The position numbers were made by a program, and so were the translations under genes. The notes under the pieces were generated by a model that searched no databases, was not told the origin of the DNA, and worked only from the letters and a program-made list of their open reading frames with translations. From an uncultured Gammaproteobacteria bacterium (lineage in GTDB: Bacteria; Pseudomonadota; Gammaproteobacteria; Arenicellales; JAANXG01), in the NCBI GenBank assembly GCA_945787105.1, contig CALZGZ010000287.1, positions 1 through 48,597 on the forward strand: a stretch of 48,597 nucleotides of DNA. Reading direction: 5' to 3'. Shown piece after piece: positions 1-48,597 of the stretch (the first letter of the stretch is position 1; every line of letters begins with the position of its first letter).

Positions 1-54
1 AATGACGATGGCTATAGCAATGACGATGGCTATAGCAATGACGATGGCCATAGA
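1..54 (+). repeat. 18-bp tandem repeat, three in-frame copies
   Basis: The unit AATGACGATGGCTATAGC occurs at 1-18 and 19-36 exactly, and at 37-54 with a C for T change and an altered end. It encodes NDDGYS in the frame of the truncated CDS and may continue upstream of the window. Being 18 bp, copy-number change would keep the frame. Confidence 0.9.
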
Positions 55-1059
55 CATACGGTTTGCGAACGCTCCACGAACAAGATGTTCCGGTCATGCC
101 GTTTTGAAATTGATGAGGAGTACTACGCGACAATCGCCAAATGCATCAATCTAGACGAGGCGGATAAACGCAAGGAGTGTAAAGAATTGGCACGGGAGAC
201 ACGCCTGGAAGATAGAGAGGGTTGCGGAGAGCAACGAGAAGCGCGCGAGGATGTCTGTGAGCTGCTGGGCGAAAATCGCTTTCCCGAGGCGTTGATGGAG
301 GGTAATTTCGTTCAAGATCCCATTGGGAATGAATACTTTTCTCTGGTGCCGGGACATACCTACGTAGCCCAAGCCGGTGAGGATTCCGAGGAAACCATTG
401 TGGTAACCGTGACAGACCAAGTGCGGGAAATACTGGGTGTTAATTGCCGTATCGTGGTCGATATCGTCCTGGTAAAGGAAGATAACGAATACGTTGCCGT
501 CGAAGTCACCGACGACTACTATGCCCAACATGCTGTCACCGGAGACGTGCACTACTGCGGTGAAGTCGCGCGTAATTTCGAGGATGGTGCGTTGGTCAAT
601 CTTGACGGTTCATTCGAGGCTGGACGCGATCTTGCGAATTCGGGAATCCTGATCAAAGCTGATCCCGAGACTGGTGACGCACACCGTCAAGAGTACTTAC
701 TCGGTGAAGCCGAGGACGTTATCCGATATGTGGCCGGGGAAGACGACCCGACCTCCGTCGGTCCCGGAGAGGGTGGCGAAAACTCCGACTTTCCCTGTCT
801 GGGAGAATGCGTGAAGACCGAGGAATTTATCCCTCCGGAGCCGGGGGCCGGTGAGTTCAAGTATTTCAAGGCGGGCACTGGTTTCGTGCTGGGTGTTGCC
901 CTCGAGGATGGCCTACCCACCGGTGAGCGCGATGAAGTGTTATGTGTCGGTAATTCGCTGGACATTCTAGCTGACGACCCAAACTGCGGCATCGCTCCCG
1001 CGGATCTGCCCGACCTACAGGACCAACTGTGCAGATTGTCGCCGGACGCGTTTTGCTAG
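1..1059 (+). CDS. Secreted hypothetical protein, 5'-truncated by window edge, with NDDGYS repeats
   Basis: The reading frame is open from base 1, so the gene starts before the window; the internal ATG at 85 is not the likely start. Visible residues 1-18 are three near-perfect copies of the hexapeptide NDDGYS, encoded by an 18-bp tandem repeat. After a charged, Cys-containing helical stretch comes a conserved-looking domain with LVPGHTYV at about residues 115-122 and a REILGVNCRIV segment. This pattern resembles a family of secreted bacterial proteins of unknown function that share an 'LVPGTTYVYEG' block; that resemblance is from memory. The C-terminal part carries paired cysteines, fitting an exported protein. 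A strong terminator follows 40 nt after the stop. Function unknown. Confidence 0.75.
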   Translation, partial: NDDGYSNDDGYSNDDGHRHTVCERSTNKMFRSCRFEIDEEYYATIAKCINLDEADKRKECKELARETRLEDREGCGEQREAREDVCELLGENRFPEALMEGNFVQDPIGNEYFSLVPGHTYVAQAGEDSEETIVVTVTDQVREILGVNCRIVVDIVLVKEDNEYVAVEVTDDYYAQHAVTGDVHYCGEVARNFEDGALVNLDGSFEAGRDLANSGILIKADPETGDAHRQEYLLGEAEDVIRYVAGEDDPTSVGPGEGGENSDFPCLGECVKTEEFIPPEPGAGEFKYFKAGTGFVLGVALEDGLPTGERDEVLCVGNSLDILADDPNCGIAPADLPDLQDQLCRLSPDAFC

Positions 1060-1101
1060 GATTGAGTATCACCAACGCTAGTCATCAATAAGGCCAGAAC
1101 A

Positions 1102-1143
1102 ATCGCCGGAGCAGGAGGTTGACTGCACCGGCGATCGTTTTTT
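1102..1143 (+). terminator. Rho-independent terminator
   Basis: ATCGCCGG at 1102-1109 pairs perfectly with CCGGCGAT at 1128-1135. GCAG/CTGC extends the stem inside, and a run of six T follows at 1138-1143. It lies 43 nt downstream of the stop of the NDDGYS-repeat gene, which it very probably terminates. Confidence 0.88.
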
Positions 1144-1299
1144 CAGCCATAGCAATAAAGGCGTGACAACTTTGGAATCATTAGCTTTATCGTTTGTCAC
1201 CCCTTTATTCCCTTTGTATTGACCTCCTATATATATCACTGTCGAGGTCTAGGCGTGGCCCGTGATACGCGTTGCTCGGATAACACCGGGTGGGGTGTA

Positions 1300-1485
1300 T
1301 TGGTACACTGTGAGACCGGCCGTGCGACCCAGCGGTGGTCGCGGCGCACCAGGGCCACGTCCACCATACCCGGAACACGCCGTGTCGGAATGGCACGATG
1401 CCCATCATCTGTTGCGCCCTTAGACTTCATCGCGCGGTTGGCCGCCCTTGATGATCGCGATCAACCCCCGCCGAGCGGTGGCGAT
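1300..1485 (+). pseudogene. IS91-family transposase remnant (C-terminal part)
   Basis: Broken pieces in different forward frames follow the order of an IS91-type (Y2) transposase C-terminal region: YTVRPAV near 1303, then a piece ending HQGHVHH...NTPCRNGT near 1345-1400, then APLDFIARLAAL near 1416-1451. Intact IS91 transposases as I remember them read roughly RPAVS...QGNVRY..KTPYRNGTTHVIFEPLDFIARLAAL here. Frameshifts and lack of the catalytic region make it a fossil. The terminal part after LAAL is not recognisable. Assignment is by motif memory only. Confidence 0.55.
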
Positions 1486-1594
1486 CGACTGTATTCCCTA
1501 GGATGCAGGTTGGTTTATACTTCATGGTACTCCCGTGATGATATCGATAGGGAGGCAGCCGAATAGGCCGTTCACTAGAGGAGGAGACACAACC

Positions 1595-2275
1595 GTGAAG
1601 CTCTACATGCATCCCGTGTCCATGACCAGTCGTCCCGTGCGTTTGTTGATCGCCGAGAACAACCTCGACGTCGACGAGCAGTTGGTCGACCTGTTTACCG
1701 GCGAGCACACCCAGGACGAGTACGCTGCCATCAATCCGAACAAGCTGGTCCCCGTGCTCGAGGACGGTGACTTTCGGCTCACTGAAAGCGCCGCCATTCT
1801 CAAGTACCTCGCCGACAAGTTCGATTTGCCCAGTTACCCGAAGGATCTGCAGAAGCGGGCACGGGTCAACGAGCGCATGGACTGGTTCAACACGCAGTTC
1901 TATCGCGAGTTCGGTTACGGCCTGAACTACCCGCAGCTGTTCCCGCACCACAAGCGCCCCACCGATGCGGTGCAACAGGCGACGCTCGCTTGGGGAAAAG
2001 AGCGCGCCGAGGGGTGGCTTGAGGTCCTGGACAAGCACTTGATCGGGCCGAACCAGCAATACCTGTGCGGCGACGAGTTGACGATCGCCGACTACTTGGG
2101 GGTGTGCCTAATCACCTTGGGCGAGATCACGCGTTGTGACTTCTCTGCATACCCGAATGTCTCGCGCTGGATCGCCAACATGAAAAAACTCAAAAGCTGG
2201 AACGAGGTTAACGAGGCGCTCTACAGCCTCGCCGACCAGCTCAAGGATCAACCGTTCGAAACCATCGGCGCATGA
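1595..2275 (+). CDS. Glutathione S-transferase family protein
   Basis: A 226-residue protein with the GST layout: N-terminal thioredoxin-like domain (about 1-78) with KLYMHPVSMTSRP at the start, cis-Pro in LVPVL (residue 53) and the glutathione-binding ESAAI at 64-68, then an all-helical C-terminal domain. It should conjugate or transfer glutathione to an unknown substrate in the cytoplasm. Start chosen at GTG 1595 because AGGAGG lies about 10 nt upstream and the protein then begins exactly at the conserved first strand; an in-frame ATG at 1535 would add 20 residues not seen in the family. Its stop overlaps the ATG of the following VOC gene (ATGA), so the two are co-translated and may act in one detoxification step. 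Confidence 0.88.
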   Translation: MKLYMHPVSMTSRPVRLLIAENNLDVDEQLVDLFTGEHTQDEYAAINPNKLVPVLEDGDFRLTESAAILKYLADKFDLPSYPKDLQKRARVNERMDWFNTQFYREFGYGLNYPQLFPHHKRPTDAVQQATLAWGKERAEGWLEVLDKHLIGPNQQYLCGDELTIADYLGVCLITLGEITRCDFSAYPNVSRWIANMKKLKSWNEVNEALYSLADQLKDQPFETIGA

Positions 2276-2763
2276 TCAAGGGACTGCATCACAACGCCTA
2301 TCGCTGTCGCGACTCGGAACAGACCCGGAAGTTCTACGAGGAATTCCTCGGGCTGCCGCTGGTCAACGCGTTCGAGATTACAGAGACCAAGAGCGGTCGC
2401 AGCACCCACACGCTGCACTCGTTCTATGCGATGGACGACGGGTCGTGCCTCGCGTTCTTCGAGACGTTCGACGTGCCTTTTGAGTTCAAGGACCAGCACG
2501 ACTTCGACCTGCACATCGCGTTGGAAGTCCCGCCCGATGCCCTTGCGGGCTGGCTCGACAAGGGCAAGCGGGCCGACATCGAGACGCGCGGCATCGCCGA
2601 TCACCAGTTCATCGACTCGGTTTACTTTCGCGACCCGAACGGATACGTCATCGAACTGACAGCCAAGCGAGACAATCACGACGAGGCGATGGACCCGGCG
2701 AAAAACGGCGCAAGAGCGAACCTCGACGCGTGGCAGACAACCAAGAGCAAGTACGCACCGTAA
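2272..2763 (+). CDS. VOC (glyoxalase/dioxygenase fold) family protein
   Basis: A 163-residue single vicinal-oxygen-chelate module. It begins IKGLHHNAYRC, with a candidate metal His at 6 or 7, has KFYEEFLGLPL at about 20-30, a mid-chain His in FDLHIAL (81), and the closing RDPNGYVIEL with Glu 128. These positions match the metal ligands of glyoxalase I and extradiol-type proteins. The substrate cannot be read. The start ATG overlaps the stop of the GST gene by four bases (ATGA), so expression is coupled; a glutathione-dependent isomerase or lyase role alongside the GST is an inference. Confidence 0.85.
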   Translation: MIKGLHHNAYRCRDSEQTRKFYEEFLGLPLVNAFEITETKSGRSTHTLHSFYAMDDGSCLAFFETFDVPFEFKDQHDFDLHIALEVPPDALAGWLDKGKRADIETRGIADHQFIDSVYFRDPNGYVIELTAKRDNHDEAMDPAKNGARANLDAWQTTKSKYAP

Positions 2764-2897
2764 AGATGTTGCCGACATCGCGGGCCAATTCCCGCCATTC
2801 GGACATGCCCGAGCAGCGCCATCTGCAAGGTCGGTGTAGACTCATATGGGACCGTCGAGTTCGAAAACGAGTGTTGTAGGGAGCCATCTGCACCGCT

Positions 2898-5800
2898 GTG
2901 TCAATACAACGCTTTACGGACATAGTAGTATGTGGAATGGCTTCCAAAAGCGCATCCGACCCAGAAATTGACGTCGCCGTCTGGCTTGAACGACTAGGGC
3001 TTGATGAATTCGCTGCCGCCTTTGCGCAAAACAAGATTGATGCTGTCGCGCTAAAGCTTCTATCAGAAGATGACCTCAAGGAGCTTGGTGTCGTCGCGCT
3101 TGGCGACCGTCGAAAATTGAGCGCGGCGATTTCGGAACTTAGCCAGGAACACGTCTCGAGCCCGCATGGACGTACCGAACTCCCACCGGACCCCCAAACG
3201 GGCTCTCCACTCTCGTACACACCATACCATCTCGCAACCAGAATCCTGCATGAGCGTGGTGACTTAAAGGGTGAGAGAAAACACGTCACCGTGTTGTTCG
3301 CAGACATTAAGGACTCAACAAGTTTGATCGAACATGCCGACCCAGAAGAAGCGGCGCAGAAACTTGGCCCAGCAATCTCGCACATGATGACGGCGGTGCA
3401 CCAGTACGAGGGAACTGTAAACAAGGTGCAGGGTGACGGCATCATGGCCTTGTTTGGTGCCCCGCTGGCGCATGAAGACCATGCCCAAAGAGCATGTATG
3501 GCCGCACAGGCAATGCTCGAATCGATTGCAGATACGGGCGATTCAGCGGTCGAGCTACGTATCGGACTTCATTCCGGCGACGTTCTCGTACGCACAATCC
3601 ACAACGACCTTTCGATGGACTATGACGCGATTGGCGCCACCGTTCATTTAGCTAGTCGCATCGAACAGCTCGCACGCCCTGGAAGCGTTTTTATGACGGC
3701 AGCGACGCAGGCGCTTATAGAGGGTTTTTTCGAAACCCAATCGCTAGGAGCCAAACCGGTCAAAGGCATGAGCCGTGACGTCCAGGTGTTCGAGCTTATT
3801 CGGCGGACTCGCCTGGTGACACGATGGGAGGCCCGATCGGCCCGTGAACTTACCAACTTTGTTGGCCGGCGAGTCGAGCTTGAGTCGCTACTGCGGTCAG
3901 CGGATCGCGCTCTATCCGGACAAGGCGAGTTAATCGCTTTGGTTGGTGAAGCGGGTATGGGCAAATCGCGACTCCTTCACGAACTACTACGCGCGCCACA
4001 GATTACTGACTGGCTGGTGGTGCAGACTGGCACTTCACCATTCGGAATCTCCGCCGCATTCATGCCGCTCGGAATATTACTTCGATCACTGTTCGGAGTT
4101 AGCGAGGGCGACACCAAGAGCGAAATAAACAATAAAATCCAAGAAGGTTTACGGCGGTACGACGTGTCGACGGGCGCCTTGCCCTCCGCCGTTCGGTTTC
4201 TGCTCAACTCGCAAATCGACGATCCGGCATGGATCGCCCTTGATCCACAGCAGCGCCGTAATGTGATCATTGAGGAACTTCGCCGTTTTCTCCTTCAGAT
4301 CGCACACAAGCAACCACTGCTTCTTATTTTCGAAGATTTGCACTGGATTGACTCAGAGACGCAGCGACTGCTCGACGCGCTGGCAGGAAGCCTCGGCGCT
4401 CACCGGTTGTTGCTGATAGTCACCTACCGACCCGAGTATCATCATGATTGGGCCGTGAAGAGCTACTACACGCGAATTCGCGTTGATCCGCTTGGAGATG
4501 CGACGGCGCACGCGATGCTGGATGCGCTCCTAGGTTCTTCGGCAAAGTTAGAGGTCCTCAAGGGTGTTCTCATCGAAAGGACTCAGGGACGACCTCTATT
4601 CGTTGAGGAACTTGTTCGCTCTCTCAAGGACGCTGGGATTATTTCTGAATCGGAAGACTCAATCGATTTAATCGGCAACGTTGATCAGATTGAGATACCG
4701 GGGTCAGTCCAGGACGTCATAGCATCACGAATTGACCGCTTGGAACCTGAACTAAAAAGCCTGTTACAGATTGCTTCAGTCATTGGGCGTCGCGTCCCCG
4801 TGGCGCTAATAAAGTTGGTTACAGATTCACCTGCCTCTGCGATAGAGCGCCAGTTAGCCAAACTCCAGGAAATGGAATTTCTATACGAGGCGGGTGATGG
4901 CACCAACCCCGAGTTCCTTTTCAAACATGCGCTAACCGAGGAAGTGACCTACGTGTCTTTGGTTCACGAGATGCGCAGAACACTACACGGGAGATTGGTT
5001 GACGCAATCGAAATCGAGTACGCTGACCGATTGGAAGAGAATTGCGAGGTCATTGCAAGACACGCGCTTGCTGCCGAACGCTGGGCACAAGCCTATGACT
5101 ATAGCCGTAAAGCCGCAAGGAAAGCGCACGCCCGATCAGCCTATCAGGCTGCTATTGAATGGTTCGACCAGGCAGTGGCCGCGCTCGATCGCCTACCCGA
5201 GGCTGAAGATCAGCTCGCTGACAAAATGGATGTTCGACTCGAAATGCGCATCGCTCTGTGGCCGCTCGGGCAGCATGAATTGCTGGCGCGCAGGGTACGC
5301 GAAGCGGGCGTATTAGCAGAGCGGGCTGGTGACACGTTACGGCTTGCGATTGTTCACAACTACCTTACAGCCCACCACTGGCAGGCCGGAGAGCACAAAA
5401 AGGCGATCAAAACCGGCGAGAAGGGCATAGCCCTCGCCGAACAAGCGGATGATTTTTCCGTCCTCGCCACAACCAAGCAACATCTGGGGCTGGCTCTACT
5501 CGCCCGAGGAGACTATGCACGACAGACCAAGCTCCATCGTGAGGTCGTTCAGTCGCTGGTTGGGAAACAAATGCTGCAACGCCATGGCATGGCGGGTTAT
5601 CCAGCCGCACTTTCACGCGGCTTTCTGGCATATGGGTTGGCTGAGCTCGGCGAATTCTACGAAGCATTCCGCTGGGCGCATGAAGGCGTTGAGATTGCCC
5701 ATCAGGTGAATAGCGCCATGACGACCGTATGGGTCACAAACAATCTGGCGCTGACTCACCTCATGCAGGGAGAGCCGGAGAAGTCCCTCGAGTTGATGCA

Positions 5801-6242
5801 GCCAAATTTCGAGCTTTGTTGTAAATCCGAGGTCAAGCTCTTGTTCTCTCAAACGGCCGGTATTTTGGGTCGTACCCTGACCATCGTCAGTCGACCACTC
5901 GAGGGAATCAAGGTTCTCGAGCAGGCAACTCATCCGGACAATCTTGAACACCACACTGAGGGAATGGGCTATCCGATTGTCTGGCTGGCATTGGCAATGC
6001 TCGCTTCTGACAGACTAGCGGATGGACTTGGTCACGCACATCGCGCGCTCAAGATTGCTACCACGCAAGGTGAGCGCGGACACCAGGCATGGGCCCTGTT
6101 CGCGCGAGCGGAAATGGAGGCCGCATTAGCGCATTATCCTGAGCAACAGCCAAAGACCTACAACCTGGCACTGCAGATCGCCGAAGAATGTGAGATGCAC
6201 CCATTGGCTACACTGTGCCGCTCGAGACTTAGCGCCGGTTGA
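2898..6242 (+). CDS. Multidomain SAM / class III cyclase / AAA ATPase / TPR protein
   Basis: A 1114-residue signalling protein. Residues about 21-85 look like a SAM domain (VWLERLGLDEFAAAF). Residues 127-302 are a class III nucleotidyl cyclase domain with the metal aspartates in LFADIKDS (D136) and QGDG (D180). The transition-state Asn position is His (TVHLASR, 249-254), a variant I associate with this architecture. An AAA/STAND-type ATPase follows, with Walker A GEAGMGKS at 350-357 and Walker B LLLIFEDLHW near 475-484. The rest, from about 690, is helical TPR-like repeat. The layout suggests a cAMP-producing or cyclase-like scaffold regulated by ATP and protein partners. Start is uncertain: GTG 2898 gives the full frame, and ATG 2937 (MASKSASD) directly precedes the SAM domain; neither has a strong ribosome site. 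Confidence 0.88.
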   Translation: MSIQRFTDIVVCGMASKSASDPEIDVAVWLERLGLDEFAAAFAQNKIDAVALKLLSEDDLKELGVVALGDRRKLSAAISELSQEHVSSPHGRTELPPDPQTGSPLSYTPYHLATRILHERGDLKGERKHVTVLFADIKDSTSLIEHADPEEAAQKLGPAISHMMTAVHQYEGTVNKVQGDGIMALFGAPLAHEDHAQRACMAAQAMLESIADTGDSAVELRIGLHSGDVLVRTIHNDLSMDYDAIGATVHLASRIEQLARPGSVFMTAATQALIEGFFETQSLGAKPVKGMSRDVQVFELIRRTRLVTRWEARSARELTNFVGRRVELESLLRSADRALSGQGELIALVGEAGMGKSRLLHELLRAPQITDWLVVQTGTSPFGISAAFMPLGILLRSLFGVSEGDTKSEINNKIQEGLRRYDVSTGALPSAVRFLLNSQIDDPAWIALDPQQRRNVIIEELRRFLLQIAHKQPLLLIFEDLHWIDSETQRLLDALAGSLGAHRLLLIVTYRPEYHHDWAVKSYYTRIRVDPLGDATAHAMLDALLGSSAKLEVLKGVLIERTQGRPLFVEELVRSLKDAGIISESEDSIDLIGNVDQIEIPGSVQDVIASRIDRLEPELKSLLQIASVIGRRVPVALIKLVTDSPASAIERQLAKLQEMEFLYEAGDGTNPEFLFKHALTEEVTYVSLVHEMRRTLHGRLVDAIEIEYADRLEENCEVIARHALAAERWAQAYDYSRKAARKAHARSAYQAAIEWFDQAVAALDRLPEAEDQLADKMDVRLEMRIALWPLGQHELLARRVREAGVLAERAGDTLRLAIVHNYLTAHHWQAGEHKKAIKTGEKGIALAEQADDFSVLATTKQHLGLALLARGDYARQTKLHREVVQSLVGKQMLQRHGMAGYPAALSRGFLAYGLAELGEFYEAFRWAHEGVEIAHQVNSAMTTVWVTNNLALTHLMQGEPEKSLELMQPNFELCCKSEVKLLFSQTAGILGRTLTIVSRPLEGIKVLEQATHPDNLEHHTEGMGYPIVWLALAMLASDRLADGLGHAHRALKIATTQGERGHQAWALFARAEMEAALAHYPEQQPKTYNLALQIAEECEMHPLATLCRSRLSAG

Positions 6243-6464
6243 ATTAACTCCCGCTATCGCAACATGAACGAGTTGTGACGTAGGCTTTTATACTTTGTGG
6301 GACAGCAGCGGGCCAGTACCCTTACATGGATTTTGCGTACCGCACGGGTGTTGATGATACGGACCGGTCGGCGCAGGGACATCGACAGGCCAAGTGAGTT
6401 CCTGAGGATCTGCCCGTCAAGCGTTAACATGGCTGTTGTGTATCGGCTTAATTTTCCGAACAGA

Positions 6465-6508
6465 AGACGGCAGAGTTATTCTACCAAAAAATAAATCTGT
6501 CCCCATTA
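6465..6508. repeat. GGGGACAG-type palindrome, copy 1
   Basis: The right arm AAATAAATCTGTCCCC is intact; the left arm GACGGCAGAGTTATT is degenerate. The element ends 9 nt from the stop codon of the minus-strand bacteriohemerythrin gene, reading GGGGACAG... away from that stop. Confidence 0.75.
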
Positions 6509-6516
6509 CGATCGGC

Positions 6517-6927
6517 TCACGACGCGCCGTCTGTTTCGTGAACCGATAGGTGGAAACGCGCGTCATAGGTTGTATGGTGGTCGTGAAACCAGTTTTGTAT
6601 CCGCTCAGCGAGTGCGTGGCTATCCTTCATCAACCCGTATTGGTGCTCGTACATCATGAGGGTGACCTCATTAAGCAGTCGTTGATGATCCGCGTAATGT
6701 TTCACGTAGTCGTTGCTATAGGCATGCGCCTGCATTATCGCCTCCTCGCGCGCAAAGTGTTTGCAGGCACTACTGAATAACTTCACGAGATTATCGGTGG
6801 TAGCGGCTTTGGACCGACGCGGTTCAAAGTCATCGGAAAAACGGTTCAGGAGTTCGATAAGGTGGCGGTGGTCTGCGTCTAAGATCGGCTCGCCAACTGA
6901 GAACTCGGGTTTCCATTCGATAAGCAT
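6517..6927 (-). CDS. Bacteriohemerythrin (O2-binding di-iron protein)
   Basis: A 136-residue hemerythrin with the full ligand set visible: the His of DADHRH, HFAREE (His and Glu), the two His of KHYADH, and the His and Asp of HHTTYD near the C-terminus. It opens with the typical IEWKPEFSVGEPILD. Bacteriohemerythrins bind O2 reversibly at a di-iron site and serve in oxygen storage, delivery or sensing. Start taken at ATG 6927: GAGGAG lies 8 nt upstream, whereas a GTG at 6936 would overlap that ribosome site. Monocistronic; a GGGGACAG palindrome abuts its 3' end. Confidence 0.92.
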   Translation of the reverse strand: MLIEWKPEFSVGEPILDADHRHLIELLNRFSDDFEPRRSKAATTDNLVKLFSSACKHFAREEAIMQAHAYSNDYVKHYADHQRLLNEVTLMMYEHQYGLMKDSHALAERIQNWFHDHHTTYDARFHLSVHETDGAS

Positions 6928-7109
6928 TATGTGCACTCCTCACCGAGTCAATACATCGCGTAGATTGTTGGGACGGTAAGCCCCTGCGGAAAAAGACTTC
7001 TCTCGACGGGTACCATCGACGACAAGCGGCTTGGCGATGAGGGGATACCTCCACAATAAGGGTAGTACAATGCGTACGAACGGCGAGCATGACGCGACGA
7101 AAGGGCGAA

Positions 7110-7760
7110 TCCTGAAGATACACGGACTTCCAAAGGAAAAGAATTTCCTCGCCTTGGTGCCTCGTTATCCGCTGTCACAGGTTGTTCCTCGCCGGGGTAT
7201 AGGTCATCGCCGAGGAACACTCGGTCTTTCGTGCATTCAGCCGCCGATCCCCACCGTGTTGGCACCACTTGTGCAAACCATCAGTCAACGGGTCGCACAG
7301 TACCCGGAGCGTCACCGACTGTCGCTGCGGGTTATCGAGAACAGGTCCCTCAATTTGGAGTCGACGCAAACCGCGACCCCGGACGATCTGATAGGCGATT
7401 CCGCCAGTTACCAGATTGCCGTCGGCCCTCAGGCCGGCCGCAAGGCGCTCACGCTACCGACCGGTCCGGCGCGGGGAGGAAGATCGCGGCGACAATAGGT
7501 TGGCCACGGCATGCGGATGCTCGCGACACGCCGACGTAGCGGCCCAAGCACATGACCCATCAACGGTGAATGCTGGAACGGCTGCGCCGGTGCATTACAC
7601 GACTGGCGTTCTCTACCGAACAATTGGAATTGACGAACCCGGGGAATATTCGTTATGACGTGACCGGATGCACTAACGTCGCGGGCGCATGGATGCGCAG
7701 GAGCGACCACACTCAAAATGCCGCATCGAGACGGCTCGACACAGGGCTTAGCTAGTGCAA
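7110..7760 (+). pseudogene. IS91-family transposase remnant, frameshifted
   Basis: Three forward frames carry consecutive pieces of an IS91-type transposase. Frame A (about 7220-7490) contains LVQTISQRVAQY, a degraded 'ENSYL' region, then SASYQIAVGPQAGRKALTL. A second frame has HADVAAQAH near 7532-7558. A third (7570-7665) has LERLRRCITR followed by LELTNPGNIRYDV. KMPHRDGST near 7714-7740 matches the KTPYRDGTT block in yet another frame. Order and spacing agree with the family as I remember it (IAVGPQAGRKVFTLQTLP, then the C-terminal blocks). The N-terminal zinc and catalytic Tyr region is missing or unrecognisable upstream of 7200. No flanking ends were identified. Confidence 0.72.
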
Positions 7761-7853
7761 ACCGGTTCTTTAAGCATGTCTCTCTGTCTATCTTCGCCGA
7801 CTATCATGTGCTTAAAATGGAATCGTCACCGACTCTCTATTTGAGGCAGGCGC

Positions 7854-9569
7854 ATGGGAATCCGAGACTGGTTGAAGGGGCGGCGCCACGTCGCGGATGC
7901 TGCGCAAACGCCAGCAGCCATCGAGCAGGAGTATGCTGGCCCGGTCGCTACGGCCAACACCTCTGAACCCACGACCACAGATGTCTTGGCCGCGGAGCGC
8001 GACGCAAAGCGTGCGCTGAGCACGCTTGCGGATGTCGTAGACCAGGAATCTCTCGCCCGCGTCGCGGCTACGGCTGCCCTCGCAGCGGTCAGGAAAGCCG
8101 CGGTAGATCGATTGAATGACGACGAAACCCTGGTGCGTATCGCCAATTCCGACTCGGACCCGGGTGTGCGCCAGCGCGCGGTCAAGCGCATTGAACGCCC
8201 TGAATTTCTTGTTGGAATCGCCTTGACCACCGGTGATGCCGGTTTAGGAAAAACCGCAGTCCGCCGCCTTGGGGCGACGACCCTGCTCGCCGATGTGGCC
8301 CGCGGCGCGAGCCTTCGAGCCGTAGCCCAGCAGGCCGTCGCCATCATTAAGGACCAGGACTTGCTCAAAGATGTTGCCATCGGCGCCGGTGATCGGAGCG
8401 TGGCCAAGGCGGCGGTCAAGAAGATTTCCGACCAACGGATATTGGTCGGAGTCGCTGGCTCGGCACCCGACGAGATCGTCTGCCGGACGGCGGTAAAGAG
8501 ACTGCGTGACGATGATTTCCTGATCGATATCGTGCGCCACAGCAGCTCGATCGATGTGCGGCGTTGCGCAGCCGCGAAACTGCGTGATCAAACCTCACTG
8601 GCGAAGGTTGCAGCGACACACACGGATACCGAGATTCGGCATGCGGCGATTGCGCGGCTCAGGAATGAGCAGGCTTTGTTCGTGGTGGCGGCAAACGACT
8701 CAGAGTCGGAATTGCGCCTGACGGCGACTGGCAGGATCGAGCAACAGTCCACGCTGATCCGGCTCGCGACCGAGAGTCTGCATGACAACACCCGGTTGGC
8801 CGCGGTCCGCCGCATCCACGACCGCGGCGTGCTCACCGAGGTCGCGAAGACCGATGTGGACCCGCCGGTCCGGTGCTGTGCCGCCCACAGAGTGCGTAAT
8901 CGTGGCATGCTTACCGACATTGCCGAGAACGGCCGGTACGCGGATGCCCGCGCCATTGCCGTGCGCAAGCTGAAAGATACGACTCACATGGCCTCCATCG
9001 CAACCGGCGACGCTGATCCGCAAGTGCGCAAAGCCGCGGTTTGTAAGATCGATAAACAAGAACTGCTATGTGCAATTGCCCGTATTGATGGCGACTGGCG
9101 TGTCCGGCGCGCAGCTGTCGAGCGCATTAAGAATACAGAAGAGTTATGCGCGCATGCCAAAAACGATGACAGCTGGCAGGTCCGTGCGCTGGCGGTTGAG
9201 CGCATCGACGATCGTGCGACGCTGATAAACCGGGCTAAGTGGGATAAGACGTGGCAGGTGCGAAAGGCTGCCCTCAAGATGCTCGACGATCAGACGGTCC
9301 TTGCCAACCGTGCAAAAAACGACGAAGACTGGGGTGTGCGTCGTGTCGCGGTCCAGAAGCTGACCGATCAATCCCTGCTGGCAAACCGCGCGCAGTGGGA
9401 CGAAGACGCTCGCGTTCGCCGCGCTGCGGTGGCGCGGCTTGCCGACGATGTCATTTTGGCCAAGATTGCCCGCAGTGACTTGGACAAATCGGTACGGGCC
9501 GATGCTGTCTTCAGGTTGCAAAGCCTGACTTCTCAACCTGGCCGCACACCGGTGGAGACCGGGGGTTGA
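7854..9569 (+). CDS. HEAT/LRV-like repeat protein with fixed 26-residue period
   Basis: A 571-residue, probably cytoplasmic protein (no signal peptide or membrane segment). After a short N-terminus (MGIRDWLKGRR) and a linker to about residue 50, the rest is a regular array. Each unit runs VRxxAVxRLxDxxxLxxxAxxDxDxx and is 26 residues long; I can register about 18 successive units without an indel. Late units carry Trp and acidic residues before the VR. Short alpha-alpha repeats of this type (HEAT, leucine-rich repeat variant) form solenoids for protein binding. The fixed 26-residue period is between LRV (about 24) and HEAT or PBS-lyase repeats (about 27 or more). Partner and function unknown. 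A GAGGCAGG ribosome site precedes the ATG. Confidence 0.85.
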   Translation: MGIRDWLKGRRHVADAAQTPAAIEQEYAGPVATANTSEPTTTDVLAAERDAKRALSTLADVVDQESLARVAATAALAAVRKAAVDRLNDDETLVRIANSDSDPGVRQRAVKRIERPEFLVGIALTTGDAGLGKTAVRRLGATTLLADVARGASLRAVAQQAVAIIKDQDLLKDVAIGAGDRSVAKAAVKKISDQRILVGVAGSAPDEIVCRTAVKRLRDDDFLIDIVRHSSSIDVRRCAAAKLRDQTSLAKVAATHTDTEIRHAAIARLRNEQALFVVAANDSESELRLTATGRIEQQSTLIRLATESLHDNTRLAAVRRIHDRGVLTEVAKTDVDPPVRCCAAHRVRNRGMLTDIAENGRYADARAIAVRKLKDTTHMASIATGDADPQVRKAAVCKIDKQELLCAIARIDGDWRVRRAAVERIKNTEELCAHAKNDDSWQVRALAVERIDDRATLINRAKWDKTWQVRKAALKMLDDQTVLANRAKNDEDWGVRRVAVQKLTDQSLLANRAQWDEDARVRRAAVARLADDVILAKIARSDLDKSVRADAVFRLQSLTSQPGRTPVETGG

Positions 9570-9973
9570 GCGGCGCACCGCGCAGGGCGACACACTTTGT
9601 TGATCGTCGCACATGCCAGCGTCCAAAGTCTGCCAAGCTTGACGGGAGCGGCGCGGTTCTCGCGCTGGATAAGAAGACAGGGTGACTATGAAAGGCGTTG
9701 TAGCGGTGGTGCTGGGGCTAATTACCGGAGCAGTGTATTGACTATAGTCAAGACCGTGTCGAAAGCCCCGCGGTGACTGCTTATGTATGAGTCTGCGTGG
9801 GCACATCACGGCACTGGTATCGGTCAATATTCGCAAGCGCGGCATCGATATCACAAACAAATTCCCGAAAAAGCAGTATTAATTTGTTACCGATGCCGCA
9901 AGCATCGAATGCCGAGACGCCCTGGAACAGATTGAGGGCGTCATTCCCGGCGCGCAGAGTGCTTGTGAGTGGC
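9570..9973. other. Gene-free stretch
   Basis: About 400 nt between the repeat protein and the convergent ABM-like gene. Only very short frames are present: one of 31 codons starting near 9787, and a 17-codon hydrophobic one near 9688. None shows a convincing ribosome site or family. I see no RNA gene or repeat here; it may be decayed coding DNA. Confidence 0.5.
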
Positions 9974-10291
9974 CTAAGGAGAGCCCATGCTTGTCATTAG
10001 TGCGCCGCGCTTGGTGGCTACCACTTCACCAGCCGTTATCTGCGGAGGGTTGGGGAGCAACGCCGCGACATTATCCTGGACCCATCCTGCTGCTCTTTGA
10101 TTTGATTCTTCGGCTGTAAGCTTGTCGTTGAAGATGCTCACCGAGACGAATTCCCCTGCTCCCGCATCAATAACGTAGTAGGCCACGAGCCCCTGGATCT
10201 TACTGATCAAAGGCACGAAGTTTTTCCTCACCAATTGCGCTGCTTTGCTCGCATCTGTCACGCCTTCGTAGCGCCGTATCATTGCATACAT
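9974..10291 (-). CDS. Antibiotic biosynthesis monooxygenase (ABM)-like small protein
   Basis: A 105-residue protein opening MYAMIRRYEGV, with FVPLISKIQGLVAYYVIDAG and FVSVSIFNDKLTAEESNQRA, then a C-terminal LLPNPPQITAGEVVA. This is the pattern of a small dimeric alpha/beta-barrel (ABM-like) family common in proteobacteria. The enzymatic role is unproven; such folds include monooxygenases and stress proteins. GGAGG lies 6-10 nt before the ATG at 10291. It stands alone and is convergent with the gene to its left. Confidence 0.75.
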   Translation of the reverse strand: MYAMIRRYEGVTDASKAAQLVRKNFVPLISKIQGLVAYYVIDAGAGEFVSVSIFNDKLTAEESNQRAAGWVQDNVAALLPNPPQITAGEVVATKRGALMTSMGSP

Positions 10292-10452
10292 CGGTTACCT
10301 CCGCCCCGCGATTTTTCAACAATGAATATAATCATATTACTGCGTACTCTCCCGCACTCTACGCCATCGAGCGGTCAAAATGGAAGCATTACACAACTGG
10401 GAAATAACACCGCCGCTGAAGTAGCGGGAAAAATGCAGATGCTAGAACTGAC

Positions 10453-10517
10453 AAAAAGGTGTCGGTGACGATTTTTACTTTCGAACCGCTATCTGTAATC
10501 GTCACCGACCCCTTTTT
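10453..10517. repeat. Long inverted repeat (AAAAAGGTGTCGGTGACGATT type)
   Basis: GTCGGTGACGATT at 10461-10473 is the exact reverse complement of AATCGTCACCGAC at 10497-10509. The arms extend outward through an A-run and a T-run, with a central loop of about 23 nt. It lies about 20 nt beyond the 3' end of the minus-strand GST, so it could also act as its terminator. It looks like another REP-type family, distinct in sequence from the GGGGACAG palindromes. Confidence 0.8.
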
Positions 10518-10538
10518 AAGAGGTGTATGGTCAGCCCT

Positions 10539-11315
10539 TCAGGCGTCGGCGTTGAGCGCGGGCCGGTGTTTTGCTTGTATCGAATTTCGGCGTTGCTCCC
10601 GATAGGTGATGTTTACCCACCTGAAGAAGGGCTGATCCCGATATTGTTGCTGCAGGGCGCGGAACGGCCCTGGAAACACTTCCGCGAATTTATCGATCGG
10701 TTTGCAGAGGTGCTCGAGTAAGGCGCACGCCGTAAGGTCTGCTCGCGTGAAGCTATCGCCCACCAGAAACTTGCGGTCTTTAAGCTCACTGTCCAGGCGC
10801 GTCACCGCGTCTGACAAACGGCGCTCCGAATCTTTCGCCGTGTTCTCGTTGATGTCCATCATCTCGATCATCGCATCACGGACTTTGGGGAACATCAGTG
10901 CGAACAGGGGCTCCCCGTACCACGGGCCCTCATGCAGTAGAAACGTCAATGCGGTCCGTCTGATTGGCAACGCGTGATAATAGAATAAGGCCCGCAGGGT
11001 GACGCCGACCTCTTCGTCCAGATACGCCTCCCAGTCTCGCGCCTGTTTGGCAAGATTGGGGTCACCGGGTGTCAACGGATCGGAGGCATGCTTGGCGTCC
11101 AGATGATCGATGATGGCAGCAGATTCCTGTATCACAGATCCATCGTCTTCGACCAGGACCGGGACACACGTTTTCGCGACTGCGAGCTTCTTGCGAATAC
11201 GCACATGTAGACCTGGCAGTAGATTCTTGGTGGTGTATTTCGCGCCTTTGTAATCCAGCGCCCAACGCGCTTTCTCGCAGAAATGCGAAAACGAAAACTG
11301 GTATAGCGTTGTCAT
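10539..11315 (-). CDS. Glutathione S-transferase family protein (second)
   Basis: A 258-residue GST-like protein: thioredoxin-fold start TLYQFSFSHFCEKARWALD, the cis-Pro region TCVPVLVEDD, the glutathione-site QESAAII near residues 63-69, then a helical domain with FLVGDSFTRADL, the conserved N-capping box of GST C-domains. A Cys in SHFCEK could take the place of the catalytic Ser or Tyr. Substrate unknown. It is not closely related to the GST at 1595. It is a single gene with no obvious SD; its start overlaps the upstream region of a short forward frame. Confidence 0.85.
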   Translation of the reverse strand: MTTLYQFSFSHFCEKARWALDYKGAKYTTKNLLPGLHVRIRKKLAVAKTCVPVLVEDDGSVIQESAAIIDHLDAKHASDPLTPGDPNLAKQARDWEAYLDEEVGVTLRALFYYHALPIRRTALTFLLHEGPWYGEPLFALMFPKVRDAMIEMMDINENTAKDSERRLSDAVTRLDSELKDRKFLVGDSFTRADLTACALLEHLCKPIDKFAEVFPGPFRALQQQYRDQPFFRWVNITYREQRRNSIQAKHRPALNADA

Positions 11316-11650
11316 CGGAGGTAACTTTATGAGTCTGCGACTTTATATTGGGTTTTCACGAAATAATAAACAAAAACTCGGTTTGCGCTGCGGATTCCAG
11401 GCGCTCACACGCTGAAACGCGTATGGCTGCGACGCGTCGCGGGAGTCATCCACTAGAAGTGGTCGTTCGAGTCGTCAGGAAGGTTGCGCTGCGTGCGTCT
11501 CCACGTGGTTCGGAAGCGTGACTCAGGGTTGTCTGCTGCTGGTCCATATATGCATGTCCGGTTCCAACCAGCTGGTATCCTCCGGCGTTCCGGGCTTCAC
11601 CGACACCAGCTTACTACCGGTCATTGTGAAAAGATTATCTTGTAAACCAA

Positions 11651-11668
11651 ACCCCGCCTCGGCGGGGT
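11651..11668 (-). terminator. Terminator-like hairpin downstream of RND operon
   Basis: ACCCCGCC and GGCGGGGT form a perfect 8-bp stem with a 2-nt loop; on the minus strand it is followed by a T-rich stretch (TTTGGTTTACA). It lies about 95 nt beyond the RND transporter stop. The T-run is imperfect, so efficiency is uncertain. Confidence 0.6.
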
Positions 11669-11715
11669 CAATGGCCTGCAAATAATCGGTATCGGTTCAG
11701 CAGTCGGAAAATAAC

Positions 11716-11757
11716 GGGACAGATTCATTTTTCATAAAAATAGACCTGTCCCCATTA
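11716..11757. repeat. GGGGACAG-type palindrome, copy 2
   Basis: GGGACAGATTCATTTTT and AAAAATAGACCTGTCCCC are near-perfect inverted arms around CAT. It sits 7 nt from the stop of the minus-strand RND transporter gene. Confidence 0.85.
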
Positions 11758-11763
11758 ACCAGT

Positions 11764-14700
11764 TCATCCGGCGACCGCCTTTTCTGCGGCGCCTTCCTCC
11801 AACCCGCTGGATCTGCGATGAAAAAGCGAATACACGGCCGGGACTAATACCAGTGTAATCAGAGTCGATGTCGCGAGACCACCGACCACGGCGCGGGCCA
11901 GCGGCGCCTGGGCATCGGTGCCCTCGCCGATACCCAATGCCAGCGGCAGCAGCGCGAGAATCGTGGTAAACGTGGTCATGAGCACCGGCCGCAGACGCCG
12001 CCTACCGGCTTCGGCCACGGCGTCCCGGGTTTCCAGACCTTCGCTGCGCAACTGGCCTGCCTGGTCCACCAGTAAGATGGCGTTGTTGACCACGATGCCC
12101 CCCAGCATGATGCAGCCGATGGCGGACTGAAGGTTCAGCGTCGTGTCGGTGAGAAACAATGTGAGTACAACCCCTACCGCGGCCAGCGGCACCGAGAGCA
12201 TCACCACCAGCGGATCCACCAGAGATTCGTATTGCGATGCGAGCACCATATACACCAGCAGCAAAGCTAGGAACAAGGAGATGAGTAGTTCGTCGAACGC
12301 TTTTTGCTGTTCTTCAAAGTTACCAGCGATCATCAGATCGTAGCCTGTGGGCCGCGGGATTTGGTCCAGGCGTTCCTGCACGTCCGCGGCAACCGAGCCG
12401 AGGTCGCGACCGGCGACGTTAGCAGTCACGTTGATAAGCCGCTGCTGATCCTTGCGCTCGATGGTTACCGGACCAGATCCTGTTTCCGCGGATACCAGGT
12501 TGCGCAGCACAACCAGATCGCCATCGGGGATACGCAGCATCAGGTCGAGGATCTCGTCCAGCGAACGTTTCTCTGCGTCTTCCAGTTGCACCAGGATGCG
12601 GTAGGAGTTGCCCTGGGCGCGATACTCTCCGGCGGTAGAACCGGCGACTGCGGTCTCGATGACGCGGGTGACGTCGCGCACGGTCAAGCCTAGATCCGCA
12701 ACCTTGTCTCGATCTACAAGAATCACCCGCTGCGGAATGCCCGCCTCGCGGCTAAGCTCCACGTCCGTGACGCCGTCGACGTCGTTGATGCCGTCGGCGA
12801 CCCGGCGTGCGAGCAGGTCGAGGGTATCCAGATCAAATCCGCGCACTTCGACGATGATCCCTTCGGCGTTGGCCAAGATGCGCTCCAGCAGGAACTGCCC
12901 GCGGGGCGCGCGCACTCGGATCTTCGCCCCGGGAACCCCTTCTTTTTCGAACTGCCGGCGCAGGTCTGCGGCGATCTCGCTATTAGAACGCTGCCGCTGC
13001 GCCGCAGGTACCAGCGAGACGCGGATTTCGCCTATCGCCGCCGCGTTGCCACGGGCGCCGGAAGTAATCATGCTGACCACCGAGGATACCGCCTCGGGCA
13101 CCGCAGCATCGACGACCTTTTCCATGCGTCGCGTTTGTTGATCGATCAAATCCATGCGCGTGCCGACTTCGAACTGACCGGTGACGCGAACTTCGCCCTC
13201 GTCGCTTGGCGGCAGAAACTCGGTGCCCAGAAAAGGCGCCAGCAGCAGGCTCGCGGAAAAGACGGCAACGGACAACAACACCACGGTCCAGGGCATTCGC
13301 AGAACGGCGCGCAGCAGATCCCGGTAGCCGTTCTCCAGCGCCTCGAATCCGGCACCTGCCCGCGCCGAAAGCCGGTTCGTCCATCCGCTAGACACCGTTG
13401 CCCCGGGAGCGGCGAGTAGTCGGGAGCCCAGCATCGGCACTAGGCTCAAAGCCACCAGTAGTGAACAGAACAGCGAGAACATAATGACGTAGGCGAGTTC
13501 TTTGAACAGCACGCCGGTAAGGCCTTGCACGAATACCAGCGGCAGGAATATCACCAACGTGGTGACGGTACCGGCGATGACCGCCGAGCTCACCTCGCGG
13601 GTACCGTTGACCGCGGCCGCGACAGGCTCTTCGGCGAATTCCTGCCGGCGGCGGAAGATGTTTTCCAGCACTACTACGGAGCTGTCCACCATCATGCCGA
13701 CGCCGAGTGCCAGACCGCCCAGCGTCATGAGGTTCAGCGTGAAGCCACCGAAATACAGCAGCGCGAAGGTTGCGCCCACGGAGATCGGGATGGCGAGCGA
13801 AATAACCAGCGTGCTGCGCAGGTCACGCAGGAAGAACAACAGCACCAGCACTGCCAGCGAGCCGCCGTACAGCACCGACCGCGCCACGTTGGTGATGGCG
13901 CGTTCGATAAAGTTGCCTTGGTTGATGACCGGCACGATGCGGATCTGCGGAAACTGCTTGTTGACGGACTCCACCTCTGCCAACACCCGACGCGCGACCT
14001 CCACAGTGTTTTCATTGGCCTGCTTGCGAATGGCCACGCGCAGTCCACGTTCGCCGTTCACGCGGATGATGCGGGATTGTTTCTCGTAGGTGTCCTTGAC
14101 CTGGGCAATCTGGTTTAAGGTCACAACGGTTCCGTCGCGCCGCGCGATCACCGTGTTGCGGATCTGATCCAGATCAACGAAATCCGACGGCGCGCGCAGC
14201 GTGACTTCATAGCGGCCCTCTTCGATCTTGCCGGCTGGAAGGTCCAGGTTGGCGTTGCGGATGGCGCTCAGCACGTCGTCCAGCGGCAACCCCAGGGCGT
14301 TGATCTTGGCAGGGTCTAGCTCGACACGAACTTCGCGGTTGAACCCACCCCAGGGGTCCACCTGGGCAACGCCAGCGATTCGGGCGAAACGGTAGCGGAT
14401 CTGGTCCTCGACAATCTGTGTCAACTCGACCGGGTCGAGCTTGCTGGAGATTCCCAGAAGCACGACAGGGAAGCTGTCGACATCAAACTTGGTAACCCGC
14501 GGTCGGTTAATCTCATCGGGCAGCTCGCTGATTTCGTCCTCGATGGTGGCCTGGACGTCCAGCGCCGCTTTGTCGATATCGGTCCCCCATGCAAAGCTCA
14601 CGCGCACCCTGCTGTTTCCTTCATAGGATTGCGAGGTTATCTCAACCACCCCCGGCACAGTGGCAACGATCTCCTCGACGATCTGCGTGACTAGGCGCTC

Positions 14701-14877
14701 CATCACAATGGGATCCGCGCCTTCGTATTCGGTGCGCACGGTGACGGTAGGCAGCTCGATGCTCGGCAGCAGGTCGATTTGCAGCCGGGTGAGCGCCACC
14801 GCACCGAGCACGACCACGATCAGCGTCACCATGCTGGTGAACACCGGCCGGCGGACACTCGCACGGGCCAGATTCAA
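11764..14877 (-). CDS. RND efflux transporter, inner-membrane permease
   Basis: A 1037-residue protein of the AcrB/MdtB size class. It has the N-terminal TM segment (about 13-31) after the typical RRPVFTSM. Two large periplasmic loops follow, and TM clusters near 335-480, 530-545 and 865-1020. TM4 has [15 protein letters not shown], keeping the first relay aspartate (D398, cf. AcrB D407) but with Ser in place of the second, a variant seen in several RND subfamilies. It exports a drug, lipid or metabolite by proton antiport with the adaptor encoded just upstream. The start is TTG at 14877, overlapping the adaptor stop (TTGA) with GGGGAG upstream, so the two are coupled. No outer-membrane factor gene is adjacent, so a TolC-like partner elsewhere is inferred. 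Confidence 0.93.
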
Positions 14878-16049
14878 GGCGTTCTACTCCCCACCCGTCC
14901 GCCGATGGAGACCGCAGACTTGTCGTCCAAGAGCTGCTGGCCGAGCGTGACAACCTGCGTAGTCAGGCCATTGCCGGTGACCTGCACGCGACCATCCTGG
15001 TGGAACCCCACCTCGACTATACGCCACGATACCGACCGTCCGTCATCCGTGATGACGAAGACACCGTCGCGTCCGTCGCGACGCACCAGCGCGTGCCCCG
15101 GCACAATGGTGGCATCTTCTACCCGGTCCAGCACCACGGTGGCGCGCACGAACATACCCGGCTTCAGTTGCAGTTCGGGATTATCAATACCGACCTCCAC
15201 CCGCGCTTGACGGGTGCTTTCATTAAACACCGGTGCAATGCGCGCGATGCGTCCTTCGAACACTGCACCAGGGTGGGCGTCAGTGCGCAAACTGACCGCC
15301 TGTCCGGTTCGCAGCAACGTGTAGTCGCGCTCGGTGACGAAAAACACCGCGATGATGGGATTCATTTCGACGATGCGCAGCAACGGCGCGTTGGCGGCCA
15401 CGGTTTGGCCTTCATCCACATAGCGTTCCGCCACCACCCGCTGATCGTTGCCCCCCCGCCAACCGGCAGTGACATTGGTATAGTCGAGACGAATTCGCGC
15501 CGTCTCGAGTGCCGCCTGCGAGCGGATGACCTCGGCGCTGGTGACTTTCACACGGGCTTGTTTGGCGAATTGATCCGCTGTCGCAGTGTCGCGTTGGGAC
15601 TCTGAAGCGACGCCGCGCGTGTGCAGCTTTTCCACGCGCTGCAATTCCCGTTCGGCGATGTCCAGCAAGCTCTCGGCTTCGGCAAGGTTGGCCTTCGACA
15701 CCGCGAATTCCGCCTCCGCCTGTGCCACGGACTGTACGTATTCATCGTCGTCGAGCTTCGCCACGCGCTGGCCGCGCGTGACCGTGTCGGCCAGGTCGAC
15801 GTTCAAACGTTCAACGCGACCGCTGACTTTAGAGGCGACGACGAATTCAGCCTTGGGATCCAAGGTGCCGGTAAAAGTCCGGCGATGCTCGATAGGACCG
15901 CGTTCGATCGTGGCCACTTCCACCGGCACCGCGCCGCCATCGCCGCGGCGGGTCGGTTTTTTCGTTAGATCCTGAACTCGGCCAATGCCCGCCCAGGTGA
16001 GCGCCCCGACCACAGCCAGCACCAGCACTATCAAAACCCAGCGTCTCAT
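14874..16049 (-). CDS. RND efflux periplasmic adaptor (membrane fusion protein)
   Basis: A 391-residue HlyD/AcrA-type adaptor. It begins [20 protein letters not shown], an uncleaved anchor or signal segment. It then shows the barrel-sandwich pattern [19 protein letters not shown]...GQRVAKLDD, a long coiled coil rich in Ala, Glu and Gln, the second lipoyl half, and the beta-barrel block [15 protein letters not shown]. It links the RND pump to an outer-membrane channel. I prefer ATG 16049 because the membrane segment starts there; the frame extends to GTG 16124, which would add 25 polar residues. No good SD is visible for either. First gene of the two-gene operon. Confidence 0.9.
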
Positions 16050-16813
16050 GCGCACTGATTTTAGCGGATAACCCTGAACATTGTCTGAACGGTGCCGCGA
16101 CGACGGGCGGGTATTAGCTTGCACCGTCGTCGGACGGCTGCCGCATGCGCAGAATCGGTGCTACGCCTCCCATGCCTGGGTCGGCCCCCAGACCCGTAGT
16201 CGGCATCCCCGCCCCGCCGGGCGCTTCAGTCCGAATGTTAGACATACTAATTTAGACCTCGGGTTGATCAATTTATATTCGCCTTCATGCAGTAGCGAGA
16301 ATGAGCGACAGATTTATTATTCTAAAGATACGACTGGACAAGAATTAATCTGTCGCCATTTTTAATTTTACCGGAACCCGCGACTCGGTGGGGATTGATG
16401 GGCGCGTCTGATACAAGGATTCTGACCCAGGTTGGCTCAAAACAAACGTGTCATTACCGCGCAGCAGGACGGATTTTCGGATCTGTTTGTTACCCGGTGA
16501 CGATCGGATGAGACTCAAGCGTCTATCCGCCATGGTAAGGAACGCTAACGAATAACCGTAATCATCGCTAGCTTTTCGGACATGGAAACCGTATAGTGCA
16601 CGCCTCCCTGAATGGGACCTTGCGTTTCTAACCCTCCTGAACGGTTTGATTACCCTCCCTGGTTGGCAACGTACGGCGGCTCTCAAGCTTAACAGTCGAC
16701 GCCGCCAACGAGTGAACCAGACGATGTATTTAGCTTCGGCGTAACTCCATCCACGTTGGTTTTTTTATCTATTTAACGGTCTGCCTGTAATCAGGTGGAC
16801 GGTGTACACATTT
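16050..16813. other. Gene-free divergent intergenic region
   Basis: About 760 nt between the divergent adaptor and helicase genes, so promoters for both must lie here; no clear -35/-10 pair could be fixed by eye. It contains one palindrome (16304-16364). A 113-codon minus-strand frame at 16345-16686 overlaps that palindrome, has no family resemblance and is judged not to be a gene. RhlE-type helicases often have long cold-responsive leaders; whether this one does is unknown. Confidence 0.5.
16304..16364. repeat. GGGGACAG-type palindrome, copy 3 (variant GCGACAG)
   Basis: GCGACAGATTTATTATTCT and AGAATTAATCTGTCGCC are inverted arms separated by about 17 nt. The matching GGGG to GCGA change in both arms indicates compensatory change, so the stem itself is probably what is conserved. 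Confidence 0.8.
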
Positions 16814-18157
16814 ATGTCATTTGAACAATTCGGACTCGACTCCAGAATTCTCAAGGCCGTCAAAGACAGCGGCTTTCAACAACCTACTGATATTCAAAAC
16901 CAGGCCATTCCGTTGGCGCTGGCCGGCAAAGACCTGATGGCTTCTGCGCAAACGGGTACCGGCAAGACCGCCGCGTTCGTGCTGCCCAGCCTGCAACGGC
17001 TGCTGCAACCGGCGACCAAACGAGGCGCGGGCCCTCGCGTCCTGGTACTGACGCCAACTCGGGAGCTCGCGCTACAGATCAGCGACGCGGTCGCTCAATT
17101 CGGGCGATTTTGCAGACTCACAACCGGCAATTTGGTGGGCGGCATGTCCTACCCGCCGCAAAATCGCATGCTGGGGAAACCGCTAGACCTATTGGTGGCG
17201 ACCCCCGGGCGGCTGCTCGATCACATGAGCCAGGGACGCGTGAATTTCTCGCGGTTGGAAGTCCTGATTCTGGACGAGGCAGACCGCATGTTGGATATGG
17301 GCTTTATCCAGCCCGTCAAGACCATCGCGGCGGCAGCTCCCGCTGCGCGCCAAACACTCTTGTTTTCGGCCACCCTGGAAGGGCGTGTGTTGAAAATCGC
17401 CAAAGCTCTGATGAAAAGCCCCGAACGCGTTCAACTTGCGACCAACAGTGACCGTCACGCGATGATTACCCAGCGCATCTATGAGGCGGACGACGCGGGC
17501 CACAAGCGCAAATTACTCGCCCACCACCTGGGGCAAGACGAACTGACCCAGGCACTGGTCTTCATCGCAACCAAACGCGGGGCGCAGCGCATGGCCAAGG
17601 TGTTGGATGCCCAGGGTCATGCGACGGCCGCGCTGCATGGAGACATGAGTCAGTCGGCGCGCAGACGTACCGTCGAGCGCATGCGCCGCGGCAAGATCCG
17701 CGTGCTGGTCGCCACCGATGTGGCCGCCCGCGGCTTGGACATTCGCAGCATCAGTCACGTCATCAACTTCGATCTACCTATGGTCGCGGAAGACTATATC
17801 CACCGAATCGGGCGCACCGGTCGTGTGCAGGCGTCGGGCACGGCCATCTCGCTGGTGGCGCCCGACGATCGATCAAAATTGAGTCAGATCGAACGCCTCA
17901 CCGGGCGGAGATTGGAGCGCGGGGTCATTGTCGGCCTGGAGCCAAACGTCCACACGCCTGGAAACGGGCGAAGGCCCACACACAAATCGACATCGGGGCC
18001 TAAACCGGGTTCACGTTCCGGTGCACATAAAGTCAAAAAGGCTATGTCGGGCCCCAAGAATCGAAATGGTAACCCGGGTAGAAAGGGAGGCCCACGCGGC
18101 CGCCCATCGGCAGGCAGGCTAGACGCCAACATGAATGCGCGACCGATACTGGGTTGA
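16814..18157 (+). CDS. DEAD-box RNA helicase, RhlE type
   Basis: A 447-residue ATP-dependent RNA helicase with every core motif: Q motif GFQQPTDIQNQAI, motif I AQTGTGKT, Ia PTRELALQ, Ib TPGRL, II DEAD, III SAT, IV LVFIATK, V TDVAARGLDI, VI HRIGRTGR. The C-terminal 80 or so residues are basic and rich in Gly, Arg, Lys and Pro, as in RhlE-type proteins acting on ribosome assembly or mRNA decay. Start taken at ATG 16814 (MSFEQFGLD), the family's usual N-terminus; GTG 16802 adds four residues. It may be co-expressed with the small basic protein 63 nt downstream. Confidence 0.93.
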   Translation: MSFEQFGLDSRILKAVKDSGFQQPTDIQNQAIPLALAGKDLMASAQTGTGKTAAFVLPSLQRLLQPATKRGAGPRVLVLTPTRELALQISDAVAQFGRFCRLTTGNLVGGMSYPPQNRMLGKPLDLLVATPGRLLDHMSQGRVNFSRLEVLILDEADRMLDMGFIQPVKTIAAAAPAARQTLLFSATLEGRVLKIAKALMKSPERVQLATNSDRHAMITQRIYEADDAGHKRKLLAHHLGQDELTQALVFIATKRGAQRMAKVLDAQGHATAALHGDMSQSARRRTVERMRRGKIRVLVATDVAARGLDIRSISHVINFDLPMVAEDYIHRIGRTGRVQASGTAISLVAPDDRSKLSQIERLTGRRLERGVIVGLEPNVHTPGNGRRPTHKSTSGPKPGSRSGAHKVKKAMSGPKNRNGNPGRKGGPRGRPSAGRLDANMNARPILG

Positions 18158-18220
18158 CGACAACACAATGAGGATATAACTTGCCAATCTAGATGATTTC
18201 AGGCAACGAGTAGAGACAAT

Positions 18221-18412
18221 ATGGCACGTAAACCCAATTACTCATTCGAACGCAATCAGCGCGCCAAGGCCAAGGCCGCGAAGCGCGAAGCGAAACGCCA
18301 GGCCAAGCTTGCCACGAAAGTGGAAACCGAGGACGCGGCGGCGGCTGATGCCACCGAGGACTCCTCGAGCGACGCCCCATCGGCGAGTAATACTCAAGCG
18401 AACGACGACTAA
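18221..18412 (+). CDS. Small conserved basic/acidic hypothetical protein
   Basis: A 63-residue protein starting MARKPNYSFERNQRAK, followed by a Lys/Arg/Ala-rich helix and an acidic Ala/Ser/Asp tail. Short proteins with this N-terminus recur in proteobacteria as uncharacterised conserved proteins. The charge pattern suggests nucleic-acid or ribosome association, which is an inference. It follows the RhlE-type helicase by 63 nt on the same strand. Confidence 0.72.
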   Translation: MARKPNYSFERNQRAKAKAAKREAKRQAKLATKVETEDAAAADATEDSSSDAPSASNTQANDD

Positions 18413-18879
18413 ATCCGTGGCCCCATCCGGCAGGAGGGTGTGCCGCGGAATGCCGTTGCGCTGTTAGAACTTCGCACCAGCCGGTAGTATCATTAGCAGT
18501 TGTAAGCAGCTCCCATATGAGCGGGTATCTCTCCAGGAGGTTCGCCGCCCGGCTAGATTGGCTTTCTATAATGATACGACTACTGGCCGCATGACCCAGT
18601 ATTGAAGCCGACTGCATAAGCACCTGTTAGCCCGCCAACCCACCTCTTGAGGATGACCATAAAAGGTTGATTATGGCGAAATTTCATTAGTGTATTTACG
18701 ATTTTTATTATGTTAAGGCGGCTGTGGAGAAAAAACTGGCCAGCACACAATATCCGATCAAATTGTTTTAAAACTTTTAGAAATGCCGACTGTTACGAAA
18801 TCGGAGAAGGAATTGCTGAATCTATAACCAAACACATGAATTATTATTGACACTACCCTTCACAACGGTTGCCCTCAAG
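18413..18879. other. Gene-free stretch with a dispersed repeat
   Basis: About 470 nt, AT-rich from about 18660 onward. Positions 18545-18635 hold copy A of a repeat also found upstream of the small membrane protein at 23437. The AT-rich part before 18880 probably contains the promoter of the lipoprotein gene; no precise boxes assigned. Confidence 0.5.
18545..18635 (+). repeat. Dispersed repeat ending GCCGACTGCATAA, copy A
   Basis: Shares GGCTAGA.TGG.TTTC, a TGGC.GCAT block and AGCCGACTGCATAA, in order, with 23330-23418. A shorter fragment (GGCCGACTGCGTAA) occurs near 39419. The copies are diverged but collinear. Confidence 0.65.
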
Positions 18880-19470
18880 ATGGAAACATTGATAGCGCTC
18901 TTTCGATCATCTTTATTTATCACAGTGGTATTTGGTTTGGCCTCGGCGTGTGCGATGACGCAACAGCAGAGCACCACCGATAACTTGGATATGGAGAATG
19001 AACGGCCGGATTTCTTTTCTTACGCCGAGAGTAGCAACGATGAACTGTCGATCAAAATCGCTGTTTCGCGAGTTGACGGAGAGGTACGGGGCTCAGGAAG
19101 ACTGGTAAAAGACGGTCGGCGCACCTTTCTGAGCGTGCGCAACGCGACGCTCTGTACGGATCCTGCCGGCAAACAGAACGCCATACTGCAGACAGACCCG
19201 GAACAGCCGGTGGGTGTGTGGACCCCCGCGTGCGTTGAGTTGAACGTTCGCGTGTGGCGGTTTCCGTTTTCCACCAAAACACTCGCGCTCAGCGAATGTG
19301 AGCCAAACAACACTCAGATTTGCGATTTGGGTGGCATCGACACGGACCCTCGTGGCGCATGCGTGGACTTCGATAGGGACACGGTTAAGTGGGAAGACGA
19401 GTTTGTGGTTCCGGGAGAAACGGTGATCTTCGTGCCAAAATTCCAGAAAGATTGCCGTAAAGTGGAATAA
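18880..19470 (+). CDS. Putative lipoprotein of unknown function
   Basis: A 196-residue protein whose N-terminus carries a hydrophobic signal segment ending in LASAC, a plausible lipobox, so an envelope lipoprotein is likely. The mature part has several cysteines (CTDPAG, PACVEL, SECEPNN, ICDLGG, GACVDF, DCRKVE) that could form disulfides. No family recognised. Start at ATG 18880 fits the signal peptide; a TTG 11 codons upstream is also in frame. No strong ribosome site is visible. Confidence 0.72.
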   Translation: METLIALFRSSLFITVVFGLASACAMTQQQSTTDNLDMENERPDFFSYAESSNDELSIKIAVSRVDGEVRGSGRLVKDGRRTFLSVRNATLCTDPAGKQNAILQTDPEQPVGVWTPACVELNVRVWRFPFSTKTLALSECEPNNTQICDLGGIDTDPRGACVDFDRDTVKWEDEFVVPGETVIFVPKFQKDCRKVE

Positions 19471-19576
19471 AGTTAGCGGTATAAGAAGCAAGCTATCCCA
19501 AAACTCGTACAACGAGGACGCGGGCTGCAGGCCGGATCTATGGTGATCTTTGCTTTCGCGACTCTATATTTCTAAA

Positions 19577-20155
19577 TTAACGGCCGGAACGTGTAAACGT
19601 GGTAGGGGTGTGAGTCTCGCTACGCGACTGCGTTCTCTCCCCATCAAGGTGCTTGATATATATTTCCTCAGTGTCACTCGGCCGTGTGCTGTTCCTTTGC
19701 TTCTCCCTCGCTAACACTCCCAACAGGACTCTTTTAACTTCATTCATCACTTGTGCGTAGTCGTAATCGTCAACCGCCATTAGTCTGAGCAATGGGATTC
19801 GGGCACTGATTAGGGTGTCTTCAATCGTATCAAGATCGCTTGGACTTGTACGCCTCGTTTCCAACCGTTGTCTTCTCTCGGACCGCGTCTCTAGTTTGAT
19901 TGCCAGTAACGGAGTGAAGTCAGATGGACTGCATAGTACAAAGTCGACCCATCGACGGCAGATATCATGCCAGTGTTCTCGATAGGTCGCGTCGTCCTCC
20001 GGGCGTTCCACGACATTACCAAGATTAACGCGTGTCAATATAATCAGCGTTTCGGGTCCCACCGCACGGATTAGTGCTTTGTAAAGGGCTTGTTGCGGCA
20101 GCGTCAGCAGGGCTCTTTGTCGCCGCAAATGTGGTATACGTGTTCCGACAAACAT
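19577..20155 (-). CDS. DUF2726 domain protein
   Basis: A 192-residue protein with the DUF2726 pattern: LLTLPQQALYKALIRAV at about 16-32, then VNLGNVV, HWHDICRRWVDFVLC, FTPLLAIKLE, and ISARIPLLRL near 115-125. The fold resembles restriction-type nuclease domains that hold a short acid-x-Lys motif (compare AIKLE here), so a nucleic-acid role is possible but unproven. The C-terminal 40 residues are polar. AAGGG precedes the ATG by about 9 nt. It is convergent with the lipoprotein gene. Confidence 0.82.
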   Translation of the reverse strand: MFVGTRIPHLRRQRALLTLPQQALYKALIRAVGPETLIILTRVNLGNVVERPEDDATYREHWHDICRRWVDFVLCSPSDFTPLLAIKLETRSERRQRLETRRTSPSDLDTIEDTLISARIPLLRLMAVDDYDYAQVMNEVKRVLLGVLAREKQRNSTRPSDTEEIYIKHLDGERTQSRSETHTPTTFTRSGR

Positions 20156-20695
20156 CGCTGGCCCTTAATTGTGGAGTGCCTAACATCTTATTAGCCCAAA
20201 ATGCGGGCAAAAACGATGTTGCCCATCCGGCATTACCGGCACTTTGTCAGTTGTCGTTTTCGAACCCCCAGGCATCCGCGTACGTTGGCCCTTTTGGCGC
20301 CGCGATTGCGTGATATGTGGGTGAGCCGCTGTCACACCGGCTCACGTTTTTTTGTAATATTATCAAGGTTTGCAATTTACCTTTTCAGTTGGATACGCGA
20401 ACCTAACGGGCTGTTGGGCGCTAACGAGCTGATTACTCGTGCAACATTTCCGACATTGTTACCATCGCCGAAAGCGTTGGCCCAACGAACTCAGTTCGAT
20501 CGTTTTTTCGCACCCTCGGACAACGGCAGACATGCGTTGCAGATGGAAATCGCCATTTGCCTGTCTGCCGATTGGTGAACGGGCGTCCAGGATCGAAACA
20601 TACGTGCCAGCAGCCCGGGACGGCACGGTGAAGGTCGTCGTCAGCGCAGGTTTCGCTTTCACGAGGCCCTAAGGAACCACTTTAGCGGACTCGAT
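20156..20695. other. Gene-free stretch with an orphan terminator
   Basis: About 540 nt upstream of DUF2726 and downstream of the flippase-like gene. It contains a strong forward terminator (20321-20353) with no convincing forward gene before it. A 79-codon forward frame ends 8 nt before the hairpin but overlaps the DUF2726 start and has no recognisable family. Confidence 0.5.
20321..20353 (+). terminator. Rho-independent terminator, orphan
   Basis: GTGAGCCG at 20321-20328 pairs with CGGCTCAC at 20338-20345 around a 9-nt loop, followed by a run of seven T at 20347-20353. It is oriented forward, although the flanking genes are both on the minus strand. Confidence 0.85.
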
Positions 20696-21649
20696 TCACC
20701 CAACCGTTTCACGCTCGCCTTGATACCTCGCCAGAACGTTAAATGCCGCTACCCAGACCCCTAGCGCCACTATCTGTATGATGTGATGGCACAGTGCGAC
20801 GGCGATAGCTTTATTGGGTTCAACCCCCCACAAACCCAGACCAAACACCAATGCCGCCTCGTAAATACCGACATTGGCCAGTGTCATTGGGACTGCGATA
20901 CCAATATTGAGTATCAGCAGAATCAGCATCCCCTGGCCAAGCTCAAAATCGATCTGCAAAGGCGCTGCCAAAAATTTCAAGGACAGGACCTCGAAGGTCC
21001 ATACCAAAAAACTCAACCCGATGCTCACCGATAACCTTTGCAGGTTCATGATGGTCGTAAAACTCTTCACCAGTTCCCGCAGCCACCGACGAAGTCGAGT
21101 CGATCTTTTCTGTAGCAAATACAAAACCGCGGTTGCCAGCAACACAACAACGATCCCGCTCATAAGTTGATAGGCGGTATCAAGAACCGGTATGTCGGTA
21201 ACTTTTATGGTCAACCAGTCCATCAACAGAAAGACAAGCATGAGCAGAGTCAAAGAAGCCAAAAACCTCTCTATGATCAAGGCTGACACGACATACGCAG
21301 TACTGAATTCCCGGTTGTTCGCGGCCTTTTTTACGGCGAGTATCTTATAGAGATCTCCTGCGCGAGCGAGGACCACGTGGTTAAGAAATTGACCAACCGA
21401 ATAGATCCGGCAGATGTTCAGCGGCGAGACATAGGCTTTGGGCAGAAGCGAGAAAAAACGCAGTGCCAGGCAGAAATATTGTGCAACGGCCATACACAAT
21501 GCAAGCGCCAGACTCAATCCTCCAATTTGGCGCAGAGACTGGTATACATGTTCCCAAGAAATCGAGGAGCTGTTGATCGTCATCAGCACAAGGATTGCGA
21601 TGACTACAGCTGACGCGCCTAGTCTTCTTCTAAGAAATAGATGATGCAC
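20696..21649 (-). CDS. Lysylphosphatidylglycerol synthase TM-type (flippase-like) membrane protein
   Basis: A 317-residue integral membrane protein with about eight hydrophobic segments. The pattern of the LPG_synthase_TM/UPF0104 family is visible: RQIGGLSLALALCMAV, the RFFSLLPKAY loop, VGQFLNHVVLARAGDLYKI (cf. the family's 'NxxLPxRxGE' block, here LARAGD), and a C-terminal GVWVAAFNVLARY. The family includes the flippase part of MprF and uncharacterised lipid transporters. Start is GTG 21649, with AAGG about 11 nt upstream. Single gene; no MprF synthase domain is attached. Confidence 0.85.
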   Translation of the reverse strand: MHHLFLRRRLGASAVVIAILVLMTINSSSISWEHVYQSLRQIGGLSLALALCMAVAQYFCLALRFFSLLPKAYVSPLNICRIYSVGQFLNHVVLARAGDLYKILAVKKAANNREFSTAYVVSALIIERFLASLTLLMLVFLLMDWLTIKVTDIPVLDTAYQLMSGIVVVLLATAVLYLLQKRSTRLRRWLRELVKSFTTIMNLQRLSVSIGLSFLVWTFEVLSLKFLAAPLQIDFELGQGMLILLILNIGIAVPMTLANVGIYEAALVFGLGLWGVEPNKAIAVALCHHIIQIVALGVWVAAFNVLARYQGERETVG

Positions 21650-22274
21650 GTCAGTAGCCGCCTTATCGACTCGAACAAATGTTAAACGTTCGTTAGCGTT
21701 GTGACTAAGCCGCTAAACGCCATGCAGATCCACGAGCATAATTGACGTTCAGTCACCTCAATCGCCGACATCGACCCAGCCGCTTGTCTCCGCTTGTTTC
21801 GCGTTGGCATCCAAGACGGCAACCACCCGGGAGCGCGACATCTCCCACAGACACCGGGTGCCGCAGCAGATATCCTGATTGCCCCAGGTGCTATTTGGCT
21901 CCATCTAATGTACTTTGATCATGCAGCGCATTGTTTTGGATTTTGGTGTTTTAAACCCGGGACAGTTTACTTTTTAAATAACTTGTTATCGATCTTTGTC
22001 TAACAAATGGCTTAGATAAAGTATACTGTCCCCGGTTTAACTTCCAAATGGCATGACGGCGCAACGTCTCAAACGCGCGCTCAACGCTCATACTCCCGCT
22101 ACTTGCTCATATTCATTTAGGCAAGTTCGATATCGAAAACTACAATCAGTGCGGTGGCACGATTTTGCAGGTAGATTGGGAAAGCGGACGTTGAAATATG
22201 TGCGCTGCAATGGCTACAGTGGTCGTTGTTGCGACGATCAGCTGCCAACTCCTGAGTTCGGGTACAAAGAACTA
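21650..22274. other. Gene-free stretch with a long-armed palindrome
   Basis: About 620 nt holding the promoter side of the flippase-like gene and the 3' side of the crotonase gene. The 86-bp inverted repeat at 21953-22038 is described separately. Apart from that I see no gene or RNA. Confidence 0.5.
21953..22038. repeat. 86-bp inverted repeat, GGGACAGT variant
   Basis: AAACCCGGGACAGTTTACTTT at 21953-21973 is complementary, with two mismatches, to 22018-22038 (ending ACTGTCCCCGGTTT). The intervening 44 nt are AT-rich. It shares the GGGACAG core of the shorter palindromes but has different flanks, so it is a related sub-family. Confidence 0.8.
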
Positions 22275-23087
22275 TTAGATCTTATCGAAATCGCCGTGCC
22301 TGCCGAGGCCGTCCTTGAATCGCGTGGCCCCAGCAACCCCGTCTTTCACCAATGCTTCGCGGCCGTTGTACCACTCTTGGATGAGTGCGTCGCGGATCGA
22401 AAGGCCCTGGCTTTTAATGGCGGAGCGCCGATCGGTGCGCACACAAGTAGGCGGAAAGCGCGCAATGTCTTGCGCCAGCTGTTCCGCTTTGCCACGCACG
22501 TGACCGTTGGGAACGAGATGTTCGCACAAACCAATCCGCAAGCATTCTTCCGCAGGGACTTTGCGGCCAGTGAGAATGATTTCCAGTGCCCGGCCTTGGC
22601 CCACGATGCGCGGCAATCGAACCGTGCCGCCATCAATCAAGGGAACGCCCCAACGGCGGCAATACACCCCCAGATAGGCGTCTTCCTGCATCACCCTGAA
22701 ATCGCACCACAGCGCCAGCTCCATACCGCCCGCCACGGCGGGCCCGGCGATGGCACCGATCACTGGCTTATCGAGTTCGAGCCGCGATGGCCCCAGCGGA
22801 CCACGCGGAATCTCGCCGCCGTTGCCACGCGGCCCTGCCGGCGGAATATCGAGTTCGCCAAGTGGATGCTCCTCATTGAGCGTGCTGACGTACTTGAGAT
22901 CCCAGCCCGCGCAAAACGCCCCGCCCGCGCCATAGAAAACCGCGACGCGCGCTTCACTATCCGCATCGAAATCTAGAAAGGCTTGGGTTAGCGCGTCGGC
23001 GCTCTTTGGGTCCATGGCGTTGCGCGCCTCCGGCCGGTTGTGGATCACAGTCCAGACGGTTCCGTTTTTTTCGACTTCGACGGTCAT
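22275..23087 (-). CDS. Enoyl-CoA hydratase/isomerase family protein (crotonase)
   Basis: A 270-residue crotonase-fold protein. The family's opening VWTVIHNRPEARNAMD is present, as are the first oxyanion-hole region GAGGAFCAGWDLK and the second IAGPAVAGGMELAL, with the catalytic loop RRWGVPLIDGGTVRLPRIVG. The Glu of the second catalytic position (hydratase Glu in GVP...G) is replaced by a GGTVRLP pattern seen in many non-hydratase crotonases, so the exact reaction on the acyl-CoA is open. GGGGGAA lies 7-12 nt before the ATG. Single gene. Confidence 0.9.
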   Translation of the reverse strand: MTVEVEKNGTVWTVIHNRPEARNAMDPKSADALTQAFLDFDADSEARVAVFYGAGGAFCAGWDLKYVSTLNEEHPLGELDIPPAGPRGNGGEIPRGPLGPSRLELDKPVIGAIAGPAVAGGMELALWCDFRVMQEDAYLGVYCRRWGVPLIDGGTVRLPRIVGQGRALEIILTGRKVPAEECLRIGLCEHLVPNGHVRGKAEQLAQDIARFPPTCVRTDRRSAIKSQGLSIRDALIQEWYNGREALVKDGVAGATRFKDGLGRHGDFDKI

Positions 23088-23207
23088 GATGATTCCCCCC
23101 GCTTCAGGTTAGGTGGTGTTGGTCGACGGCGATCATTGTGATCCCCGATTGCCCTTTAGTTCAAGTGGGAATGCAAGGATCACGATACTCAATTTGATGT
23201 GAGAACA

Positions 23208-23225
23208 GGGGACAGACAAATTTTG
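23208..23225. repeat. GGGGACAG half-element
   Basis: AGGGGACAGACAAATTTTG matches one arm of the palindrome family; I find no clear partner arm within 100 nt. Likely a decayed copy. Confidence 0.5.
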
Positions 23226-23329
23226 CTAACGATAAAGACCGGATAAAAATGAAGCTGCCCATGAGCCGCATAAGTCGAAACAGGATCTGCCACCCATGGT
23301 TTCATTATCTCGACATTCCCGACAGGCTT

Positions 23330-23418
23330 ATAGCTCGCTAGAATGGTTTCGTATTACGAGATTGCCGCTGGCTGCATACTCCATTTTCGGAGCCGACTGC
23401 ATAATTGGCTGTTTAATG
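23330..23418 (+). repeat. Dispersed repeat ending GCCGACTGCATAA, copy B
   Basis: Collinear with copy A at 18545-18635: CGCTAGAATGGTTTCG, CGCTGGCTGCAT, GGAGCCGACTGCATAA. It ends just before GCTGTTTAATGC and the ribosome site of the gene at 23437. Confidence 0.65.
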
Positions 23419-23436
23419 CTAAACGGAGAATGAAAA

Positions 23437-23679
23437 ATGACTGTCGAGATAATTCGTGGTGTTCTAGCTTGGTGTGCTGTAATTAATTATGCGCTACTAA
23501 TATTATGGTTCTTGTTCTTTTCATTCGCCCACGACTGGCTACACAGGTTTCATGGGAAATGGTTTACATTGTCACTAGAAAGATTCGACGCGATACATTA
23601 TGTGGGCATGGCGTTTCTTAAGTTATGTGTATTTGCGTTTAATCTTGTTCCATATTTAGCATTACGAATCGTCGTATGA
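23437..23679 (+). CDS. Small two-TM membrane protein (DUF6868-like)
   Basis: An 80-residue protein with two hydrophobic helices (about 6-30 and 55-78) around a polar loop HDWLHRFHGKWFTLS. The pattern, with INYALLILWFLFFSFAHDW and FDAIHYVGMAFLK, matches a small uncharacterised membrane family I associate with DUF6868 in marine gammaproteobacteria. CGGAGA lies about 9 nt before the ATG. It is AT-richer than its neighbours. An attC-like 61-nt site starts 9 nt after the stop, so this may be a captured gene cassette. Function unknown. Confidence 0.78.
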   Translation: MTVEIIRGVLAWCAVINYALLILWFLFFSFAHDWLHRFHGKWFTLSLERFDAIHYVGMAFLKLCVFAFNLVPYLALRIVV

Positions 23680-23687
23680 ATTTCGGC

Positions 23688-23748
23688 ATCTAACAACCGT
23701 TGCAAATGGAGCCCTCTCGGGCTCGCGCTTATTACGTGGGTGTTAGCA
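23688..23748 (+). other. attC-like recombination site (candidate)
   Basis: The 5' end ATCTAAC fits the RYYYAAC core. The 3' end GTTAGCA fits GTTRRRY except at the last two positions. CTAACA and TGTTAG pair at the ends, and the centre holds a perfect GAGCCC-TCTC-GGGCTC hairpin. Length 61 nt is within the range of integron attC sites. No integrase or second attC was found in the window, so this would be an isolated cassette. Confidence 0.4.
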
Positions 23749-23774
23749 ATGTCCGCGTTTTAACCGGTAATAGT

Positions 23775-24260
23775 TCATAGAAATAAACTGGCATCCGCCT
23801 GACGAACTTTCCCTAGGTAGGTGGCGGCGCCGGCCCATTCGGAAATCTCGGGAATAAAGTCCTCCTTCTTCCATCCAAACAAATCAACCGTCATCTGACA
23901 TGCAACCAGTTCGAAACCTGGCTCTGCGCAAAGCTCGCGTAACTGTTCGATAGTTGCGACGCCTTTGTTACGGATAGTCTGTTTCATCAGACCGGTTGCG
24001 ACGTTCTCAAACCCCGGTACCCCCGCCATCATCAGATTCGGGATATTCCATTCAATGTTCTGGAACCAATCGGGTCCAAAGGGCATCTTCATGGGCATCG
24101 CCGGGTTACCAAGCGCGCTGATTTTCAGGTCGCGTTTCTTCTTCAACAGACTTAATCCGTAAAAGGTGAAAAACATCGACACCTTCCAATCCATGGCTGC
24201 CGCAGTGGAGGCGATAATAAAGGGAGGGTATGCCCAATCCAAAGTGCCTTTGGTGACCAT
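23775..24260 (-). CDS. DsrE/DsrF-like family protein, apparent N-terminal frameshift
   Basis: The 161-residue frame has the DsrE-like pattern: GTLDWAYPPFIIASTAAAMDW, FFTFYGLSLLKKK, the GNPAMPMKMPFGP block, and near the C-terminus ELVACQMTVDLFGWKKEDF with the conserved Cys, then EWAGAATYL. These proteins bind or transfer sulfane sulfur or act in peroxiredoxin-like complexes. The first strand (SLSFMVTKGTLD) extends upstream of the ATG at 24260 without a start. The expected N-terminal helix (IDYRALEHWFDLRFEQ) lies in another frame from ATG 24373. The two frames join at an AAAA tract (24278-24281), so either an indel has broken the gene or this is a sequencing error. An HMA-like gene lies upstream on the same strand. 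Confidence 0.85.
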   Translation of the reverse strand: MVTKGTLDWAYPPFIIASTAAAMDWKVSMFFTFYGLSLLKKKRDLKISALGNPAMPMKMPFGPDWFQNIEWNIPNLMMAGVPGFENVATGLMKQTIRNKGVATIEQLRELCAEPGFELVACQMTVDLFGWKKEDFIPEISEWAGAATYLGKVRQADASLFL

Positions 24261-24494
24261 GAACGACAGCGACGTGGTTTTGCCGCCCGTGATTGCGCAA
24301 GCTTTTGTTCGAACCGAAGGTCAAACCAATGTTCCAGGGCGCGGTAATCGATCTGTTGTGATGCCGGACTCATGATCGCGTTATCTGGCAAAGGCTGTAT
24401 GCGACTGCCGCTGCTCCCATGTCATGCATAGTTGATTGCTGTGACGCCCATGGTATGACGGTTTAGGTGCAATTGGTTCGGGCTTCGGCCAGCC

Positions 24495-24731
24495 TTACAG
24501 CCCAATCAATTCGGCGTGTCCATCCTGATCCATGACCGTTTGCAGGATCGTCTGCGAATTAACACGCTCCGGGTTATACTCGACCACCGCCAGATGCGGC
24601 TTGTCCGTGGGCATATGCACGCTCACCACGCCTTGCAGCGCCCGGATTGCATCCTCGATATTGGCCCGCTTGTCCGTGCTGAGCGTAGGATCAAAATGCA
24701 CCGTAACATCAACAAGTTCAATATCCGACAT
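24495..24731 (-). CDS. Small HMA-like (heavy-metal-associated fold) protein without CxxC
   Basis: A 78-residue protein, MSDIELVDVTVHFDPTLS..., with the beta-alpha-beta-beta-alpha-beta pattern of HMA domains: IEDAIRALQGVVSVHMP, then LAVVEYNPERVNSQTIL and a C-terminal DQDGHAELIGL. The metal-binding CxxC of true HMA domains is absent, so it probably binds no soft metal by that route. Start chosen at ATG 24731, which has AAGGAGGA 7 nt upstream; the frame runs up to 24764. It is upstream of the DsrE-like gene on the same strand with about 120 nt between them, so a shared sulfur or metal role is possible. Confidence 0.78.
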   Translation of the reverse strand: MSDIELVDVTVHFDPTLSTDKRANIEDAIRALQGVVSVHMPTDKPHLAVVEYNPERVNSQTILQTVMDQDGHAELIGL

Positions 24732-24764
24732 GACCAATTCCTCCTTCTTGAAAATATATTTCAT

Positions 24765-25285
24765 TTAAAATTGATCAGGAATTACTTCATCATTGATGCA
24801 AAGCTAATTCCAGTTGCATGTATAACAGTTCCAAGCCTGGCACTCTTTGATTGCCGTCAATGTTTTGTCCATTTTACTTTCAAGCATGGTCCCCAGCAGG
24901 CGTCTACACCGTTTCTTCGTACGGCTAAGTTGACAGTACGTCCTTCTGGTTGAACATTTCCAGCCTCTAGTTCCAAGGACACAATACTCAATTCGATTTG
25001 CGCTTGGGTCCGGGTTTCGGTACTCGGTTACGACAAAACTAGTATGGTATTTCTTTGCAGCCAAGACCGTCGTATCCGCGAGTGCCGGGAAAGGGGTTGG
25101 TCGAATTTGCCAAAGCCTATGAGTTCTATATAAGCAGGCCTGCAGCGGGCGTTATTCGTATGGATTTTCGCGCATCGGCCGGGTTATCTTTCCTCTACGC
25201 CAGTGCGATTTAAGAGGCTGGACGACCGTTTTAGGGGTTATTTTCTCAGCCAGCCGGGCTGAGCTCACAAAAAGAGGAGGCGTGC
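24765..25285. other. Gene-free stretch
   Basis: About 520 nt between the divergent HMA-like and YciI-like genes. One tiny minus-strand frame at 24804-24872 (22 codons) has a Cys- and Trp-rich end, described under findings. A hairpin CTCAGCC/GGCTGAG at 25245-25263 lies just upstream of the YciI ribosome site. Confidence 0.45.
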
Positions 25286-25561
25286 ATGTACTACATGCTG
25301 TTTTATGACTATGTCGACAATTATCTCGAACGCCGCGATGCATTTAGAGAAGCGCATCTAGCTGCGGCAAACCAAGCTTTGCAAAATGGTGAATTGAAGA
25401 TGGCCGGGGCATTCACCGAGCGTCCCTACAGCGCGGCGCTGATATTTGATGTGGACGACATCTCCGTGATCGAGCGTTTTGTTGAAGATGATCCCTACGT
25501 ACAAAACGGCCTGGTAACAAAATGGACCATTCGCCCCTGGAATGTAGTGATCGGAGGATAG
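25286..25561 (+). CDS. YciI family protein
   Basis: A 91-residue single-domain protein of the YciI type: MYYMLFYDYVDNY, REAHLAAANQAL, GELKMAGAFTE, ISVIERFVEDDPYVQNGLV and KWTIRPWNVVIG. The His in REAH and Asp in EDDPY are the positions usually proposed as active-site residues. YciI proteins are small alpha/beta-barrel enzymes or dehydrogenase-like proteins of mostly unknown function. AGAGGAGG lies about 8 nt before the ATG. Single gene. Confidence 0.9.
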   Translation: MYYMLFYDYVDNYLERRDAFREAHLAAANQALQNGELKMAGAFTERPYSAALIFDVDDISVIERFVEDDPYVQNGLVTKWTIRPWNVVIGG

Positions 25562-25609
25562 TCGCGCCCTCGTGAAAACGGGGGGTCGGACCCCATTGCT
25601 ATCTTTGTG

Positions 25610-25643
25610 AAAAAAAGGCGTGATGCCGAAGGAGCATCACGCC
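25610..25643 (-). terminator. Rho-independent terminator of the fasciclin gene
   Basis: GGCGTGATG at 25617-25625 pairs with CATCACGCC at 25635-25643 around a 9-nt loop. On the minus strand a run of T follows (A-run at 25610-25616 on the plus strand). It lies 18 nt beyond the fasciclin stop. Confidence 0.9.
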
Positions 25644-25661
25644 TTAACTTGCAGGGGAAAT

Positions 25662-26174
25662 TTAGTTGGGAAGAATGACTGCGTCGATAACGTGGATGAC
25701 GCCGTTGCTAGTCTCGATGTCGGTCATGGTGACTTTCGCGTTGTCGACGTTGACACCGTCCACCGTGCTGATCTTGATCCTCTGACCCTGTACGGTTTGC
25801 GCGGAATCCATGTTGATCACATCAGTCGCCATCACTTTTCCGGGCACCACATGATAGGTGAGCACCTTGGTTAAAGCTTCCTTGTCGTTCAACAAAGCCT
25901 GCAGCTTGTCGGCAGGAATCTTGGCGAAGGCCTCGTCGGTCGGGGCGAAAACCGTGAACGGTCCATCACTTTTCAGGGTGTCAACCAAACCCGCCGCCTT
26001 CACTGCGGTTACCAGGGTGTTAAACGAACCCGCTGCGACGGCGGTATCAACGATGTCCATGGTCATTTTATCCGCACGCTTCTCGGCATAATTCGCTGCG
26101 CCGGCTACAGACGCCGCGCCGAAAGCGACGGCCGCGACGAGGGAGGTTAAAGCAGTAGTTCTGAGTAGTTTCAT
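25662..26174 (-). CDS. Secreted fasciclin (FAS1) domain protein
   Basis: A 170-residue exported protein: signal peptide [19 protein letters not shown]...AGA (about 1-25), then one FAS1 domain with the H1 motif [16 protein letters not shown] near residues 73-88, and the H2 region [39 protein letters not shown] at the C-terminus. FAS1 domains mediate adhesion and surface interactions. Start at ATG 26174 with GGAG about 9 nt upstream; the frame runs further up but the signal peptide fixes the start. Monocistronic with its own terminator. Confidence 0.93.
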
Positions 26175-26397
26175 AGTCTCGACTCCAAGTTGAGTGTTGA
26201 AAGTTAGACCCCGCATTGTCCGCATTTCGTGTGAATGGTGTGTCAACCAGGAGTGAAGATTGAGTCAAATTCAAAAAAAGGCTCCAACAAACGAAATCGG
26301 TGGAGATTTTCTAGTTTCCAACAGCTAGCGATATCCGTCACATCAAGAGATACTGGAGTGATGTTCTCCTCTGTTGTGCGGGGATAAGTGTCACTAT

Positions 26398-26427
26398 CGT
26401 CGCGGCAACATGCCGCTCCTACAGGCG
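26398..26427. repeat. REP of the TGTAGGAGCGGC type
   Basis: Reverse strand reads CCTGTAGGAGCGGCATG then TTGCCGCGACG; GCGGCA and TGCCGC form the stem. This core is the well-known REP seen in Pseudomonas and related gammaproteobacteria. Confidence 0.7.
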
Positions 26428-26521
26428 TCATCCCGACAAGCGCAGCGCGGAGGGATCTCAACCTGTTAAGGTTGTCACCAGCATCCAAGACGGTGAGATT
26501 CCTCACTGCGTTCGGAATGAC
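26428..26521. repeat. GTCATCCCGACAAGCG...GGATCTCA inverted element
   Basis: GTCATCCCGACAAGCGCAGC...GAGGGATCTCAACCTG at 26428-26465 faces an inverted diverged copy at 26489-26521 (GGTGAGATTCCTCACTGCG...GGAATGAC). The same family recurs in 38533-38828. Confidence 0.75.
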
Positions 26522-26613
26522 GATAGATGCTCGGAATCACATCTAAGGTTCGCAGTCAGGGAGCGGCGGGTCAGACACCTGCCACGTCGACAGCTATGAA
26601 TGGCTGGAGCACC

Positions 26614-27096
26614 TTACTTTTTTTCGGTCTTTTCCACCCACGCCTCATTCGCCTGTTTGATGTTGCCGGCCGGGTCCTGACGCCATTCATCACGAAATGA
26701 CTTGTTGACTTTCATGTAGAGCTTGTCGTCGACAATTGTCCAAGCCTCGGGATCGGCTTTGACAACCACACCACGCGTCATGGCGCCGGCACAAAGACCC
26801 CCGAATTGCGGAGCATACCGCTCCGGGTTGGCCGCAAACAGGTCGCGATGTTTAACGTTAGAGAAATGCCACCGGGCGTCCTGCCACTCAAACTCATAGT
26901 CCTTGCTACCTTTCACAGCTCGATCCTCGGTGAAATAAGCAACCGTGTCGTAGCCTTCAATTGCAACGTCGTCCGCACCCTTATTTATTAAGGATTCACC
27001 ACCCTCGGCGTTCGTCGGCGCAACTAATACAATAGCTGTGCATAGGGCCAATACAACCCATCGGGAAACCGTTGTTAACAGATCGCAATATCTCAT
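26614..27096 (-). CDS. Exported YHS-domain protein
   Basis: A 160-residue protein with a signal segment (VSRWVVLALCTAIVLVAPTNA, about 9-29). A YHS domain follows: VAIEGYDTVAYFTEDRAVKGSKDYEF, WHFSNVKHRDLFAANPERYAPQFGGLCAGAMTRG. In YHS proteins this region is thought to bind metal or act in periplasmic trafficking of metals. The C-terminal WTIVDDKLYMKVNKSFRDEW is also typical. Start at ATG 27096, preceded by GGAGGGAGA at the right distance; the longer frame to 27189 lacks a signal. Single gene. Confidence 0.9.
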   Translation of the reverse strand: MRYCDLLTTVSRWVVLALCTAIVLVAPTNAEGGESLINKGADDVAIEGYDTVAYFTEDRAVKGSKDYEFEWQDARWHFSNVKHRDLFAANPERYAPQFGGLCAGAMTRGVVVKADPEAWTIVDDKLYMKVNKSFRDEWRQDPAGNIKQANEAWVEKTEKK

Positions 27097-27459
27097 TATC
27101 TCTCCCTCCGATAAGACATGTGTATCAACCAGTCTCGTGACTGACAGACAACTAAAGGCTACCGCCCTATATGGACCCCAAACACGCAAATTGATTCCCC
27201 ATCCATTGGTTAGCTTGGCCCGTGCCGCACAGGAGCTACTGTACGGCGACGTATTGCACCCTAACCGCGAAATGGCATTTGGCTGGTCGCAACAAGTGCC
27301 CCATGGGAATGAGTCGGCGTGTTACCGGCGCGAGAAAAGGGCTAAACTAACTGAGTAAAACTGTGCTCCGCCTATTACTAATAAGGTGCGCGCGACACCT
27401 ATTCCAACAGATAAAAACGAACAAGCGATGGTCCTTTAGCTTCCGTCAATGGCAGCGTA
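27097..27459. other. Gene-free divergent intergenic region
   Basis: About 360 nt between the YHS gene and the divergent cyclase gene, so promoters for both are expected. I see no repeat, RNA gene or confident promoter boxes. Confidence 0.45.
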
Positions 27460-29349
27460 ATGAATGAGAACAAGATTGAGCGAAGACTTGCTGCGATCCT
27501 ACATGCCGACGTAGTTGGTTACAGCCGGCTGATGGGGCAAGACGAAGTGGGAACGCACCGCGTCCTCAGCGAGTCGCTTCACGCTATCACCGCCTTAATC
27601 GAGAACCACGGAGGCAAGGTGATGAACCTCGCCGGCGATGCGGTGTTAGCGGACTTTTCCAGTGTCGTAGAGGCCCTGGCGTGTGCAGTGGACATCCAGC
27701 GCGATCTCAAGTCTCGAAACGAGAACCGGCCCGAAGACCGCAAGTTTGAGATGCGCATTGGACTCAATTTGGGTGATGTCATCGTCGACCAAGACGACAT
27801 CTATGGCGACGGCGTCAATGTAGCGGCGCGGCTGCAGGGCGTTGCCGAACCAGGCGGTATATGCATCGCGCGCGCCGTATACGAGCAAGTCAAAGGCAAG
27901 ATGGAGCTTGACTACGAATCCCTTGGGGATCAAACGGTCAAAAACATCGCCGAGCCGGTGGCCGCTTACCGAGTCATCCTGGACCCCAAGTCCGCCGGCA
28001 CGGGGGTCGGAAAAAGCAAAATGCAACGCAGGCGTTGGCGATCGGCCCCGGCGGCCATTGCCGGTGTTGCGATCGTCGCATTGACCGCGATACTAATATG
28101 GAATTACTACCTGCCTTCACCGCCCGTTGGGGTCGAACCCGTTTCACAAGGCATTGAAGCGCCGAAAATGCCCGCACGGCCCTCCATCGCGGTGTTGCCG
28201 TTCAAGAACTTGAGTGGTGACTCGGGGGACGAGTACTTCGCCGATGGAGTTACCGACGACATCATTACCGACCTCTCGAAATTTCGCGATTTGTTTGTCA
28301 TCGCCAGCAACACCGTGTTTACCTACAAGGGTAAGTCGGTGAATGTTCAGGAGGTAAGCCGCGAGTTGCGGGTACGGTATGTGTTGGAGGGCAGCATACA
28401 AAAGGCCGGAGAGAAAATACGCGTCAACGTTCAACTCATCGATGGTGCGACCGGCCACCATCTTTGGGCCGACCGCCTGGTCCGGGGCTCCGATGATTTG
28501 TTTGCGCTCCAGGATGAGATCGTAAAAACGATTGTCGCGACCATGGCGACAAAAGTCGATGCCGTGGAACGCGAGCGTATCATGCGCAAAGGCACTAAGA
28601 GCCTGGAGGCCTACGACTATGTGTTGCGTGGGCGAGAGTATCGTTCACGCAATACCCGTGCCGCAAATGCCGAAGCGCAAAAATTATTCAGGAAAGCGGT
28701 CGATCTCGATACGCGCTATGGTTCCGCCTATGTCGACCTCGCTTGGTGCTACTTCAATACCGTAACGTTTGGCTGGTCGCAGTCTCCTAGCCAGGCGTTG
28801 GAACAGGCGCACGATCTTGCCCAAAAGGCCTTGAGCCTTGAGGCATCCGACTACGGTGCGCACCGTTTGCTGGGGGTGGTGTATATCAAATGGATGCAAT
28901 ACGATCTCGCGATAAAACATCTGACGCGGGCACTGGAACTGAATCCGAATGATGCCGACAGTTATGATGCGATGGGTGCGGCGCGGCTTTATTCCGGCCA
29001 GTCGCAGGCTGCGACTGAGTCGTTGGAGACTGCGCTTCGCTTCGATCCCAACCCGCGCCCGGATGTGTTCATACATCTGGGGCTCGCGTATTACCTGGCA
29101 GGGCGCTACGACGGTGCCATTGCAACGTTGCAACAAAGTCTGGAACGCACGCCAAATCTCACGGCCCACCACGTAATACTGGCCGCCGCCCACGCGCAAG
29201 CCGGCCACGCCGCAGATGCTGAACGTGCCGCCAACAAAGTGCGTCGGCTCGATCCCTTTTTCGAGGTCGACGCGTTTGGAACGGCGTTTCGCGATGACAA
29301 AGATCGTCGCATAATCGCCGAGGGCCTGCGTAAAGCGGGGCTTGAATAG
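27460..29349 (+). CDS. Membrane class III adenylate cyclase with TolB-like and TPR domains
   Basis: A 629-residue protein. Residues 8-180 are a class III cyclase domain with both metal aspartates (LHADVVGYSRLM; NLAGDAVLADF) and the GDGVNVAARL block carrying the transition-state Asn and Arg. A single TM helix follows at about 196-214. Then comes a TolB_N/FlgO-like module opening RPSIAVLPFKNLSGD at about 240 and containing YVLEGSIQKAGEKIRV, and finally TPR repeats to the end. It should make cAMP (or cGMP) at the inner membrane in response to a periplasmic or protein signal. ATG 27460 starts exactly at the family N-terminus. It converges on a cyclic-nucleotide-binding protein gene 166 nt away. 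Confidence 0.9.
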   Translation: MNENKIERRLAAILHADVVGYSRLMGQDEVGTHRVLSESLHAITALIENHGGKVMNLAGDAVLADFSSVVEALACAVDIQRDLKSRNENRPEDRKFEMRIGLNLGDVIVDQDDIYGDGVNVAARLQGVAEPGGICIARAVYEQVKGKMELDYESLGDQTVKNIAEPVAAYRVILDPKSAGTGVGKSKMQRRRWRSAPAAIAGVAIVALTAILIWNYYLPSPPVGVEPVSQGIEAPKMPARPSIAVLPFKNLSGDSGDEYFADGVTDDIITDLSKFRDLFVIASNTVFTYKGKSVNVQEVSRELRVRYVLEGSIQKAGEKIRVNVQLIDGATGHHLWADRLVRGSDDLFALQDEIVKTIVATMATKVDAVERERIMRKGTKSLEAYDYVLRGREYRSRNTRAANAEAQKLFRKAVDLDTRYGSAYVDLAWCYFNTVTFGWSQSPSQALEQAHDLAQKALSLEASDYGAHRLLGVVYIKWMQYDLAIKHLTRALELNPNDADSYDAMGAARLYSGQSQAATESLETALRFDPNPRPDVFIHLGLAYYLAGRYDGAIATLQQSLERTPNLTAHHVILAAAHAQAGHAADAERAANKVRRLDPFFEVDAFGTAFRDDKDRRIIAEGLRKAGLE

Positions 29350-29515
29350 GACTTAAGCGGACGGATTTGGTTTGCCAGAGGCGTCAACATTTGCCCAACA
29401 ATACGCGAAGCCACTCGTCTGAGAGGGCTTGCCGGAGCGTGGTGTTTCTCGGTGTGAAGCAACAGACGCAATGGTCCCACATCAACCCGTCGCTAATTTG
29501 CACCACACACGCTAC

Positions 29516-29929
29516 TCACAGGTAATCGCCTCTATCGGATACGGAATCCGCTGTTGATTGTTGTTCGTCCCCAACTGCTGCGGTCAGCTGCACCACACGG
29601 TCGTTAGCTAGGCGTAGCCGTTCGCTCAACCGCTCGATCAATCGGTGCGCCGCCGTCGGTTGTTCACTAATGAGCTGCACAAACTCCCAGCGTTCAAGCT
29701 GCTCAGCGGTAACCGGACCTTTTGCGCGGGCCGATGCATTGGGCGGACGGCGTTCGATGATGCTCATTTCGCCAAGGAACTCGACGGGCCTGACAGTTCC
29801 CAAGACTATTCGCTTGCCGGTGCGCTCGGTAAAGATCTCGACTTCACCAGTGAGTATACGATATACGAATTCACTGGCCGCGCCTTCGCCTACGATCATT
29901 TCACCATCTTGGAATTCGCGCCACTGCAT
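29516..29929 (-). CDS. Stand-alone cyclic-nucleotide-binding domain protein
   Basis: A 137-residue protein with one cNMP-binding beta-barrel: FQDGEMIVGEG, FVYRILTGEVEIFTE, PVEFLGEMSIIERRPPNASARA. The phosphate-binding cassette FLGEMS...PPNASARA matches the FGE(L)..RxA(T/S) motif, though with R-P-P-N-A-S-A-R. No HTH follows; the C-terminus is a helix plus a polar tail, so it is not a CRP-type regulator but a sensor or adaptor. AGAGG lies about 10 nt before the ATG. Its position tail-to-tail with an adenylate cyclase gene suggests it may read the same second messenger (inference). Confidence 0.85.
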   Translation of the reverse strand: MQWREFQDGEMIVGEGAASEFVYRILTGEVEIFTERTGKRIVLGTVRPVEFLGEMSIIERRPPNASARAKGPVTAEQLERWEFVQLISEQPTAAHRLIERLSERLRLANDRVVQLTAAVGDEQQSTADSVSDRGDYL

Positions 29930-30018
29930 GGGTTATTCGCCTCTTGAATCAGATGGTGATGGACTAGAAGGTTATGTATTACTTCCGTTTATGAAACGCG
30001 ATGTCGACGTGAAATGAG

Positions 30019-30058
30019 GTGACATATTTACTTTCACAAAAATAAATCTGTCCCCATT
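30019..30058. repeat. GGGGACAG-type palindrome, copy 4
   Basis: The right arm AAAAATAAATCTGTCCCC is intact; the left arm GGTGACATATTTACTTT is degenerate. It ends 13 nt from the stop of the minus-strand radical SAM gene. Confidence 0.8.
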
Positions 30059-30070
30059 ATCGGTGTATCT

Positions 30071-31276
30071 CTATCGGTTGGGGTCGGGGCGTCGATACAG
30101 GCCCGAACAAGCGGCAATCAAAGTGTATTGTTTGAACCGCCGGTTGGTTTCTTGTTCGAACTCCGATACCGTGGTTTTGTCTATCGGCTCAAAAAAACAG
30201 GTAGGGTCTTCGCCCATGTAGTCCCCGTTGTGATAAAGGGCCATGGCGCGGCAACCGCCGCAGGTGAATTGGTACCGGCAGCGCCCACATTTACCCTTCA
30301 GTTTGCTGCGATCGGTTATGGTGGCGAACAGCTCACTGTCGTTAACTAGCTGATCCAGGGGCGCGTCCCGCACGTTGCCTGCTGAAAGCGTATCAACCAG
30401 CACTGGGCACACAGAAACATCCCCCTCGGCGTTGACCGTCAGCCAATGCCCGCACCAGCAACCGATCGATGGATTGCGCGGCACGGTGTTACTGTGTGCG
30501 CCGCCCGAGATGCTTGCGTGCACTTCCGGCGCTAGAAAATAAGGGGTGTAACTGACGTAACCATTGACGTGCTTTCTCAAAACGGGATGGAAGTGGTCTT
30601 GCAGATCCTCCCGCGTGAAACGGCCCGCCTCCCAACATCCGTGACCGGAACCGCGTGGCACGAATGGCGATCGATTGTAGGAAATGTCGTTGTCGACCAA
30701 GTACTGCACCGTCTTGTCAAACGAGTCAGTATTGAACTTTCCCAGGGTAATGATGACGTGCCGGCTCAGTCCCAGTTCCTTGCATAACTCCAGCACCTCG
30801 AGCGTCTGGTCGACCTCGGCGTCGCGGGTTTCTCGATTGCTGTCATCAAGTGCGTTGATGCCAACCGCGATCGTGGCTCTTCCGTCGGCCGCATCCCGGA
30901 TTCTCTCGAGAACCTTCCGGTCAAGCTTTTTGCAGTTACTGCAAATGTTAGAGCGCATCCCCAGCTTGGTCGCCATGCGGAGTAGTTCAAATGCATCGCG
31001 CCGCACGAGGAACTCGCCACCACTCCACACGACTGCCACAGTATCGAGTGTTTTGGCAGGGACAAGCACACGATGGTAGATTTCATCGGCGGTCAGTTCC
31101 TTGGACTTACTTTTCCGGACGCGCTGTTTGTCGTTGCTACCGGTCATGCACATCGTACAACTCAGATTGCAGCGTCGGGTAGCCTCGAAGTACAGCATAG
31201 AAAACGAGTACGGCGCGGCAGGGCCGCGCGGCACCGCTTTTGCTTTTGTCAACTTAGCACTGGTTTTGCCTACCAC
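30071..31276 (-). CDS. Radical SAM protein with SPASM-type C-terminus
   Basis: A 401-residue radical SAM enzyme. The 4Fe-4S motif is CNLSCTMC (C36, C40, C43), followed by the GGE-type motif WSGGEFLVR near residue 90. The C-terminal third is Cys-rich: GCWCGHWLTVNAEGDVSVCP, then KCGRCRYQFTCGGCRAM and a late DPTC, the pattern of a SPASM/twitch domain holding auxiliary Fe-S clusters. SPASM enzymes modify peptides, proteins or heme precursors. No precursor peptide, transporter or protease gene lies beside it, so its substrate is unknown. Start is GTG 31276 with AAGGAGA about 6 nt upstream. Confidence 0.92.
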   Translation of the reverse strand: MVGKTSAKLTKAKAVPRGPAAPYSFSMLYFEATRRCNLSCTMCMTGSNDKQRVRKSKSKELTADEIYHRVLVPAKTLDTVAVVWSGGEFLVRRDAFELLRMATKLGMRSNICSNCKKLDRKVLERIRDAADGRATIAVGINALDDSNRETRDAEVDQTLEVLELCKELGLSRHVIITLGKFNTDSFDKTVQYLVDNDISYNRSPFVPRGSGHGCWEAGRFTREDLQDHFHPVLRKHVNGYVSYTPYFLAPEVHASISGGAHSNTVPRNPSIGCWCGHWLTVNAEGDVSVCPVLVDTLSAGNVRDAPLDQLVNDSELFATITDRSKLKGKCGRCRYQFTCGGCRAMALYHNGDYMGEDPTCFFEPIDKTTVSEFEQETNRRFKQYTLIAACSGLYRRPDPNR

Positions 31277-31440
31277 TCGATCTCCTTGCTGTGGGAATCG
31301 ACTCGATTAAGGGCGCGATTGTATCGGATTACTGTTTCCAAAATAAGGGTAAGCACATCGTCGATATCAACCACGGTCTAAACCGGCACGAACATCCCGC
31401 CTGACTGCCCAAGGTACAGTTGCAACACATAGTGACGGTC

Positions 31441-31464
31441 AAATATAAATATGTCTCCATCATC
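31441..31464. repeat. GGGGACAG-type palindrome, decayed copy 5
   Basis: AAATATAAATATGTCTCCAT is a degenerate right arm; no clear left arm is left. It abuts the stop codon (31466) of the minus-strand cyclase gene in the same relative orientation as other copies. Confidence 0.5.
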
Positions 31465-31465
31465 C

Positions 31466-33226
31466 TTAGTCCGGCAGACCAGCGATACCGAGGCCACCGA
31501 CGAATTTCTCCAAGATTTCCGGTGACGAATAGGGCAGGGTGCGTCTAAGCACAGACCCGCAAATATCCGGTTGCAGTTCTCTAAGTTTCTCCAGCACTGT
31601 CTGTGCCTTGGTTATTTGGTCATCTCGCGCCAGCGCGGCACATTGCAGCCGGTAAGCGGAGATGAAACCGGGCCGTAGCCGCGTACACTCTACGGCACAG
31701 CGCTCGGCCTCCGCATAACGGTCAGCCAAATAGTGCGCGAGGCCGATCGCCGCAATAAATATTACATTGTGCGGATCTTTGGGGCTCAGTCGCAGCGCCA
31801 ATTTGGCATCGTCAATCGCTTGTTCGGAAAGCCCCGCATGTGCTTTTGCGAACGCACGCCATCCATAAGCTGCCGCAAAGTTCGGACTTAGGTCTATGGC
31901 TTTCGTGTACTCCAATATGGCTTCATCGGTGTTGCGGTTCATCGCGTGCATATATCCGAGGGCGATATGCGCCCAGGCGTCTTGGTCGTCGAGCCCATAT
32001 GCCTTTTGCGCCAACTTCCCGGCCATCTCGCGTACGGACGCAAAGTCAGTCCAACCCATATGACTCGCAAACAGCAGCGCGAAAGCCAACATGCTGTGTG
32101 CCGGTCCGTATTGCGGATATCTTTCCGTCGCCAGCGCGAGCAGCGCAACGGCTTTCGCGCTGTCGTCCTTGGTCATGCGCCAGAAGGCGGAAACCGCTTG
32201 CATCACCATGTCCCATGCATCCAGGTCCTGTTCGGAACGACTGCGGGCACGTATGCCTTCTGCTGCGAGAATGGCCGGTTCTATTGCGCCGGCGACGTCC
32301 TCGGTTATTTCGTCCTGCACGGCAAATATGTCTGTCAAATCGCGATCATATCGCTCCGCCCACAGATGTGCGGAGGTCTGCGCGTCGACCAACTGAGCAG
32401 TGATTCGCACCTTGTTCGCTGCCTTGCGCACGCTGCCCTCGAGTATATAACGCACGCCAAGTTCCTCCGCGACTTGGCGAACATCCACGGCTTTGCCCCG
32501 ATAAACAAACGAAGAATTCCGGGCAATGACAAACAGCCAGTGTATTCTAGAGAGATTGGTAATAATGTCTTCGGTGATGCCATCGGAGAAGTATTCCTGT
32601 TCGGTGTCACCGGACATATTGTCAAACGGCAGCACCGCAATGGACGGTTTATCCGGCAGCGCCAACGGCGTTTCGTCAGATCCGGTCACCACCGACTCGC
32701 CCGCGTCCGACCATTGCCACACGCGCACCTGACGGGCGATGTTTTTAAGTTCCTGATTGCCAGCGTCAATGAACGTAGCTTCAATGCGTCCGATGATATT
32801 ATCGTGTGTGGTGCCAGAAATAACGACACCACCCGCTTTGCCGATTTCCTGCAGCCGAGCCGCGATATTGACACCATCGCCGAAGATGTCGCCGCCCTCA
32901 ACAATCACATCGCCCAAGTGGATGCCGATACGGAAGCGGATCGCGATATCATCTGCGATACCAACATTGCGTTCCGCCATGCCCTGCTGCATAGCAAGGG
33001 TACATGCAACGGCCTCGACGACGCTGGGAAACTCCAGTAGCAGGCCATCGCCCATCGTCTTGACGATGCGCCCGCCGTGTTCGGCAATCAGTGGATCGAT
33101 CAATTCGCTGCGGTGGGCGCGCAGGGCGCTGAGCGTACCGGCCTCATTCTCACCCATCAGGCGTGAATACCCAACCACATCGGCGGATACGATGGCCGCC
33201 AATCTGCGCACAGTGCTTTCGGACAT
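31466..33226 (-). CDS. Soluble class III adenylate cyclase with TolB-like and TPR domains
   Basis: A 586-residue paralogue of the cyclase at 27460. The cyclase domain (about 7-175) has IVSADVVGYSRLMG, KTMGDGLLLEF and DIFGDGVNIAARL, so the metal and transition-state residues are all present. The TolB_N/FlgO-like block starts KPSIAVLPFDNMSGD near 202 and is followed by TPR repeats ending LEKFVGGLGIAGLPD. No TM segment separates cyclase and TolB parts, unlike the 27460 protein, so this one is predicted cytoplasmic. ATG 33226 gives the family N-terminus. Confidence 0.9.
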   Translation of the reverse strand: MSESTVRRLAAIVSADVVGYSRLMGENEAGTLSALRAHRSELIDPLIAEHGGRIVKTMGDGLLLEFPSVVEAVACTLAMQQGMAERNVGIADDIAIRFRIGIHLGDVIVEGGDIFGDGVNIAARLQEIGKAGGVVISGTTHDNIIGRIEATFIDAGNQELKNIARQVRVWQWSDAGESVVTGSDETPLALPDKPSIAVLPFDNMSGDTEQEYFSDGITEDIITNLSRIHWLFVIARNSSFVYRGKAVDVRQVAEELGVRYILEGSVRKAANKVRITAQLVDAQTSAHLWAERYDRDLTDIFAVQDEITEDVAGAIEPAILAAEGIRARSRSEQDLDAWDMVMQAVSAFWRMTKDDSAKAVALLALATERYPQYGPAHSMLAFALLFASHMGWTDFASVREMAGKLAQKAYGLDDQDAWAHIALGYMHAMNRNTDEAILEYTKAIDLSPNFAAAYGWRAFAKAHAGLSEQAIDDAKLALRLSPKDPHNVIFIAAIGLAHYLADRYAEAERCAVECTRLRPGFISAYRLQCAALARDDQITKAQTVLEKLRELQPDICGSVLRRTLPYSSPEILEKFVGGLGIAGLPD

Positions 33227-33379
33227 GACCGGAGTTTAGCCGAGGCAATCGCATTCAGGAACAGCAAATCGAAAACGATCAGACCGCGATTCAATGTGAA
33301 CTGCCGCAGCATCGTGATGTGCTCACTGGCAGTGACACTGCTAGTATCGTGATCGACGTGACTGGGATTGCCGACCCCG

Positions 33380-33903
33380 ATGCTGATGAAGATTCTCGCG
33401 TTCACTGCTGTGTGCCTGACTGTCGCCATGGCCGGCCTGGCGGCCTGGCGTTGGTTGGATAACAGATACGCCATCCAAGTTTGGCGGGAGATGGCACGCA
33501 AGGCACATGGCTCGCTATCAATTTTCGATCCGTCGATGGTGGATGGTCTGCCGGAGCCTGCGCGGCGCTTTTTCTTGTTCACGATCAAGCCTGGTGTGCC
33601 GCTTCGCGGTTTCGCGGAGAAATCGGCTTTGGCACTAAGGAATCGCCGAATTACGCGCCGATGCACGGCAGTCAGATCCTTGCCCCGCCGCATGGGTTCG
33701 TTTGGAAGGTCACCGCCGGTCAAGGCGGGATGCGGATTTCGGGTTCCAACGGCTTCGACGGCGAACGGTCTTGAGTCAGGTTCTGGGCGCTCGGCATAGT
33801 GCCCGTGGTGCGCGCCGGCGGAGGTCCAGATCACGCGAGGGCCGCCTTCGGCCGTGTGGTGGCCGATTTGTTTTTCTCGAGTCCGTTGGTGGCGTTGTTG
33901 TGA
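33380..33903 (+). pseudogene. DUF6544-like protein, frameshifted and interrupted
   Basis: An N-terminal membrane helix (MKILAFTAVCLTVAMAGLAAW) and DGLPEPARRFFLFTIKPGVPL lie in one frame. From about 33620 the continuation (RGEIGFGTKESPNYAPMHG, SQILAPPHGFVWKV, GGMRISGSNGF) is in another frame. A TGA at 33772-33774 interrupts it, where homologues as I remember them have Trp (ERS-stop-VRFWALGIVPVVRAGG). The match then continues to a second stop at 33901-33903. C-terminal sequence typical of the family is missing. Three independent defects make a decayed gene likely. The normal function of the family is unknown. Confidence 0.72.
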
Positions 33904-33950
33904 CGCCATTATGTAATCCCCTAACCGAACGGCAGCTAATGGTCTGACTC

Positions 33951-34006
33951 CATTAGTTATGCCCCATGGCAACTGTGAATCGAAAGAGACTGTCCCATAG
34001 CTAATG
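33951..34006. repeat. Short inverted repeat between pseudogene and lipoprotein gene
   Basis: CATTAGTTATG at 33951-33961 and CATAGCTAATG at 33996-34006 are inverted with one mismatch. The inner flank carries GACTGTCCCAT, reminiscent of the GGGACAG core. Possibly a diverged member of the palindrome family. Confidence 0.5.
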
Positions 34007-34081
34007 AGGTCACCGTTAGTTGGTTTCGATCTGATACACTTTTATCCTTGGTCGGTTCGGATCAATGAAATGGGGAAACCA

Positions 34082-34417
34082 ATGAAGATAACAACGTTAC
34101 TCACCGCTATGGCTGTTCTCGTTGTCGCGGGAATCACTGGCTGCGCAAGCACCTATCTTATTCGCGGCGCGGGAGGTACGACATGCGCAACTGTCGTTCG
34201 AAATATGAACGAAAGCGGCCAGTATCGCCATGTCTATAACGCGTGGCTGTCAGGTTATTTGACCCGGTACAACTACGAACACAATAGACAACTTGGCAGC
34301 GGATTTGATGACCAGGCCTTGATCGATACAGCCCTCCAATACTGTGGCCAGAATCCTTTGGACGATTTCAGTAAAGCGGCGGACTACATAATCCAACAAC
34401 TCGAGGCGAAGAGTTAG
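34082..34417 (+). CDS. Small lipoprotein with HdeA-like C-terminal region
   Basis: A 111-residue protein: lipoprotein signal MKITTLLTAMAVLVVAGITGC with lipobox ITGC, then a mature part with two Cys (CATVV and QYCGQ) likely to form a disulfide. The segment WLSGYLTRYN ... LIDTALQYCGQNPLDDFSKAA resembles the helical core of HdeA-like periplasmic proteins, a resemblance of pattern only. ATG 34082 is preceded by GGGGAAA; ATG 34070 is a less likely alternative. A palindrome begins 10 nt after the stop. Confidence 0.75.
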   Translation: MKITTLLTAMAVLVVAGITGCASTYLIRGAGGTTCATVVRNMNESGQYRHVYNAWLSGYLTRYNYEHNRQLGSGFDDQALIDTALQYCGQNPLDDFSKAADYIIQQLEAKS

Positions 34418-34426
34418 CCCGTAAAA

Positions 34427-34473
34427 ATTATGGGGACAGATTTATTTTTGTGCAATAAGATCTTTCCCCGTCA
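34427..34473. repeat. GGGGACAG-type palindrome, copy 6
   Basis: The left arm ATGGGGACAGATTTATTTTT is intact; the right arm AATAAGATCTTTCCCC is partly decayed. It begins 10 nt after the lipoprotein stop, on the plus strand, oriented as for the minus-strand examples. Confidence 0.85.
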
Positions 34474-34571
34474 GTCGCAGCCTTTGGAATTGGCCAGCTC
34501 CACCGAAATTAGGGCACGGCCTTAAACTATGAAGGTGTGCATCGTCTCCGAATATGGAAGGAGAGCAAATC

Positions 34572-35564
34572 ATGCCGATGGCGGCACTTATTCACGAGCA
34601 GGGCGATCCCAGTGTTTTTCGCTGGGAACCTATTGTCGTTCCACGCCCCGATTCTGGCGAGGTGGTTCTGCGCCATACTGCCATCGGCGTGAACTACGCC
34701 GACACCTATCATCGCCGCGGCATCGACCATCCCTGGAAGGTGCCGCCGTTACCCTGCGTGCTCGGATTCGAGGCCGTTGGGGTTATCAAACAGCTCGGAG
34801 CCGAGGTGTCCAATTTCGCCGTCGGAGACCGGGTGGTGTACGGGGTTCCGCCGCTGGGGGCCTACAGCGAAGAACGCGTCTACCCCACCGAGCACCTGAT
34901 GAAGCTCCCCGATTCCTTGGGCGACGAGGTGGCCGCGGCCAGCTTCATGAAAGGTATCACTGCGCAATATCTTGTTCGCCGCACCTATGCGGTCAAACCG
35001 GGGGATTGGATTCTGGTGCATGCGGCTGCGGGAGGGATGGGACTCATTCTGTGCCAGTGGTGCAAACACCTGGGCGCGCACGTCATTGGCACCGTGAGTA
35101 CGGCCGAGAAGGCGGCCCTCGCGCAGGCCAACGGCTGCGACTATCCGGTCTTGTATCGTCAGGAAGATTTCGCCCAACGTGTACGCGAGATCACACGCGG
35201 TGACGGTGTGCACGTAGTCTACGAGTCGATCGGCAAAGACACATTGCAAAAATCACTGGACTGCCTGCGCCCGCTCGGTATGTGTGCGGCCTATGGCCAC
35301 GCGTCCGGGAAGCCTGATCCGATCGATGTCGTCAACGACCTTGGGGCCAGGGGGTCATTATTCATCACCCGGCCTGCGGTGATGCACTACATGGCGAAGC
35401 GCGAAGATATGGTAGCCGCTGCGACCGAGCTGTTCGGTGTCCTTGCTTCGGGCGCGGTCAAGGTGCACGTGAATTACCGCTACCCACTGCGCGAGGTTGC
35501 CAAGGCGCATGCCGCGATCGAGTCAGGGAAAACGATGGGCTCGACGGTGCTGCTCGTGGATTAG
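34572..35564 (+). CDS. NADPH:quinone oxidoreductase (zinc-free MDR family)
   Basis: A 330-residue medium-chain dehydrogenase/reductase of the quinone oxidoreductase class. It has GVNYADTYHRRG near residue 40, the GFEAVGVI segment, the nucleotide-binding AAAGGMGLILCQW near 155, and the late QOR-like MGSTVLLVD end. Structural and catalytic zinc cysteines are absent, as expected. It probably reduces quinones or enones with NADPH in the cytosol. ATG 34572 is chosen because AAGGAGAG lies about 8 nt upstream; an ATG six codons earlier overlaps that site. A palindrome starts directly after the stop. Confidence 0.92.
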   Translation: MPMAALIHEQGDPSVFRWEPIVVPRPDSGEVVLRHTAIGVNYADTYHRRGIDHPWKVPPLPCVLGFEAVGVIKQLGAEVSNFAVGDRVVYGVPPLGAYSEERVYPTEHLMKLPDSLGDEVAAASFMKGITAQYLVRRTYAVKPGDWILVHAAAGGMGLILCQWCKHLGAHVIGTVSTAEKAALAQANGCDYPVLYRQEDFAQRVREITRGDGVHVVYESIGKDTLQKSLDCLRPLGMCAAYGHASGKPDPIDVVNDLGARGSLFITRPAVMHYMAKREDMVAAATELFGVLASGAVKVHVNYRYPLREVAKAHAAIESGKTMGSTVLLVD

Positions 35565-35784
35565 TCGGACAGATTTATCGCGGAACAAAAAACGGTGCGT
35601 CAGCACGGGGATGGACGCGATGCCCGCACGGTATCGTGCGGGCCACGGAAGTGGCCGGGCGCGGCTTTGCCGGCGTCCAGTGTATCCCGGCTTGGCGGGG
35701 ATGATTCCCCGCGTGTAAGCGCGGAGAGATTCAATGATCGTGTTGTTAAAACTACCCAGTCTAAAGAATAAATCTTTCTCATTA
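35565..35784. repeat. GGGGACAG-type element with an inserted hairpin array
   Basis: The left arm CGGACAGATTTATCG (35566-35580) starts 1 nt after the QOR stop. A matching right arm AAAGAATAAATCTTTCTCATT lies at 35763-35783. About 180 nt of unrelated hairpin-rich sequence lies between them, as if inserted into a palindrome. Confidence 0.6.
35595..35725. repeat. Array of four tetraloop hairpins
   Basis: Successive stems, each closing a 4-nt loop: GTGC-gtca-GCAC (35595-35606), GCCCGCACG-gtat-CGTGCGGGC (35622-35643), GGCCAC-ggaa-GTGGCC (35641-35656), GCGGGGA-tgat-TCCCCGC (35695-35712). The middle two share three bases. GC-rich against AT-rich flanks. It could be a REP cluster or a structured transcript. 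Confidence 0.75.
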
Positions 35785-35791
35785 GCTTCGC

Positions 35792-36446
35792 TCACGCGGG
35801 CAAATCAGCCTCAATCAGGCCGTTGGTGAAGCGCTGCCAGTGGGTGGGATCCTGAAACGTCCAGTGTCGTAGATCACCGACGCGAAAATCCGGACACGCG
35901 TCGAGCAGGCGTTGGGCTGCTTTGGCGGCCGCGTCGGTCGTGGCCTCTCCCACCGGCAAGGTCACACTCTCGTCGGGGTGTCAGTGCATTGCGCGCACAG
36001 GCTGGGCGATATTCTTGACCTTGCATTCCCCGCCGTCCTGGAAGACGACGCCGATCTTGCCCGCCACTTCCGCGCCGACCTTGTCCGCGATGCACACGCC
36101 ACCCGGCACCGCGATTCCCTCGAGGCGTGCCGCGATGTTGACGCCATCGCCGAGAATATCGTCGCCCTGAACGATGATGTCGCCCAGGTTGACGCCGATG
36201 CGAAACGCCATGCGCGTATCCCCCGGCAGATCGTTGTTGCGCTCCGCTAGTTGGCGTTGCAGCTCGACTGCGCTGCGCACCGCATCGACGGCGCTCGAAT
36301 GCTCGATGAGAAACCCGTCCCCCATGGTCTTGACCATGCGTCCGTTGTGGCGGGCAATGGAAGGACCGAGCTCGGTGCGCAGGATGTTGAGGCGGGTGAT
36401 CGTACCCTCTTCGTTATGGCCGACGAGAGACCTTGTCTTCACTCAT
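35792..36446 (-). pseudogene. Decayed class III cyclase (TolB/TPR type)
   Basis: After ATG 36446 (MSEDKVSRR, with GGGAGG upstream) the frame shifts and the stretch that should hold the first metal aspartate (ADVVGYSR) is missing. The frame then continues as SLVGHNEEGTITR, KTMGDGFLIEH, GDDILGDGVNIAARLEG and VKNIAQPVRAMH, stopping at 35981-35983. The following 190 nt encode, in another frame, a typical C-terminal TPR end (LLDACPDFRVGDLRHW, QRFTNGLIEADLPA) stopping at 35792. The TolB and TPR centre is deleted. It resembles the two intact cyclases nearby and is presumably a non-functional paralogue. Confidence 0.78.
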
Positions 36447-36522
36447 CCCGACCTCCCAGGCTGGATGCAAATGCCGCGAGTCGGTCTATCACCAGCACAG
36501 CGGCAAAACCATTTGGCAGATA

Positions 36523-36562
36523 TTGGGACACAATTAAATGTAAAAACATAAATCTGTGCGCC
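36523..36562. repeat. GGGGACAG-type palindrome, copy 8 (variant)
   Basis: TTGGGACACAATTAAATGT faces ACATAAATCTGTGCGCC around a short A-run. It sits upstream of the pseudogene start, not at a gene end. Confidence 0.6.
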
Positions 36563-36690
36563 TATATTCTTTGATCTACGCTTAATCTACACAGCAGAAC
36601 GCTTCGTTCAATTGTATCTATGAGCAAGCAGGGGTTTATAATGCCTATCTAATAGTCAACACAGATCAGGCATCTTGTTATTGTGCTCCG

Positions 36691-37170
36691 GTGGGTAAGA
36701 ACAGGAAAAACCGATTACGCGAATTGACTTTGCTGTGTGGGCTCAGTTGGGGCATGGTGGTTTTTGTTCCCGCCGTACCCGCGTCCGATCTTGTCAGCTA
36801 TACCATGGTGCAGGACGACGGAACCTTAAAAATAAAAGGCAAAATCGTTCACTTGTATGGGATATACGTGCCAGACACCGGACGCACCTGTCGGACAAAT
36901 GTGCGACCGGTACGCTGTACGTCGCGGGCGGCACATGCACTCGAGTTCAAAATCGGGTCGAGTTTCGTGCGCTGCAAGCGCAAAGCAACAAATCCCGACC
37001 GGAGTCTGGTGGCGCAATGTTACTTAGAGGAACAGGACTTGAGTGCTTATCTCCTGGAACGTGGTTGGGCGGTGGCGACCCCCGGCGCGCCGTTTGCATA
37101 CCTGGCCATGGAAAGAATCGCGCGGTCGCGGGGTTTCGGTGTTTGGGGGATTCCAATCGGGGAGCCATAG
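36691..37170 (+). CDS. Exported SNase-like (thermonuclease-fold) protein
   Basis: A 159-residue protein with a signal segment (about 11-31, ending PAVPAS). The staphylococcal-nuclease-like core follows: GKIVHLYGIYVPDTGRTCR, a Cys and Ala-rich helix CTSRAAHALEFKI, VRCKRKATNPDRSLVAQCYL, and the C-terminal LERGWAVATPGAPFAYLAMERIARSRGFGVWG. In nuclease-active members the core reads RLxGIDxPE; here it is HLYGIYVPD, so the usual catalytic Arg and Glu are replaced and nuclease activity is doubtful. The start appears to be GTG 36691 without a clear SD. Confidence 0.8.
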   Translation: MGKNRKNRLRELTLLCGLSWGMVVFVPAVPASDLVSYTMVQDDGTLKIKGKIVHLYGIYVPDTGRTCRTNVRPVRCTSRAAHALEFKIGSSFVRCKRKATNPDRSLVAQCYLEEQDLSAYLLERGWAVATPGAPFAYLAMERIARSRGFGVWGIPIGEP

Positions 37171-37273
37171 CTTTGGTGTTAGCAGGTGGTACCGGCCCGG
37201 GAGCAGGGGCATGAAGACAGCTAACTCTCCAACGTATGTCAGTTCTCGCTGTGCGCAATGTTGCAGATTCATT

Positions 37274-37311
37274 TACAGATCAATTTTCACCAAAATAAAT
37301 CTGACGCCTTA
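37274..37311. repeat. GGGGACAG-type palindrome, copy 9 (variant)
   Basis: ACAGATCAATTTTCACC and AAAATAAATCTGACGCCTT are a shortened palindrome. It lies about 105 nt beyond the SNase-like stop and 50 nt before the MBL start codon. Confidence 0.65.
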
Positions 37312-37361
37312 ATGTAAACTAACCGCCGTGAGGGCAGGGCCCATTAGGAGGAACGGTAACG

Positions 37362-38444
37362 ATGCAAAAAGTGTTACTCATTCTGACGGCGTTAGTTCCA
37401 GTGTCGCTGGCGCTGGCCGGTGAAGCGGCACAGCTGCCGCGAACCGTAGACGTTCACAAGCAGGCCGATCCGTCCATGGTGCGATTGATTGCGCAACAAC
37501 AATCGAGTGCCGCGGCCGCGTCCGCAGACACCAAAACGTTGTCCGGGGAGGCGTTGTATAACAGCGATAAAGCGCCGGATTCGATGCTGTACGACAAACC
37601 GCAAAAAGTGATCGACGGCGTGTGGTCGGCGATTGGCGCGACGGCGCCGCGCACCTATGCGAATTCGGGACATAACAACAACCTGTCATTTGTGATCACC
37701 GCGGACGGCGTGTTGGTCGTCAACGCCGGGGACAATTATCTTCTCGCCAAGGCGCTGCACGACGAGATCAAGAAGATCACCGATCAACCGGTCAAGTATG
37801 TGGTGCTGGAGAACGGCCAGGGCCATGCCATGCTTGGTTCGGGATATTGGAAGCAGCAGGGGGTGCCGATCATCGCGCACGAAGACGCGGCGCGCGAGAT
37901 CGAAGAGAATGCGTTCGCCATTTTGGACACCATGAAACGGCAGGCCAAGGAGAAGGCCGAAGGCACGGAGGTGGTGATGCCGGACAAGACGTTCAAGGAC
38001 AAGATGGTCATTGAACTGGGCGGCGAACGGATTGAACTCTTAAGCCTCGGGCCCGCTCACAGCCCGGGCGATATCATGGTGTGGCTAGCGCAAAAACGGC
38101 TGATGATTTCTGGCGATATGGCCTTTCATCAGCGCCTGCTGCCGATCTTCGAACACACGGATACCGCCGCCTGGATCGAGACCTGGGAGAAGTTTTCCGC
38201 CCTCGGCGCAAACATCGTCATTCCCGGCCATGGGGACCCAACCGACATGGCGACGGTCACGCGCTACACCAGAGACTACCTGGTTGAGCTGCGTAAGAAA
38301 GTGGCCGAGGTCATCGACAACGGCGGCTCGCTGAACGAGGCCTACGAGGTCGATCAATCGGCGTATGCGCATTTGCCGACCTTCGAGTTTTTGGCCAAGC
38401 GCAATGCCGGGCGGGTGTTCCAGAAAATGGAGTTTGAGTTTTAA
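37362..38444 (+). CDS. Exported MBL-fold protein with degenerate metal motif
   Basis: A 360-residue protein with a signal peptide (MQKVLLILTALVPVSLALAG). The metallo-beta-lactamase fold follows: GHNNNLSFVITADGVLVVNAG, then KYVVLENGQGHAMLGSGYW where the HxHxDH motif should be, and later LSLGPAHSPGD, RLMISGDMAFH and IVIPGHGDP. The later His and Asp ligands are thus present but the first cluster reads ENGQGH, keeping only the last His. This may be a divergent subfamily related to SoxH or quinoprotein-relay hydrolases with altered metal use. AGGAGG lies about 10 nt upstream of the ATG. Single gene. Confidence 0.85.
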   Translation: MQKVLLILTALVPVSLALAGEAAQLPRTVDVHKQADPSMVRLIAQQQSSAAAASADTKTLSGEALYNSDKAPDSMLYDKPQKVIDGVWSAIGATAPRTYANSGHNNNLSFVITADGVLVVNAGDNYLLAKALHDEIKKITDQPVKYVVLENGQGHAMLGSGYWKQQGVPIIAHEDAAREIEENAFAILDTMKRQAKEKAEGTEVVMPDKTFKDKMVIELGGERIELLSLGPAHSPGDIMVWLAQKRLMISGDMAFHQRLLPIFEHTDTAAWIETWEKFSALGANIVIPGHGDPTDMATVTRYTRDYLVELRKKVAEVIDNGGSLNEAYEVDQSAYAHLPTFEFLAKRNAGRVFQKMEFEF

Positions 38445-38532
38445 CGGAATAGATTGTTGTGAGGACGTTGGTAGAAACATAGGATAACGGATCATTGCTA
38501 ATGTCCCACTAACAAGTGGTGCCAGCAGTTCA

Positions 38533-38828
38533 TGTCATTTTGAGCCGCGCGAGGAATCTCAACGAGCTGGATGGGGGCGGCCACGTGCGACAGGGTGAGA
38601 TCCCTCCCTGCGACTCCGCGCAGCACAAGCCGCGCTGCGCTTGTCGGGATGACAACAATAGAGCCCTGTCCTGAGCGTAGTCGAAGGAAAGGATCTTAAC
38701 CTGTACGATGACAAGCTATGATTTGTCATCCTGAGGCATTAGCCGAAGGATCTCACCCTGTTACAGATGCCTCCGCTATGCTCGGCACGACCAACAAACG
38801 GTTGGAGTCCTCGCTGCGCTTTGCATGA
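38533..38828. repeat. Cluster of GTCATCC..GGATCTC palindromic elements
   Basis: Three units. At 38533-38652, GTCATTTTGAG...GAATCTC faces GAGATCCCTCC...CTTGTCGGGATGAC. At 38662-38711 is a partial unit (CCTGTCCTGAGCGTAGTCG, GGATCTTAACC...GATGAC). At 38724-38828, GTCATCCTGAGG...GGATCTCACCC faces TCCTCGCTGCGCTTTGCATGAC. Same family as 26428-26521. Confidence 0.8.
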
Positions 38829-38866
38829 CAGCAAGCATTAGCGTCGCAAGCCAGTGGGACTGTGGT

Positions 38867-38910
38867 GGAGGACAGATCTATTTTTACAAAAATAGATCTG
38901 TCCCCATTAG
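38867..38910. repeat. GGGGACAG-type palindrome, copy 10 (perfect arms)
   Basis: GGACAGATCTATTTTT (38870-38885) and AAAAATAGATCTGTCC (38888-38903) are exact reverse complements separated by AC. The usual CCCATTAG flank follows. With 16-bp arms it is the least decayed copy, so it is probably the most recent. Confidence 0.92.
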
Positions 38911-39058
38911 GCGGTTCCAGTAGTTCCGAGCCTAGCGCGATCATTGCGATAAAGATTGGAATCAGTTCTTGCGGCCGTATCATGTCTGACATGGAATCGA
39001 ACTGATCTGTGCTCTAAGCTGAAGGTTGGTAGGTTTAGATCTAGTCAGGAGCGTAGAC

Positions 39059-39397
39059 ATGAATGCCCGTGTTTTTACCCTTCTCCTCGGAATGTTCTTA
39101 TTTGGCTGCTCGAGTTCAGCCTCTTACCAGGATGGCCAAACAATGGCCGATAGAACCTATGGATCCATGTCGATGGAACAGATGACGGCGCAGGTGGATG
39201 CCATCATGCAGACTGTTAAATCGGCGATCGAAACGGCGGATGACAAGCGTGACTGGTGGGATGGGTTTTGCGATCGGGGTGAAGAGATCTGGCTCGATAG
39301 AATCGACCAAATTAATTCCGCTATGGGTGTGACGATCTATAAACCAGGCACAATTAAGGCTATGTTTAATCAGATGCGGTCGTCGTTCAGAGAGTAG
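39059..39397 (+). CDS. Small lipoprotein of unknown function
   Basis: A 112-residue protein with signal NARVFTLLLGMFLFGC and lipobox LFGC followed by SSS, so an envelope lipoprotein. The mature part is helical and polar (MEQMTAQVDAIMQTVKSAIET, RGEEIWLDRIDQINSAMG). No family recognised. ATG 39059 with AGGAG 6-10 nt upstream; a longer frame from 39026 would put 11 residues before the signal. It lies just beyond the repeat cluster. Confidence 0.75.
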   Translation: MNARVFTLLLGMFLFGCSSSASYQDGQTMADRTYGSMSMEQMTAQVDAIMQTVKSAIETADDKRDWWDGFCDRGEEIWLDRIDQINSAMGVTIYKPGTIKAMFNQMRSSFRE

Positions 39398-39500
39398 ATC
39401 CCCGGCCGTGACTGTGTGTGGGCCGACTGCGTAAATGCCAACGACGGCCGCGCTGGCGGCGGCCGCCTCAGCATGCAACACGAACCGCGGCACAAGCCGA

Positions 39501-39743
39501 TTAACCGCCTCTGTCAGCCGGCTCAGCTACGTCGGTGTAGTTCGTGAACTCTTCCTCATTCAGTTGGCCATCTGCGTCCTCATCGAAATCGGTCCAAGTC
39601 TTGTTGAGACCTGGGATCGCCTCTAATTCCTCTGCTGAAACGAATCCATCCTTGTCAGTATCGACGTCGGCAAACTCTATGTCCGCGAACGCAAGGCTTG
39701 TAAAAGCCATGGCCGTCAGTAAGGCTAGATATTTCTTGCTCAT
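39501..39743 (-). CDS. Small exported EF-hand protein
   Basis: An 80-residue protein with a signal peptide (MSKKYLALLTAMAFTSLAFA) followed by two EF-hand loops: DVDTDKDGFVSAEEL and DFDEDADGQLNEEEF. Both keep the Asp and Glu ligand pattern (D-x-D-x-D-G-x-x-x-x-x-E), so the pair should bind two Ca2+. Such small periplasmic EF-hand proteins act as buffers or sensors; partner unknown. ATG 39743 with GGAGG 6 nt upstream fixes the start; the frame extends to 39818. Confidence 0.9.
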   Translation of the reverse strand: MSKKYLALLTAMAFTSLAFADIEFADVDTDKDGFVSAEELEAIPGLNKTWTDFDEDADGQLNEEEFTNYTDVAEPADRGG

Positions 39744-40475
39744 TACATTACCTCCTATACTCCAAACTACGGTTGGTTCAAACAAATTCGTGGTTGTCAG
39801 GCTCCACGAGACCGTCACACCGAGTAATCATCCTTATACGACGCGTTACAGCCACCGCTCGTCTTACCAGCGTGCCACTCGCCGCCCCATGCCGGTTGGC
39901 TCCGGGATGCTGATCTCGTCATCGCCGAAGCTGATCGCCAGAGCGTCTAGCAGCCCCAAGCGTCTCTTGACGTCGTGTCTTCAACTCGAGTCCTCGGTTT
40001 TTCGGCGGTGTGTACTATGCGGATTCCTATCTGAAACACAAACGAAATAATTTCATGGTCACTATTGGGAATTGTGATAGATAATTTAGCTGACGACTAT
40101 GGATGTGAGTCTGGCGAAAACCTTTCATGATGTAGTGGCTACCGGCAGTTTCAGTACTGCCAGATAGAGATTGCACGTTTTGCGATCGACGGTTGGTGCT
40201 CGACTTCGTAGTTTGGGACAGGGCTTGGGTCAGGTTCTGTTCGAATGCGGCAAAAACAGTACAGGCTTAACCCGCATTTCTCCCCAGGATCACGGAGGCC
40301 GAACCCTGTGTTTGATTTGATGTTTCAACTCGTCACGTGCGGCCCCAGTGCACGAGTGCAGAGTCGGCACCGGGGATCCTGGGGGGACCTACGGGCTGGT
40401 TAAATCAGAGAGGATATTCGCTCCCCGTCACGTCCGCTTCCCGTGAACGAGTCAGCCTCCCGGGATCAGTTCCCG
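39744..40475. other. Gene-free stretch
   Basis: About 730 nt between the EF-hand gene and the 3' end of the Mrp-type operon. Short frames only. The part at about 40200-40420 has a different texture (GC-rich, GGTCAGGTTCTG, CCCCAGGATCACGGAGG) and may be decayed mobile or coding DNA, but I could not match it. No terminator for the operon was identified with confidence. Confidence 0.45.
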
Positions 40476-42170
40476 TCACGCCCACAGCAGCACCGCCACC
40501 ATCGACAAGAGGGTGAGAAATAAAGCGATTCCGACCAGTCGCCAGTCGTGCAGGCGGCGTTCAGTGCGTCGTGCGGCAACCGCAAGCACTCTTCCCTGGT
40601 CGGCCACCGCGATTGTGCCGCGCCGCTCGAACCGTTCTATCCACCGCTCCCCGGAGAGTGCTTTGTGAAGCACCGGCATACCCCATCGCGCCAACGGATC
40701 CAGGATATCACCGGGTGGAACTCGCACCACCCGCGGCCACGCTTCCAGCCGCGGACCGTATCGCCACAACAGCAGGCTGACCATCCCGCCAACGAGTACG
40801 GGCCATAAAGCCTCCGGTGCGGTTACCAGCTGCGCGCCGGGGATCCAAAGAGCCGCGGTCGCCACCGCGAGCACGGTAACTAGCCAAGCGCCCCAAGCCA
40901 TGCCGCCAATCGTGTGTTGCGTGTCCGCGCGCACCGAGAGCACCACCAAAAAACGACCCATCAGCAAAGCGGTGCCGAAGGTCGCGACTGTAAACAACGC
41001 ACCGAGCCATTCGCTGCCCGGCATGGATACCGCGAAGAACACGCCCTTCAGCGCCGCCTTGGCACTGGCGCCGCTCGTCAGAGAGGCTCCGGCCAAGGCG
41101 AGCGCAGGCAAGACAAGTGCCGGCACAACCAGCCAGCGGGGTCCGGCGGCGGCGCCAACTCCGAGGAACAGCGTTCCCTTGGCGAGTGCATGGTGTGTGG
41201 CATAGAGGACGATCGTCGCGAGCACCGCGGGCCACAGCGCCGGCGCAAGCAGCCCGAGCCCCACTGCCATTGTGAGGTAGCCCATCTGACTGACACTCGA
41301 ATAGGCGAGGACAACCTTGGGGTCGCGCTGCGACAGTCCGGCCACGACCCCGTACAACGCACCGAGCAGCCCCACCGCCACCGCCGTCGTGCCCCAACCC
41401 GGCAGTTCCACCACACCGAGGGGCAGGAAGCGCAGCCAACCGAGCAAACCCGCCTTGATCATGGCGCCACTTAGGACCGCGCTGGCCGGAGTCGGGGCGG
41501 CCGGATGCGCGAGCGGAAGCCACACATGCACCGGCAGGGCACCGGCCTTGATGCCGAAACCGACCAGCAGCAAGCCGACCGCGAGTGAACTGGCTTCGCG
41601 GTGCGCGATCGGGAATGTATAACCGGAAGCCGCGACCACGAGCACGATCCCCGCGAACACGAGCACCTCGCCGAGGATCGCGAGGACGATGTATACACGG
41701 CCCGCCCGCAGGTTCTCGGGCGTGCGCTCGTGCACGACCAGCCCGTAGGAGGCGAGGCTCATCAGGGTGAAAAAAAGAAAGAACGTCAATGCGTCCAGTG
41801 CAACGATCAACCCAAGGTTACCGGACATGGAGAGCAGGAAGAACACGAAGAACCGCCGCGCAGACGGATCGTGAGTAAGGTAGCTACGCGCATAAATTCC
41901 GGCCGTGAGCCACAGGAACGCAGTGAAGCCGAGGAAGGCGCGTCCGGTTGCGTCGAGACCGAGGTGGCTGCCCAGCATCAGCCACGTTACGGAGACCTCG
42001 ACCGCGTCCGCCCAGGCTACCGCTGCGAGCGCTGGCAACGCGGCCCAAGGGGCCATGCGCAAGGCCAGATCCGCCAATCGGCCCCGGCTCGCCGCCAATA
42101 ACGTGAGCGCGAGCGGCAGTGTCGGTGCCGCGATCAGGAGAACGGCCTGCCATGGAGCCGCGGGGGTCAT
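40476..42170 (-). CDS. Mrp-like antiporter subunit, NuoL/M/N-type (third)
   Basis: A 564-residue membrane protein of the proton-conducting transporter family, with about 14 TM segments. The TM8-type lysine is present in LSGAMIKAGLLGW, and AYSSVSQMGYLTMAVG is the typical discontinuous-helix region. The TM5 segment reads LTFFLFFTLMSLASYGLV, where homologues have FFE; Thr replaces the usual Glu. An extra C-terminal region (about 80 residues, with a final TM) is longer than in the two other subunits. ATG 42170 overlaps the stop of the preceding gene (ATGA). Last gene of the operon. Confidence 0.88.
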   Translation of the reverse strand: MTPAAPWQAVLLIAAPTLPLALTLLAASRGRLADLALRMAPWAALPALAAVAWADAVEVSVTWLMLGSHLGLDATGRAFLGFTAFLWLTAGIYARSYLTHDPSARRFFVFFLLSMSGNLGLIVALDALTFFLFFTLMSLASYGLVVHERTPENLRAGRVYIVLAILGEVLVFAGIVLVVAASGYTFPIAHREASSLAVGLLLVGFGIKAGALPVHVWLPLAHPAAPTPASAVLSGAMIKAGLLGWLRFLPLGVVELPGWGTTAVAVGLLGALYGVVAGLSQRDPKVVLAYSSVSQMGYLTMAVGLGLLAPALWPAVLATIVLYATHHALAKGTLFLGVGAAAGPRWLVVPALVLPALALAGASLTSGASAKAALKGVFFAVSMPGSEWLGALFTVATFGTALLMGRFLVVLSVRADTQHTIGGMAWGAWLVTVLAVATAALWIPGAQLVTAPEALWPVLVGGMVSLLLWRYGPRLEAWPRVVRVPPGDILDPLARWGMPVLHKALSGERWIERFERRGTIAVADQGRVLAVAARRTERRLHDWRLVGIALFLTLLSMVAVLLWA

Positions 42171-43663
42171 GGTCGGTACTCCTGGGCGACGATGAACTGA
42201 GCCCAAGCGAGGGGACTTAGCGAGCCCCCCGCGAGCAGCCCGGCCGCAAGCGCGGCCGCCCCGGTGACGAGTGGCGGTAGTAGCAACATCCAGCGCGTTT
42301 CGATAGTGCGGGTCGACACGGACTCGCGCGGCCACGGATCTTCGGGTTCCTGAAACCAGGCCGCGTACACCGTTGGGAGAAAATACGCCGCGTTCAGCAC
42401 CGTGCTGATCATCAACACGCCCAGCACCCAGTGCGCACCCACCGATACCGCCCCGAGACCGAGATACCACTTACTGATAAACCCTGCGATGGGTGGTATC
42501 CCAATCATCCCAAACGCCGCGACCGTGAATGCAGTCATGGTCAGGGGCATGCGCCGGCCCACGCCGCGCATCTCGCTCACGTGGTGGATACCGAGGGTCT
42601 CCGCCAGGTTTCCTGCGCAGAAGAACAGGGTGATCTTCATAAGGCCCTGATGGACCAGGTGGACCAGTCCACCGATGGTGGCGATGGGGCCGAGCACCGC
42701 GGTGCCCAGGGCGATGTAGGCAACCTGGCTCACTGTGGAGAATGCGAGTCGCTTCTTCAGCTCATCTTGTTGCAGCGCTCGTACCGAGCCCCATACGATG
42801 GTCACAGACGCGAATACGGCGAGCGGGCCGAGGACCCCGAGCGACTGCGCCAGATCGATCCCGTACACGTCGTACACCACGCGCACGATACCGAAGACCC
42901 CCGCCTTGACCACCGCAACCGCGTGCAGCAACGCACTGACAGGCGCAGGCGCCACCATCGCTCGCGGCAGCCACCCGTGCAACGGAACGAGCGCGGCCTT
43001 CACCCCGAAACCGATCACCAGCAGCGCAAAGATAACCACGAGCTTGGTCGCGTCGACGTAGTGCTCGCGCAGCAGCCCGCCGGGGACGAAATCCAGCGGG
43101 CCCACCAGCGACCGCAACCAAGCCACCGCGATCAACAGCACCATGCCGCCGCTCAGGGTGTAGGCGAGGTAGAGCCGGCCAGCTGCGAGCGCCTCTTGCG
43201 TACCCCGATGGACCACCAGGGGATACGTCGCGAGCGTCAAGGCTTCGTAGAATAGCAACAGGGTGAGAAGATTCCCCGCGAGCGCGATGCCGGCGGTGGC
43301 GCTCACGCACAGGCTGAAGAAACCAAAGAAGCGGCTGCGGTGCGAAGAACCGTCGAGGTAAGCGACGGCATAGAGGGTGGTTAGCAGCCACAGCGAGGCC
43401 GACAGCGTCACGAACAAGAGTGACAGCGCATCCGCGTGGAGCACGAGATCTGCAGTCGGCAGAAGCCGTACGCGCACTTCGTAGATCTCCCCGCTGCTCA
43501 CGCCCGCGAGCATGACCACCACCAGCGTCAGCTTTAGCACAGCCGCAGCAATATTCAGGGCGACGCGCGTACCGTGGCGCTCCTCGCCGAGAAAGAAGTT
43601 CATCAGTCCAGGCACGAGCGAGGCGCTGATGACGGCAAGCGGCAACCATTGAACGGTGGTCAT
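42167..43663 (-). CDS. mrpD: Mrp-like antiporter subunit, MrpD/NuoM-type (second)
   Basis: A 498-residue polytopic protein. The TM5 Glu is in LLLFYEALTLATYPLV and the TM7-8 lysine in LLHAVAVVKAGVFG, both expected for a proton-translocating subunit; FSTVSQVAYIALG marks the central helix. The later MRGVGRRMPLTMTAFTVAAFGMIGIPPIAGFISKWYLG is typical of MrpD/NuoM. It starts at ATG 43663, overlapping the preceding gene (ATGA). Part of the coupled operon. Symbol is by family only; there is a second D-like gene beside it. Confidence 0.88.
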   Translation of the reverse strand: MTTVQWLPLAVISASLVPGLMNFFLGEERHGTRVALNIAAAVLKLTLVVVMLAGVSSGEIYEVRVRLLPTADLVLHADALSLLFVTLSASLWLLTTLYAVAYLDGSSHRSRFFGFFSLCVSATAGIALAGNLLTLLLFYEALTLATYPLVVHRGTQEALAAGRLYLAYTLSGGMVLLIAVAWLRSLVGPLDFVPGGLLREHYVDATKLVVIFALLVIGFGVKAALVPLHGWLPRAMVAPAPVSALLHAVAVVKAGVFGIVRVVYDVYGIDLAQSLGVLGPLAVFASVTIVWGSVRALQQDELKKRLAFSTVSQVAYIALGTAVLGPIATIGGLVHLVHQGLMKITLFFCAGNLAETLGIHHVSEMRGVGRRMPLTMTAFTVAAFGMIGIPPIAGFISKWYLGLGAVSVGAHWVLGVLMISTVLNAAYFLPTVYAAWFQEPEDPWPRESVSTRTIETRWMLLLPPLVTGAAALAAGLLAGGSLSPLAWAQFIVAQEYRP

Positions 43664-45132
43664 CGTGCGTGGTCACCCAACATGTCAGGCAACGCGAGCG
43701 TGGACTCCAGCGCAGGATACGCAAAACCGAGCCCGACCGCGGCCAGGGCGAGTCCCAGGGCCGGGAGTTCCATCAACATAGGGGAGTGCTGCGGTGCCAC
43801 GTCGATTGGGCTCTCGCTTTGCGCGAACAGGAGTGCGACGATTCGGAACACGTAAGCCGCCGCGAGCAAGCTACCGGCGAAGATCAACGCGACCCACCAC
43901 CATTGACCGCTGACAATGGCAGCATTGAGCAGCAGCCACTTGCCCACGAAGCCGCCGCTGAAGGGCAGTCCGATGAGGCTCACCCCCGATAGCCCGATGG
44001 CGAATTTAGTGATCGGGCTGCGCGGCAGCAAACCCGCCAACTCTCCTAAGCGGTCATGTCCATGCGCGCGCAGCACGCTGCCGGAAGCCAGAAACAACGC
44101 GGCCTTCGCGAGCCCGTGTGCAACGACGAGATAAACGATCCCGGCCCAGGCAGTGCTCGCGGTAGTTGGGTTGGCTGCGAGTGGAAACAGGAGGAACAAG
44201 TACCCCATCTGGGCGACGGTCGAGTATGCGACGCTGAGCTTGAGCCGGGCAGCAACGAGCGCTTGCACCGAGCCCCACAGCACCGCCGCCGCTCCGAGCG
44301 CCCCCAACAGCTGAACGAGAATCGGCCCCAGACCCATGCCGAGCCCCGCGAGCCACCAGCGCAGGACGAGATACAGCGCCGCCTTGACCACCAGTGCCGA
44401 AAGTAATGCGCTCACCGGCGCGTTCGCGTTCGCGTGCGCGGCCGGCAACCAGAAGTGCAGGGGAAAAAGCGCGGCCTTGAGTGCAAGACCGGCCAAGATG
44501 CAGGGGACAGCGACGAAGCCGGCGGCGCCGGTGACGGCGACCTGAGCGAGGGTCGCGATATCGAGCGTCCCGTGCTCCACATAAAGCAGGGCCACACCGA
44601 GGAGGTAGAGCAGCGATGCCAGCATACCGGCGAGCAGGTAACGCAAGGCCGCCACTATCGCCTCGCCCCGGCCGCCAAGCGCGCACAACCCGACGCCGGC
44701 GAGGCTGACTACCTCGAGGGTAACGTAAACGTTGAAGGCGTCGGCAGAGAGCGCGAGCGCATTAAGACCGGTCCACAGCAACAGCGCAAGCGGCCAGAAC
44801 AGGGCTGGTTCGGCGCCGCCGTCATGGTCGAAGTACCTGAGCGCGTACACACCGGCGGTGAGCATTACGGTCGCGACCAGGGCGAGCATCACGACCGCAA
44901 GGCCGTCGGCGGCGAGCTCGATCCCAAGCGGCGCCGGCCATCCGCCCAGGGCGTACCGGATTGGCCCCCCAACGCGGTTGCCGAACGCGATGACCACGAC
45001 AGCCGCCGCGGTCATGAGTCCACCCACGAGCCCTACGGCGCGACCCCAATGCGGCATCACTACCGCCGCCACGGCGGCGACGGCTGGTAACACAACCGCA
45101 AACGGTAGCGCGTCGTCGATGCCGAGCGGCAT
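43660..45132 (-). CDS. mrpD: Mrp-like antiporter subunit, MrpD/NuoN-type (first)
   Basis: A 490-residue polytopic protein. The TM5 Glu lies in VYVTLEVVSLAGVGL, the lysine in LLSALVVKAALYLVL, and AYSTVAQMGYLFLLF is the central helix motif. It ends with LIGLPFSGGFVGKWLLL and a shorter tail. It shares its start base with the MrpC stop (TGATG), so coupling is tight. With its two relatives in the same operon it would form the ion-pumping row of an Mrp-type complex. Confidence 0.88.
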   Translation of the reverse strand: MPLGIDDALPFAVVLPAVAAVAAVVMPHWGRAVGLVGGLMTAAAVVVIAFGNRVGGPIRYALGGWPAPLGIELAADGLAVVMLALVATVMLTAGVYALRYFDHDGGAEPALFWPLALLLWTGLNALALSADAFNVYVTLEVVSLAGVGLCALGGRGEAIVAALRYLLAGMLASLLYLLGVALLYVEHGTLDIATLAQVAVTGAAGFVAVPCILAGLALKAALFPLHFWLPAAHANANAPVSALLSALVVKAALYLVLRWWLAGLGMGLGPILVQLLGALGAAAVLWGSVQALVAARLKLSVAYSTVAQMGYLFLLFPLAANPTTASTAWAGIVYLVVAHGLAKAALFLASGSVLRAHGHDRLGELAGLLPRSPITKFAIGLSGVSLIGLPFSGGFVGKWLLLNAAIVSGQWWWVALIFAGSLLAAAYVFRIVALLFAQSESPIDVAPQHSPMLMELPALGLALAAVGLGFAYPALESTLALPDMLGDHAR

Positions 45133-45446
45133 CAGCCAACACCTTTGTCATCTGACTGATCGCGTGAAGGGGCGGCCCGGTCGTCGTCGGACCGGAGCAT
45201 CAGCACTAGCCCAAGTGCGGTTGCACTCACCGCCACCACGAGCCCGGTGAGCACCAAGGCGTGGGGCACCGGATCAACGGCCTGTCCGGCTCCGCGGTCA
45301 GCGACCGCGACCAGCACCAAGAACACACCGCTGCCCAGGATGTTGAGGGCGAGCAGCTTGCGCAGCGGATGAGCGAGTACGACCACGCCCCAGATTCCCA
45401 TGGCCGCGAGGACCAAGCCTACGACTACGTAGCCGAGCCCGGTCAT
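45132..45446 (-). CDS. mrpC: Mrp-type antiporter subunit C (NuoK-like)
   Basis: A 104-residue protein with three TM helices: GLGYVVVGLVLAAMGIWGVV, LRKLLALNILGSGVFLVLVAVA and ALVLTGLVVAVSATALGLVL. NuoK/MrpC proteins have this size and the TGLV..VSATAL end. It is probably part of the ion path shared with complex I. It begins 28 nt after the B subunit stop and overlaps the next gene by one base. Confidence 0.9.
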   Translation of the reverse strand: MTGLGYVVVGLVLAAMGIWGVVVLAHPLRKLLALNILGSGVFLVLVAVADRGAGQAVDPVPHALVLTGLVVAVSATALGLVLMLRSDDDRAAPSRDQSDDKGVG

Positions 45447-45474
45447 GTGCGACGTCGGTGTTCGTTGGGCCGGT

Positions 45475-46176
45475 TCATTTTCCGTTGCCGCCGGCGTTGA
45501 GGACGCACGCGAATAACGCGGCTAGTATGTAGGCGACTGAGGCCGCGGTTGCGACTTCAATGGCCATCATGACCTCCCGCGCAGCAAACTGCGGATGGTT
45601 TAGGAATGTCCCGGTCACGACGGCCACCGCGACGCCCGCGAGCAGAAACACCCCCAACGCCGCCGGTGCGAGCCAGTAACCCCGCCGGACGGTAACCGAG
45701 GATTCGGCACCGCTGCCGAGCTGCCAGGCAACGGCCGCCGCCGCTACCACCGCACCCGCCTGCAACGCACCCCCCGGCGCGTCGGTCCCGCGCCACAGCA
45801 GGTAGGCGGCGACGAGCAGCAGCGGCGCGAGCAGCAGGCGCGCCAGCATACGATCCACAGACCCGTCCACCGGACTCTCCAGCCTGGCAGATGGACGCAC
45901 GAGTCGCTCATGCGACGGCCCGCTCAGGGTGCTCGCCGTGAGCCACGCCAGCAGCAACACCCCCATCTCGAGCAATGTGTCGTAACCGCGGAAGTCGAGG
46001 AGCACCGCCGTCACCGGGTTGTCCACCCGCGTTTGCGCCAACGACCGAACCACCAGATCCTGCAAGCCGGGGGAATCCGCTTGATAGGCGAGCACGCCCG
46101 CCGCGACCAACCCCAAAGCGAGCAGCCCCGCGAGCAGCGCAAGCCAACCCTCGAGGCTGTGATGCCGACGTTTCAC
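45475..46176 (-). CDS. mrpB: Mrp-type antiporter subunit B (MnhB domain)
   Basis: A 233-residue protein. The N-terminal part has VDNPVTAVLLDFRGYDTLLEMGVLLLAW, the typical MnhB N-terminal block, and the C-terminal part has GGALQAGAVVAAAAVAWQL, the MnhB domain with its GGGFxxG-like turn, ending in several TM helices. GTG 46176 overlaps the stop of the preceding gene (GTGA), which supports this start over the much longer frame. Subunit of the Mrp-like complex. Confidence 0.85.
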   Translation of the reverse strand: MKRRHHSLEGWLALLAGLLALGLVAAGVLAYQADSPGLQDLVVRSLAQTRVDNPVTAVLLDFRGYDTLLEMGVLLLAWLTASTLSGPSHERLVRPSARLESPVDGSVDRMLARLLLAPLLLVAAYLLWRGTDAPGGALQAGAVVAAAAVAWQLGSGAESSVTVRRGYWLAPAALGVFLLAGVAVAVVTGTFLNHPQFAAREVMMAIEVATAASVAYILAALFACVLNAGGNGK

Positions 46177-46469
46177 GGTCGCGGTTCCTCGGTGGCGTCC
46201 CGGTCTTCGCCGGGCCGGGCCCATCCCGAAACGCCGATCCCGCGCAGGGCCGCAAGCAGCAGGGCGCCGGTCAGCCCGGCGCCGATCGCCGCCTCCGCTA
46301 ACGCAATGTCCGGCGCACGTAGGCGGGCCCAGACGAGCGCCATCACCAGTCCGAACGCAATAAAGCGGACGCAGCCGGCGAACAAATCCCGGGTGCACAA
46401 CGCCGACCAACCGAGCCCGATCAAGCTCGCGCCAAGTACTAGGTCCGCGAGGCCGAGCAGAAGATTCAC
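46173..46469 (-). CDS. DUF4040 / MbhD-like subunit of Mrp-type complex
   Basis: A 98-residue protein with three hydrophobic helices; it contains CVRFIAFGLVMALVWARLRAPDIALAEAAIGAGLTGALLLAAL. The APDIALAEAAIG block is characteristic of the DUF4040/MbhD domain found in the C-terminal part of MrpA or as a separate subunit. Its presence as a separate gene, without a long MrpA, indicates that the A subunit is split here. ATG 46469 overlaps the MrpG stop (ATGA). Confidence 0.85.
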   Translation of the reverse strand: MNLLLGLADLVLGASLIGLGWSALCTRDLFAGCVRFIAFGLVMALVWARLRAPDIALAEAAIGAGLTGALLLAALRGIGVSGWARPGEDRDATEEPRP

Positions 46470-46792
46470 GACGATTGTTCCGCGTTCGCATCGCGTGCTG
46501 GCTCGCCACCGGTCAGCACGCCGCGCTGGCGGGCGTTGCGCGCAATCAAGTGAGCGCCAAGTCCGCTAGCCGGGAGAATCAACAACCAGATGAGCACGAG
46601 CTTTGCACTCACCGGGGACCATCCGTGCCACAGCACAAGGCCGGCGAGCATGAGGCCGAGGCCGACATTGTCCGCCTTAGTCGGCGCATGCAGCCGAGCG
46701 TATACGTCTGGGAAGCGTAGTAGTCCAACGGTGCCGGCGACGAAGAAAAGCGCGCCGAGCACGATGAGGATGGCGCCAAGCAGGTCGGCCAT
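46466..46792 (-). CDS. mrpG: Mrp-type antiporter subunit G
   Basis: A 108-residue protein opening MADLLGAILIVLGALFFVAGTVGLLRFPDVYARLHAPTKADNVGLGLMLAGL, a textbook MnhG/PhaG pattern (RFPDVYARLHAPTKADN). Three TM helices. The start ATG shares one base with the MrpF stop (TAATG), fixing it within a longer frame. C-terminal tail is polar. Confidence 0.93.
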   Translation of the reverse strand: MADLLGAILIVLGALFFVAGTVGLLRFPDVYARLHAPTKADNVGLGLMLAGLVLWHGWSPVSAKLVLIWLLILPASGLGAHLIARNARQRGVLTGGEPARDANAEQSS

Positions 46793-47052
46793 TATTTTTC
46801 TGGTTTCCCGTGTAACCGCACGAAAGCAAGCGTCATCACGCTCGACAGCGCGGCGAGCACGAGCGCCACATCCCGCAGCGCATGGGTCGCGGTTGCCTCC
46901 CCGAGGATGAGAAGAAAGGCCACTCCGGCGGTCCCGAGGACCTGGGCTGCGATCATTCGATCGGCCGCCAGCGGGCCGCGCAGCGTGCCGACAAGCCCCC
47001 CGACCAGAACCGCCGCCAACACGAGCAGGATCAGCGCAAGAAAAATGCTCAT
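46792..47052 (-). CDS. mrpF: Mrp-type antiporter subunit F
   Basis: An 86-residue protein with three TM helices and the MnhF pattern RGPLAADRMIAAQVLGTAGVAFLLI then ALRDVALVLAALSSVMTLAFVR. It overlaps both neighbours (ATGA with E, TAATG with G). The polar RMIA segment between TM1 and TM2 is typical. Confidence 0.92.
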   Translation of the reverse strand: MSIFLALILLVLAAVLVGGLVGTLRGPLAADRMIAAQVLGTAGVAFLLILGEATATHALRDVALVLAALSSVMTLAFVRLHGKPEK

Positions 47053-47585
47053 CGCTCATCCCTCGCGGAACGCAAATCGACCCCGGCCATCGCGGCGATG
47101 CGCGACTCCAAGCGCGCCATGGATCCGGCGAGGTCCATCGATCGGTCGAGAACGTGAATTTCCACCGTTTCGTCGTTGTCTCGAACCGCGAGCGTGCCCG
47201 GTTGCAGGCACACTGTCGCCATCGCCAATATCCGCAACCCGCCGACCGGTAGTCTCCACCGATAAAGCTGCACACCCGGCCGGATCCGCAGCTCCGGCCC
47301 CAGCACGCGAGCGGCGACGTCGATACCGCCCACCAACGACTCCCATACGAAGAACACGGCAAAGCGCACCGCCGCCAGCGGACTGAATGGCCGCCAATTG
47401 AGTGGACCAGTCCGCGCGAGGACGAAGGCTGCCACGCCGATAGCCGGTACCCCGACGTACCACGCACTCAAAGCGCCCTCGGTGATCGCCCACCATACGG
47501 CACTCAGAAGGACTACTAGACCTGCGAATCTGGTGGTTCCAAAAGCCGGCGGCAATCGCGGTGGAGCATCGACCGGTGGTGTCAT
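47049..47585 (-). CDS. mrpE: Mrp-type antiporter subunit E
   Basis: A 178-residue protein with two or three TM helices in the first 90 residues (LVVLLSAVWWAITEG, VGVPAIGVAAFVLA, AAVRFAVFFVWESLVGGIDVAARVL) and a soluble end with ILAMATVCLQPGTLAVRDNDETVEIHVLD, the MnhE pattern (xxSITLTPGTLxxDxxxxxxxVHxLD). First gene of the nine-gene operon; the promoter should lie upstream of 47585. Only a weak ribosome site (AATAGG) precedes the ATG. Confidence 0.92.
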   Translation of the reverse strand: MTPPVDAPPRLPPAFGTTRFAGLVVLLSAVWWAITEGALSAWYVGVPAIGVAAFVLARTGPLNWRPFSPLAAVRFAVFFVWESLVGGIDVAARVLGPELRIRPGVQLYRWRLPVGGLRILAMATVCLQPGTLAVRDNDETVEIHVLDRSMDLAGSMARLESRIAAMAGVDLRSARDER

Positions 47586-47964
47586 CCTATTCGCCTCATC
47601 GACAATGGTAAGAGCTCAATCGGCCTTTAGTTTGAATCCTCGCTGGACCGCTTCTTCTTGTGATCCGTTAACGCACCGGGGTGTTCCGGGTATTCACCGC
47701 GTTGCAGCTTGCCTGCATCAATTCCGTTGTGCGACCATCGTAAGATACCATCACCGGTGATGCGACGAGGCGGAATCGTCTCTGCGCGAGTTCTGTACTT
47801 CGCTTACTACCCTATTGTTGCATCTTGCAGCAAAGCGCCTTCGAGCGTTGCTCCGGCACGACCAAGGGCAGGCTGAGAAATTGCACGTGGCGGTGCAACC
47901 GACGAGGTATGCCCGACAACCCGGTAAAACAAGGGCCGCTGACAGCGGCCCTTACGCACGATTC
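47586..47964. other. Gene-free stretch between Hsp20 and the Mrp-type operon
   Basis: About 380 nt. It contains the Hsp20 terminator (47923-47953) and the promoter side of the operon. No other structure seen. Confidence 0.5.
47923..47953 (-). terminator. Rho-independent terminator of hsp20
   Basis: AAGGGCCGCTG and CAGCGGCCCTT form a perfect stem at 47931-47953 with a 1-nt centre, and on the minus strand GTTTTACC follows. It lies 11 nt beyond the hsp20 stop. The T-run is short. Confidence 0.8.
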
Positions 47965-48414
47965 CTAGCTGACTTTTACCTCGATATGACGAGGTTTCGC
48001 CTCTTCCGCCTTGGGAATATTCAATTTCAATACACCATCCTGGTAAGCGGCTTGAATCTTGTTTTCTTTCACATCACCGCCTAAGCGCAAGCTCCTGACG
48101 TATTTACCGTAGCGGCGTTCCTGACGCACGAGGCGGCCATCCTGTTCTTGTTTCTGCTCGTACTTGCTCTCGGCATTAATAGTCAACACCCCATCCTGGA
48201 TCGAGACGTGAATGTCTTCCTTATCTACGCCCGGCAACTCGGCAGAGACGACAAAGCCGTCATTCGTTTCGCTGACGTCGATTGCGGGAAGCAACGAGCC
48301 ATTTCCAAAACCGCGCCCGCGTCCCACAGACGGCCAATCGTCACGAAATTCGAAATCCCGGAATATGTCCCAAACGCTGGGGATATGTTGTTTCGATTTC
48401 ATCAGTTCGTTCAT
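47965..48414 (-). CDS. Small heat-shock protein (Hsp20/alpha-crystallin)
   Basis: A 149-residue ATP-independent chaperone. The alpha-crystallin domain spans about 42-148: LLPAIDVSETNDGFVVSAELPGVDKEDIHVSIQDGVLTI, RQERRYGKYVRSLRLGGDV, and the C-terminal block AAYQDGVLKLNIPK. The A-x-x-x-G-V-L hallmark is AAYQDGVL, and the C-terminal I-x-V motif is IEVKV. It binds unfolding proteins as oligomers. Start ATG 48414 with GGAGG 8 nt upstream. It stands alone; no heat-shock promoter could be fixed by eye. Confidence 0.94.
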   Translation of the reverse strand: MNELMKSKQHIPSVWDIFRDFEFRDDWPSVGRGRGFGNGSLLPAIDVSETNDGFVVSAELPGVDKEDIHVSIQDGVLTINAESKYEQKQEQDGRLVRQERRYGKYVRSLRLGGDVKENKIQAAYQDGVLKLNIPKAEEAKPRHIEVKVS

Positions 48415-48597
48415 TTAATCCTCCATATAGACCGTTGGTTAAATAATCGTACCCGGTATGAAACCAATGTATGGCTGTATATCATCACGAGTGTCGGTTG
48501 AAATGGAGATCCAGGTTTTCGATTTCAACCACCCAACAATGAAACTTTTTTTTCGAGATAATCGTTGTTTCTTGTGGAACGAGGGCAGTTTGTGACT
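48415..48597. promoter_or_regulatory. Upstream region of hsp20
   Basis: About 180 AT-rich nt up to the window end, containing the GGAGG ribosome site and presumably the promoter. I looked for a sigma-32-like CTTGAAA/CCCCAT pair and found no convincing one. Confidence 0.4.

What the first reader, a model, noticed from the sequence alone, without database searches (positions are those of the whole stretch)
7854..9569. Solenoid of about 18 repeats with an unbroken 26-residue period
The unit VRxxAVxRLxDxxxLxxxAxxDxDxx repeats every 26 residues (78 bp) with no insertion or deletion that I can find. This differs from LRV (24) and usual HEAT lengths, so it may be a distinct repeat class. Trp-containing units near the C-terminus suggest a specialised binding face.
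Basis: seen in the sequence. Interest (0 to 1): 0.55.

Follow-up and report, generated by a model that had tools for sequence, protein, structure and literature searches.

The report
Regular 26-residue helical repeat scaffold protein
This gene encodes a long rod-like protein built from about nineteen copies of one short pair of helices; it belongs to the broad HEAT kind of protein-binding scaffolds, but its unusually short, rigidly kept unit and a strongly conserved patch near one end mark it as an undescribed variety worth testing.

Summary
Window 7854-9569 encodes a 571-aa protein with a 26-residue period (mean BLOSUM62 1.12 at lag 26; maximum in 200 shuffles -0.31). There are 18 exact units (residues 79-546), a degenerate cap unit before and a half unit after.

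AlphaFold predicts a helix10-loop3-helix10-loop3 unit (pLDDT 89), also seen in a 39%-identical relative.

"Distinct repeat class" is only partly supported. Pfam scores the protein as HEAT (29.9 bits, cut-off 23.5). By sequence its nearest solved relatives are the 24-residue LRV protein 1LRV (E 1.8e-5) and 31-residue alphaReps. The same unit builds the N-terminus of many DUF349 proteins. I call it a compact LRV/HEAT-like variant.

What stands out is an array kept in register in two bacterial groups, with units 15-17 best conserved (0.61 against 0.38). The Trp at unit position 25 also occurs in 1LRV and alphaReps, but W415, W463 and the Asn-Arg pairs of units 16 and 17 are invariant in 14 of 14 sequences.

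Most likely function: a stand-alone protein-interaction scaffold with a ligand site in its C-terminal third. The site is inferred from conservation; the partner is unknown.

The parts
7854..9569 (+). CDS, 571 aa, stand-alone 26-residue-repeat solenoid
7854..8009 (+). N-terminal tail, residues 1-52: short predicted helix 3-15 with a recurrent M(G/D)[ILF]xDW[LIM][KR]xRR-like start, a low-confidence linker (10-38), then most of cap helix 41-59
   Evidence: start sites of relatives chosen by me from the printed frames; hydrophobic moment beats shuffles (p<0.05) in only 4 of 15 sequences, two of them near-identical
8010..8087 (+). Degenerate N-terminal cap unit (unit 0), residues 53-78
8088..9491 (+). 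18 exact 26-residue units (78 bp each), residues 79-546
9024..9179 (+). Units 13-14 (residues 391-442) with Trp at unit position 25 (W415, W441)
9180..9413 (+). Units 15-17 (residues 443-520), most conserved stretch: W463-D464, N485-R486-x-K488-x-D490, N511-R512-A513, D516; inferred ligand site
9492..9566 (+). C-terminal half unit (predicted helix 545-559) and short tail

Best explanation
The gene encodes a stand-alone, probably cytoplasmic (inferred) alpha-solenoid of about 19 minimal HEAT/LRV-like hairpins. Each hairpin is two 10-residue helices joined by 3-residue turns (predicted). The packing core is V1, A5, L9, L15 and A19, and Asp22/Asp24-Arg2 between units resemble the HEAT Asp/Arg ladder (inferred from sequence). 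It works as a protein-interaction scaffold. The rod presents a conserved ligand site in units 15-17: Asn-Arg at positions 17-18 of the second helices (invariant in units 16 and 17, variable in unit 15) plus Trp/Asp/Lys around the turns. The disordered tail with its recurrent DWL-RR-like start could be a second docking or anchoring point. Shown: periodicity, register conservation, conservation hot spot, predicted fold. Inferred: scaffold role, ligand site, tail role. Partner unknown.
For: Period and unit. Fold: (mean pLDDT 89.4 and 85.1, same 10-3-10-3 pattern). HEAT over the cut-off in the window protein and at E<=0.1 in 13 of 13 members of A1. Structural neighbours of the model are scaffold/adaptor solenoids (Integrator, Vac8, alphaRep, 1LRV, beta-catenin, PP2A-A). 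Units 15-17 have cross-group identity 0.61 against 0.38 elsewhere, reached in 0 of 5000 permutations within unit positions. W415, W463, D464, N485, R486, K488, D490, N511, R512 and D516 are invariant in 14 of 14 sequences. No gene keeps a fixed place beside it across the loci compared. No catalytic domain was found by Pfam or NCBIfam.
Against: No partner, phenotype or localisation is known. HEAT-like folds also bind nucleic acid and can be catalytic (recalled: AlkD). I had no model coordinates, so faces are deduced from helix periodicity. In unit 15 the Asn is in 9 of 14 and the Arg in 12 of 14. L062 lacks three of the Trp (W441, W467, W493). The N-terminal helix is not clearly amphipathic. 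Part of the conservation in units 15-17 could be structural.
Confidence: 0.6

Rival explanations
1. Nucleic-acid or ribosome-linked solenoid: the repeats bind RNA/DNA or a translation protein, as a stand-alone counterpart of DUF349 proteins.
For: Window protein pI 9.5; K/R in 81% of unit position-8 residues over 14 sequences; the same unit forms the N-terminus of DUF349 proteins; a mycobacterial protein discussed with DUF349, MSMEG_2731, binds RNA/DNA and ribosomal protein S1 (PMC3348880, passages seen).
Against: Net charge of the solenoid runs from +16 to -13 in 14 sequences. Arg at position 8 also occurs in the 1LRV units shown, so it may be structural. The window protein has no DUF349 domain, and whether MSMEG_2731 has these repeats was not tested. 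Three genomes (G445, G446, G529) hold a stand-alone relative and also a separate frame of over 1000 aa with the repeat, members of the A4 set in which 35 of 37 carry DUF349.
Confidence: 0.2
2. Membrane- or pole-associated structural rod targeted by the N-terminal DWL-RR-like helix, acting by its fixed length as a spacer.
For: A similar N-terminal start recurs across divergent sequences while the following linker varies in length and sequence. In 7 of 7 relatives of the gamma group aligned with the window protein there is no indel between residues 60 and 556 (L013 and L016 not aligned there).
Against: Hydrophobic moment beats shuffles at p<0.05 in only 4 of 15 sequences. Indels of 1-4 residues occur in distant relatives, and an 11- or 17-residue loop after residue 478 in two of them.
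Confidence: 0.12
3. A decaying or neutral repeat array without a constrained function.
For: No match in 4 of 13 genomes of its family, one of them 98% complete (G010; the others 74, 77 and 89%).
Against: Codon pattern, register kept across two groups, invariant C-terminal patch.
Confidence: 0.02

Closest known systems
Leucine-rich repeat variant protein, PDB 1LRV (Azotobacter vinelandii by recall)
   Same: Best PDB hit of the family profile (E 1.8e-5) and of the 3-unit profile (E 4.5e-4); shares the VRxxVAxRL first helix, Arg at position 8 and D-x-D-W-x-V-R. VIA-align Z 16.0, rmsd 3.6 over 216 residues.
   Different: The 1LRV unit is 24 residues, two fewer in the second half (alignment). No Cys in residues 1-209 here, so no N-terminal Fe-S cluster domain (LRV's is recalled). 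Second helix predicted as a regular 10-residue helix.
PBS-lyase HEAT-like / alphaRep repeats
   Same: D-E-D-W-Q-V-R motif, two-helix unit, profile hits (E 1.3e-4; 1.4e-3), VIA-align Z about 16. That alphaReps derive from HEAT-like repeats is stated in the abstract passage of PMC3754942.
   Different: 31-residue unit in the alphaRep alignment; Ala, not Arg/Lys, at position 8 there.
N-terminal repeats of DUF349 proteins
   Same: Same 26-residue unit: best lag 26 in 33 of 41 frames fetched with my profiles; hhalign probability 98.8, E 5e-17; 35 of 37 long frames carry DUF349.
   Different: Only a few units with interrupted spacings (28-31, 76, 102), followed by DUF349 domains; the window protein has none.
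Canonical HEAT (PP2A-A, Pfam PF02985)
   Same: Helical hairpins with Asp/Arg pairs; PF02985 29.9 bits against a cut-off of 23.5.
   Different: About 40 residues per unit in canonical HEAT (PMC11514114, passage) against 26; no single stretch passes alone.
[quoted passage not shown]
   Same: A named repeat of about the same length (25-26; PMC2996958, passages).
   Different: The passages describe variable-number 25-residue amphipathic repeats, many in ORFs with membrane-targeting sequences; neither DUF285 nor TIGR02167 is listed for the window protein.

Membership tests
HEAT repeats (Pfam PF02985) | Whole-protein score over the curated cut-off | tested here: met
   29.9 against 23.5 bits, but as a sum of weak stretches; HEAT at E<=0.1 in 13 of 13 members of A1. 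Two distant members sit near or under the cut-off: L020 23.7, L021 21.1 bits
HEAT repeats (Pfam PF02985) | Two helices per unit stacked into a solenoid | tested here: met
   AlphaFold models, (prediction; helix pattern and solenoid neighbours; no coordinates read)
HEAT repeats (Pfam PF02985) | Unit of about 40 residues | tested here: not met
   26 residues; length of HEAT from a passage of PMC11514114
LRV (Pfam PF01816 / 1LRV) | Score over the Pfam LRV cut-off | tested here: not met
   Not listed at E<=1; search of the own genome with PF01816 at E<=10 gave one match elsewhere, 12.4 bits, under the cut-off of 21.6
LRV (Pfam PF01816 / 1LRV) | 24-residue unit of 1LRV | tested here: not met
   26 residues; the 24 is read from the alignment. 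Pfam's model itself has 26 positions
LRV (Pfam PF01816 / 1LRV) | Second helix of the 3-10 type (recalled) | tested here: inconclusive
   DSSP prints H for a 10-residue second helix; the output does not separate helix types
LRV (Pfam PF01816 / 1LRV) | N-terminal Fe-S cluster domain (recalled) | tested here: not met
   First Cys is residue 210
alphaRep / PBS-lyase HEAT-like | 31-residue unit | tested here: not met
   26 residues; 31 read from the alphaRep alignment
DUF349 proteins | DUF349 domain | tested here: not met
   No hit; none in the own genome at E<=0.01
DUF349 proteins | N-terminal 26-residue repeats | tested here: met
TIGR02167 / DUF285 26-residue surface repeat | Match to its models | tested here: not met
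   Neither DUF285 nor TIGR02167 is listed for this protein in Pfam (E<=1) or NCBIfam (E<=0.1); I did not check that TIGR02167 is in that NCBIfam release

The most novel reading that the evidence does not exclude
A compact 26-residue (10-3-10-3) helical repeat, intermediate between the 24-residue LRV and the 31-residue HEAT-like unit, is an unrecognised class of its own. It is shared by DUF349 proteins and by a stand-alone family whose ~19-unit array was complete before two bacterial groups parted or exchanged it. That family carries an Asn-Arg/Trp ligand groove of unknown specificity in its C-terminal units.
Probability: 0.4. Interest if true: 0.45.

Novelty: new variant of a known kind. Interest (0 to 1): 0.3.

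Why it matters
It gives a natural, very regular repeat shorter than the units of HEAT and alphaRep, with a nearly fixed unit number, which could be useful as a design scaffold. It also suggests a defined repeat name for the N-terminal part of many DUF349 proteins, and it points to a specific conserved patch that can be tested for a ligand. None of the rows listed by the eight literature searches here is, by title and abstract, about a 26-residue HEAT-like unit; several of these searches listed only the top 10-20 of hundreds or thousands of papers, and most subscription papers are not in that library.

Tried and rejected
Chance or low-complexity origin: rejected by shuffles. Phage, plasmid or defence origin: no tblastn match among plasmids or phages at E<=1e-4; 29 pattern matches in viral contigs, none a relative; PADLOC 0 families and PHROGs only E>=0.019. 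Fixed operon partner: no gene keeps its place beside it across the loci. Shared flanks are seen only in the close pairs L012/L019, L013/L016 and L020/L021; other genes recur nearby in other positions (GST/glyoxalase genes upstream in the window and downstream in L011; a helicase and a flippase-like gene downstream in the window and upstream in L019; a hemerythrin-like ORF upstream in both the window and L011). Amphipathic N-terminal anchor: weak. Half-unit (13-residue) duplication: lag 13 scores -0.55, no sequence trace. Replacement of DUF349: in 80 relatives the window's family has the solenoid in 9 of 13 and DUF349 in 0 of 13, other families 0 of 67 and 24 of 67. However, G445, G446 and G529 have the solenoid and a separate long repeat-bearing frame, and 43 of 67 have neither, so exclusion is not general. 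NCBIfam gave only hits far under the cut-offs. RNA families: none at gathering score in 6200-10600. The PARCEL/TIGR02167 26-residue repeat: a different motif, not listed.

Caveats on counts. The frames were fetched with profiles of the 26-residue unit, which favours that period; of 45 frames, L084 was dropped as a wrong frame and three duplicates (L048, L077, L085) were collapsed. L029 was not put in the DUF349 scan because its frame is cut; it showed no DUF349. Searches scored only the first 3, 9 and 14 candidates per genome, so their tallies are lower bounds. L019 (nearly the same as L012) was left out of the counts; L013, L016 and the fragment L022 were not in that alignment. One search took the longest frame of each locus, which was wrong for L024, L025, L029 and L035 (corrected). 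The script failed and the motif was mis-spaced and found almost nothing; one search replaces both. A notebook entry that gives the solenoid as present in 10 of 13 is wrong; one search shows 9 of 13. The row of L021 given to AlphaFold lacked its first four residues because of the coordinates I chose.

Full report
Observation. The ORF 7854-9569 (+) encodes 571 residues. The lag-26 mean BLOSUM62 score is 1.12, the next peaks are its multiples, and lags 24, 25 and 27 are negative; the maximum in 200 shuffles is -0.31. Laid out in register, residues 79-546 form 18 units without any indel, preceded by a degenerate unit (53-78) and followed by a half unit. The unit consensus is VRxaAVxRLxDqxxLaxiAxxDxDxx. 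A5 is in 18 of 18 units, L15 in 17, A19 in 17, R2 in 14, and R or K at position 8 in 16. The DNA has lag-78 identity 0.443 but no TRF array, so the repetition is old and kept at protein level. Codon differences against the 89%-identical relative L011 favour third positions.

Fold. AlphaFold2 with a 13-row alignment gives mean pLDDT 89.4, pTM 0.67, and helices of almost always 10 residues separated by 3-residue turns. A second model, of a 39%-identical protein from a record titled Deltaproteobacteria (L021), gives the same pattern (pLDDT 85.1), with its 17-residue insertion in a partly low-confidence loop. Rows within one Z are tied, whole-model TM-scores are low (0.08-0.32 in the 50 rows), and repeats score high by common arrangement, so this supports the class of fold only.

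What kind of repeat. Pfam HEAT passes its cut-off on the whole protein (29.9 against 23.5 bits) although no single stretch passes; HEAT_2 does not pass, and LRV is not listed. The Pfam LRV model has 26 positions, and the own-genome search with it gives nothing at this gene. The plain sequence finds nothing credible in the PDB (best E 0.72), but the family profile finds 1LRV (E 1.8e-5) and an alphaRep (E 1.3e-4). The alignments show 1LRV units of 24, with two residues fewer after the VRxxVAxRL helix, and alphaRep units of 31. The 26-residue unit therefore lies between the two.

Other proteins with the period. A search of 369 genomes of the class found 40, the own included, with matches at E<=1e-5. 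The listed hits were mostly frames of about 880-1080 residues. Of 37 such frames (cut at locus ends) collected and scanned, 35 carry DUF349. The best lag is 26 in 33 of 41 frames, and 41 of 124 motif spacings are exactly 26 where shuffles expect 0.04 (frames chosen by profile, so biased towards 26). Profile-profile comparison aligns the family with the DUF349 N-termini at probability 98.8, E 5e-17. A shorter protein, L024 (297 aa), also has the period. In the window's own genome the only convincing match to the 3-unit profile is this gene (7 of 8 matches; the eighth has E 0.69). A sample of 398 genomes of the phylum gave 11, the own included, with matches at E<=1e-5.

Distribution. Nine of 13 genomes of the window's family (own included) have the protein, and none of 67 other genomes of the order. 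A genome-contig scan gave 12 loci, some of them close duplicates. In the class of the L020 genome, 10 of 148 genomes match at E<=1e-10: 8 have stand-alone relatives (one a fragment) and 2 only long frames of the DUF349 set. Units keep their order: the best match of a unit is the same-numbered unit in 18 of 18 for L017, 14 of 18 for L059 and 7-9 of 18 for the other six distant sequences (1 of 18 by chance); in those six, same-unit identity is 0.36-0.43 against 0.26-0.30 for other units. The array was therefore probably complete in their common source, although half of the units no longer find their counterpart best.

The conserved site. Across 7 by 7 cross-group pairs, units 15-17 have identity 0.61 against 0.38 for the rest; 0 of 5000 permutations within unit positions reached it. 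Invariant in 14 of 14 are W415, W463, D464, N485, R486, K488, D490, N511, R512 and D516, among others. W441, W467 and W493 are in 13 of 14 and W515 in 9 of 14; in unit 15, N459 is in 9 and R460 in 12 of 14. Position 18, hydrophobic in 14 of the 18 window units, is Arg in units 15-17. The Trp at position 25 recurs in 1LRV and alphaReps, so it is partly a generic turn feature. The Asn-Arg pairs and the Trp at position 21 are the more specific signs.

Function. No catalytic domain was found and no neighbour with a fixed place, and the net charge is not conserved (+16 to -13). A protein-interaction scaffold is the most likely role (0.6). A nucleic-acid or ribosome role (0.2) rests on kinship with DUF349 proteins; MSMEG_2731, from the one paper found for 'DUF349 domain', binds nucleic acid and ribosomal protein S1 (PMC3348880, passages seen). 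A membrane or spacer role (0.12) rests on the recurrent N-terminal start, whose amphipathicity is weak.

Verdict. A real, very regular and conserved member of the HEAT/LRV kind, not described in the papers I could search: a variant, not a new kind.

Noticed in passing
window 2898-6242 (+): 1114-aa protein with SAM domain, class III adenylate/guanylate cyclase domain, AAA_16 ATPase and TPRs; PADLOC Pycsar-cyclase models match only its cyclase part.
   Followed up: partly
window 1-53: 18-bp tandem repeat (2.9 copies, 97%) at the very start of the window, inside an ORF that runs in from the left.
   Followed up: no
window 6517-6936 (-): 139-aa ORF with a sub-cut-off hemerythrin match; its 72%-identical counterpart also lies upstream of the solenoid gene in L011.
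   Followed up: partly
window 11764-16124 (-): RND efflux permease and periplasmic adaptor pair.
   Followed up: no
L024:1453-2343 (-): 297-aa frame with 26-residue repeats and a hydrophobic stretch after a Met near its start that looks like a signal peptide by eye: a possible exported version.
   Followed up: partly
family f1 (G000-G012): No DUF349 match at E<=0.001 in 13 of 13 genomes, while 24 of 67 other genomes of the order have one.
   Followed up: partly
L020:7895-9358, L021:7572-8870: A DUF1329 protein (89% identical between the two, domain seen in L021) lies convergent and downstream of the solenoid gene in these two relatives.
   Followed up: partly
window 45806-45848: 15-bp tandem repeat, 2.8 copies.
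   Followed up: no
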